Assembly (NCBI GenBank): GCA_018303655.1
Contig: JAGVXT010000029.1
Location: forward strand, 1 to 37,051
From: Candidatus Woesearchaeota archaeon
GTDB lineage: Archaea; Nanobdellota; Nanobdellia; Woesearchaeales; GW2011-AR4
Length of the DNA stretch: 37,051 nucleotides
Direction: 5' to 3'
The stretch's first letter is position 1; each line of letters begins with the position of its first letter. The notes below the pieces were generated by a model that searched no databases, was not told the DNA's origin, and saw only the letters and a list, made by a program, of their open reading frames with translations. This document shows positions 1-37,051 of this stretch, one piece after another. A program made the position numbers and the translations under genes.

Positions 1-7
1 TTTTCCC

Positions 8-157
8 CTACAAAAACATTTCGTCCATCTCAAAGTCGGAAAGATCTTTCTTGTTTATTAATTTAGCGAAATCCTTGTCCTTCATCTTCTTCCTTTCACT
101 TCTCATTTCCTCAATCCTTTCCATGTCCTCGTCCAAAAATAATTCTTCCACTTCCAT
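8..157 (-). CDS. Small charged protein, 49 aa, unknown
   Basis: An ATG-started ORF of 49 codons, preceded on its own strand by a purine-rich AGAGGT about 5-10 bases upstream of the ATG, a plausible ribosome binding site. The product is very charged, rich in Glu, Lys, Asp and Met, and looks like one or two helices with no membrane segment. It lies 8 bases downstream of the 33-aa ORF at 166-267 and probably shares its transcript. I do not recognise a family. The binding site and operon position argue it is real; length alone does not. Confidence 0.5.
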   Translation of the reverse strand: MEVEELFLDEDMERIEEMRSERKKMKDKDFAKLINKKDLSDFEMDEMFL

Positions 158-165
158 TTTAACCT

Positions 166-267
166 CTAGTAAGCTTGGCCGTTATAATCCTGATTAGCTG
201 AATAATCAATATTTTTCTCGTTTTTGGCATTAGGATTTCCTTCTGCAATTGAACAAGCTAAGCACAT
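166..267 (-). CDS. Tiny CxxC protein, 33 aa, unknown
   Basis: Reads MCLACSIAEGNPNAKN and ends NGQAY. It has a Cys-x-x-Cys at residues 2-5 and a polar Asn-rich remainder. The start is supported by a GGGGG tract about 8 bases upstream and by a TATA box (305-320 on the plus strand) placed so that transcription would begin roughly 20 bases before the ATG. It is the first gene of a leftward two-gene unit with the 49-aa ORF. Its promoter and leader resemble those at 14957-15017. Function unknown; the CxxC could bind a metal or take part in thiol chemistry, but that is a guess. Confidence 0.5.
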   Translation of the reverse strand: MCLACSIAEGNPNAKNEKNIDYSANQDYNGQAY

Positions 268-304
268 GTTAAACCCCCAACTATTTGTTACTACGTAGTG
301 ATAT

Positions 305-320
305 AACTTATATATAAAGC
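305..320 (-). promoter_or_regulatory. TATA box for the leftward small-ORF pair
   Basis: On the minus strand this reads GCTTTATATATAAGTT, a strong archaeal TATA element. Its centre is about 45 bases upstream of the ATG at 267, so the transcript would start near 288 with a short leader containing the G-rich ribosome binding site. Confidence 0.6.
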
Positions 321-395
321 TTTCGCTTGATAGTATAAAATATAATTATTTTCTATATTGAAAGAAATAATGTATATATTAAATAATATACTATT

Positions 396-414
396 TTACC
401 GGGAATCCCGGTAA
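396..414. promoter_or_regulatory. Perfect 19-base palindrome, possible operator
   Basis: TTACCGGGA-A-TCCCGGTAA: two 9-base arms around one central base, in an otherwise very AT-rich divergent intergenic region. It lies about 10 bases upstream of the TATA box (424-434) of the rightward ATPase gene and about 80 bases from the leftward TATA box. The position suits a dimeric regulator at the rightward promoter. No regulator gene was identified next to it. Confidence 0.5.
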
Positions 415-423
415 TTTTGATAC

Positions 424-434
424 ATTTAAATATA
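424..434 (+). promoter_or_regulatory. TATA box of the GHKL-STAS pair
   Basis: ATTTAAATATA centred about 26 bases before the ATG at 455, so the message is probably leaderless. No Shine-Dalgarno-like sequence is seen before the ATG, which agrees. Confidence 0.55.
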
Positions 435-454
435 AGTTTAATTTACCTTTAACA

Positions 455-1420
455 ATGAAGCTTCATTTACCCAATAGTGTTTGGATTGGTAATATAGACA
501 CTTTTCTTAAAAAAATGGACACGTCAAATGGAGAACTTGAGATTAGTTCTCATAAAGATTGGATTTCAGTCCATCCTGTAGTTTTATGTATGGTCACTTC
601 TCTTGGTTTAAAAATACGACATGAAAATAAGAAAATTTTATTTCAAAAGATGACTGCAACTTCAAAACATTACTTTCACAGAATGGGTTTATTTAAATTA
701 CTTAAGCTCAAGTCCGAGATGGAAATTAAAGAGCACGGATCTGCAGGTAGATTTATACCAATTCAAATAATTAAGAATTCTAAAGAACTTGATAATTTTA
801 TAACAGAAATGATACCCCTATTACACAAAGAACCTGATAAAGTAGAACCTATTAAGTATGTTGTTACTGAATTAGTAAGGAATGTTTTTGAACATGCCCA
901 ATCTAAAATTGGTGCTGTAGTTTGTGCTCAATATTATCCAAAAAGTAATACTATCAGAATTGGTGTAGTGGATATTGGTATAGGAATTAAGAAATCAATA
1001 AGTAAGGTTTGGAATCCTAAATCTGATTTAGATGCAATATCTCTTGCCTTAACACCAGGAATTACAGGTACTACAAGGAAGGTTGGAGGTACGGGAGAAA
1101 ATGCTGGAGCTGGTTTATTTTTTATCAAGTCTCTTGCAAAAATAAATCGTGATTTCTTTATTATATATAGTGGCAATGCTATGTATAAGTTATTAAAAAA
1201 TCCAAAAAATAAAGAAGCTAAATTGATTGCGGAACCTCTGCAAGACCATAACTCACATGGAGAAGATTATCCTTATTGGCAAGGTACTGTTGTTGGTATA
1301 GATTTATGCCTCGATCAACATCCAAATTTTGATAAAATCTTAGATTTGATAAGGGACTTTTATAGGAGGACTAAGAAGCAAAAAATAAAGGAACGATTTA
1401 AGAGACCAAGGTTTATATGA
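455..1420 (+). CDS. GHKL-type (histidine kinase-like) ATP-binding protein
   Basis: The 321-aa product has the three ATP-binding boxes of the GHKL fold in its middle: an N box (E139, N143, H147), a DxGxG box (D173, G175, G177) and a glycine-rich lid around 211-220 ending GAGLFFIK. There is no phosphoacceptor histidine domain, sensor or membrane segment. Residues 1-90 form a separate domain of unknown type. The stop overlaps the ATG of the STAS-like gene (ATGA, 1417-1420), so the two are probably translationally coupled. ATPase plus STAS-like pairs resemble anti-sigma/anti-anti-sigma partner switching in bacteria. Archaea lack sigma factors, so the target here is unknown. Transfer from bacteria is possible. 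Confidence 0.8.
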   Translation: MKLHLPNSVWIGNIDTFLKKMDTSNGELEISSHKDWISVHPVVLCMVTSLGLKIRHENKKILFQKMTATSKHYFHRMGLFKLLKLKSEMEIKEHGSAGRFIPIQIIKNSKELDNFITEMIPLLHKEPDKVEPIKYVVTELVRNVFEHAQSKIGAVVCAQYYPKSNTIRIGVVDIGIGIKKSISKVWNPKSDLDAISLALTPGITGTTRKVGGTGENAGAGLFFIKSLAKINRDFFIIYSGNAMYKLLKNPKNKEAKLIAEPLQDHNSHGEDYPYWQGTVVGIDLCLDQHPNFDKILDLIRDFYRRTKKQKIKERFKRPRFI

Positions 1421-1716
1421 TTGAAATAAAAATTTATAAAAAAACAGGAAATTTTGCAGGAAATAAAGACATCGCTAAAGAAATAAGAGCTAAAGAAATA
1501 TTGCCATTCATAAGAAAAGAGGATAAAATTTTTTTGGATTTTGAGAATGTTAATTCTGCCACACAATCTTTTGTTCATGCATTAATTAGTGATGTAATAA
1601 GAAAGGAGGGAATAAAGGTTTTAGATAAATTATTTTTTAAAAATTGTAACGAGACAATTCAAAAAATGATTGGTATTGTAGTAGAATATATGCAAGATAC
1701 AGGTAAGAAGAATTAA
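1417..1716 (+). CDS. STAS-like DUF4325 domain protein
   Basis: A 99-aa protein with the layout I associate with DUF4325: a start rich in beta-branched residues, then a hydrophobic strand ending IFLDFENV followed by NSATQSFVHAL, the SQSF-like element of this family. STAS-type domains often act as phosphorylatable or binding switches, and the Ser/Thr run near residues 47-51 is where such a switch would sit. It follows the GHKL ATPase with a 4-base overlap and ends about 80 bases before the convergent rnp4. A T-run just after the stop may help end transcription. The family call rests on motif resemblance only. Confidence 0.7.
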   Translation: MIEIKIYKKTGNFAGNKDIAKEIRAKEILPFIRKEDKIFLDFENVNSATQSFVHALISDVIRKEGIKVLDKLFFKNCNETIQKMIGIVVEYMQDTGKKN

Positions 1717-1798
1717 AGTTAAAGTTTTTTACCAACCAAAACTACTTATCTTTATTTAACCCGACAGAAATTCTGAACATTTAATAGTTGAACAATCT

Positions 1799-2110
1799 TT
1801 ATTTTACAGGATGCCTCATATAATGCTTACACCCAAAACAATAGTAAATCAGCCTGTGCTTGTGGATTCTGACCCTGCAATTAACACCTGGCACAAGGTA
1901 TTTGTGGCAGTTCTTGCAAAATCTTTTCTTGAGCGAAGAAGGAATCCTTATCTTGTATTTCATTGCGATCCTTCTTGCCATATTTATATATTTGTCAGAA
2001 ATCCTGCTGTCTTCCCTGAACATTTCCTTGGCATGCTGGAACAGGAATTTTATGCGCTTTTCAGCTATTTTTTGCTGCTGTATTGGTTTTTTATTGTATG
2101 TTTTTGGCAT
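1799..2110 (-). CDS. rnp4: Ribonuclease P protein component 4 (Rpp21 family)
   Basis: RNase P protein 4 helps the RNA subunit trim tRNA 5' leaders and pairs with Rpp29. The 103-aa product begins MPKTYNKKPIQQQKIAEKRI, a basic helical N-terminus. It ends in a zinc-ribbon with CKNC, then a late Cys and CFGC, followed by RHPVK, the normal Rpp21 plan and length. The frame stays open to 2329, but that upstream part runs through an intergenic hairpin repeat and is not protein-like, so the ATG at 2110 was chosen. The leader just before this ATG is the GACAT end of the repeat. Confidence 0.88.
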   Translation of the reverse strand: MPKTYNKKPIQQQKIAEKRIKFLFQHAKEMFREDSRISDKYINMARRIAMKYKIRIPSSLKKRFCKNCHKYLVPGVNCRVRIHKHRLIYYCFGCKHYMRHPVK

Positions 2111-2119
2111 TTTTGTTAA

Positions 2120-2335
2120 ATGTCGCGAAAATCGGAGATTTTCGGGATTTTGAAAATTTTCAATATATAGGCGAGGCATCGCGATATTATCGAAAACCAA
2201 AGGTTTTCGGGAATGCTCGAAATCTTCGATTTCGACATGGCAAGAAAGCGATGCCGAGCACAGTGAGCTGAGCGAGCGAGAGAGTTGAACGCGAGCTCGC
2301 GTTCTCGCGAGCAGGTTGAGCTCTCGCATTCGACT
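2120..2335. repeat. Intergenic modular hairpin repeat, copy 1
   Basis: Contains several short stem-loops in a row: AAAATC/GATTTT, TTGAAAA/TTTTCAA, CGAAAACC/GGTTTTCG, then TGCTC-GAAATC-TTC-GATTTC-GACAT, then a GC-rich stretch GAGCGAGCGAGAGAG ending CTCTCGCATTCGACTA. The TGCTC-hairpin-GACA and GCATTCGACT parts recur near 15.0, 27.2 and 33.2 kb. It fills the space between rnp4 and the pyrophosphatase and touches the pyrophosphatase stop codon. Confidence 0.65.
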
Positions 2336-3806
2336 ATTTGCAGAGCAGATTAAGTGTTATGGTGCTCAGCAATTTAATCAAAACATGCAAACTTGGTCCG
2401 GCAGTATCCTTGAAAGGGTCTCCAATTGTGTCGCCTGTGACAGCAGCCTTGTGCGCTTCGCTTCCTTTTCCTCCGTGCGCTCCTTCCTCAATAAGCTTCT
2501 TTGCATTGTCCCACGCTCCTCCGCCTGTGTTCAGCAATAAAGCCATTAAAATTCCTGTGATTGTTGCAACCATCAGATAGGCTGCTGCTGCCTCATATTT
2601 TAAGACAACCCCCACAGCAACAGTAATAGCAACAACAAGCAACCCTGGCAAAATCATCTCTTTCAATGATGCTTTCACGCAAATGTCAACAACCCTTGCA
2701 TAATCAGGCTTTTCCTTGCCGGTCATTATTCCTTTTTTAGTTTTCCACTGTCTTCTTACTTCATTTACGATAGAGTATGCTGTATCTCCAACAGCCCTTA
2801 TGGCAAATGCGCTGAACAAAAAGATAAGCATGGCACCAATCAAAGCGCCTACAAAAACATCGATTTTTGCAATGTCAACTGTAACAATTTTTACTCCGAT
2901 GTGCTTTGCAACATCATCCAAATATGCTGAAAATAAAAGGAAAGCAGCCAGTGCAGCGCTTCCGATTGCATAACCTTTTGTCAATGCTTTTGTGGTGTTG
3001 CCGACAGCATCAAGCTTGTCTGTTCTTTTCCTTACTTCATTTGGAGCTCTGCCCATCACAGCAATTCCACCGGCATTATCTGTTATAGGCCCGAAATTGT
3101 CCATCGCCAAAACATAAGCAGCTGTTGCCAGCATTCCCATTGTGGCTATTGCTGTTCCATACAGGCCGCCATGAGATATTCCGCTCATTGCACCGAGCTT
3201 GAATGAAGCCAATAAAGCAACAGACAAAACAATAACAGGCAATACGGTAGCTTCCATTGCAACTGCGAACCCTGAAATTATATTTGTTGCATGACCTGTT
3301 AAAGAGGCCTTTGCAATTTTTCTTACAGGACTATTTTTAAAAAAGAACGGGTCTGATTCTGTGTAGTAAACCGTGATCCACACAATCAAAATGCTCGTTG
3401 CCAATCCAACCAACCCTGCATAGAAAAACAATATGTTGCCAAGAAGCCATTTTGTGGTGAAGTAAAATACAACAGCTGCCAGAATGCTTGTTATGTAATA
3501 GCCCCTGTTCAACGCTGTCATTGGGTTTTCATTTTCATTTTTGAGCTTGACAGTCATTATCCCAATTATTGTTGCTACCAATCCAAATGCCCTGACAACT
3601 AATGGAAACATGATTCCTTTTATTCCAAAAACAGGATACAAAGCAACTCCCAAAATCATAGCTCCTATATTTTCAGCTGCAGTGCTCTCAAACAAGTCAG
3701 CGCCCCTTCCAGCGCAATCTCCAACATTGTCGCCTACAAGGTCGGCAATCACAGCAGGATTTCTTGGATCATCTTCAGGAATGCCCTTTTCAACTTTGCC
3801 TACCAA
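2334..3806 (-). CDS. hppA: Membrane pyrophosphatase A, C-terminal part
   Basis: This frame carries most of an H+/Na+-translocating pyrophosphatase, a homodimeric integral membrane pump driven by PPi hydrolysis. Visible are [15 protein letters not shown], the Asp-rich GDNVGDCAGRGADLFES and the closing [15 protein letters not shown], the Mg-PPi ligand motifs, with about a dozen membrane helices between. GNTTKA has Lys where K+-dependent enzymes have Ala, suggesting a K+-independent pump. The first ~185 residues lie in another frame (3800-4354), and about 15 conserved residues are missing at the join. The 5' end is identical to pump B over 102 bases. It is either a broken gene or an assembly fault. 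Confidence 0.85.
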   Translation of the reverse strand: MVGKVEKGIPEDDPRNPAVIADLVGDNVGDCAGRGADLFESTAAENIGAMILGVALYPVFGIKGIMFPLVVRAFGLVATIIGIMTVKLKNENENPMTALNRGYYITSILAAVVFYFTTKWLLGNILFFYAGLVGLATSILIVWITVYYTESDPFFFKNSPVRKIAKASLTGHATNIISGFAVAMEATVLPVIVLSVALLASFKLGAMSGISHGGLYGTAIATMGMLATAAYVLAMDNFGPITDNAGGIAVMGRAPNEVRKRTDKLDAVGNTTKALTKGYAIGSAALAAFLLFSAYLDDVAKHIGVKIVTVDIAKIDVFVGALIGAMLIFLFSAFAIRAVGDTAYSIVNEVRRQWKTKKGIMTGKEKPDYARVVDICVKASLKEMILPGLLVVAITVAVGVVLKYEAAAAYLMVATITGILMALLLNTGGGAWDNAKKLIEEGAHGGKGSEAHKAAVTGDTIGDPFKDTAGPSLHVLIKLLSTITLNLLCK

Positions 3807-3842
3807 GTCACTTCCAACATCAGCAGCTTTAGTGTAAATCCA
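3741..3842. repeat. 102-base block identical to 12402-12503
   Basis: Every base from 3741 to 3842 matches 12402-12503, while flanking pyrophosphatase sequence differs freely. The block codes for the stretch [18 protein letters not shown] onwards and stops exactly at the deletion junction in both genes. Confidence 0.9.
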
Positions 3843-4354
3843 TAACCAACAATTAAAAATGGGACTTCTTTTGGGTCAATGCCTATGCTAAACATGCCGT
3901 AGATTATGCCCACCCCAAGCAATGACATTGCAACAATCACAATTCCTGAAACTGCTCCTCCCCTGAAAGCAACAACAAATGCCTGGTTCATGCTTTTTCT
4001 TGCCGCGCTTGCTGTCCTTATGTTTGCCCTTATGGAAACCCACATTCCCACAATGCCGGCTAATCCGGAACTAACTGCCCCAAATATGAATGAGACAGCT
4101 GTTCGCCATCCAAGCTCGGGGTTTTTTCCGAAAAACGCATATGCCGCATAAATTACAATAGAAAGCGCAACAGACATAATGGCAATTGTCGTGTACTGTC
4201 TTTTCAAAAAAGCCTCAGCGCCTATTTTGATTGCATTGGAAACTTCCTGCATCGCTGCTGTGCCTGTCTCCTTGCTAAGAATTTGCCTTGTTAGATAGCC
4301 TGCAAAGAGCAATGCCAAAAGGCTGATAACAATCACTATGCTCAATAAAGCCAT
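3800..4354 (-). CDS. hppA: Membrane pyrophosphatase A, N-terminal part
   Basis: This 184-aa product has the first membrane helices of the pyrophosphatase family and the typical IGAEAFLKRQY and SIRANIRTASAA loops. It then reads [15 protein letters not shown] and stops. In intact relatives GYGFGASS..ALFARVGGG precedes YTKAADVG. Here the DNA jumps from GYG straight to the codons for YTKAAD, in the wrong frame. Together with the downstream part the length is about 675 aa, near the family norm once the gap is restored. A TATA box lies near 4374-4384, which with the ATG at 4354 suggests a leaderless start. Confidence 0.85.
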   Translation of the reverse strand: MALLSIVIVISLLALLFAGYLTRQILSKETGTAAMQEVSNAIKIGAEAFLKRQYTTIAIMSVALSIVIYAAYAFFGKNPELGWRTAVSFIFGAVSSGLAGIVGMWVSIRANIRTASAARKSMNQAFVVAFRGGAVSGIVIVAMSLLGVGIIYGMFSIGIDPKEVPFLIVGYGFTLKLLMLEVTW

Positions 4355-4514
4355 TAAAACTGGAAAAAAGAGGATATTTATAAAGGTTTTGACAAATCAA
4401 AAACTGCCATTTTTCCTTTAATTTCTGTTTTTCCCACTATTATTTTATTTCTGTTGGTTTTAGGAAATATTTAAAAGGCGTTTCATCTCACTTTGTTATG
4501 AGTAATGACTTGAA

Positions 4515-5201
4515 ATGGCAAAACACAATATCATAAAGCTTGAGAACGTATGGAAAGTTTATAAAATGGGCGAGGTAGAGGTACAAGCCCTCAGAGGGAT
4601 AAACCTTTCAATACCTCAAGGGGAATTTGTGGCAATTACCGGCTCAAGCGGCTCAGGCAAAAGCACCATGATGAATCTTGTGGGCTGCTTGGACCTGCCG
4701 ACAAAGGGAACTATCTACTTGGACGATAAAGACATTTCCAAGCTAAATGAGTCTGACTTGGCTCAAACCAGGGGCAAGAAAATAGGGTTTATTTTTCAGC
4801 AATTCCACTTAATTCCAACTTTAAGTGCTCTTGAAAATGTAATGCTTCCTTTGGAGTTCCAGAACATGCCTTCTGATGTTGCAAGGAAAAGGGCCAGCGA
4901 GATTCTTGATTTGGTTGGGCTTGGAGACAGGGTGAACCACTTGCCATCGCAGTTGTCCGGAGGGCAGCAGCAAAGAGTGGCGATAGCAAGGTCGCTTGCC
5001 AATAACCCGGATGTAATCCTTGCTGATGAGCCCACAGGAAACCTCGACAGCAAGACAGGCGCTGATGTCATGAAACTAATGCAAAATTTGTGGGATAAGG
5101 AAGGAAAAACGATAATCGTGGTAACGCATGATTTAAAGCTTGCAGACTATGCTAAAAGAATTGTTGAATTAAAAGATGGTCAAGTAATAAAAGGAGGATG
5201 A
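4515..5201 (+). CDS. ABC transporter ATP-binding protein, MacB/LolD type
   Basis: A 228-aa nucleotide-binding subunit with Walker A (GSSGSGKS, 43-50), Q-loop near 95, signature LSGGQ (147-151), Walker B (VILADE, 167-172) and H-loop H205. The size and the IFQQFHLIPTLSALENV stretch are typical of the MacB/LolD/FtsE group, which works with FtsX-like permeases rather than channel-type ones. A TATA box (ATTTAAAAG near 4468) precedes the gene. It overlaps the next gene, which has GGAGG inside its last codons, and heads a three-gene operon with an exported binding-type protein and a MacB-like permease. Confidence 0.92.
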   Translation: MAKHNIIKLENVWKVYKMGEVEVQALRGINLSIPQGEFVAITGSSGSGKSTMMNLVGCLDLPTKGTIYLDDKDISKLNESDLAQTRGKKIGFIFQQFHLIPTLSALENVMLPLEFQNMPSDVARKRASEILDLVGLGDRVNHLPSQLSGGQQQRVAIARSLANNPDVILADEPTGNLDSKTGADVMKLMQNLWDKEGKTIIVVTHDLKLADYAKRIVELKDGQVIKGG

Positions 5202-5206
5202 TGAAA

Positions 5207-6445
5207 ATGAAAAAGATTTTTCTTGGAATTATAGTGCTCTTAATCAGCGTGCTTGCTGCTCATGCTGCGGAAAATGAGCCCCCGATACTTAAAATTACCT
5301 TGCTAAACCAGAACCCAAGCCCTGCCAGAGCCGGTGACACGGTAGAGGTAAGGCTAAGGGTTGAAAATGTTGGCGGGGGCACTGTCAATAATCTTGAATT
5401 GGAGATGCTACAAGTATATCCATTCACTGTGATTGACGGGCAGCCTTTGCAGAAAATTGGCACTTTATACGCTTACCAAAGCAACAAGAATTACGTAAAC
5501 GTTGGGTACCGATTGAGGATTGATAAGGATGCAGTAAAAGGCAAGCACGAGCTTAAGGTGAAGCATAGGCATGACAATGAAGACTGGGTCACTTCAAGCT
5601 TCAACATCGACGTCACAAGCAAGGAGTTTGCACAAATAATCTATGTTGACAAGGCTAAATTAGATCCTGGAAAGGAAACGGAAATGAAGTTCACTATAAC
5701 AAATATAGGCAATGCCCCTTTGCAGAATATGGTTTTTTCATGGTCGGAGCCAGGTGGCGTTATTCTTCCGGTTTTCTCTGACGACACGAAATACATCAAG
5801 TATCTTAATGTTAGAGATTCCATCGAGCTGGCCTATACCGTAATTGCAGATGTAAACGCAAAGCCGGGCCTGTATCATCTGGATTTAAGCTTGAAATATG
5901 AATCAACTACCGATGCAGCATCTGCCTTGATTAAAACAAAAGCAGGTATATTTGTCGGAGGAGAAACAGATTTTGATGTTGCATTTTCAGAGAGCAGCCA
6001 GGGGCAAACCTCTTTGTCTGTATCAAACACCGGAAATAATCCTGCCTTGTCAGTTTCTGTAAAGATTCCTGAGCAAAGCGGTTTCAAAATCATTGGAAGC
6101 ACTTCGGCGATAGTGGGAAACCTTGACAAGGGGGATTACACCATTGTTTCATTCCAGATAGTGCCCAATGCAATGGCAACCAGCGGTCCACAAAGCAAGC
6201 AAAGTTCTAACAACAACCTTAAGGTGATTATAGACTACACTGACACAACAGGAGAGAGAAGGAGCGTCGAAAAAAATGTTGCCATCCAGTTTAAAAGCTC
6301 AACAGACAGCCAAGCCCCACTGCAATCCGGAACAAAGGAAAAAAGCTTCTGGCAGAGCAATGCATTTTATGCTTCGGCAATAATCATTGTTTTGGCCTTG
6401 GTTTTTGTTCTTTACAGAAAAAAAGGAATCTTCAAAAAGAAATGA
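5207..6445 (+). CDS. Exported CARDB/COG1361-like protein of the ABC operon
   Basis: A signal peptide (KKIFLGIIVLLISVLAAHA) is followed by tandem immunoglobulin-like modules of the CARDB/NEW3 sort, recognisable from repeated RAGDTVEVRLRVENVG-type segments near residues 40, 150 and 260. A C-terminal membrane helix and the basic tail YRKKGIFKKK follow, so the protein sits on the outer face anchored by its C-terminus. Three ATGs (5198, 5201, 5207) are possible; GGAGG at 5193-5197 fits 5207 best. Its place between ATPase and permease suggests it is the extracytoplasmic partner, perhaps in export of surface molecules. The substrate is unknown. Confidence 0.8.
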   Translation: MKKIFLGIIVLLISVLAAHAAENEPPILKITLLNQNPSPARAGDTVEVRLRVENVGGGTVNNLELEMLQVYPFTVIDGQPLQKIGTLYAYQSNKNYVNVGYRLRIDKDAVKGKHELKVKHRHDNEDWVTSSFNIDVTSKEFAQIIYVDKAKLDPGKETEMKFTITNIGNAPLQNMVFSWSEPGGVILPVFSDDTKYIKYLNVRDSIELAYTVIADVNAKPGLYHLDLSLKYESTTDAASALIKTKAGIFVGGETDFDVAFSESSQGQTSLSVSNTGNNPALSVSVKIPEQSGFKIIGSTSAIVGNLDKGDYTIVSFQIVPNAMATSGPQSKQSSNNNLKVIIDYTDTTGERRSVEKNVAIQFKSSTDSQAPLQSGTKEKSFWQSNAFYASAIIIVLALVFVLYRKKGIFKKK

Positions 6446-7707
6446 GATTCAAGAAATTATTCAAGCTGGCTTTAAACATTTTGCTGAACAGCAAATTAAG
6501 GAGCTGGCTTACAATAATTGGAATAGTCATAGGGGTGGCTGCAATAGTTGCAATCGTGTCCCTTGGGCAAGGAGCAACTCTAAATGTGCAGGAAAGGCTT
6601 GGAGGTTTAGGCGCTGACTTGATAACAATCACTCCCGGCGTTGAGAAGGCTTTTGGCGGATTTAAGGGGCTTGGAAGCGGAGCTATGCTTGCGGCATCTT
6701 CCAACCCGTCAATATCCTTAAAATCCAAGAATCTGACAGACAAGGATTTGCAAACCGTAAAATCAATAGAAGGCATAAGCTACGTTAATGGAGTAGTGTC
6801 CGGAAGAGTAGAAGTATTTTATCTTGCGGAAACTTCTTCTATTTCAATACAAGGTGTTGATGCATATGCCTGGAAATATTTGGTCAACACAGAGCTTGAA
6901 GCCGGAAGGTATCTCAATCCGGGCGATACAAATGTCATAGTTGTCGGAAGCGGGGTTGCAAAATCCACGTTCAAGCAGCCTCTGGCGTTAAACAGGCCAG
7001 TCACAATTGATGGTAGGTTGTTCAAGGTTGTTGGAATCTTAAAAGAATCTGGAGGGATAGGGGGAGAAGACAACAGAATTTTTATACAGATTGATCAGGC
7101 TAGGTACATACTAGGCAGTGCTGGCCAAAAAACGTTTGATTCAATCTCTGCAAAAGTCAGCGATCCAGATTCAATAGACCAAATTGTAAGTGAAATCGAG
7201 TCAAGGCTTTTGATATCAAGGCATGTTACCAGCAGAAACAAAGACTTCACAATTATTTCTTCAAAATCAACGCAGGAGGTAATTGACAGCGTGCTTGACA
7301 CAATCAACATATTTTTGGGAGCAATCGCCTTTGTTTCATTGCTTGTTGGCGCAGTTGGCATTGCAAACACAATGTTTACATCTGTTTTGGAAAAAACAAA
7401 GGAGATTGGCATAATGAAGGCCATTGGCGCCAAGAATTATGACATAATGATGATATTTCTCCTTAATTCCGCGCTGGTTGGATTTGTCGGGGGGATTTTG
7501 GGCATCGGATTGGGTTATGTGATTTCCGAGATGCTGCCGAATTTGCTAAACAGGCTGGGCCCTAGCGTGAGTGTAAGGACACTTATTCCTACAAGCCTTT
7601 TGGTTGAAACTTTGTTCTTGGCAATTATAATTGGAGTTATCGCAGGGGCAATCCCGGCTTACAGGGCTTCTAAACTAAAGCCCGTGGATGCTTTGCGTTA
7701 CGAATAG
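6442..7707 (+). CDS. MacB-like ABC transporter permease (FtsX family)
   Basis: A 421-aa permease with the MacB/FtsX plan: an N-terminal helix with LRSWLTIIGIVIGVAAIVAI, a large extracytoplasmic MacB_PCD domain (about 50-280), then three membrane helices with the conserved KTKEIGIMKAIGAKN coupling segment and the closing GAIPAYRASKLKPVDALRYE. It starts with an ATGA overlap on the preceding gene. MacB-type systems act as mechanotransmitters moving proteins, peptides or lipids rather than as classical importers; what this one moves cannot be read from the sequence. Confidence 0.92.
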   Translation: MRFKKLFKLALNILLNSKLRSWLTIIGIVIGVAAIVAIVSLGQGATLNVQERLGGLGADLITITPGVEKAFGGFKGLGSGAMLAASSNPSISLKSKNLTDKDLQTVKSIEGISYVNGVVSGRVEVFYLAETSSISIQGVDAYAWKYLVNTELEAGRYLNPGDTNVIVVGSGVAKSTFKQPLALNRPVTIDGRLFKVVGILKESGGIGGEDNRIFIQIDQARYILGSAGQKTFDSISAKVSDPDSIDQIVSEIESRLLISRHVTSRNKDFTIISSKSTQEVIDSVLDTINIFLGAIAFVSLLVGAVGIANTMFTSVLEKTKEIGIMKAIGAKNYDIMMIFLLNSALVGFVGGILGIGLGYVISEMLPNLLNRLGPSVSVRTLIPTSLLVETLFLAIIIGVIAGAIPAYRASKLKPVDALRYE

Positions 7708-7710
7708 TAT

Positions 7711-7743
7711 TTCAAAGTCACGACGAAGTGAGTATACTTTGAG
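7711..7743. repeat. Small stem-loop after the ABC operon
   Basis: TCAAAGT and ACTTTGA pair around an inner TCAC-GACGAA-GTGA hairpin just after the permease stop. It could end or stabilise the operon message. The GCGAAG/GTGAG flavour recalls the larger intergenic repeats, but it is too short to assign to them. Confidence 0.4.
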
Positions 7744-7819
7744 ATACGAATGATAATTCTTTCCTATCCCACTCCAAAATAGTAAAAATTATATGCACTA
7801 AGCTCATTTAAGCTGTAAA

Positions 7820-9091
7820 ATGCTTGAATTTTTAAAGAAAATCTTCCAGAATGAAGAGCAGGAAGCCAAGAAAGCAATGGAGATAAGCCTGCAAAGCATG
7901 GGAGAATGGCTTAATGAGAAATCAAAGCCTTTGATGGAAGAGGTGCGGCAGCAGACAGAAGAAGTGCTGATTAATATCAATGATGAAGTTCAAAGGGCAA
8001 TAATCAATGTTGAGGTTCTTGAAAATGCAAAGCTGCAGAATCCAAACATTCCTTTCAAGGCCAAGCAATATATGGAAGGCAACAGGAAAGCATACGTAAG
8101 AGTTGTAAATTCTTTTCTCGGGCACATGGAAATCAACAACAAGGACTATTTTTATCTTGTTGATTTCTGCAAGCTGTTTGACGAGCTGATTAATGACTTA
8201 AACAAGGGCACTTTCAGAAGCTACACCATCCTGCAGGAATTTTTTGCCAACGAGACAAGCAGGATAGCGCATAACTTAAAGAATTTTGACGGGCTGTTTA
8301 AAGAGCTTAAATCTGCGCTTAATGACAAGGAAATGGTTGCAGTCAACAAGGCGATGGAAAAAATACAAAGCCTTGTGTCAAAAACAAAGCAGAGGATAAA
8401 CATGGCTGTTGACTTGAAGAATGCCGAAGCTGACCTAAATCTTGCGAATGGGGAAAAAGACTCCATAATGGCGGAAATAGAAAAATTCAACAAAAGCGAT
8501 GAGCATAATAATTTCCTAAGGTTGAGTGAGGAGAGGAAAAATAAGGCAGCTGCCTTTTACAATGATGAAAGCCAGATCCTGCAGTCATTCTCTGTCCTGG
8601 AGAGGGCTTTGAGAAAATACTCGCATATAGCATTTGAGCATGAAGAGATTGTCCTGGATTATCTGAAGCATCCGATTGAAACGCTTGCAAATGACAAGAA
8701 CTTCATTATTTTGGACATTTTGAAAAATCTGGAAGGAATGCTTCAGGAAAACAAGCTGCAGATTGATGACAAGAAAAAGGAAAAATCAACTGAGGAGGTT
8801 AAGAAATTCACCAGGGAGTTTCTTGAGCAGTTTTTGAAAAAATACTTCTCATTCAAGGCGGAAATGGAAGAAACAGACCGCAAGATCAGGTTATCTGGAG
8901 TGCCTGAAAAATTCAGGAGCTTCAACAAGCGCCTTGAGGATGTTAATTTAAGGATTGAAAAAAACAATGAGGAAGCTGAGAAATTAAAAAATGATGTTAT
9001 TAAAATGGAAAATTCAATAGCAAATTTAAAAGATGATGTTGAAAATTCCGTTAATGATATTTTTGACGAGGAAGTAAAGGTTGTTATTTGA
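7820..9091 (+). CDS. Large coiled-coil cytoplasmic protein, unknown
   Basis: A 423-aa, nearly all-helical, highly charged protein without signal peptide or membrane segment. Long heptad-like stretches are seen at about 1-60, 170-240 and 340-415; the middle (60-170) looks more globular with aromatic residues such as NNKDYFYLVDF. I do not recognise the family. Similar SMC-like or scaffold proteins are common in archaeal genomes, but no Walker motifs are present, so it is not an SMC ATPase. A possible TATA element lies near 7785, about 30 bases upstream. Its stop overlaps the convergent phosphoglycerate kinase gene by 8 bases. Confidence 0.75.
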   Translation: MLEFLKKIFQNEEQEAKKAMEISLQSMGEWLNEKSKPLMEEVRQQTEEVLININDEVQRAIINVEVLENAKLQNPNIPFKAKQYMEGNRKAYVRVVNSFLGHMEINNKDYFYLVDFCKLFDELINDLNKGTFRSYTILQEFFANETSRIAHNLKNFDGLFKELKSALNDKEMVAVNKAMEKIQSLVSKTKQRINMAVDLKNAEADLNLANGEKDSIMAEIEKFNKSDEHNNFLRLSEERKNKAAAFYNDESQILQSFSVLERALRKYSHIAFEHEEIVLDYLKHPIETLANDKNFIILDILKNLEGMLQENKLQIDDKKKEKSTEEVKKFTREFLEQFLKKYFSFKAEMEETDRKIRLSGVPEKFRSFNKRLEDVNLRIEKNNEEAEKLKNDVIKMENSIANLKDDVENSVNDIFDEEVKVVI

Positions 9092-10676
9092 TTTTACTGC
9101 ATTCTTCTATAGCAACAATTGCAGGCAATCTGCCGTCTTTTTCTATTAATTCCAGAGTTGCTCCGCCAGCATTTGATAAAATAGTAAAAGCTTCTTCCCC
9201 TCCCCATCTATTTATTACTGCAGCTGTATCTCCACCAGCACCTATAGTAATCCCTCCATTATCCTTTGCCTCTTTAATAGCTCTAATCAATTTTTTATTA
9301 GTTTCGGAAAATTTCTCTACTCTTTCATCCTCAATAGAGAGAGGTCCTGCTAAAATTAGCATATAACAGTTTTTTACACTTTCATAAATTATGTCTAAAG
9401 TTTTAGGGCCAGGAGCTACTCCAAGCCATCCCTCAGGAATTCCTTTTGGAGCATCAAAAAACTTGATTTCAGAATCTTTTGGCAGACTGCCAAACTTATC
9501 AGGATAATTGTTTGTTATAGTATGGTCAAAACCGAGCAAAACCTCAACCATTCTTGACTTAGCCTTTAATAAAACTTGCGCTGCAAAGATTATCTGCTCA
9601 CCTATTTCTTTCCATTCAACAAAAGAAGCCCCTATAAGATTTCTAATCTGCGCGTCTGTTACATTTATTAATTGCTTAAGTTTTTCACTTTTCTCTTTTT
9701 GTATTTGTGCCTCTCTCTCAACCAAAATTCTTGAAGATTCTGATTTATTTTCTTTTTTTATCTTAGCTGTTTCTTCTTTTTGCTTTCTATTACAGTCCTC
9801 AATAATATCTTCCGCTTCTCTAATCTTATTTTTGATGACATTAAAGTACTGTTGAGCTAAAAGAAATGTATAAGTGACAGCACCTTGCACAACTAGTACA
9901 TCATCCTCATTCATTTTATCCAGAAGTGAATTAGTTACTGTTATTTTTGATGTTATTCCAACTTGTGTCTCAATTTTTTTTCCTGACAAAAAGAAAACAA
10001 ACCTTCCTCTGTCCTTTTTGTTAAGTAATTTGGATATGTTTCCAATATATTTTATTACTTCTGCACACTTAAAACCAAAAACAGCTTTGCCGCCGTTTTC
10101 AACAATAAAATGAGGAACGCTGACAATCGTTGCTTCTGGTCTGTGATTTTGAGCTTCTGCTTCATTAACATAAACTGCATTTTTTCCTGCCAATGATGCA
10201 ATAAACTTTGCAAACTCTTGGTCATTAGAATTTGCTTCTGGATCGTACCTTACATTCTCCAAAACTATAATTTGACCATCCTTTAGTTTACTAACGTCCA
10301 TCGCTACTTCATCTTTATTTTTATAAACACTTCGGGGTTTACTGCCGTCTAAACAATTTGGGGTTAAAAGTACATTATGCTTTAATAAATCCTGCTCTCT
10401 CAACAGTTCTTGCAAACGCAATGCAACTGGAGCCATGCTTAATTCAGGATCCTCGCCTTCAGGTCTTCCAAGCCATCCTGATGCAAGAATAATTTTTGTT
10501 TTGTTTTCTATTAAGAATTTTAATGTTGGGATAGCATCTCTTATACGAGAATCGTCCCTTACTCTTTGATGGTCTAATAGGCTTTTATTTGAGTCAAGAG
10601 GAACATCAAATGAACATCTCAAAAGAACTCGCTTTCCTTGAACATCCAAATCATTTAATGTGAAAAATTTGTGCAT
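9084..10676 (-). CDS. Divergent phosphoglycerate kinase with a coiled-coil insertion
   Basis: Phosphoglycerate kinase interconverts 1,3-bisphosphoglycerate and 3-phosphoglycerate. Family landmarks are DDSRIRDAIPTL (41-52), WLGRPEG (68-74), LENVRYD, GPKT, GPLSIED and GAGGDTAAVINRWG (479 on). Yet the product is 530 aa against about 400, with a charged coiled-coil insertion at about 285-350. Substrate-side residues differ: VDFN reads CSFD, the His of SHLGRP is Trp, and DAFGTAHR reads EAEAQNHR. The nucleotide side is better kept (GGDT; Lys of GGAK kept in SGKK). It may be an altered enzyme or a paralogue with another job. Its start overlaps the end of the upstream membrane gene by 26 bases. Confidence 0.82.
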   Translation of the reverse strand: MHKFFTLNDLDVQGKRVLLRCSFDVPLDSNKSLLDHQRVRDDSRIRDAIPTLKFLIENKTKIILASGWLGRPEGEDPELSMAPVALRLQELLREQDLLKHNVLLTPNCLDGSKPRSVYKNKDEVAMDVSKLKDGQIIVLENVRYDPEANSNDQEFAKFIASLAGKNAVYVNEAEAQNHRPEATIVSVPHFIVENGGKAVFGFKCAEVIKYIGNISKLLNKKDRGRFVFFLSGKKIETQVGITSKITVTNSLLDKMNEDDVLVVQGAVTYTFLLAQQYFNVIKNKIREAEDIIEDCNRKQKEETAKIKKENKSESSRILVEREAQIQKEKSEKLKQLINVTDAQIRNLIGASFVEWKEIGEQIIFAAQVLLKAKSRMVEVLLGFDHTITNNYPDKFGSLPKDSEIKFFDAPKGIPEGWLGVAPGPKTLDIIYESVKNCYMLILAGPLSIEDERVEKFSETNKKLIRAIKEAKDNGGITIGAGGDTAAVINRWGGEEAFTILSNAGGATLELIEKDGRLPAIVAIEECSKIK

Positions 10677-11061
10677 GATAAAGATGAATTTTAAATATTT
10701 TTAAAAAGTTTGTGGTTTTATTTAAAAAGCCCGTAAGTAATCCAGTTGCACCAACAATACTATGCAATATTGTATCTAATCTATTGAATGCGTCCAGTCC
10801 TCCAAAATCCGGAAAGGTGAATCCGAAAGCCGCAACAAAAAGAAAAAAGGAGCCGTTGGCAAGGCAGAAAGGCTTCCAAAAGTTTTTGTTATTCCATCCA
10901 AAATATAAAACAATAGAGCCAAGCAAAACATGAAATAATTTGTGCCATGTTTCTGGACGATGCCCAAATCTTGAATAATCATTTATTAGTGAGATTACTA
11001 CAAGAACAAAAAATATCCCAATAATCCTTGTGTACCCTTTCTGCAAATTTTCAGCTTTCAT
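10651..11061 (-). CDS. Small multi-pass membrane protein (DUF4383-like?)
   Basis: A 136-aa protein with about four membrane helices and a conserved-looking [20 protein letters not shown] segment. NRxDxxLH followed by a Gly-rich helix resembles DUF4383-type proteins, but this is a weak likeness. Its ATG overlaps the stop of pyrophosphatase B (ATGA, 11058-11061), and its 3' end overlaps the start of the phosphoglycerate kinase, so the three form one leftward operon. The last 20 or so residues, which overlap the kinase start, look less conserved. Function unknown. Confidence 0.65.
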
Positions 11062-12467
11062 AAAATCAACGGCACAAACACAATCGCAACAATCGACATC
11101 AGCTTAATCAGAATATTCAAGGAAGGCCCTGCTGTGTCCTTGAACGGGTCGCCAACTGTGTCGCCGACAACAGCTGCTTTGTGGGCATCGCTTCCTTTTC
11201 CTCCAAGATTGCCTGCTTCAATGTATTTCTTTGCGTTGTCCCACGCCCCGCCGGAATTTGCCATGAAAATAGCAAGAGAAAATCCTGTGACAATTGAGCC
11301 TACAAGCAGGCCTCCCAATGCCTGCACTCCAAAAGCATATCCAATAAATATTGGCGACAGTATTGCGAGCAGCGAAGGCATTATCATCTGCTTCAATGCA
11401 GATTGCGTGCTTATTGCAATGCATTTCTCATAATCAGGCTTTGCCTTTCCTTTGCTTAAGCCTTTTATTGTTTTCCACTGCCTTCTTACTTCTTCAACAA
11501 TTTCTGAAGCAGCTTTCCCTACTGCCTGCATCGCAAAGGAGCTGAATAAAAATGGCAACATTCCTCCAATAAACAGGCCAATTATAACATCAGGATTGGA
11601 AATGCTCATAATCTCAATTTTTGTTATCTGCGTAAAACTTGCAAACAAAGCAAGTGCTGTCAGTGCAGCGCTTCCGATTGCAAATCCCTTTCCTATTGCA
11701 GCAGTTGTGTTGCCAACAGCGTCAAGCAATTCTGTCTTTTCCCTGATATCCTTGCCGACTTTTGCCATTTCTGAAATACCTGCTGCATTGTCAGCAACAG
11801 CGCCATAAGTCTCAATTGCAAGAGTAAATCCAAGCGTCGCAAGCATGCCAACACCTGCAATTGCAATTCCATAAAGCCCTGCAAATTTATAGGCAATAAG
11901 CACAGCAATCGACACAGAAACCACAGGAATCAAAGTTGAGAGCATTCCAACTGCCAATCCCTGTATCACATTTGTGCCGGCGCCTGTTTTTGCTGCTATT
12001 GCAATGCTCTGCGTTGGCTTGTAATTATTCGATGTGTAATACTGGGTAAATAATCCAATCAAAACTCCCGCTATTAATCCGGCTAATGCGGCATAAAAAA
12101 TTCCAATATCAAAACCCTGGTATTTTATGAATAAAAATGAAAGTACCGCAGCTATTATTGTGCTTGAGTACAGGCCCTTGTTCATTGCGCTGAACAGCTG
12201 CTTTTCATCATTTGCTTTTACAAATACAATGCCCGCCATTGAAGCGATTATGCCGAGCGCGGCAAGCATCAATGGTAAGATAACATGGCTTGGGCCAAAC
12301 AGCATCAACCCGATTGCCATTGCAGCTATTATGCTGTTTACGTAGCTTTCAAACAAGTCAGCTCCCATTCCGGCAACGTCGCCAACATTGTCGCCAACAT
12401 TGTCGGCAATCACAGCAGGATTTCTTGGATCATCTTCAGGAATGCCCTTTTCAACTTTGCCTACCAA
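11058..12467 (-). CDS. hppA: Membrane pyrophosphatase B, C-terminal part
   Basis: A second ion-pumping pyrophosphatase. It shows [26 protein letters not shown], and at the end [15 protein letters not shown] with many membrane helices. GNTTAA has Ala at the position that is Lys in copy A, the signature of K+-dependent enzymes, so the two copies are biochemically distinct and not a recent duplication. As in copy A, the first ~170 residues are in another frame (12461-12967) and the same conserved segment is missing at the join. The gene overlaps the following membrane protein gene by 4 bases. Whether it pumps H+ or Na+ cannot be decided here. Confidence 0.85.
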
Positions 12468-12503
12468 GTCACTTCCAACATCAGCAGCTTTAGTGTAAAT
12501 CCA
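12402..12503. repeat. 102-base block identical to 3741-3842
   Basis: Perfect copy of the block in pyrophosphatase A. It covers the codons just after the missing segment and ends at the frameshift junction. Adjacent sequence on both sides diverges at once. Confidence 0.9.
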
Positions 12504-12967
12504 AATCCATAGCCATAGATTATGTTTGGGTCTTTAAAAATAATGTAAAGGACTGTTACACCAAGCAAGCCTATGCCAACAACGCTTAATCCCATGACAG
12601 AGCCTGAATAGAAAGCCAGCTTAAGCCCCTCTCCAATATGGCTTTTTGTTGCCTCAGCTGTCCTCGAATTTGCCTTTGTCGCAATCCTCATTCCGATATT
12701 TCCTGCTAATGCCGATGAAATGCCCCCTATAATGAATGAAATTGCAAGCTTTGCATTAATAAAAAAATATAATATCAAAGCGACAACAATCAAAAAAACA
12801 GCCAAAACTTCGTATTCTTTTTTTAAAAAAGTAATGGCTCCTTTATGAATTGCCTCGGAAATTTCCTGCATTTTTGCAGAGCCCGCTGGCTTTTTTAGGA
12901 TGTAAAATGACAGAAATAACCCGATTATTAATGATAGCACACTTATTCCAATGACATATTCAAGCAT
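12461..12967 (-). CDS. hppA: Membrane pyrophosphatase B, N-terminal part
   Basis: A 168-aa N-terminal piece with the first helices of the family: MQEISEAIHKGAITFLKKEY, SSALAGNIGMRIATKANSRT and the Gly-rich helix after it. It ends [17 protein letters not shown], the same out-of-frame tail as copy A but keeping two more residues (GF) before the join. A TATA-like CATATATTTATATATTC near 12998-13014 and the purine run AAGAGGC just before the ATG support its own promoter and start. With the C-terminal part it totals about 637 aa plus the missing segment. Confidence 0.85.
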   Translation of the reverse strand: MLEYVIGISVLSLIIGLFLSFYILKKPAGSAKMQEISEAIHKGAITFLKKEYEVLAVFLIVVALILYFFINAKLAISFIIGGISSALAGNIGMRIATKANSRTAEATKSHIGEGLKLAFYSGSVMGLSVVGIGLLGVTVLYIIFKDPNIIYGYGFGFTLKLLMLEVTW

Positions 12968-13020
12968 TTTATGCCTCTTTTTTATTTTTGTGTTTATTTG
13001 AATATATAAATATATGGGAT

Positions 13021-13143
13021 TCAGCTTTTTCCCTTGACCCAGAAATAAAGATAAACCATAAAAGCAACAACCAATAAGAGATTAACAGCAGTTATTATAA
13101 TTGTAAGCCATACAAGAAATTTTTGCTTAGTCTTTTTTTCCAT
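13021..13143 (-). CDS. Single-pass membrane microprotein, 40 aa
   Basis: Begins MEKKTKQKFLVWLTIIITAV and ends VYLYFWVKGKS: a basic N-terminus, one hydrophobic helix of about 25 residues and a basic tail. It starts 12 bases after the rio1 stop on the same strand and ends about 50 bases before pyrophosphatase B, so it is probably co-transcribed with rio1. No family is recognised. The clean membrane-helix composition over the full length argues for a real gene despite its size. Confidence 0.55.
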   Translation of the reverse strand: MEKKTKQKFLVWLTIIITAVNLLLVVAFMVYLYFWVKGKS

Positions 13144-13155
13144 GATTTTGAATGT

Positions 13156-13872
13156 TTACTTTCCCGTAATTTGCATTTTGACTTTTGCTTCGTCAGTTTT
13201 CAAGCCGATTTTCTTAAAAAAATTGCATATGTTCCTTATATCTCTTTCCAAATACTCGCTTGCCCTTGAACTGTCCAGTGGAGTGCATTGCGAAAAGTCA
13301 ATGAAAACAGGCTTTTCATTGCAGTTCAGGATGTTGAATGCCGACAAGTCAGCATGAACCAAGCCAGCCTTGTGCAGCTTTTTCATGTTTGCGATGATTT
13401 TCTCAAAAAATTCCTTTGGGTTTTTCGGAATTGCATCTTTAAGCTTTGGCGCGAATATTCCATCATCGCCGATAAATTCGAGCACTAAAACATTTTTCGA
13501 AAACGTGAATGGAGTTGGAACGCTTACATTTGCTTGCCGCGCCTTCAACAGATTCCTGTATTCCCTTTGCGCCCATGAAAAGATGATGTTTCTCTTTCCC
13601 TTCTTCATGTCAATGAACCTTGGGTCATCCTTGATGTAGTCATACATTCTGTTGAAGTCGCATGTTTCAAGCCTATAAATCTTGACCATTACTCTTGAGC
13701 CATCTTTCCTGATGGCAGAGAACACATTGCTCTCCTTGCCTATGGATATAGGACTTTCAAGCCCTTCAAAATGCCCCTGTGTTATCAGCTTGTAGAGCGT
13801 CCTGTTTGTGAACTCGTCAAAAACATCATGCATTGTCTTGAAATCTTCCCTTGACCTTGATTTTTTGGACAT
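13156..13872 (-). CDS. rio1: RIO-type serine/threonine protein kinase Rio1
   Basis: RIO kinases are ancient atypical kinases/ATPases tied to maturation of the small ribosomal subunit. The 238-aa product has the P-loop-like SIGKESNVF (43-51), catalytic Lys in VMVKIYR (K64), the catalytic loop LVHADLSAFN (D175, N180) and the metal-binding IDFSQ (191-195). The HADLSxxN pattern places it with Rio1 rather than Rio2, and no winged-helix N-domain is present. The frame extends to a TTG at 13878, but a TATA element (about 13892-13902) lies 26 bases before the ATG at 13872, favouring a leaderless ATG start. Confidence 0.9.
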   Translation of the reverse strand: MSKKSRSREDFKTMHDVFDEFTNRTLYKLITQGHFEGLESPISIGKESNVFSAIRKDGSRVMVKIYRLETCDFNRMYDYIKDDPRFIDMKKGKRNIIFSWAQREYRNLLKARQANVSVPTPFTFSKNVLVLEFIGDDGIFAPKLKDAIPKNPKEFFEKIIANMKKLHKAGLVHADLSAFNILNCNEKPVFIDFSQCTPLDSSRASEYLERDIRNICNFFKKIGLKTDEAKVKMQITGK

Positions 13873-13993
13873 AAACAAGAATAAAAGAAGTCGATATTTA
13901 AGATTATCTTTGATTATTTCAAGTAGTATAATTAAAGGTAAGCCATTTCGACTTAACCTTAACTTTGCTATTTGCAGTTTAATATCTATACGG

Positions 13994-14893
13994 TCATAAT
14001 AGAATCAATTGTTGTGGTGTGTTATAAGGTTCTAATGCCAAATAAGTAGCGGGACCATTAAGTAAGGTATCTCCATCAAGTCCGCGAATTAAATCAAATA
14101 AACCATGAAATTTTAAAATCCTTATCTCAGGATGTTGAGATTTTATCCTACCAAATGCGTGCCAGTTGCCAATCAAAGTGTCACCTCTGGTGCTATATAT
14201 TTCGTCCAAGAGATTTTCGGCCTGGTTCCTTCCTCCTGCTCTAAGCCTGAATAAATGACTCTTTCTTAATGGAGATAAAGTATGGAGACCTGATTCCAGC
14301 TTTTTTGCTAAATCAAAATCTAATACCGCTGCATACGGCTTCGACAATCTTGATATATTCATCCTTTTAATATCGCTGTACGAAATAACGTCTATGGTCC
14401 TATTGCCTCTTAATTTTCCATCTAATAAATCGTGAAACTCGCCTTCCTCTATCTGAACACATTCAAAGAACCCTCTATCGTTAAGGCCTTGGTCAGTCCA
14501 ATAGCCAAATTTTCCACGCATAATTTTGTCCTTATTTTTATACTCTTCATCGAATGAATCTGAAGTTGATAATTTTCCGCCTCCATACACTTCAACAACT
14601 ACGGGTTTTTTCTGGCGGGTTCTTCCTGCCCATTCTTCCTGAAAAAGAGTATAAGACATTATTCTAATTGCGTGTTCAGGGTTGTTCGAATACAGGCTTA
14701 CAAGTCCCGGCAAAGAAGTTATAAATCCGTGCTTTACGAATTTTTGTGCTGGCTTTAGGGCCTCATGGGGATTTATTCCCATGCAGTCGGCAGACTGATA
14801 CCTTATATCACCCGATATACAATCTTTCAATACTAAGTCTTCTAATGCACATTTTTCCCAATTCTTCTTTTGTAAAGGAGTAGTCGTTTGCAC
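13994..14893 (-). CDS. Hypothetical protein, 299 aa
   Basis: Soluble, mixed alpha/beta composition with no signal peptide, membrane helix or motif I recognise. Notable pieces are GKFGYWTDQGLNDRGFFECV in the middle and a run of basic residues near LRKSHLFRLRAGGRNQAENLL. The start is a GTG at 14893, with a TATA-like CTTTAAGTAGA about 25-30 bases upstream. It stands alone: rio1 lies downstream on the same strand and a divergent promoter upstream. Base composition resembles its neighbours. Confidence 0.6.
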   Translation of the reverse strand: MQTTTPLQKKNWEKCALEDLVLKDCISGDIRYQSADCMGINPHEALKPAQKFVKHGFITSLPGLVSLYSNNPEHAIRIMSYTLFQEEWAGRTRQKKPVVVEVYGGGKLSTSDSFDEEYKNKDKIMRGKFGYWTDQGLNDRGFFECVQIEEGEFHDLLDGKLRGNRTIDVISYSDIKRMNISRLSKPYAAVLDFDLAKKLESGLHTLSPLRKSHLFRLRAGGRNQAENLLDEIYSTRGDTLIGNWHAFGRIKSQHPEIRILKFHGLFDLIRGLDGDTLLNGPATYLALEPYNTPQQLILL

Positions 14894-14956
14894 AACTTTT
14901 GTAATCCCGAAATCTACTTAAAGATTTCTAAATCACTACTTTAGAATAGTAAGAAA

Positions 14957-15017
14957 ATCGAAACATTTATATACTAGTTCCATTTTATAGTAGTAACATA
15001 AGGTTGGGGTTTTACAT
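14957..15017 (+). promoter_or_regulatory. Strong promoter and leader, similar to that at 267-330
   Basis: AAACATTTATATACT (14961-14975) is an archaeal TATA box identical over 15 bases to the one at 15639-15653. The following leader, with GTAGTAACATA then GGTTGGGGTTTTACAT, lines up over about 60 bases with the promoter and leader of the 33-aa gene (minus strand, 330 down to 265). There the same place holds the ATG; here it is ATT, and a hairpin repeat follows. It may be an orphaned promoter or the distant promoter of the gene at 15233. Confidence 0.5.
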
Positions 15018-15022
15018 TAATA

Positions 15023-15140
15023 TCTTGTCGGAAATCAAGATTTCCGAGCACGACCGAAAATGCGTGGCATGCGAGGTTCGGTGACATAAGCGAGCGAAAG
15101 CGAGCTTTCGCATTCGACTGAAACTCGCTCACCATTCGAC
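15023..15140. repeat. Intergenic modular hairpin repeat, copy 2
   Basis: Contains TCGGAAATC-AA-GATTTCCGA followed by GAGCAC (on the other strand, TGCTC-hairpin-GACA), then ACCGAA..GTGGCATGCGAG..TTCGGT, then at 15083-15121 a 39-base core (GACATAAGCGAGCGAAAGCG and onward) that matches 33251-33289 exactly. The core itself holds the hairpin GCGAAAGC/GCTTTCGC. No protein is evident. Confidence 0.7.
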
Positions 15141-15179
15141 AGCATTTACCGGCGTTTTGAATATCACCTCTTTTTCCCT

Positions 15180-15205
15180 AGCAAGGTCTCGCAAGAGGCT
15201 TTGCT
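15180..15205 (+). terminator. GNRA-capped hairpin followed by a T-run
   Basis: An 11-base-pair stem (AGCAAGGTCTC with GAGGCTTTGCT, two G-U pairs) closes a GCAA tetraloop and is followed by GGGGTTTTTATATT. It could terminate a short transcript from the promoter at 14961, or act as a leader structure ending 28 bases before the ATG at 15233. Both readings are inferences. Confidence 0.45.
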
Positions 15206-15232
15206 GGGGTTTTTATATTAACAAAGATAAAA

Positions 15233-15640
15233 ATGGCAAATGTATTAACACCTGGGGAAGTTAAAGAAACCTATCGTCCTATACGAAGTCAGCGGTCTGA
15301 AGGGAATATAGATTTAGAATGGAAAGTTACTGTAGAGGGTGTACCTTCAAGTCCTTATACAGATGATAGGCAATGGTATAGGGGGTTTAATTTTACAATA
15401 GATGGTCTTACTTGCGGAGTATCTGCTGAATCATTGAGAGAAGCTGGATATGATAGAAGAAAAATACCCGTTCTTATGGAAATTATTAGACGGCTGGAAA
15501 AAGAACAAATAAAGTTAAGAGTAGTCGGGAATTATAAACCCAATAACCAAATACTTTATGTTGGTTATGGACAAACTTTTCCACATATTTTAGAAGCTAT
15601 TGATAAGTTAACAAGAGAGCCAGTCAATCAATCAAACTAA
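15233..15640 (+). CDS. Hypothetical protein, 135 aa
   Basis: A soluble protein starting MANVLTPGEVKETYRPIRSQ with an alternating strand/helix pattern (WKVTVEGV, FNFTIDGLTCGV, then the helix IPVLMEIIRRLEKEQ, then LRVVGNY and LYVGYGQ). The two-part strand-helix repetition suggests a small alpha/beta domain. No known family is recognised. No convincing TATA box lies at the right distance before the ATG, so it probably relies on the promoter at 14961 with a 240-base leader carrying the repeat and GNRA hairpin. The next promoter box overlaps its stop codon. Confidence 0.6.
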   Translation: MANVLTPGEVKETYRPIRSQRSEGNIDLEWKVTVEGVPSSPYTDDRQWYRGFNFTIDGLTCGVSAESLREAGYDRRKIPVLMEIIRRLEKEQIKLRVVGNYKPNNQILYVGYGQTFPHILEAIDKLTREPVNQSN

Positions 15641-15653
15641 ACATTTATATACT
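15639..15653 (+). promoter_or_regulatory. Strong TATA box of a candidate small RNA
   Basis: AAACATTTATATACT, identical to the box at 14961-14975. Its centre predicts a start near 15672-15675, exactly where the paired 5' strand of a long hairpin begins. Confidence 0.55.
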
Positions 15654-15674
15654 TCTTTATTTTACCGAATTAAA

Positions 15675-15750
15675 GCCCGTCACGAGAGTACCAAATGGAG
15701 CTCACGATAAATTCAAGCAATGAGCTTTGGGGTTAGTGTCACGGGCAACA
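15675..15750 (+). ncRNA. Candidate structured small RNA (possibly H/ACA-like)
   Basis: GCCCGTCAC pairs with GTGTCACGGGC (six pairs, a two-base bulge, three pairs). An inner stem GGAGCTCA/TGAGCTTT caps it, with an internal loop on both sides, and ACA follows one base after the outer stem (15748-15750). Its start matches the predicted transcription start of the TATA box at 15639. A single hairpin of about 72 bases with an internal loop and 3' ACA is the archaeal H/ACA guide layout. The 19 bases from inner stem to ACA are somewhat more than usual, and no target was tested. It lacks tRNA features. Confidence 0.42.
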
Positions 15751-15845
15751 ATCATAATCAAAAAGCATTAGAACAAGCTTATTCATTATTACCATTCATT
15801 ATTGTTGATTTGAATTGGATAAAAGATAAAGAGTGTGTAGATTAA
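15720..15845 (+). CDS. Doubtful 41-codon ORF overlapping the candidate RNA
   Basis: Starts MSFGVSVTGNNHNQKALEQA and ends KDKECVD at a TAA. The same frame stays open for 31 more codons after the stop (to 15941) and includes [10 protein letters not shown], so it could be a decayed gene of about 73 codons. No ribosome binding site is seen, and its first codons lie in the hairpin described above. An open stretch of this size also occurs by chance in AT-rich DNA. Confidence 0.22.
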   Translation: MSFGVSVTGNNHNQKALEQAYSLLPFIIVDLNWIKDKECVD

Positions 15846-15878
15846 ATAAATGTAACTTGTTCTAAATGCTCCAATTGC

Positions 15879-15948
15879 GAGGAAGCTATTATGTTCATCA
15901 ATCCATTTAATTCATTTAATGGGCATATGTTTAATAGATAGCTTCTTC
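15879..15948 (+). promoter_or_regulatory. Leader stem-loop before dnaG
   Basis: GAGGAAGCTAT (15879-15889) pairs over 11 bases with ATAGCTTCTTC (15938-15948), ending about ten bases before the dnaG ribosome binding site at about 15959-15965. A second pairing, GCATTAGAACAAG (15765-15777) with CTTGTTCTAAATGC (15856-15869), lies just upstream. They may structure the dnaG leader; no known riboswitch is recognised. Confidence 0.35.
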
Positions 15949-15972
15949 TATAAAACCAGGAGGACGATTAAA

Positions 15973-17223
15973 ATGGGTAAGATAAGCCCGGTAGCGGCAA
16001 AATACATAATTCATACAAACATAGAAATTGAAGGAATAGTTGACAGGCCCGATGTGATTGGAGCCATCTTCGGCCAGACTGAAGGGCTTTTGGGGGCAGA
16101 CCTTGAATTAAGGGAGCTTCAAAAATCCGGCAGGATTGGAAGGATAGAAGTCAACACTGAAACAAGGTCAGGCAAGACAAAAGGCACAATAATCATACCT
16201 TCTTCTCTGGACAAGGCTGAAACTTCCATAGTAGGGGCCGCTCTGGAGATAATACAAAGGATAGGGCCCTGCAATGCAAAGCTTGATGTTACAAATATAG
16301 AGGATGTAAGAATAAGCAAGAGAAGCATGGTTATTGAAAGGGCGAAGGAATTGCTCAAGAAAATGATGGAATCAACAATGCCTGATTCGCAGGAGCTTGC
16401 AGATGAAGTTACTGCATCTGTAAGGGTAATGGAAATTGTTGAATATGGAAAAGACAGGTTACCGGCAGGCCCGGCAATTAATGAGAGTGATGAGGTGATA
16501 ATTGTTGAAGGCAGAGCAGATGTGCTGAACTTGCTGAAGCACGGTCTCAAAAACGCAATTGCAATCAACGGGACTTCTGTGCCTGAAACAATCATAGAGC
16601 TGTGCAGCAAAAAGGTTGTAACGGCGTTCGTGGATGGCGACAGAGGAGGCAACTTGATAATTAAAGAATTAACATCTGTAGCAGACATTGATTTTGTGAC
16701 AAAAGCTCCTGACGGAAAGGAAGTCGAGGAAATAACAAAAAAGGAAATCCACAAGGCTTTGAGAAGCAGGATTTCAGGGGAGCAGGCAAAGCTTGAGCTG
16801 TCAAAAGAGCCAGAAAGAACATCAATGGAGCTTGTCAAAAGGCAGCAGCCTCATGGCCAGCCTCACCAGCAATTCCAAAGGCCAATGCAGAGGCCGTACC
16901 AGCCCATACCCAGCATAAGAAGAATTCAGATTTCAGCGGAGGAGAAAAACAAATTCAAGTCCATGCTTGAAGACCTGATTGGCACAAGAGGAGCTGAGAT
17001 ACTTGACAGCAAGCTTTCTGTGCTTGGCAAAGTTCCGATAAGCGAAGTGCAAACCACATTAAAAAGCATGAATAATGTGCATGCCGTTGTGTTTGACGGC
17101 AGCATTGAAAGGGAGATTGTAAAGGCTGCGGAAGAAGGCAATGTTAAGTTCTTGGTAGGAATGGACTCAAAAGTCCGACAAAATGAAACAAGGGTCAATT
17201 TGCTGACTGTGAATGAACTTTAA
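15973..17223 (+). CDS. dnaG: Archaeal DnaG-like primase / exosome-associated protein
   Basis: Archaeal DnaG has a TOPRIM domain, shows primase activity in vitro and is a known subunit of the archaeal exosome. The 416-aa product has TOPRIM motifs IIVEGRADV (about residue 178) and FVDGDRGG (about 220), the family-specific N-terminus [19 protein letters not shown], and a Gln/Pro/His-rich linker (about 290-320) before the C-terminal domain. The frame is open to 15919, but AGGAGG sits nine bases before the ATG at 15973, which was chosen. It stands alone between the structured leader and a convergent thioredoxin-like gene. Confidence 0.93.
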
Positions 17224-17258
17224 AATTTTTTATTGACTTATTGTATTAGGAATAATAT

Positions 17259-18446
17259 TTAAACCAGACTCTTGCTTAAACTTTTTTCACATTCTTTTAA
17301 TTTATTTAATTTGCAGAAGTTTTCCTTTATTGTGTCTGCTGACTGGACGCCGCTGAATTTAACTTGGTTGTTAATTAAAAATGTGGGGAATGTTTTAATG
17401 CCAAGCTCCTGCGTTAATTTGTCATCCGGCAAATGCTTCCCAAACTTTACTTCTTCAAATGTGCCCAAAAATTCTTTCAGGTTTTTTTCAGCGCTTATGC
17501 TTGATTTGTCATCTGGAATCACAAACAAGTCCAGCCTGTTTGGAATGCTGTCCCGCTTAAAATAAAATGGAGAGCCTGCTGTATTTTCATTTAGTACATA
17601 ATAACCATCTTTTTTTGCGAAAACCTGCTTAAATTGCTCAAAATTCTGCTTTTTTGTTATGTTTTCGTCCAGAATGTACATTGGCAGCGCATTTGCGCCA
17701 AATTTCTCCGCAATATTCTTGCCCTCGATAGTGTTGTAGCTGATCTCCTTTGCATTTACTGCTCCAAGCCACTTTTCCAGAATTCCCAAAACTCTTTGGG
17801 TGTCGCAATTAAAGCAATTCTTCCTGTCATTCAAAACTATAACATTTAATTTTGGAATGTCCTTAAATTCGCACTTTGCATCTTTAGCTGCAGGATTTAT
17901 GCAAAAGCCTTCTTTTCCTTCTTGTTTGCAATCATTATTGGAGTTGCACAATGCTGTAAATGCTGTCTTGCCTGTTGTTTTTTCTTCTTTGTCTTTTAAA
18001 AATGAGTATGAGAAAAATAATATAAACGCCAAAACAATGAAAACAGCAGCATACTTGAAGAGCTTGCTTTCCTTCTTTTCATGCCTTGCCCCTTCATATA
18101 TTGTTTCTTCTGGGATTTGAACATGCTCTTCTGCTTTTTCTGCATCATAAAATTCTGCCGGAGAGTGCATATGCTCATGCTCTTCAGCCTCATCCTGGAT
18201 TACCTTTAATATTATCCTGTCGCCTTCTTTTGATATTACAGCAGCATTCTCGTCTTCTTTTTTTGCTTCATCTGTTTTTTGCTCTTCTTTTGCACCCTGC
18301 TCCAAGCTTTTGAGCTCTTTCAGCTTTTTTTCAATCCTGTCCTTTCCTTTTTCGTACTCTTCCCTGCTTATGACATCAGCCTCAAAGCTCTCTTTAAGGA
18401 ACCTTAGCTCCTGCTCCAGCCTCTCTCTCTGAGTTTTGTCGTCCAT
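17259..18446 (-). CDS. Membrane-anchored protein with two thioredoxin-like domains
   Basis: Residues 1-50 form a charged helical segment with a SHOCT-like FEADVISREEYEKG. One membrane helix lies at about 131-150. Basic residues just before it put the C-terminal half outside. A small four-Cys segment follows (C168, C173, C182, C192), then a thioredoxin-like domain with redox motif C211-F-N-C214 and cis-Pro P255, and a second such domain without the CxxC (cis-Pro P354). It probably handles disulfides at the cell surface. The cysteine-rich exported proteins 1.5-6 kb away would be natural clients. The family assignment is from motifs only. Confidence 0.75.
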   Translation of the reverse strand: MDDKTQRERLEQELRFLKESFEADVISREEYEKGKDRIEKKLKELKSLEQGAKEEQKTDEAKKEDENAAVISKEGDRIILKVIQDEAEEHEHMHSPAEFYDAEKAEEHVQIPEETIYEGARHEKKESKLFKYAAVFIVLAFILFFSYSFLKDKEEKTTGKTAFTALCNSNNDCKQEGKEGFCINPAAKDAKCEFKDIPKLNVIVLNDRKNCFNCDTQRVLGILEKWLGAVNAKEISYNTIEGKNIAEKFGANALPMYILDENITKKQNFEQFKQVFAKKDGYYVLNENTAGSPFYFKRDSIPNRLDLFVIPDDKSSISAEKNLKEFLGTFEEVKFGKHLPDDKLTQELGIKTFPTFLINNQVKFSGVQSADTIKENFCKLNKLKECEKSLSKSLV

Positions 18447-18565
18447 AAAAAATATACAAAAGCGGATTTAAGGTAATAAATAAACCTTTCTAATATAAAT
18501 GGGAATTTTTATTACTGCTAAGTTTCAATAAAAGCATTTATAATGTTGTGCAGGAGTTATTCCTT

Positions 18566-19882
18566 ATGTATGATATCTTCATAGGAAGAAGCGAGGCTGA
18601 GAAGGAAAAATACGGCACTCAAGGCGCTGTTTTTATCGGCAAGCACTATGTCAAGATGGGCCAGACTGTCTCATTGTCAAACAAAGTGTATCTTGATGTT
18701 TCTAAATCCCATGTTGTTTTTATTGTTGGAAAAAGGGGCAGCGGCAAGAGCTACACAATGGGAGTTATCGCAGAGGGAATTCATGACTTACCGGATGAAA
18801 TCAAGAAAAATCTTGCTGTTGTGATGCTTGACACAATGGGAATTTACTGGACAATGAAGTACCCCAACAACAAGGAAAAGCACTTGCTTGATGAGTGGGA
18901 AGTGGAAAGCAAGGGCATAAACGTGCAGATTTTCACTCCTATTGGATTTTATGAGGAATACAAGGAAAAAGGAATTCCAACTGATTTTCCGTTCTCAATA
19001 AAAACAAGCGAGATAAGCGCAGAGGAGTGGTGCATGATTTTCAATGTTTTGGTGACAGAGTCTATTGGGATTTTAATAGAGAGGGTAATAAATAACCTGC
19101 GGGAAGAGAAAAAAGATTACGGAATTGATGACATTATAAAGGCTGTTGAGGCTGATGACAGGTCTGAAAAAGGCATCAAGGATGCTGTTGAGAACAGGTT
19201 TTTGGTTGCTGGAAAATGGGGATTGTTCAGCAAAGAAGGGACTTTGATTGAGGACCTTGTTATACCCGGGCAGATAACTGTGCTGGATGTAAGCGCCTAC
19301 ACAACAACAGCAGGCGCTGAAAACCTCAGGAGCCTGGTCATAGGATTAGTTGCGCAGAAATTGTTCGTGCAGAGGATGGTTTCAAGAAGAACAGAAGAGG
19401 AAGCTGCAATAAGCGAAGAAATTCATTTTTTTGAGGAGGAAAGAGAAGAGAAAAAAGAGCCGATTGTGTGGCTTATAATTGACGAGGCGCATGAATTTTT
19501 GCCGAGCAAAGGCAAGACTCCTGCAACAGCTCCCTTGATAACTGTCCTTAGGGAGGGAAGGCAGCCCGGAATCTCTCTTGTTTTGGCTTCTCAGCAGCCC
19601 GGCAAGATTCATACAGATGTAATCACACAATCAGACATTGTCATTGCTCACCGCATTACTGCAAACATCGATGTGCAGTCTTTAGGAGGGTTGATGCAAA
19701 GCTACATGAGGGAAGGATTGGACAAGCAGCTTAATATTCTGCCTCCGGAAGAAGGGGCTGCAATCGTATTTGACGACTTGAATGAAAAGCTTTATCCGAT
19801 AAGGGTGAGGCCAAGGTACACATGGCATGGTGGAAGCGCTCCGACTGCATTGCCGAAAGAGAAGAAAGTGTTTGAGTTTTGA
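18566..19882 (+). CDS. HerA/DUF87-like hexameric ATPase
   Basis: A 438-aa FtsK/HerA-type P-loop ATPase: Walker A GKRGSGKS (55-62), Walker B in VWLIIDEAHEFLP, then TVLREGRQPGISLVLASQQP and the AHRITANIDVQSLGG sensor/arginine region, followed by the normal RVRPRYTWHGG close. HerA proteins translocate DNA in end resection with NurA; no nurA, mre11 or rad50 is seen here, so a repair role is not shown. The frame opens at a GTG at 18548, but GGAG lies nine bases before the ATG at 18566. Divergent from the thioredoxin-like gene, with TATA-like elements between them. Confidence 0.87.
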   Translation: MYDIFIGRSEAEKEKYGTQGAVFIGKHYVKMGQTVSLSNKVYLDVSKSHVVFIVGKRGSGKSYTMGVIAEGIHDLPDEIKKNLAVVMLDTMGIYWTMKYPNNKEKHLLDEWEVESKGINVQIFTPIGFYEEYKEKGIPTDFPFSIKTSEISAEEWCMIFNVLVTESIGILIERVINNLREEKKDYGIDDIIKAVEADDRSEKGIKDAVENRFLVAGKWGLFSKEGTLIEDLVIPGQITVLDVSAYTTTAGAENLRSLVIGLVAQKLFVQRMVSRRTEEEAAISEEIHFFEEEREEKKEPIVWLIIDEAHEFLPSKGKTPATAPLITVLREGRQPGISLVLASQQPGKIHTDVITQSDIVIAHRITANIDVQSLGGLMQSYMREGLDKQLNILPPEEGAAIVFDDLNEKLYPIRVRPRYTWHGGSAPTALPKEKKVFEF

Positions 19883-19943
19883 ATTCTGTTCGTTAGTAAA
19901 TCCAAAAGTTTATTTATCTGTGTTTTTAAATAATAAATAAAGC

Positions 19944-21164
19944 ATGACCAAAAAAGAGAACAGCAACAAGTCGGAAATAAAGCTGGAAACATTAACTGCC
20001 AAAGGCGACGGGTTGGGAACAATAAAAAACGCACGCGCTATTTCTAATGTGGCGTTGGCAGTCTTCATGATTAGTGCAAGTCTCGCTTTTTTTGAATTTG
20101 CATATTTTCACTCGGAAATCCAGCCGCCGGAAGATGTTTTTGGCGGCATAGGGTTTTTTGTTGGCGGCTCTGCAATCATAGCCTTTATCGGGTTTCTGTT
20201 TGGACTTGTTCCTGCCAAAACATCAAAAAAATTGGAGCTAACTCCGTTAACGATAAACTTGCTCCTGTCTGCAGCGTTATGCACAACTATTCTGGAGTAT
20301 TTTTTGGGCTTATGGGGCAAAAGCAGAATTCTTGTGATAATAATTCTGCCGTCTATGGTTATATTGCTTTCATTTTCCTATGTTGCCGGCTTTAAAGCAG
20401 GGAAAAAAGTGACTAAGCTTGTCAATGCCAAAGTGCCAAATTTTTATAAATACATTTTATCGGACAGAAAATTTAGAAGATACTCCTTTTTTGTTTTTTG
20501 CGGAATTTGTGCAATATCAATCTTTCTATTGGCTTCCATAGTCATTCAGAAAGCCGATGATTTTTCCGGAGTAGACGGCAGGCTGAAAAGATGCGAAAGG
20601 CTAAAGCATGTCAGCTGCACTGAAAAAGTGCTGGCAGCCAATGCTGGCAAACTTGAAGAAGATTCCTGCAACAAGCTGGATATAACAAAAAATATGTGCC
20701 TATCGAGGCTTGCCTTCAGCAAAAGCGATATTTCTCTTTGCTACAAGGCGAATGACTGGCAATGTGTAAGGCGCATATTAAAATCCTTGGACAACCCAAT
20801 AAAGATTTGCGACAACGCCCAAGATTTGAGCAATAAAGAAGACTGCATAAGCAAGGTAATTTTTTACACAGATTCAAAAACTACAGAAGATATTGCCAAT
20901 GACATCAAAGTCTGCAATGTAATAAGAACAGACAACACAGAATCTGCAATTGTAAGGCAATCATGCTATTACAGCGTCAGCGCCAAGGCATTCAAGCTTG
21001 GCTTTCATGACTTTGCATTGGATATATGCAGGCAAAGCCAAAACCCGAATATCTGCTTTAATAATCTCGCATTCAACAGCAAAGACAGCATTATCTGCAA
21101 TGAAATTATCGATACACGCATGAAATCAACGTGCAAGCAAAGGGTGTTTGATGTTTTATCTTAG
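19944..21164 (+). CDS. Membrane protein with an extracytoplasmic Cys-repeat tail
   Basis: The 406-aa product has a polar N-terminus, about five membrane helices within residues 35-205, and a C-terminal region of about 200 residues with some 20 cysteines in short helical units such as RLKRCERLKHVSCTEKVL, SDISLCYKANDWQCVRRIL and ALDICRQSQNPNICFNNLA. These units, two Cys about 8-10 residues apart per helix pair, look like a degenerate tandem repeat stabilised by disulfides. No family is recognised. It begins the exported cysteine-rich group that continues to 23963, though it may have its own promoter (AT-rich elements at 19908-19938). Confidence 0.65.
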   Translation: MTKKENSNKSEIKLETLTAKGDGLGTIKNARAISNVALAVFMISASLAFFEFAYFHSEIQPPEDVFGGIGFFVGGSAIIAFIGFLFGLVPAKTSKKLELTPLTINLLLSAALCTTILEYFLGLWGKSRILVIIILPSMVILLSFSYVAGFKAGKKVTKLVNAKVPNFYKYILSDRKFRRYSFFVFCGICAISIFLLASIVIQKADDFSGVDGRLKRCERLKHVSCTEKVLAANAGKLEEDSCNKLDITKNMCLSRLAFSKSDISLCYKANDWQCVRRILKSLDNPIKICDNAQDLSNKEDCISKVIFYTDSKTTEDIANDIKVCNVIRTDNTESAIVRQSCYYSVSAKAFKLGFHDFALDICRQSQNPNICFNNLAFNSKDSIICNEIIDTRMKSTCKQRVFDVLS

Positions 21165-21253
21165 ACTCTAGTCTTGGTTTTTCCAAAAATCAGTATTTCT
21201 ACTGGTACCCAGTCAATAAAGTTTAAATAACCACAATTTCCTAAGTATTTACT

Positions 21254-21847
21254 ATGTCCATTATTGCAAAAAATCCAAGGTCGCAGGCAGCTATGGAATT
21301 TTTGTCTTCTTATACTTTTGCGATAATGGCTGTGCTTTTGGCATTATCTGTTTTAATTTATTTTGGAATGTTTGGCAGCAAAATGCTGCCAAAAAGGTGC
21401 ATCATCCAGCCAGGAATTGCGTGCTTGGATTTTCTTGCCAGCAGAGATCCCCTTACAGGCATCGGAGATATCCAAATAGCTTTGGAAAATCAATTTCCCT
21501 ATGACATTAGAACAGTAAACGTAACTGCGAGTGGATGCATCATTTCAGCAGTTGCACAAAACATTATAGCTAACGATGTAAGAGTTTTCACAACCCGAGG
21601 CTGCTCTTTTCCAGCCAAATCTTATTATTCAGGCCAAGTCAATGTAACCTACCTTAACCTCAAGTCTGGCATAAAGCACATTGCTTTTGGAACTTTAGAC
21701 GCACCTATTTACGACCAAATTTTAACAAGCACATCGCCAACTGCATGCAGGAATGCAAATGATGCAGGGCTTTGTGATGGCTTGGATGTGGTTTATGGAA
21801 TTGGGTATAAACTGGCTTGCTGCACAGAGTACACCTTGTGCTGCTGA
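21254..21847 (+). CDS. Type IV pilin-like protein with a C-terminal Cys module
   Basis: The N-terminus RSQAAMEFLSSYTFAIMAV is the archaeal pilin-type signal: a basic stretch, then QAAMEF (Glu five into the hydrophobic segment), then a long helix. The mature part is beta-rich with several cysteines. The last 34 residues have Cys spacing C-x8-C-x14-CC-x5-CC ending exactly at the stop, the same as in the next gene's product. A TATA element (GTTTAAATAACC near 21219-21231) lies at the right distance from the ATG. Such QAAMEF proteins are frequent in DPANN genomes; whether this one polymerises is unknown. Confidence 0.78.
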   Translation: MSIIAKNPRSQAAMEFLSSYTFAIMAVLLALSVLIYFGMFGSKMLPKRCIIQPGIACLDFLASRDPLTGIGDIQIALENQFPYDIRTVNVTASGCIISAVAQNIIANDVRVFTTRGCSFPAKSYYSGQVNVTYLNLKSGIKHIAFGTLDAPIYDQILTSTSPTACRNANDAGLCDGLDVVYGIGYKLACCTEYTLCC

Positions 21848-21886
21848 TAAATGCGCATTGATTATTATACTTGAAGTGATGCAAAA

Positions 21887-22132
21887 ATGAGCATAAGATT
21901 AATAAATAAGTCAAATTATAAATCCTGTATGAGGATAGCTGCTGTAATATTGCTGCTGACAATCCTTGCAGGATGCAGTAAGCCGATAGAAAAGGAACCT
22001 GTTCATTTGTCTGAATTGCAAATTTCAGCATGTAATTCTGCTCACGAAGCAAATACTTGTGACACAAGGCTTGCTGATGTAGAGATTGTAAAAAAAGAGG
22101 ATTGCTGCAAAGCTCTAGGCAAATGCTGTTAA
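21887..22132 (+). CDS. Small lipoprotein with the same C-terminal Cys module
   Basis: An 81-aa protein with a basic N-terminus, a hydrophobic signal and a lipobox-like LTILAGC, so it is probably lipid-anchored outside the cell. Its last 34 residues carry Cys at the same six positions as the pilin-like protein before it (C-x8-C-x14-CC-x5-CC-end), plus matching Ala residues and a CD pair. It ends one base before the start of the large Cys-rich gene, and 39 bases separate it from the pilin-like gene, so all three look co-transcribed. I know no family for it. Confidence 0.7.
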   Translation: MSIRLINKSNYKSCMRIAAVILLLTILAGCSKPIEKEPVHLSELQISACNSAHEANTCDTRLADVEIVKKEDCCKALGKCC

Positions 22133-22133
22133 G

Positions 22134-23963
22134 ATGAAAAAATTAGCTGTTTGGTGCTTGCTCATAGTAATGATGTCTAGCTTAGTATATGCGGAGCTTT
22201 GTGAAGCTTCAAGCGTCAAACAATCCCTTAGGAAAAACTTGTACCTTTTTTTTATTGAGCCTGGCTCTAATACCTTGCCCGTAAGTGAATTAAAAGATTT
22301 ATTGAGCTTTTATCTGAATATTCCTTCTGACATTAATACAGTTGACTGCTCAGCTGTAGGGGCCGTCTCAGGCATAAAGATTGCGGACATTGTGACTGCA
22401 GGGGAAACTTCTCCAGATATCATACCAAGCTGCGCTGACTTTACATCTTATGCAGAATGCGCTCCTTCAAAGCCCTTGTACTGCTATGCTGGCACTTTAG
22501 TTGAGAAATGCGGTGAATGCGGCTGCAAGCAGGGATTTACATGTAGTTTAGACGACAAATGCGTTCCTCTTGAAGACGGAGTTAGTTGCTCTAAAGACAG
22601 CGACTGCGGAGCAAGCGGTCTTGTGGGAAATTATTACTGCTCAGCTGACAAAACGCAGATTATGAGAAATAATGCCCAATACACATGCTTAAATCCGAGT
22701 ACAACAAGCTCTTCTTGCCAAGCTAGCAATAATTCCCAAGTTCTAACAGCTTGCAATACTGCATCCGGACAAAGCTGCGTGGACGGGTATTCGGGCTGTT
22801 TGTCTATCAGCACTAGCGATGATTATTGTGTTGATGCCGACGATCAAACAGCGGGTCCAACTCCTTCTGCAGAGAGCTTTTTTACTTCTAATTTGGTTAC
22901 AGGGATTTATTTAGGCAAATACTTCCAATATTATGATTCATGTGATGGTGGAGTGACTGGATCAAATGTTATAGAGCAATTCTGCAACGGCAATATGAGG
23001 AGCAATTACACAAAAGTATGCAATGATGGATGTTATATCGGCAAGTGCAAAGTATCCTGCATTGATACGGACCCGGGTACAGTATACGAACTAAAAGGTT
23101 ATACTTATGGAGAACTAGGTGATGGCTCAAAATTTAATGTTTCTGATGTATGCATTGACAATAAAAAGCTAAGCGAAGTTCTTTGTGATACATGGGGTGA
23201 TGATATTTATGACATTATACCAGTTGATTGCGCTTACGGCTGCAGTGATGGCGCTTGCAATGCAGGCCCAGCGTATTGCCAAGATACTGACGGTGAAAAC
23301 AAATTTTTAATGGGATATGTTAATTATACGTACGGAATTTGGCTTAATTATAATTTAGACGTCTGTTGGGGTTCTTCACAAGTTAAAGAGCTAATTTGCA
23401 GTGGAACTAATGCTGAGAATAAGTACCTTACATGCGATGCCGGCTATACCTGTTTTAATGGAGCTTGTGTTGATTGCTCCAGTGGAATTTGCTCTGGAAG
23501 TGGAAATTCGTGCTTTGATACTGATGAGGAAACACCTTCAAATATAAACAATTATACATCGTGGGGAAATGTGCCAAGTGTTAATGGATACACTTACAGT
23601 TATTCATATGGCTCGTTTTACAATTACTCTGATTACTGCGCTGATTCAACTCGTTTGATTGAACACTATTGTTATAATGGTGCAGCAATAACACTTGCTG
23701 CTATTGATTGCCTTTACGGATGCAATAACGGAGCGTGCAATCCTGGACAGAATTCATGTTACGATTCTGATTCAGGCTATAACTATCTGTTTAAAGGATA
23801 TGCTTATGGAATACAAAATAGTGCTTTTGTAAATAGGTCAGACTATTGCATTAATCAAAGCCATATAATTGAACAAACGTGCTATGATGGATCCATAATC
23901 TACCCATACCAATTTGATTGCACCATTATTGGAAAGAAATGCTCTGACGGTGCTTGTGTTTGA
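22134..23963 (+). CDS. Secreted protein with five Cys-rich tandem repeats
   Basis: A signal peptide (1-20, ending VYA) leads to a 609-aa extracytoplasmic protein with no membrane anchor. Residues 100-230 hold irregular Cys clusters such as KCGECGCKQGFTC. From C232 on there are five repeats of 73-82 residues, starting at C232, C309, C382, C460 and C542. Each reads roughly C-x-D-[ST]-D, GYxYG, [SL]D-x-C, E-x-x-C, DC, GC, G-A-C, with six or more Cys per unit. Tyr, Asn and Ser are abundant. A surface or adhesion role is plausible but inferred. It follows the lipoprotein gene by one base. Confidence 0.75.
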   Translation: MKKLAVWCLLIVMMSSLVYAELCEASSVKQSLRKNLYLFFIEPGSNTLPVSELKDLLSFYLNIPSDINTVDCSAVGAVSGIKIADIVTAGETSPDIIPSCADFTSYAECAPSKPLYCYAGTLVEKCGECGCKQGFTCSLDDKCVPLEDGVSCSKDSDCGASGLVGNYYCSADKTQIMRNNAQYTCLNPSTTSSSCQASNNSQVLTACNTASGQSCVDGYSGCLSISTSDDYCVDADDQTAGPTPSAESFFTSNLVTGIYLGKYFQYYDSCDGGVTGSNVIEQFCNGNMRSNYTKVCNDGCYIGKCKVSCIDTDPGTVYELKGYTYGELGDGSKFNVSDVCIDNKKLSEVLCDTWGDDIYDIIPVDCAYGCSDGACNAGPAYCQDTDGENKFLMGYVNYTYGIWLNYNLDVCWGSSQVKELICSGTNAENKYLTCDAGYTCFNGACVDCSSGICSGSGNSCFDTDEETPSNINNYTSWGNVPSVNGYTYSYSYGSFYNYSDYCADSTRLIEHYCYNGAAITLAAIDCLYGCNNGACNPGQNSCYDSDSGYNYLFKGYAYGIQNSAFVNRSDYCINQSHIIEQTCYDGSIIYPYQFDCTIIGKKCSDGACV

Positions 23964-23984
23964 GAAAGTTTATTCTAGTTTTTA

Positions 23985-24034
23985 ATTTCACAGTTTCTTA
24001 AAAAAATCAGATTTATTCAGCTGCAAAACTATCA
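23985..24034. repeat. 50-base direct repeat, left copy
   Basis: ATTTCACAGTTTCTTAAAAA and onward, identical over 50 bases to 25275-25324. This copy lies in noncoding DNA just after the Cys-repeat gene. The other copy is the 3' end of mgtC, so this one is an isolated duplicate of that gene end. Together they bracket the toxin-antitoxin cassette. Confidence 0.9.
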
Positions 24035-24104
24035 ATTTAAACACGGAAGATAAACCGAAACCTTTATATATCAATTGCTATCATATGCTATACAGGTGAT
24101 TGAT

Positions 24105-24413
24105 ATGGAAACTGAGCAATTCAACATAAGAATGCCAAAGGATTTGGTGCAGGATTTGGATATAATATCAAAACTATTGAAAGTGAATAAATCTGAATGG
24201 GTTAAAACCAAGCTAGCTGAAGAAGTGCATGAGGAAAAGAATAAGCTTTTAATGGAATTAAGCACTTTGTACGCCAATGGAATGATTAGCAAAGAGAAGA
24301 TAGAAAAGATGGTAGGAAAGGATATTGCTGATGAGATGGAATTTATAAAGAAAAAAGCCATAGAATCCGCTAAAAAGGGAATTGAAATTGGAAGAAAATT
24401 CAGAAAAAAGTGA
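24105..24413 (+). CDS. Ribbon-helix-helix antitoxin (VapB-like)
   Basis: The 102-aa product opens METEQFNIRMPKDLVQDLD, the beta-strand and helix of a ribbon-helix-helix DNA-binding domain, continuing with KVNKSEWVKTKL. The C-terminal half is a charged helix suited to wrapping a toxin. The frame is open to 24075, but AGGTGAT is placed seven bases before the ATG at 24105. A TATA box (CCTTTATATATC near 24061) precedes it. The gene overlaps the PIN-domain gene behind it. Antitoxins of this kind usually repress their own promoter; no operator was defined. Confidence 0.8.
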   Translation: METEQFNIRMPKDLVQDLDIISKLLKVNKSEWVKTKLAEEVHEEKNKLLMELSTLYANGMISKEKIEKMVGKDIADEMEFIKKKAIESAKKGIEIGRKFRKK

Positions 24414-24894
24414 GTATATATTTGACACTTCTGCTTTAATAAGTCTGGGAACTGTTAAAGTAATTGATAATGTATTGAAGCTGACCAAAATAGTAATAAC
24501 TCTTTCCATAATTAAAGAACTTGAAGAATTCGCAAAACATGATGATAATTATGGAAAAGCAAGCAAAGAAGTGCTAAAATACAAAGATAAGCTTATTGTG
24601 AAGAAGGCAGAAATTAAAGAGTCAATTGAATATATTCAGACAACTGATAATGAGCTTTACAATCTTTCTAAGACACTATCCTGTACATTAATAACTGACG
24701 ACATAAAATTTTCTCGTCATGTTGATGGAAAAATTGAAACTCAATTTAGCACTTTTTTCTTGACTTTATTGGTTTCATCTAAGCATTTATCAAAGGAAAA
24801 GGCATTAGAGCTATTGGAAAAATTAAGGGACATTAGAAACTGGAGGGACAACATAATCTACTTAACAACAAAAGACGAGCTTGAAAAGCTTTAA
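24388..24894 (+). CDS. PIN-domain toxin-like ribonuclease (VapC-like)
   Basis: PIN toxins cleave RNA with a cluster of acidic residues. Seen here are YIFDTSALISLG near the N-terminus (first catalytic Asp), a central KELEEFA acidic helix, and the late TTDNELYNLSKTLSCTLITDD with the remaining acids. No ATG is available: TTG at 24388 has AAGGGA seven bases upstream, and TTG at 24382 is the alternative. It overlaps the antitoxin gene by 26 bases, the usual coupled arrangement. At about 168 aa it is longer than most VapC proteins (about 130), with a C-terminal helical extension (residues 125-168). Confidence 0.78.
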   Translation: MEENSEKSEYIFDTSALISLGTVKVIDNVLKLTKIVITLSIIKELEEFAKHDDNYGKASKEVLKYKDKLIVKKAEIKESIEYIQTTDNELYNLSKTLSCTLITDDIKFSRHVDGKIETQFSTFFLTLLVSSKHLSKEKALELLEKLRDIRNWRDNIIYLTTKDELEKL

Positions 24895-25274
24895 TCTAAT
24901 TTTTTCAAAATATCCTCTGGACTATTTATTCCCAATCCAAATCTTTTTTGAAGTTCTTCTTTCCTTTTTAACATTCTTTCATTTTCTGTAAGAAAAACAT
25001 CAATTTTTGCATTCATTACTGCATTAATATATTGTATAAAACTATCACTCCCAAATTCATCATAAAACATGTCTTTATATTTTTCATTATATTCTTCTTC
25101 TGTAAGAAAATTTTCTTCAAGAGCCTGTTTTAGTATGTTATCTTTTTGTAAATGCATCTTATAGTTGATTCTTTTCAAAATATTCATTGCAATAGGTTTA
25201 GGCATATTTAACAATTTTTTTATTAGTTTTGGCTCTATTTCCACAAAATTTTTGTGTTCGTTCTTTTTATCCAT
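24891..25274 (-). CDS. PIN-like protein lacking the usual N-terminal half
   Basis: The last 50 residues (FIQYINAVMNAKIDVFLTEN, then RFGLGINSPEDILKKL) look like the final part of a PIN domain, with the D-x-FLTEN and SPEDIL elements. The expected DTN/DTS start is absent: residues 1-75 are charged and helical. It may be a remodelled antitoxin-toxin piece, a truncated toxin, or an unrelated protein. Its ATG directly abuts the 50-base repeat and follows the mgtC stop by three bases, so it may now be transcribed from the mgtC promoter. Its end overlaps the convergent PIN gene by 4 bases. Confidence 0.55.
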   Translation of the reverse strand: MDKKNEHKNFVEIEPKLIKKLLNMPKPIAMNILKRINYKMHLQKDNILKQALEENFLTEEEYNEKYKDMFYDEFGSDSFIQYINAVMNAKIDVFLTENERMLKRKEELQKRFGLGINSPEDILKKLD

Positions 25275-25324
25275 ATTTCACAGTTTCTTAAAAAAATCAG
25301 ATTTATTCAGCTGCAAAACTATCA
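25275..25324. repeat. 50-base direct repeat, right copy (3' end of mgtC)
   Basis: Identical to 23985-24034. It covers the last ~15 codons of mgtC, its stop codon (25278-25280) and three bases beyond. The cassette between the two copies holds the RHH-PIN pair and the PIN-like ORF but no recombinase gene. Confidence 0.9.
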
Positions 25325-25679
25325 GTACCAAAACAACTGCAATTACTGTCATTAGATAATATCCCAAGCCGATTGCAATTCCAACCCCGGAAACTGCCCA
25401 GATTGATGCTGCTGTTGTCAGGCCATGCACCTCGCTTTTTGACCTGAAGATTGTTCCAGCGCCAAGAAAGCCTATGCCTGTTGCAATTCCAGCGATTATT
25501 CTTGCAGCTTCATTTGGAAGCGTTTCAATTGTTACAAGCACAAACAAGGCGGAGCCAAGGCAAACAAGCATATGTGTCCTTATGCCGGCCGGCTTGTGCA
25601 CAACTTCCCTTTCCAAGCCAATCAATCCGCCAGCTACAACTGCAAGAATCAGCCTAAGCAAGAGCTCTGTATATTCCAT
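25278..25679 (-). CDS. MgtC/SapB family membrane protein
   Basis: A 133-aa protein with the MgtC N-terminal domain: GGLIGLEREVVHKPAGIRTHMLVCLGSALF, then GIGFLGAGTIFR and VHGLTTAASIWAVSGVGIAIGLGYY, about four to five membrane helices. It lacks the soluble C-terminal domain of bacterial MgtC, as is common in short homologues. MgtC proteins are linked to magnesium and phosphate stress and to virulence, but the molecular activity is unsettled. It follows a 72-aa membrane protein by three bases. Its 3' end is duplicated at 23985, marking it as a probable insertion target. Confidence 0.87.
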   Translation of the reverse strand: MEYTELLLRLILAVVAGGLIGLEREVVHKPAGIRTHMLVCLGSALFVLVTIETLPNEAARIIAGIATGIGFLGAGTIFRSKSEVHGLTTAASIWAVSGVGIAIGLGYYLMTVIAVVLVLIVLQLNKSDFFKKL

Positions 25680-25682
25680 CTT

Positions 25683-25901
25683 TTATTTTCTTTTAATGTC
25701 CATCTTTAACGGCCAGTCGCTTGGCGCATAAGTCATTGATATGAGAGAAGCGACAAACATCAATGTAAAAAACAGGACAAAGGTAAATCCCCATGTTCTT
25801 GAGTTTGGAAGAATGTAAAAAGCGGAAATCAAAAATCCCACAATGCTTGTAAGCATATAGCCTCCTGACAAAGGGGCTACGTTGAATTCCCTGTGATGCA
25901 T
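25683..25901 (-). CDS. Small two-helix membrane protein, 72 aa
   Basis: Starts MHHREFNVAPLSGGYMLTSI; two hydrophobic helices (about 12-32 and 37-57) flank a short NSRTWG loop, and the protein ends with a basic tail KMDIKRK. AAGAGGCGTC just before the ATG, like the purine run before pyrophosphatase B, supports the start. It sits three bases ahead of mgtC and is probably co-translated with it. No known family is recognised. Confidence 0.65.
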   Translation of the reverse strand: MHHREFNVAPLSGGYMLTSIVGFLISAFYILPNSRTWGFTFVLFFTLMFVASLISMTYAPSDWPLKMDIKRK

Positions 25902-26005
25902 GATTGACGCCTCTTTTTTAATTTTTAATGTATTTTTATTGAATTTTTGTTAATGTTGATAGTTATCGAGTTTTATTTTATTGAATCTGTATCTTTATTT
26001 TCCTC

Positions 26006-27097
26006 TTATTTAAACTTAACGAAATTAAGCTTGTCAATGTGCTTTCTTGCATGCTCAATGCCCTTGACCAAATTGCCCATAAATTCTTCCATCTTATTGC
26101 AGGCAATCTCCTTCAGTTCGCCGCTTGTCATTCTGCCTGACTTGTATTCATGATAAATTTTATCGAGCTCTTCATCATCTTCAACCAAATGCTGCTTCAT
26201 AAGCTCAAAAATCATGTCTTTTTCCATTATTGCGCCGTGCTTCCTGTGCTCGTCAAGCGTGTCCCTGCCTCCGCTTAAAGCATTCCTGATTTTTCTCTTG
26301 ACAGAATTCATGTCTTCCGGCAGCTCTATGCAGCTTTCCGGCTTTGACTTGCTCATCTTGATGTCTCCGTCAAGAGAAGGCGTGTATTTGTGATAAAGTC
26401 CAGAAGGCAGAAAGAATTTTCTTTCCTTGAACCTTCTAACAACATCCCTTGTAAGCCTTATATGCGGGTCCTGGTCAACTCCAACAGGAATTATGCCGGG
26501 CATTCTTTCTTTGAATTGCGGGTATAAAATGTCAGCAACTTGAGTCATTGCAGCCATTATCTTGCCAGGGTCGGCATTTCCGTAAATTGCCTCAAACTCA
26601 TTAAGGGTTATTTTTTTTGCAAATTCATAAGCATAATTCATGACTTCCCTGTTTTCCGACTGGAAATAGAATGTGGTTTTCTTTGGGTCCAGCCCAAGGG
26701 CAACATAAGCCGGGATGTGAAAATCCAATGCTCTTTTTCTTGCCTCTTCCAAAGTGACCCCTCTTGTTGAGGCTGCCTCCAAGTCCGCAACTAAAATGTA
26801 TGTCTGGGCCCCGTGCTCTTGGAAATACTTTATGTTCTCAACAACCATTTTTGTGCCGAAATGTATTTTCTCATTTGAAGGCATTATTCCGCTCAGAACA
26901 TAGTATTTTTTCCTGTGATTTATTGCATCAGAGATTATTTTCAGGTCCCTGCCCGCAAACACAACCCCTCTTCTCATAATCCTGTTTGGATTAGGAAAAA
27001 TGCTAGAATGAAATATCTCAAGACCAAAATCCTTTATGATTTTTTCATAATCCTCCAATAATCCAGAACCCCACGGGTCAATGATTTTATGTTTCAT
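26006..27097 (-). CDS. trpS: Tryptophanyl-tRNA synthetase
   Basis: Charges tRNA-Trp; class Ic synthetase. The 363-aa product has the archaeal/eukaryal form: PSNEKIHFGTK (73-83) as the HIGH-type motif, with Asn in place of the common Gly; the PVGVDQDPHIRLTRD segment; and KMSKS (247-251). The N-terminus IDPWGSG (6-12) is typical of the archaeal enzyme. A TATA box (GATTTATATAAAC near 27117-27128) lies about 25 bases before the ATG, so translation is probably leaderless. It stands alone, separated from the DMT transporter by a hairpin repeat. Confidence 0.95.
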   Translation of the reverse strand: MKHKIIDPWGSGLLEDYEKIIKDFGLEIFHSSIFPNPNRIMRRGVVFAGRDLKIISDAINHRKKYYVLSGIMPSNEKIHFGTKMVVENIKYFQEHGAQTYILVADLEAASTRGVTLEEARKRALDFHIPAYVALGLDPKKTTFYFQSENREVMNYAYEFAKKITLNEFEAIYGNADPGKIMAAMTQVADILYPQFKERMPGIIPVGVDQDPHIRLTRDVVRRFKERKFFLPSGLYHKYTPSLDGDIKMSKSKPESCIELPEDMNSVKRKIRNALSGGRDTLDEHRKHGAIMEKDMIFELMKQHLVEDDEELDKIYHEYKSGRMTSGELKEIACNKMEEFMGNLVKGIEHARKHIDKLNFVKFK

Positions 27098-27132
27098 AGC
27101 GTTAAATTTGGGTGTAGTTTATATAAATCTTA

Positions 27133-27243
27133 TCAAAAATCTGTGGCATGCGAGTGAGCGAAGCGAACTCGCTCACATTCGGGTAATTTTTGGGAATGCT
27201 CAGAAATCGCAATTATATTAATATATTTTGCGATTTCTGACAT
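27133..27243. repeat. Intergenic modular hairpin repeat, copy 3
   Basis: GTGGCATGCGAG (shared with copy 2) leads to GTGAGCG-AAGC-GAACTCGCTCAC, then GGGAATGCTC (shared with copy 1), then a hairpin AGAAATCGCAA..TTGCGATTTCT and the closing GACAT. It lies between the trpS promoter and the end of the DMT transporter gene. Confidence 0.65.
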
Positions 27244-27251
27244 TTTTATAA

Positions 27252-28109
27252 TTAGAATAAAGTTATCAAAATCCCTCCAATAAGCATTATAGCAGTTCCT
27301 ATTAAAGAGTTCCTGATGTTTCTTTCTTTAAAAACGAAATAGCCGATAAAAATGCTGAATATCAGGCTGCTTCTCTTCAACGAGATGACATAAGGGACAA
27401 TTGCGCTTGCCATTGCATAAGAGGCCAAGGCTATCATAAAAGCTGAAGAAACGCCGAGAAATGCAAGCAGCTTGAAATTTATTTTTAGTTGATTCAATTT
27501 TTCATTGAATTTAATAAAAAACAATGGCAACATAACCAAAGAAATGAAAAAATAAACCAAGACTGTGAAAAATAGGGCATTTGAGGCTATTATCCCCATC
27601 TTGAAAAGGTTTGATGTTATGCTCCATACAAAAGCAACAATAATTACGTAAAAAGAGCCCTTGATTTTGAACAATGAATTGAATGGCTCAAAAAACCCTT
27701 CCCCGTTTTTGATGTTAACTATGTAAGCGCCGGCTACAATCAAAATTATTCCGATAAAACCAGCTTCGGAGGGAATTTCCCTTAGCATAAAATAGGAAAG
27801 CATAACCAAAAATAAAGGAGTCAGGCTTAGCATTGGCAATGAAACAGAAAGCTTGCTTGTCTGCAGCGCTTTTACCAGCATGTATGTTGTTATTATCAAT
27901 AATATACCATTTAATGCAGCAATCCAGTAAACATCAAGGCTTATTTTCTGAGGGTAGTTAAAATATAATAAAATCAGCAAAAAAGGCAGCGCAAACGCAT
28001 ATTGGACCCAGACAATAATTGAGCTGTTAACGGGCTTGAGCTTTTTCATCAGTGCGAATATAACAGCATCACCTAACCCCGAAACAACAGAAAGAAATGC
28101 CCATAACAT
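27252..28109 (-). CDS. EamA/DMT-family transporter
   Basis: A 285-aa protein with ten membrane helices in two similar halves, the drug/metabolite transporter layout. The second half has the usual GVSSAFMIALASYAMASAIVPYVISLKRSS followed by a FKERN turn and GTAIMLIGGILI. Substrates of this family range from amino acids and nucleotides to sugar phosphates, and this one cannot be assigned. It starts one base after the rpe stop and is probably translated from the rpe message. Confidence 0.87.
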   Translation of the reverse strand: MLWAFLSVVSGLGDAVIFALMKKLKPVNSSIIVWVQYAFALPFLLILLYFNYPQKISLDVYWIAALNGILLIITTYMLVKALQTSKLSVSLPMLSLTPLFLVMLSYFMLREIPSEAGFIGIILIVAGAYIVNIKNGEGFFEPFNSLFKIKGSFYVIIVAFVWSITSNLFKMGIIASNALFFTVLVYFFISLVMLPLFFIKFNEKLNQLKINFKLLAFLGVSSAFMIALASYAMASAIVPYVISLKRSSLIFSIFIGYFVFKERNIRNSLIGTAIMLIGGILITLF

Positions 28110-28110
28110 T

Positions 28111-28752
28111 TTATTTTAAAGTGCTTAATATTTCTTTTATTGCAGCAACCCTGTCTTTTTTGCCGAATAGTGAAGTGCCTGCGACAAATACATTGGCGCC
28201 TGCCTCAAAGGCAATTCCTGCGGTTATTGGATTTATGCCCCCATCAACTTCAATGTCAAGCCTTGGCTTAAGCTTTCTCAGCTCCCTGACTTTTGGCATC
28301 GTTGCCTCTATAAACTTCTGCCCTGCCCATCCGGGCTCGACAGTCATCACCAAAACCATATCAACAATCCCAAGGTATTTTTTTATTTTATCCAATGAAG
28401 TGTTTGGCTTGATGGAGATGCCAGCCTTTACCCTGTTTTTCTTTATGAAATTAATCTGCTTTGAAGGGTATTTGCAGGCTTCCTCATGGATTGTTACCGA
28501 ATAAGCGCCTGCATCAATAAACCTTTTTATATAAGAATCGCTTGGCTCATGAACCATAAGATGCACGTCAAGAGGCACCTTTGTTTTGATTGTCTTAACA
28601 AACTCCGCATTGACAGTCGTAGGAGGAACAAAAATTCCGTCCATAATGTCGACATGTATCAAATCAGCATATTTTTCAACTTCTTTTATCTCCTGGCTGA
28701 CTTTTGACAGGTCAGCTGAAAGTATTGAAGGCGCAATTTTTACTTTTGGCAT
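28111..28752 (-). CDS. rpe: Ribulose-phosphate 3-epimerase
   Basis: Interconverts ribulose-5-phosphate and xylulose-5-phosphate in the cytoplasm. A 213-aa TIM barrel with the family hallmarks: IAPSILSADLSKV near the start, the catalytic HVDIMDGIFVP, LDVHLMVHEP, VLVMTVEPGWAGQKF, and the second catalytic Asp in EVDGGI with GANVFVAGTSLFG binding phosphate. The frame extends to a TTG at 28764, but the ATG at 28752, with an AT-rich promoter element about 28 bases upstream, is better. It follows the COG1325 gene by about 36 bases and precedes the transporter by one. Confidence 0.94.
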   Translation of the reverse strand: MPKVKIAPSILSADLSKVSQEIKEVEKYADLIHVDIMDGIFVPPTTVNAEFVKTIKTKVPLDVHLMVHEPSDSYIKRFIDAGAYSVTIHEEACKYPSKQINFIKKNRVKAGISIKPNTSLDKIKKYLGIVDMVLVMTVEPGWAGQKFIEATMPKVRELRKLKPRLDIEVDGGINPITAGIAFEAGANVFVAGTSLFGKKDRVAAIKEILSTLK

Positions 28753-28788
28753 TTTTAATTTCAAATATTTGTCAGTTTTTAAGGTTTT

Positions 28789-29244
28789 TTATTTTTCAGA
28801 AAACAAATTGTTTATTACATTTAAAGCTATTTCCCTTTTCTTCGGAAAAGCTGCTATGCTTATCTTCAGGTGGAAGCATTTGCCGGAATCTGTCAAAACC
28901 AGCTTTTTTTCATTAATCCATAAGTCTTTGTCAAACCTGAGGAAAAAATCCAGGTTTTTGTCAAGCCTTGATTCAAGCTGTGCAAGTATCGTGTTTTTCT
29001 GGTTTTCATCGAGATTGTTTAATAAATTCTTTAAAAATTGGCTTACCAAATTTGCTTTCGTCAATGCAGCTTCGAATATATTTATTTTGCTTTCATTGAA
29101 TCCAGCGGCATTTGTCTTCCTGAAATCAACTTTGTTATCCTGAAGATTAAAGGGAAAAAACATCAAGAAAGCGTCTAAAACGGGCTGGCTGCCTTCATTT
29201 TCATAAGAAAAAACTGTCAGTTTTATCAGATGAGCATATTTCAT
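28789..29244 (-). CDS. RNA-binding exosome-type protein (COG1325 family)
   Basis: A 151-aa protein resembling the archaeal COG1325 group, described as RNA-binding and linked to the exosome. Diagnostic pieces are FLRFDKDLW (about 100-108) and AAFPKKREIALNVI near the C-terminus, with an N-terminal strand leading to the FMFFPF segment. It sits at the end of the eL43-rpoP-pfdB-UPF0147 operon, five bases after UPF0147, a placement consistent with an information-processing role. The function is inferred from family likeness. Confidence 0.72.
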   Translation of the reverse strand: MKYAHLIKLTVFSYENEGSQPVLDAFLMFFPFNLQDNKVDFRKTNAAGFNESKINIFEAALTKANLVSQFLKNLLNNLDENQKNTILAQLESRLDKNLDFFLRFDKDLWINEKKLVLTDSGKCFHLKISIAAFPKKREIALNVINNLFSEK

Positions 29245-29249
29245 TTAAT

Positions 29250-29507
29250 TCATAATTTTTCAAGCATGCTCATGACATTCCATATCTGCGTCCTTGTATA
29301 TGACTGCAGGTTGACGTCATTTGCAATCTGGTCGAGCTCATTCAGCGCTTTGTTGACTTTTATTGGCAATTCCGTGCCTTCTTTTAAAGTGCTGACAACA
29401 GACTCTATTTTTGTCCTTACGTTCCTTGGAACAGTGGAGTCTTCCTTGACTTCGCTAAGGCTGCTTACAACAGCGTCCAGCTGGGTTATTTGCTCTGCCA
29501 TTTTCAT
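29250..29507 (-). CDS. UPF0147 family protein
   Basis: An 85-aa all-helical protein matching UPF0147, a conserved archaeal family of unknown function: SEVKEDSTVPRNVRTKIE followed by a helix ending IANDVNLQSYTRTQIWNVMSMLE. Two possible starts (29507 and 29501) differ by two residues. It begins one base after the prefoldin gene, inside the same leftward operon. Confidence 0.85.
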   Translation of the reverse strand: MKMAEQITQLDAVVSSLSEVKEDSTVPRNVRTKIESVVSTLKEGTELPIKVNKALNELDQIANDVNLQSYTRTQIWNVMSMLEKL

Positions 29508-29508
29508 T

Positions 29509-29844
29509 TTAATCTTCCTTTTTTATTTTAGTCAGAATTTCAGACTGCAGCTTTGAGGCCTTTTCCCTTACTTGCGCCTCTTGCTTTTCCATTGTCTTTA
29601 TCCTCAACTCAAGCATCTCCTTCTTTGAATGGAGCTCTGCCTTGAGTTCATCCTTATCAGTTTCAACCATTATGTTGCCTATGATTTTATACGCTTTCTC
29701 TGTATTGGCAAGCTCGTTCAATGCTGACTCTGTCTCGACAAGCTGGACCTGGAATTGCTGCTTTTGCCCAAGAAAGCTCTGAAGGCTCTGCTCAAACATC
29801 TGCAATTGCCCTATTTTTTGCTCTGTTTCTTTTGAAACTTCCAT
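29509..29844 (-). CDS. pfdB: Prefoldin subunit beta
   Basis: Prefoldin beta forms the hexameric chaperone that hands unfolded proteins to the thermosome. The 111-aa product has two long coiled-coil helices joined by the short beta hairpin (AYKIIGNIMVETDKDEL, about 51-67), and matches the family in size and pattern. The gene follows rpoP by three bases and precedes UPF0147 by one, a common archaeal order. The alpha subunit is not in the window. Confidence 0.93.
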   Translation of the reverse strand: MEVSKETEQKIGQLQMFEQSLQSFLGQKQQFQVQLVETESALNELANTEKAYKIIGNIMVETDKDELKAELHSKKEMLELRIKTMEKQEAQVREKASKLQSEILTKIKKED

Positions 29845-29847
29845 TTT

Positions 29848-29985
29848 TTATTTTGCTTTCACTTCTGTGTTTACGCTTCTTGGCTTGAAAAGTATCTTGC
29901 TGCCGCAATAGGGACATCTTATTCTTTTTCTCAAATAGTCCGTTGCAACTTTCTTGTTGCAGTCAAAGCATTTGTATTCTGCCAT
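29848..29985 (-). CDS. rpoP: RNA polymerase subunit P (Rpo12)
   Basis: A 45-aa zinc-ribbon protein: MAEYKCFDCNKKV, then RKRIRCPYCGSKILFKPR, with two CxxC pairs (C6/C9 and C24/C27). This is the archaeal counterpart of Rpb12 and helps hold the Rpo3/Rpo10 part of RNA polymerase. Its ATG overlaps the eL43 stop by one base (TAATG), and GAGGAGG at the end of eL43 serves as its ribosome binding site. Confidence 0.93.
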   Translation of the reverse strand: MAEYKCFDCNKKVATDYLRKRIRCPYCGSKILFKPRSVNTEVKAK

Positions 29986-30287
29986 TATGCCTCCTCTGAA
30001 GCCTCTTCAATCTCTTCCTTTATAATCTCGGGCTCTTCCTGCATCACCTGGGCTTCTTTTGTTATTATCTTTTTTGTAATAGAGTAAGCTTTGCCTGTGA
30101 ATTTGGCATTGCATTTTCTGCAGCTCCATATGCCGACAGCAACCCTCTTTACAGCTGTCTTGCTGCAGTAAGGGCACTTGTGCAGCTTTCTCTGCTCAGT
30201 TTCTATTTTAGAAAATTTTACCTTAAGCTTTCTTCCGTACCTTGCGCCAAATCTCTTGACAGAGCCTAGATTTTCTTCTGTTTTCAT
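29985..30287 (-). CDS. rpl37ae: Ribosomal protein eL43 (L37Ae)
   Basis: A large-subunit zinc-ribbon ribosomal protein. The 100-aa product opens MKTEENLGSVKRFGARYGRK and has the four-Cys ribbon HKCPYC..WSCRKCNAKFTGKAY (about 37-67). After the normal core it carries a Glu-rich tail (about 75-100) longer than usual. The frame runs upstream to 30305, but the ATG at 30287 is the natural start. It heads the operon eL43-rpoP-pfdB-UPF0147-COG1325. The tRNA-Pro gene ends only about 20 bases upstream on the same strand. Confidence 0.93.
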   Translation of the reverse strand: MKTEENLGSVKRFGARYGRKLKVKFSKIETEQRKLHKCPYCSKTAVKRVAVGIWSCRKCNAKFTGKAYSITKKIITKEAQVMQEEPEIIKEEIEEASEEA

Positions 30288-30306
30288 TTTTATTGAGCAA
30301 CTCAAA

Positions 30307-30400
30307 TGGGGCTGCCCGGACTTTCATAACCTGATGGTTTTTTGAACCGGGGTCTTAAGGTCCCAAACCTCAAATGATAGCCAAGCTACACCACAGCCCC
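30307..30400 (-). tRNA. tRNA-Pro (anticodon TGG) with an apparent T-loop intron
   Basis: Acceptor GGGGCTG pairs with CAGCCCC, followed by discriminator A73; CCA is not encoded. The anticodon arm TGAGG-TTTGGGA-CCTTA gives anticodon TGG (30365-30363). T-stem CCCGG pairs with CCGGG, but the loop reads TTCAAA, then 20 extra bases (30321-30340), then T. Removing them leaves the standard TTCAAAT loop and a 74-base tRNA. The extra bases form AACC-ATCA-GGTT, and TTC can pair with GAA beyond three-base bulges, a relaxed bulge-helix-bulge as cut by archaeal splicing endonuclease. A TATA element lies near 30447-30458. Confidence 0.88.
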
Positions 30401-30521
30401 GTTAGGGTAGCTGTTTAGCCACTCCTATTAGGTTTAACAGCCTCTTTTTAAATTTATCGTTGGGGCTATTTTTCCGTATTATCAATAACTTATATAAACT
30501 AATTATATTTTTAATGCATAT

Positions 30522-31622
30522 ATGGCATTAACAGAAGCTCAAAGGTTTCATTTAAAGAAATTCATCAAGGAACTGGAAAATTTCAGGGGCAGGCACACAG
30601 AATTAGTTAGTGTGTACATCCCACAGGATTATGATTTAAACAAAATAATCAACCATCTGGCTCAGGAGCAGGGCACAGCATCCAACATCAAGTCCGCTTC
30701 CACAAGAAAAAATGTAACTGATGCTTTGGAAAGGATGATCCAGCACCTTAAATTATTCAAAAAAAACCCTCCAAATGGGCTTGTGGTGTTTTCCGGCAAT
30801 GTGGCTGAAAGGGAAGGCCAGCAGGATTTCAAGGTCTGGAGCATAGAGCCTCCTATTCCGTTAAAGACAAGAATTTACAGATGCGACAAGGAGTTTGTCC
30901 TTGACATTTTAAGAGACATGCTCGAAACAAAGGAGGTCTTTGGGCTTGTTGTGATGGACAGAAGGGACGCGAATATTGCATTATTGAAAGGAAAAACAAT
31001 CGTTCCGCTTGTCAAAACCCATTCAGAAGTCCCGGGCAAATTTAAGGCCGGGGGACAGAGCGCAGCCCGATTCAGTCGAATTGTTGAAGGCGCTGCAAAA
31101 GACCATTACAAGAAAGTTGCAGAATACATGAAGGAAACATTCCTCAATATGGAAGGACTTAGGGGCATTATTGTAGGAGGCCCAGGGCCTACAAAATATG
31201 ATCTTGTTGAAGGAGACTTCATAACAAATGAAGTAAAGAAGAAGATAATAGCAATAAAAGACTTGAGTTATACTGGAGAATTTGGACTGGAAGAGCTGCT
31301 CGAGAAAAGCCAGGATGTCCTGGCGCAGGAAGATGTAACAGAAGAGAAGAAGATTGTCGGAAAGTTCCTTGAGATGCTTGCCACAAAGCAGAGCATGGTT
31401 TCTTACGGTGAAAACGAAGTTATGAAGAAAGTGAAAATGGGCGTTGTTGACACATTGCTCTTGTCTGAAGACTTAAGCGATGAAAAAATAGAGGAGTTTG
31501 AGAAAGCAGCGCAGCCAGTGGGCACAAATATCAGAATTATTTCAACACAAACACGAGAGGGTGTTCAATTAAGGGATTTGGGAAAAGCAGCGGCAATTTT
31601 AAGGTATGAGGTGCATGGATAG
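30522..31622 (+). CDS. prf1: Peptide chain release factor aRF1
   Basis: Recognises stop codons and triggers peptide release at the ribosome. The 366-aa product has the decoding motifs NIKS (55-58) and YRCDKEF (the YxCxxxF motif, about 118) and the catalytic GGQ in KFKAGGQSAARFSRIVEGA (about 179). The C-terminal domain ends TREGVQLRDLGKAAAILRYEV. It is shorter than most archaeal homologues (about 410), mainly in the C-domain. A TATA box (CTTATATAAAC, 30488-30498) precedes the ATG by about 28 bases, divergent from the tRNA gene. Confidence 0.95.
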   Translation: MALTEAQRFHLKKFIKELENFRGRHTELVSVYIPQDYDLNKIINHLAQEQGTASNIKSASTRKNVTDALERMIQHLKLFKKNPPNGLVVFSGNVAEREGQQDFKVWSIEPPIPLKTRIYRCDKEFVLDILRDMLETKEVFGLVVMDRRDANIALLKGKTIVPLVKTHSEVPGKFKAGGQSAARFSRIVEGAAKDHYKKVAEYMKETFLNMEGLRGIIVGGPGPTKYDLVEGDFITNEVKKKIIAIKDLSYTGEFGLEELLEKSQDVLAQEDVTEEKKIVGKFLEMLATKQSMVSYGENEVMKKVKMGVVDTLLLSEDLSDEKIEEFEKAAQPVGTNIRIISTQTREGVQLRDLGKAAAILRYEVHG

Positions 31623-31669
31623 AGGTGCTTAGTAAAAAGTCAATTGAGATATTTGTTATAAGGTTATAA

Positions 31670-32185
31670 TTAGGAACTTAAAATTCTTGCTATTTGCTCT
31701 AAAAACTCGATTTGCCATTCTTCCACCTTTCCTCTTTTTTCATTAATAAACTTATGTAGCCTATTTACAAATGGACCATAATTCCTAATGCTATTTGAAG
31801 TCCTTTTTTTGAGTGTTTGAATTTGCTGCAAATATTCTTGAGTTTTGTTTTCCCAAAATCTTGATGAAATAAATCCAACTTCGATTAGTACAGCCAAGGC
31901 AGCAAAAAATTCCCCTAACAGCTTATAGTTTTCTATAGGTTTTCTAGATGCAACATATCTATCAAATAGTATAAAAACCAAACTAATACTCTTCCTTATG
32001 CCATCTTGAAACAAATGTTCTGCCTTTTCTGCTTCTAATAATAAGTTTTTTTCTTTTTTATAAATTTCATCAAATCCATCTACAAATGATTTTAGAAATT
32101 CAGAATTGATTGCTATTATTGGAGTATCAAGAATAATAGCAAGTTCTTCAATTGCAGCATTAACATCCTTCGTTTCATCGAACAT
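31670..32185 (-). CDS. Hypothetical helical protein, 171 aa
   Basis: Predicted mostly helical, with one moderately hydrophobic stretch (LLGEFFAALAVLIEVGF, about 85-101) that could be a buried helix or a membrane segment. The rest is charged, with FINEKRGKVEEWQIEFLEQI near the end. No family is recognised. It is convergent with prf1 and divergent from the SprT-like gene across a 43-base AT-rich gap, which is short for two promoters. Confidence 0.55.
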   Translation of the reverse strand: MFDETKDVNAAIEELAIILDTPIIAINSEFLKSFVDGFDEIYKKEKNLLLEAEKAEHLFQDGIRKSISLVFILFDRYVASRKPIENYKLLGEFFAALAVLIEVGFISSRFWENKTQEYLQQIQTLKKRTSNSIRNYGPFVNRLHKFINEKRGKVEEWQIEFLEQIARILSS

Positions 32186-32228
32186 AAATTGAATAAAATT
32201 AAATAGTATAAAAAACTTTCGTAGTAAA

Positions 32229-32897
32229 ATGTCATCCCTAATTCAAGAAGCATTCCATCAGCTTTATCCTGAAAAAGAACTAAAATACAATTTCTCCTTG
32301 AAATACTCAAGAAGATTCAACTCTTACAATGCGAATGTAAGATTATACGGAAATAATTTGATTTTTAATTTGAGCAAAGAGTGGAAAAAAATAAGCAAAG
32401 AGATCCAGATTGGATTGATACAGGAGCTGATGGTTAAAATTTTAAAAGTAAAAAATAAAACAATGAACATGGAATTATACAACCTATTCATGAAAAATGT
32501 TCATCTTGCAGTCCCAAAGACAAAAACAGACGAAATTCTTGAGGAATCCTTTAACCGGGTCAATGACATTTATTTTAACGGAATGCTTGACAAATGCAAT
32601 CTGCAGTGGGGCAATGAGTCAACGTCAAAGCTTGGCTGCTATGAGTATGGCTCTGATACGATTACTATAAGCACCATATTCAAGAATGCGCCGCAGGAAT
32701 TTCTGGATTACGTCATGTACCACGAAATGCTCCACAAAAAATTCAAGTTTCAGAATAAGAATGGAAGAAATTTGCACCACAGCGGCGAGTTCAAAAGAAT
32801 GGAAGCAAAATTTGAAAACAGGAATTTGATTGAAAAGGAAATATCAAAGCTTGCAAGAAAGCACAGGCTTGGACTAAGGGCAATTTTGTCATTTTAA
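32229..32897 (+). CDS. SprT-like zinc metalloprotease-type protein
   Basis: The C-terminal half has a zincin site: YHEMLHKKFKF gives H165, E166 and H169, and a further His pair (H183, H184, in NLHHSGEFKRME) supplies the third ligand. This HExxH plus downstream HxxxF layout is that of SprT-like and YgjP-like proteins; eukaryotic SPRTN cleaves DNA-protein crosslinks. The N-terminal ~100 residues form a separate basic domain (NVRLYGNNLIFNLSKEW). Protease activity is not shown. The gene is monocistronic, about 50 bases before the histone gene. Confidence 0.78.
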   Translation: MSSLIQEAFHQLYPEKELKYNFSLKYSRRFNSYNANVRLYGNNLIFNLSKEWKKISKEIQIGLIQELMVKILKVKNKTMNMELYNLFMKNVHLAVPKTKTDEILEESFNRVNDIYFNGMLDKCNLQWGNESTSKLGCYEYGSDTITISTIFKNAPQEFLDYVMYHEMLHKKFKFQNKNGRNLHHSGEFKRMEAKFENRNLIEKEISKLARKHRLGLRAILSF

Positions 32898-32946
32898 TTA
32901 AAAAAGTTTAAATACACATCAAATAAACCTAAAACAAGGTGGTTAA

Positions 32947-33156
32947 ATGAATGACAAATTTCTTCCATTGGCAGCCATGGAAAAATTACTCAAGCAGGGA
33001 GGCGCTGAAAGGGTTTCTGACAAGGCAAAAGTAGCTCTGAAGAACGCAATTGAGGACATAGCTAATGAGATTGCCTCAAAGTCGATAAAGCTTGCTGTCC
33101 ATGCCGGAAGAAAAACAGTAAAAGCAGAGGATATAAAATTGGCTGTGAAAGAATAA
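32947..33156 (+). CDS. Archaeal histone
   Basis: A 69-aa protein that is just the histone fold: LPLAAMEKLLKQGGAERVS, the central helix KVALKNAIEDIANEIASKSIKLA, and AGRKTVKAEDIKLAVKE at the end, the RKTVKxEDIxLA ending being diagnostic. Such proteins wrap DNA as dimers and longer oligomers. A TATA element (GTTTAAATAC near 32905) and AAGGTGGT just before the ATG support start and expression. Confidence 0.95.
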   Translation: MNDKFLPLAAMEKLLKQGGAERVSDKAKVALKNAIEDIANEIASKSIKLAVHAGRKTVKAEDIKLAVKE

Positions 33157-33209
33157 TTCTTTAAGCACAATATTTATAAATTAATCACTTATCCAAATCT
33201 TAATCTGTT

Positions 33210-33315
33210 AAAAACCACAATCTACAATAATCCATAAGTGGTTTTTGACCGACATAAGCGAGCGAAAGCGAGCTTTCGCATTCGACTGATCAAAAATTCC
33301 ACGAATTTTTGACAT
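33210..33315. repeat. Intergenic modular hairpin repeat, copy 4
   Basis: A hairpin AAAAACCAC (33210-33218) / GTGGTTTTT (33238-33246), then the 39-base core (33251-33289) identical to 15083-15121, then a hairpin TCAAAAATT-CCACG-AATTTTTGA and the closing GACAT (33311-33315). It forms most of the leader of the aIF5A gene, 15 bases before its ATG. Confidence 0.7.
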
Positions 33316-33329
33316 AAAAAGGTGCTTTA

Positions 33330-33728
33330 ATGTCAACAAAGAGCATAACAGCCAATAATGTGCAGAAAGGAACTTCCATAATTCTGGAAGGGGCTGCCTG
33401 CAGGGTTGTTGATGTTGAAATCTCAAAGCCTGGCAAGCACGGCCATTCAAAAGTAAGAATTTCGGCTGTTGGATTGATGGATGAAAAAAAAAGGATTGTT
33501 GTGATGCCGGGCCATGACAATATTGAAGTTCCTATTATAGAGAAAAGAAACGCGCAGGTTTTGAGCCTGCATGGCGATAGTGCCAATGTCATGGACTCTG
33601 AGACTTATGAAACATTTGACCTGAAAATCCCGGAGGAATTCAAAAGCCAGGTTGTTGAAGGCTCTTCTGTGCTTTACTGGACAATCTTGGACAATAAGAT
33701 TATAAAGCAGGTCAAGGGAAGCAATTAA
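33330..33728 (+). CDS. eif5a: Translation initiation factor aIF5A
   Basis: Homologue of eIF5A/EF-P, which helps ribosomes through stalling sequences. The 132-aa product has the hypusine loop SKPGKHGHSK (about 31-40), where the Lys between Gly and His is the modification target, and the SH3-like then OB-fold layout. AAGGTG upstream of the ATG is a fair binding site. It is followed without gap by eL40 and then the site-2 protease. The leader contains the hairpin repeat, which could affect expression. Confidence 0.95.
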   Translation: MSTKSITANNVQKGTSIILEGAACRVVDVEISKPGKHGHSKVRISAVGLMDEKKRIVVMPGHDNIEVPIIEKRNAQVLSLHGDSANVMDSETYETFDLKIPEEFKSQVVEGSSVLYWTILDNKIIKQVKGSN

Positions 33729-33890
33729 ATGGTTAAGTTTCATGAAGCTGAGGTAAGGAAGTTCAGGAATGTGTTTGTGTGCAGGAAATGCAAGACCAAG
33801 ATAAAGAGCCCCAACATGAAGATAATACAGGGAAAGGTAAGCTGCAGAAGGTGCGGAGGCAAGGCATTCAAAGCTGTTAGGAAGAAGTAA
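33729..33890 (+). CDS. rpl40e: Ribosomal protein eL40 (L40e)
   Basis: A 53-aa basic zinc-binding ribosomal protein: FVCRKCKTKIKSPNMKI, then KVSCRRCGGKAFKAVRKK, with two CxxC pairs (C18/C21 and C39/C42). It starts directly after the aIF5A stop (TAAATG), and its stop is one base before the protease gene, so the three are one operon. Unlike the eukaryotic protein it has no ubiquitin fusion, as expected for archaea. Confidence 0.92.
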   Translation: MVKFHEAEVRKFRNVFVCRKCKTKIKSPNMKIIQGKVSCRRCGGKAFKAVRKK

Positions 33891-33891
33891 A

Positions 33892-35271
33892 ATGACTAAT
33901 TTTGAGCTGGCAGCTTCCATTATTTTCTTTATTCTGCTGACGATTTTTATCTCTTCAAAGAAAAAAAATCTGAAAACAAAGAGAATTTTCTCGAATTTTT
34001 ATTTTTCCATGTACAGGGCAAAATGGGGAATCAGTTTAATGGATTCCCTATCAGATAAATTTAGAAAATTCTGGATGGTTCTTGGATATATTGGAATAAT
34101 AATAGGATTTCTAGGTATGATTTTGATTTGCTTTACACTTATTGACGGCATTGTCAAGACATTCACAAAGCCAGAAGCTGCTCCCGTTGTAGGCTTGGTG
34201 CTTCCTATACCTGTAGAAGTGCCAGGAATATTTGGAATACCGTTCTCGTACTGGATTATCTCAATATTCATTATTGCTTTAGTCCATGAATTTTCGCATG
34301 GCCTTATAGCAAGAACCCACAAAATGAAAATCAAGTCAAGTGGGTTTGCGTTTGTTGGAGTAAATTTAAGATTGATAAGCTTTGTTATTATTGTGTTTTC
34401 AGCTATTGTAAAGTTTAAAAAATATTTCAATGATGCCACTCCCTTCTACAGTTTTGATTTTTCTAGTTTTTCTGCAGATTTTTGGCTTGTATCAGGAATT
34501 GTGCTTTTAGTCCTATCCTATATCAAAAAATATTGGGTCCCCATTATACCTGTTGCTTTTGTCGAGCCTGATGAAAAAGAAACAGCCAAGAGACCTGCAA
34601 AAGAACAACTTAGCCTATTTGCCGCAGGACCCCTAGCCAATATTGCTTTCGGATTCCTGTTCTTGGGAATTTTAATTTTTGCCATAGCCCCATTGGCTAA
34701 CAGCGTCTTTGAGCCAGCTGGTGTTAAAATAGTGAAGTATGTGGAATCTAATGAGACTTTTCCTGCTGAAAGAGCTGGAATAAACATAGGTGAAGTCATA
34801 ATTGAGGCAGATGGCCAAGCAACTCCTTTCAGAGAAAATCTTTCTTCTGCCTTAAAAGCAAAAAAGCCCGGGGATGTAATCACGATTAGGACGAATAATT
34901 CTACCTATAAGGTAAAACTTGCAAATAATCCAGAAAATGAAAGTTCACCTTACTTGGGAGCCTACCTTGACCAGGAGATTAAAGTTCGGGAGAATATAAA
35001 AACAAAATATGGAAAAAATTTTCCCAATCTGTTTATTTGGTTTATAGGCCTTATAGAAATGCTCATTACACTAAATTTTGGGATAGGTCTATTTAACCTT
35101 GTTCCTCTGGGACCTCTTGACGGCGGCAGGATGTTCAGTTTAGCCATGATAAATAGATTCGGTAAAGATAAAGGCCAAAAAATCATTCAGAAAACAAATA
35201 TGTTTCTAGGTTTTGTACTGTTAATTTATCTTTTTATAATCCTCAAGAATATTTTAGTTTCTTTTATCTAG
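33892..35271 (+). CDS. Site-2 protease family membrane metalloprotease
   Basis: An intramembrane zinc protease of the RseP/S2P group. The 459-aa product has HEFSHG (H132, E133, H136) in a membrane helix, a PDZ domain (about 285-370, with ESNETFPAERAGINIGEVIIEADGQ) and the second active-site motif LGPLDGG (about 412) near the C-terminus. Roughly six to seven membrane helices are seen. Family members cut membrane-bound substrates in regulated proteolysis; the target here is unknown. It is the third gene of the aIF5A-eL40 operon. Confidence 0.9.
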   Translation: MTNFELAASIIFFILLTIFISSKKKNLKTKRIFSNFYFSMYRAKWGISLMDSLSDKFRKFWMVLGYIGIIIGFLGMILICFTLIDGIVKTFTKPEAAPVVGLVLPIPVEVPGIFGIPFSYWIISIFIIALVHEFSHGLIARTHKMKIKSSGFAFVGVNLRLISFVIIVFSAIVKFKKYFNDATPFYSFDFSSFSADFWLVSGIVLLVLSYIKKYWVPIIPVAFVEPDEKETAKRPAKEQLSLFAAGPLANIAFGFLFLGILIFAIAPLANSVFEPAGVKIVKYVESNETFPAERAGINIGEVIIEADGQATPFRENLSSALKAKKPGDVITIRTNNSTYKVKLANNPENESSPYLGAYLDQEIKVRENIKTKYGKNFPNLFIWFIGLIEMLITLNFGIGLFNLVPLGPLDGGRMFSLAMINRFGKDKGQKIIQKTNMFLGFVLLIYLFIILKNILVSFI

Positions 35272-35346
35272 ATTAAATCGATATTTTTCTTGTTCAATTT
35301 GTCAATGTCTCTATAGGGTTTGGAGTTTTTAATTGAGAAAAAAAAT

Positions 35347-35847
35347 TTATTTTTCAGATTCTACAACTTCTTGCAGTTTTAGTCCAGCTGCTTTGGCATC
35401 CTTATAGACACTATTTGGAACTTTTTCAGCCCTGAAAGCTGTTATTTTTGGATTTTTTAAGCCCTTATTGCCATATGCACCAACAAAACCTGATAATTCG
35501 CTCAATGAAATTTTGCTTTGAGGACTTACATAAGAAACTCTCGCATTATTTGGAGCTTCTTTACTTGCAGGTCGCCCACCAATAAGTGAAATTAAGGCAT
35601 TTATAATGGGGTCAACATTTTCTCCGGATTGGTGAATTAATTCAATTTCCCATCCATAGAATCCATTTTTATGATGCAGTGTGTAATCCCGGGGCTTGTC
35701 AGCGCCGAATGTTACAGCAACGTCAAAGTTTTTCAAATGAGTTTCCAAACCCTCAATTCTTGCAGCTGACTTTAAGTCTTCAACTGTCCAATATTGCCCA
35801 TGGGGCATCTCATACGTTTTTGGTCTACTACCCAACCCAAATACCAT
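35347..35847 (-). CDS. Hypothetical protein, 166 aa
   Basis: A soluble protein with alternating strands and helices and no recognised motif. It contains KSAARIEGLETHLKNFDVAV and WEIELIHQSGENVDPIINAL in the first half and a polar, basic second half. It ends about 75 bases from the convergent site-2 protease gene. No clear ribosome binding site precedes the ATG; an AT-rich promoter-like stretch (TTTAAATAG on the minus strand near 35870) lies about 25 bases upstream. Function unknown. Confidence 0.58.
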   Translation of the reverse strand: MVFGLGSRPKTYEMPHGQYWTVEDLKSAARIEGLETHLKNFDVAVTFGADKPRDYTLHHKNGFYGWEIELIHQSGENVDPIINALISLIGGRPASKEAPNNARVSYVSPQSKISLSELSGFVGAYGNKGLKNPKITAFRAEKVPNSVYKDAKAAGLKLQEVVESEK

Positions 35848-35929
35848 AAATCCTGAGAATATGCATTTCTATTTAAACTTTTCTTCTTTCACCACTCAAA
35901 AATTAATACATTAAAAGAAAATCAAAATA

Positions 35930-36250
35930 TCAACTTTGCTTTTTGCTCTCGACATATTCCTTGACTCTGTCATTTCCTGTTGGCTTTGCATTCGGGCCAA
36001 GCGCATAATAAATCTTTTCAGCTTCTCCGCCCCATGAATAATCGCCTTTTTCTTTCTCAATTTTGTTGACAACAAATTCCCCAAGGTCAACCCCTTTTTT
36101 CAGATGATAGTAAATGCTCCTTAACGTGACTTTTGGGAATATTGCTGTGTACACTTTGTAGATCTCATACCCATAAGCTTTTTTTATGAAATGAAGTATT
36201 TCAACTACGTTCTGCCTTATTTCTGACTTTATTGGACGACCTTTCTTCAT
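35930..36250 (-). CDS. Winged-helix DNA-binding protein, archaeal type
   Basis: A 106-aa protein with a winged-helix pattern: GRPIKSEIRQNVVEILHFIK, then AYGYEIYKVYTAIFP (second helix), VTLRSIYYHLKKGVDLGEF (recognition helix) and a wing with EKEKGDYSWGGEAEKIYYALGP. The SIYYHLKKG signature recalls PadR- and ArsR-like folds, though the full sequence looks like an archaea-specific group. It may be a regulator or a chromatin-type protein. A TATA-like AAGTATATAAAC lies upstream on its strand near 36270. Confidence 0.72.
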   Translation of the reverse strand: MKKGRPIKSEIRQNVVEILHFIKKAYGYEIYKVYTAIFPKVTLRSIYYHLKKGVDLGEFVVNKIEKEKGDYSWGGEAEKIYYALGPNAKPTGNDRVKEYVESKKQS

Positions 36251-36340
36251 AATTAGGATAATGTTTAACTTGTTTATATACTTTTTGTTTCTATATAGAA
36301 AATAAATAGATATTTATAGTACGCTTAATTTAATTGACAA

Positions 36341-36979
36341 ATGCCATTTAAAATAAAAGAAACAATACTTGGGTTCAGCATTGCGATAATTTTTGTATTC
36401 TTTGTTGTTTTTGGTATCAAGGCATTCTACAAAGAGCCAAAGTATGAGGATTTTTGCAGCAGGGGCGCTTCGATAGATGTAGTTTATTCTGAGGGCAATT
36501 ATGGGGTGGCTTACCCATATCCAATAAGATTCAAAGAATCTGGCGAGAATGTTTGCGCAAAATCTATAACACAATATGACAATTTCAGGAAATCTTGCGC
36601 AGACAAAAAGGCTGATGTTCTGTTTGAGTATGATGAAAATGGCTGCCAAATTGCAAAGGAATGCACTTTTTGCCAGCAGAATTACAACAAAGCAAGAAAC
36701 ATTTACTTCAGGAACGTTTTCATCATAAGCGGAATTGTTGGGATTATTGTGATAATTATCGGAGCTATTTTGAATTTAACAAGCGTAAGCGCAGGCTTAT
36801 TTGGAGGAGGAGTCTTGACAATAATTTACGGTACAACAAATTATTGGAGCGAATTGGCAGACTGGGCAAGGTTTATAATCCTTGGAATTGCATTGGCAGT
36901 ACTGATTTATCTCGGCTATAAGGGTTTTTCTGTACTTGGATTTGGCGGTAAAAAGAACAAAGAGAAGAAAAAGAGATAA
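36341..36979 (+). CDS. Multi-pass membrane protein with a Cys-containing loop
   Basis: The 212-aa product has a first helix at about 8-30, a roughly 90-residue extracytoplasmic loop with six cysteines (including ECTFCQQN), then three helices within about 125-198 and a very basic cytoplasmic tail (GGKKNKEKKKR). No family is recognised. A TATA element (ATATTTATAGT near 36310) lies about 27 bases before the ATG. After its stop, 36980-37051 shows only AT-rich sequence with no visible feature. Confidence 0.65.
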   Translation: MPFKIKETILGFSIAIIFVFFVVFGIKAFYKEPKYEDFCSRGASIDVVYSEGNYGVAYPYPIRFKESGENVCAKSITQYDNFRKSCADKKADVLFEYDENGCQIAKECTFCQQNYNKARNIYFRNVFIISGIVGIIVIIIGAILNLTSVSAGLFGGGVLTIIYGTTNYWSELADWARFIILGIALAVLIYLGYKGFSVLGFGGKKNKEKKKR

Positions 36980-37051
36980 ATTAATTCTTTAATTAATAAT
37001 GTTAAATGATGCTGTTTTTTAAAATTTTCAATATAGAAAAGAATTAAATTT

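What the first reader, a model, noticed from the sequence alone, without database searches (positions are those of the whole stretch)
21746..22129. The same C-terminal cysteine module in a pilin-like protein and the adjacent lipoprotein
The last 34 residues of the pilin-like protein and of the 81-aa lipoprotein line up without gaps: Cys at positions 2, 11, 26, 27, 33 and 34, Ala at 1, 5 and 8, Asp at 12, ending exactly at the stop (C-x8-C-x14-CC-x5-CC). The rest of the two proteins is unrelated: one has a pilin signal, the other a lipobox. A shared tail on two differently anchored exported proteins suggests a disulfide-bonded or metal-binding docking module, or a sorting tag. I know of no described domain with this spacing.
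Basis: partly seen in the sequence, partly recalled or inferred. Interest (0 to 1): 0.7.

Follow-up and report, generated by a model that had tools for sequence, protein, structure and literature searches.

The report
Cysteine docking module on archaeal pilins
In uncultured Woesearchaeota, a 34-residue tail with six cysteines is fused to a pilus subunit and to a membrane lipoprotein, and both are usually encoded beside a secreted enzyme or adhesin that starts with one shared domain; this looks like an undescribed way for tiny archaea to mount interchangeable proteins on their surface.

Summary
Both proteins end in A-C-x2-A-x2-A-x2-C-D-x13-CC-x5-CC-stop, without gaps. It is not chance. The two tails are homologous (profile comparison E 1e-5), and the exact spacing recurs as neighbouring gene pairs in related genomes of the same archaeal order, which includes Woesearchaeota. 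The tail sits on at least five unrelated pilin-like bodies and on lipoproteins or single-span membrane proteins. No Pfam, NCBIfam or PDB family matches it. AlphaFold predicts a compact three-helix cap on the pilin. The main new result is a third gene. In 21 independent loci a tail gene lies beside a secreted protein that starts with one conserved helical domain ("NTD", not in Pfam, no PDB fold match). The rest of that protein differs between loci: papain, clostripain and M64 peptidases, beta-helix, laminin-G, CARDB, PKD and beta-propeller domains. All 20 strongest NTD hits in 353 genomes are next to a tail gene. My reading: the tail is a disulfide-stabilised dock, the NTD is the plug, and pilin and lipoprotein are alternative anchors for a polymorphic surface cargo, comparable to TcpB/TcpF. 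Linkage and homology are shown. Binding is inferred.

The parts
21222..21229 (+). TATA-box-like sequence TTTAAATA about 25 nt upstream of the pilin start; probable promoter of the three-gene cassette (leaderless transcript)
   Evidence: read directly in the sequence; inference
21254..21847 (+). type IV pilin-like protein, 197 aa, class III signal RS|QAAMEF, N-terminal helix plus beta-sandwich
   Evidence: ORF; relatives with and without the tail; AlphaFold model m8ca20dbe3fbc mean pLDDT 89; PDB fold hits include the Sulfolobus AAP filament
21743..21844 (+). C-terminal six-Cys tail of the pilin (34 aa), predicted three short helices
21887..22132 (+). 81-aa lipoprotein with lipobox LAGC
22028..22129 (+). 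C-terminal six-Cys tail of the lipoprotein (34 aa), homologous to the pilin tail
22134..23963 (+). 609-aa secreted cargo protein (51 Cys); signal peptide, conserved N-terminal domain, Cys-rich CGC module, variable Cys repeats
22197..22400 (+). NTD (residues about 22-89): conserved helical plug domain with a Cys pair (C23, C72) kept or lost together

Best explanation
The shared tail is a small disulfide-stabilised three-helix domain that acts as a docking site. It is displayed on a type IV pilin and, in the same operon, on a membrane lipoprotein. Its likely ligand is the conserved N-terminal domain (NTD) of the co-encoded secreted protein, whose remaining part is a variable enzyme, adhesin or Cys-repeat region. 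The lipoprotein would hold newly exported cargo at the membrane; the pilin would carry it onto the filament and out through the envelope. Shown here: homology of the two tails, gene linkage, modularity of pilin bodies and cargo. Inferred: tail-NTD binding, disulfides, hand-over.
For: Tails homologous: hhalign E 9.8e-6; only 3 of 100 shuffles that keep the Cys columns reach the score. Tail grafted on five unrelated pilin-like body families, and a lipoprotein in G231 carries the pilin-type tail. NTD and tail linked in 21 loci, and all 20 strongest NTD hits in 353 genomes lie next to a tail gene. Gene order changes (lipoprotein-cargo-pilin in G210) but linkage stays. Pilin-only (G020, G045 C6, G243, G269, G288) and lipoprotein-only (G001, G155, G214, G343 C30) cassettes both keep the NTD, as expected if either anchor suffices. 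In G288 the tail was found only after the NTD pointed there. Cargo C-termini vary: C1, C11 and M64 peptidases, NosD/beta-helix, LamG, CARDB, DUF2341, PKD, Big_7, propeller-like. The own genome has T2SSE/T2SSF pilus machinery beside pilins.
Against: No binding was measured and no complex model could be run. The lipoprotein tail was not modelled. Linkage could reflect co-expression without contact. A few tail genes have no recognisable NTD partner (G019, G251, G344, G275, VGLX, two in JAHEXG; G255 has a LamG protein with a divergent start), and NTD-like domains also occur in other settings (G132, G134 C26, G135, G239). The module is sparse: 19 (pilin tail) and 33 (lipoprotein profile, about 15 convincing) of 353 genomes.
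Confidence: 0.55

Rival explanations
1. The two tails bind each other (pilin-lipoprotein hetero-complex), for example tethering the pilus or a pilus-like initiator to the membrane; the third protein is only co-expressed.
For: The two tails are adjacent and homologous and co-occur in about 13 cassettes.
Against: Five cassettes have only a pilin tail and four only a lipoprotein tail, yet all keep the NTD protein. The NTD is the most constant partner.
Confidence: 0.18
2. The tail is a structural, disulfide-stabilised cap of exported proteins, without a specific partner.
For: Six Cys, compact three-helix prediction; Cys-rich exported proteins are common in these genomes.
Against: A non-interacting cap would not be expected to be linked to one particular N-terminal domain across about ten families, nor to be absent from most pilins of the same family.
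Confidence: 0.13
3. The tail is a thiol-exchange or foldase element that helps oxidise the Cys-rich secreted protein.
For: Cargo proteins are often Cys-rich (51 Cys in the window); vicinal CC pairs.
Against: The G269 cargo (676 aa) contains one Cys but its tail is complete; the G243 and G269 NTDs lack both Cys.
Confidence: 0.06
4. The tail binds a metal through CC-x5-CC.
For: Vicinal Cys pairs in tandem.
Against: No conserved His/Asp/Glu ligand pattern common to both tail types; a pilin tail variant with only four Cys (G343 C1); exported location favours disulfides.
Confidence: 0.05

Closest known systems
TcpB-TcpF of Vibrio cholerae type IVb pili (and CofB-CofJ of ETEC)
   Same: An operon encodes a pilin-class protein and a secreted protein whose N-terminus is recognised by the pilin, so that the pilus machinery exports or carries it (PMC9565799).
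   Different: There the signal is a flexible N-terminal peptide bound by a trimeric minor pilin. Here it is a folded helical domain, the putative dock is a Cys tail also found on a lipoprotein, the organism is an archaeon, and the cargo is highly variable. Binding is not shown here.
Modular (bimodular) pilins such as Streptococcus sanguinis PilB
   Same: A functional module grafted onto a pilin for display by the filament (PMC8179133).
   Different: There the adhesive module itself is fused to the pilin. Here the fused module is small and the variable activity is on a separate co-encoded protein.
Archaeal type IV pilus loci with Cys-rich minor pilins/adhesins (Makarova et al. 2016)
   Same: Archaeal T4P loci contain Cys-rich exported proteins, minor pilins and possible adhesins (PMC4858521).
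   Different: In the passages retrieved from that census I saw no shared C-terminal Cys tail, lipoprotein partner or NTD cargo; Woesearchaeota is not mentioned in the main text.
Cohesin-dockerin systems
   Same: Small interaction modules attach varied enzymes to an anchored protein (works-like analogy, own knowledge).
   Different: No sequence or fold match; the NTD helix-loop-helix has no conserved calcium ligands.

Membership tests
Type IV pilin (archaeal class III signal proteins) | class III signal peptide with hydrophobic N-terminal helix and C-terminal beta domain | tested here: met
   RS|QAAMEF..., helix 8-36 and beta strands 48-154 in the model; signal regex in 17 of 22 tail-bearing pilin-like proteins
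Type IV pilin (archaeal class III signal proteins) | assembly machinery present in the genome | tested here: met
   two T2SSE/T2SSF loci in G000 (C33 and C7), each with pilin-like genes
Archaeal lipoprotein | signal peptide with lipobox cysteine | tested here: met
   LAGC at residues 27-30 of the window protein; similar in most relatives, but six of them have a plain membrane anchor
TcpB/TcpF-type pilus-dependent secretion | pilin-class protein and secreted protein in one operon, secreted protein with conserved N-terminus | tested here: met
   linked loci with a pilin-like tail protein and an NTD protein
TcpB/TcpF-type pilus-dependent secretion | sequence or fold homology to TcpB or TcpF | tested here: not met
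   tail and NTD profiles have no significant PDB sequence match and the NTD model no significant fold match; listed pilin fold hits are beta-sandwich proteins, none is TcpB
TcpB/TcpF-type pilus-dependent secretion | physical binding of the secreted N-terminus by the pilin | not testable with these tools
   no complex prediction available
Known Cys-rich domain families (Pfam, NCBIfam) | profile match above curated cut-off | tested here: not met
   no family above cut-off for pilin, lipoprotein or NTD
Dockerin/EF-hand | calcium-ligand loop and dockerin fold | tested here: not met
   loop ligands not conserved; no significant fold hit of any kind

The most novel reading that the evidence does not exclude
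A previously undescribed polymorphic surface-display system of ultra-small archaea: a mobile six-Cys dock on interchangeable anchors (pilus or membrane) receives a standard N-terminal plug domain that precedes peptidases, lectin-like and adhesin-like effectors, possibly for attachment to or degradation of host and neighbouring cells.
Probability: 0.4. Interest if true: 0.85.

Novelty: new variant of a known kind. Interest (0 to 1): 0.68.

Why it matters
How symbiotic DPANN archaea touch, hold or digest partner cells is largely unknown, and most of their exported proteins are unannotated. A dock/plug pair that marks cargo by one conserved N-terminal domain would give a sequence handle for finding surface effectors across Woesearchaeota, and would show that pilus-linked export or display of separate cargo proteins, known from type IVb pili of bacteria, has an independent archaeal counterpart. 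The central claim is testable with short recombinant domains, without culturing the organism.

Tried and rejected
Chance or low-complexity origin of the shared tail: rejected. Simple duplication of neighbouring genes: the bodies are unrelated and the order varies. A loose DNA pattern with variable gaps across the order gave mostly random hits and was used only to pick candidates. Outside the order: an A1 scan of 237 phylum genomes found only the same order; one relative is in a contig labelled Altiarchaeales (L108), label not checked. Foldase, metal-binding and sorting-tag ideas weakened, see rivals. The dockerin/EF-hand idea for the NTD came from weak PDB sequence hits and was not supported by fold search. 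The lipoprotein tail was not modelled because the second structure job went to the NTD.

Full report
WHAT IS THERE. The window lies in a 1.26-Mb archaeal genome. Close relatives in the named genome collection are labelled Woesearchaeota or Nanoarchaeia. ORF translation confirms the finding exactly: the 197-aa pilin-like protein (21254-21847) and the 81-aa lipoprotein (21887-22132) share a gap-free 34-residue C-terminal tail with six cysteines at the stated positions. A TATA-like box lies about 25 nt upstream of the pilin ATG. The lipoprotein starts 39 nt after the pilin and a 609-aa secreted protein starts 1 nt after the lipoprotein, so the three genes look like one operon (sequence reading).

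IS IT MORE THAN CHANCE. As a DNA pattern the Cys spacing gave 21 matches in 36 same-family genomes and none for the reversed control. Sixteen of those matches are in-frame proteins of the same kinds, including adjacent pairs in G011, G012, G004, G045 and G046. Twenty lipoprotein-type and 16 pilin-type tails were aligned. Their profiles match at E 9.8e-6. Shuffling all columns never came near the real score, and shuffling all but the Cys columns reached it in 3 of 100 trials, so the similarity is not only the cysteines.

MODULARITY. With 353 genomes of the order searched, the pilin-type profile hits 19 genomes and the lipoprotein profile 33 at E 0.01, of which about 15 genomes score convincingly. 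The hits are sporadic over many families. The tail-bearing pilin-like proteins fall into five groups with no detectable similarity in their bodies, and close relatives of the window pilin exist without the tail. In G231 the lipoprotein carries the pilin-type tail. Tail-bearing small proteins are mostly lipoproteins; six have a plain membrane anchor. The tail is therefore a mobile C-terminal domain placed on exported, membrane- or pilus-anchored carriers.

THE THIRD GENE. The downstream protein starts with a signal peptide and a conserved domain of about 70 residues (consensus CEVxxVKxxLRKxLxxYFxxPxxSxLSxxEIKDLLxFYLSIxxxxxTVDCSxxGxxS), then often a CsDGTxYGeCSxxKPxYCYxGxLxxKCxxCGC module. The N-terminal domain (NTD) lies beside a tail gene in 21 loci. 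In the profile search of 353 genomes, the 20 strongest hits that cover the NTD (E 1.3e-13 or better) are all next to a tail gene (one search compared). The search profile was built from tail-linked loci, which biases it towards close relatives, but the NTDs of G020, G045 C6, G269, G343 and G288 were not in it. In G288 the divergent tail was noticed only because the NTD pointed to the place. With roughly 1,300 genes per genome (my estimate from genome size), this linkage is not accidental. Gene order can change (lipoprotein, cargo, pilin in G210), and either anchor can be missing (pilin only in G020, G045 C6, G243, G269, G288; lipoprotein only in G001, G155, G214, G343 C30) while the NTD stays.

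VARIABLE CARGO. After the NTD, Pfam finds papain-family peptidase (G243, E 1.2e-35), clostripain C11 (G269, 4.6e-48), M64 peptidase (G020, 2.6e-11), NosD/beta-helix and laminin-G-like (G343), CARDB (G045), DUF2341 (G046), PKD (G011), Big_7 (G004) and Kelch/DUF5050 propeller-like repeats (G155, G210, JACQNI). G134, an NTD locus without an HMM-detectable tail, has a subtilase (1.5e-40) and a pilin-like protein with a divergent Cys-rich end about 1 kb upstream. The window copy has Cys-rich repeats without a Pfam match.

STRUCTURE. AlphaFold2 on the pilin (31 sequences, mean pLDDT 89) gives an N-terminal helix, a beta-sandwich and a tail of three short helices (162-171, 174-181, 185-193; block pLDDT about 82-90). 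Fold hits are beta-sandwich proteins and include an archaeal pilus subunit (8q30). The NTD model (mean pLDDT 92) is helical, with no significant PDB match. The two NTD cysteines are present together in 20 and absent together in 3 of 23 sequences, as expected for a disulfide inside the domain; this count uses related sequences, so its Fisher p-value (6e-4) is optimistic. I could not extract coordinates, so disulfide pairing in the tail is unresolved. The lipoprotein tail was not modelled.

HOW IT MOST LIKELY WORKS. The constant elements are tail and NTD; the variable elements are pilin body, anchor type and cargo. The simplest account is a dock (tail) and plug (NTD). The lipoprotein presents the dock at the membrane, the pilin presents it on a type IV filament (the genome has two T2SSE/T2SSF loci), and the cargo is held or carried outward. 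The linkage, homology and modularity are shown. The contact itself, the disulfides and the hand-over from lipoprotein to pilus are inferred. A redox-helper role is disfavoured because the 676-aa G269 cargo has one Cys and yet its neighbour has the full tail.

COMPARISON. It works like TcpB/TcpF of Vibrio type IVb pili, where a pilin-class protein recognises the N-terminus of a secreted operon partner (PMC9565799), and it resembles modular pilins (PMC8179133). It is not a member by sequence or fold. Makarova et al. 2016 note Cys-rich minor pilins and adhesins in archaeal T4P loci, but the passages I retrieved do not describe this module (PMC4858521). Literature searches in the open-access library found no description; most subscription journals are not covered.

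VERDICT. The docking-module reading is partly supported and extended to a three-part cassette. Overall: new variant of a known kind, with undescribed domain families.

Noticed in passing
window 24075-24894 (+); L083 874-1639 (-): A PIN-domain gene follows a small probable antitoxin gene just downstream of the cassette in the window; a similar pair (RHH_1 antitoxin plus a 160-aa probable toxin) lies near the cassette in G155. May be coincidence.
   Followed up: partly
window 19944-21164 (+): 406-aa protein with several membrane spans and a C-terminal region of Cys-spaced helical repeats (C-x6 to 10-C), directly upstream of the cassette; no Pfam match and no hit to the tail profiles.
   Followed up: partly
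L203 5136-6251, L205 5670-6266, L207 4498-4971: NTD-like domains (three copies in L203) in proteins next to large secreted proteins that look RHS/SpvB-like by sequence (SpvB match for L203, E 1e-6), without a tail gene nearby: a second setting for the NTD.
   Followed up: partly
L108 4659-5375 (+): In the Altiarchaeales-labelled contig, a protein that looks like a TrbC/VirB2-type membrane subunit (by eye) ends in a Cys tail (CQKASAVNQC...CCCDNGYPKCC), upstream of two tail-bearing membrane proteins; possibly the same module on a different secretion system.
   Followed up: no
L165 6153-10620 (+): G343 has one tail lipoprotein followed by two tandem NTD cargo genes, both with beta-helix (NosD-like) domains, and two further cassettes elsewhere in the same genome.
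   Followed up: partly
L087 1912-9351: In G243 the cassette lies inside a run of small pilin-like genes; its tail is carried by a 504-aa protein and the cargo is a papain-family peptidase.
   Followed up: partly
window 18548-19882 (+): HerA/DUF87-type ATPase upstream of the cassette (Pfam DUF87, E 1.4e-14).
   Followed up: no
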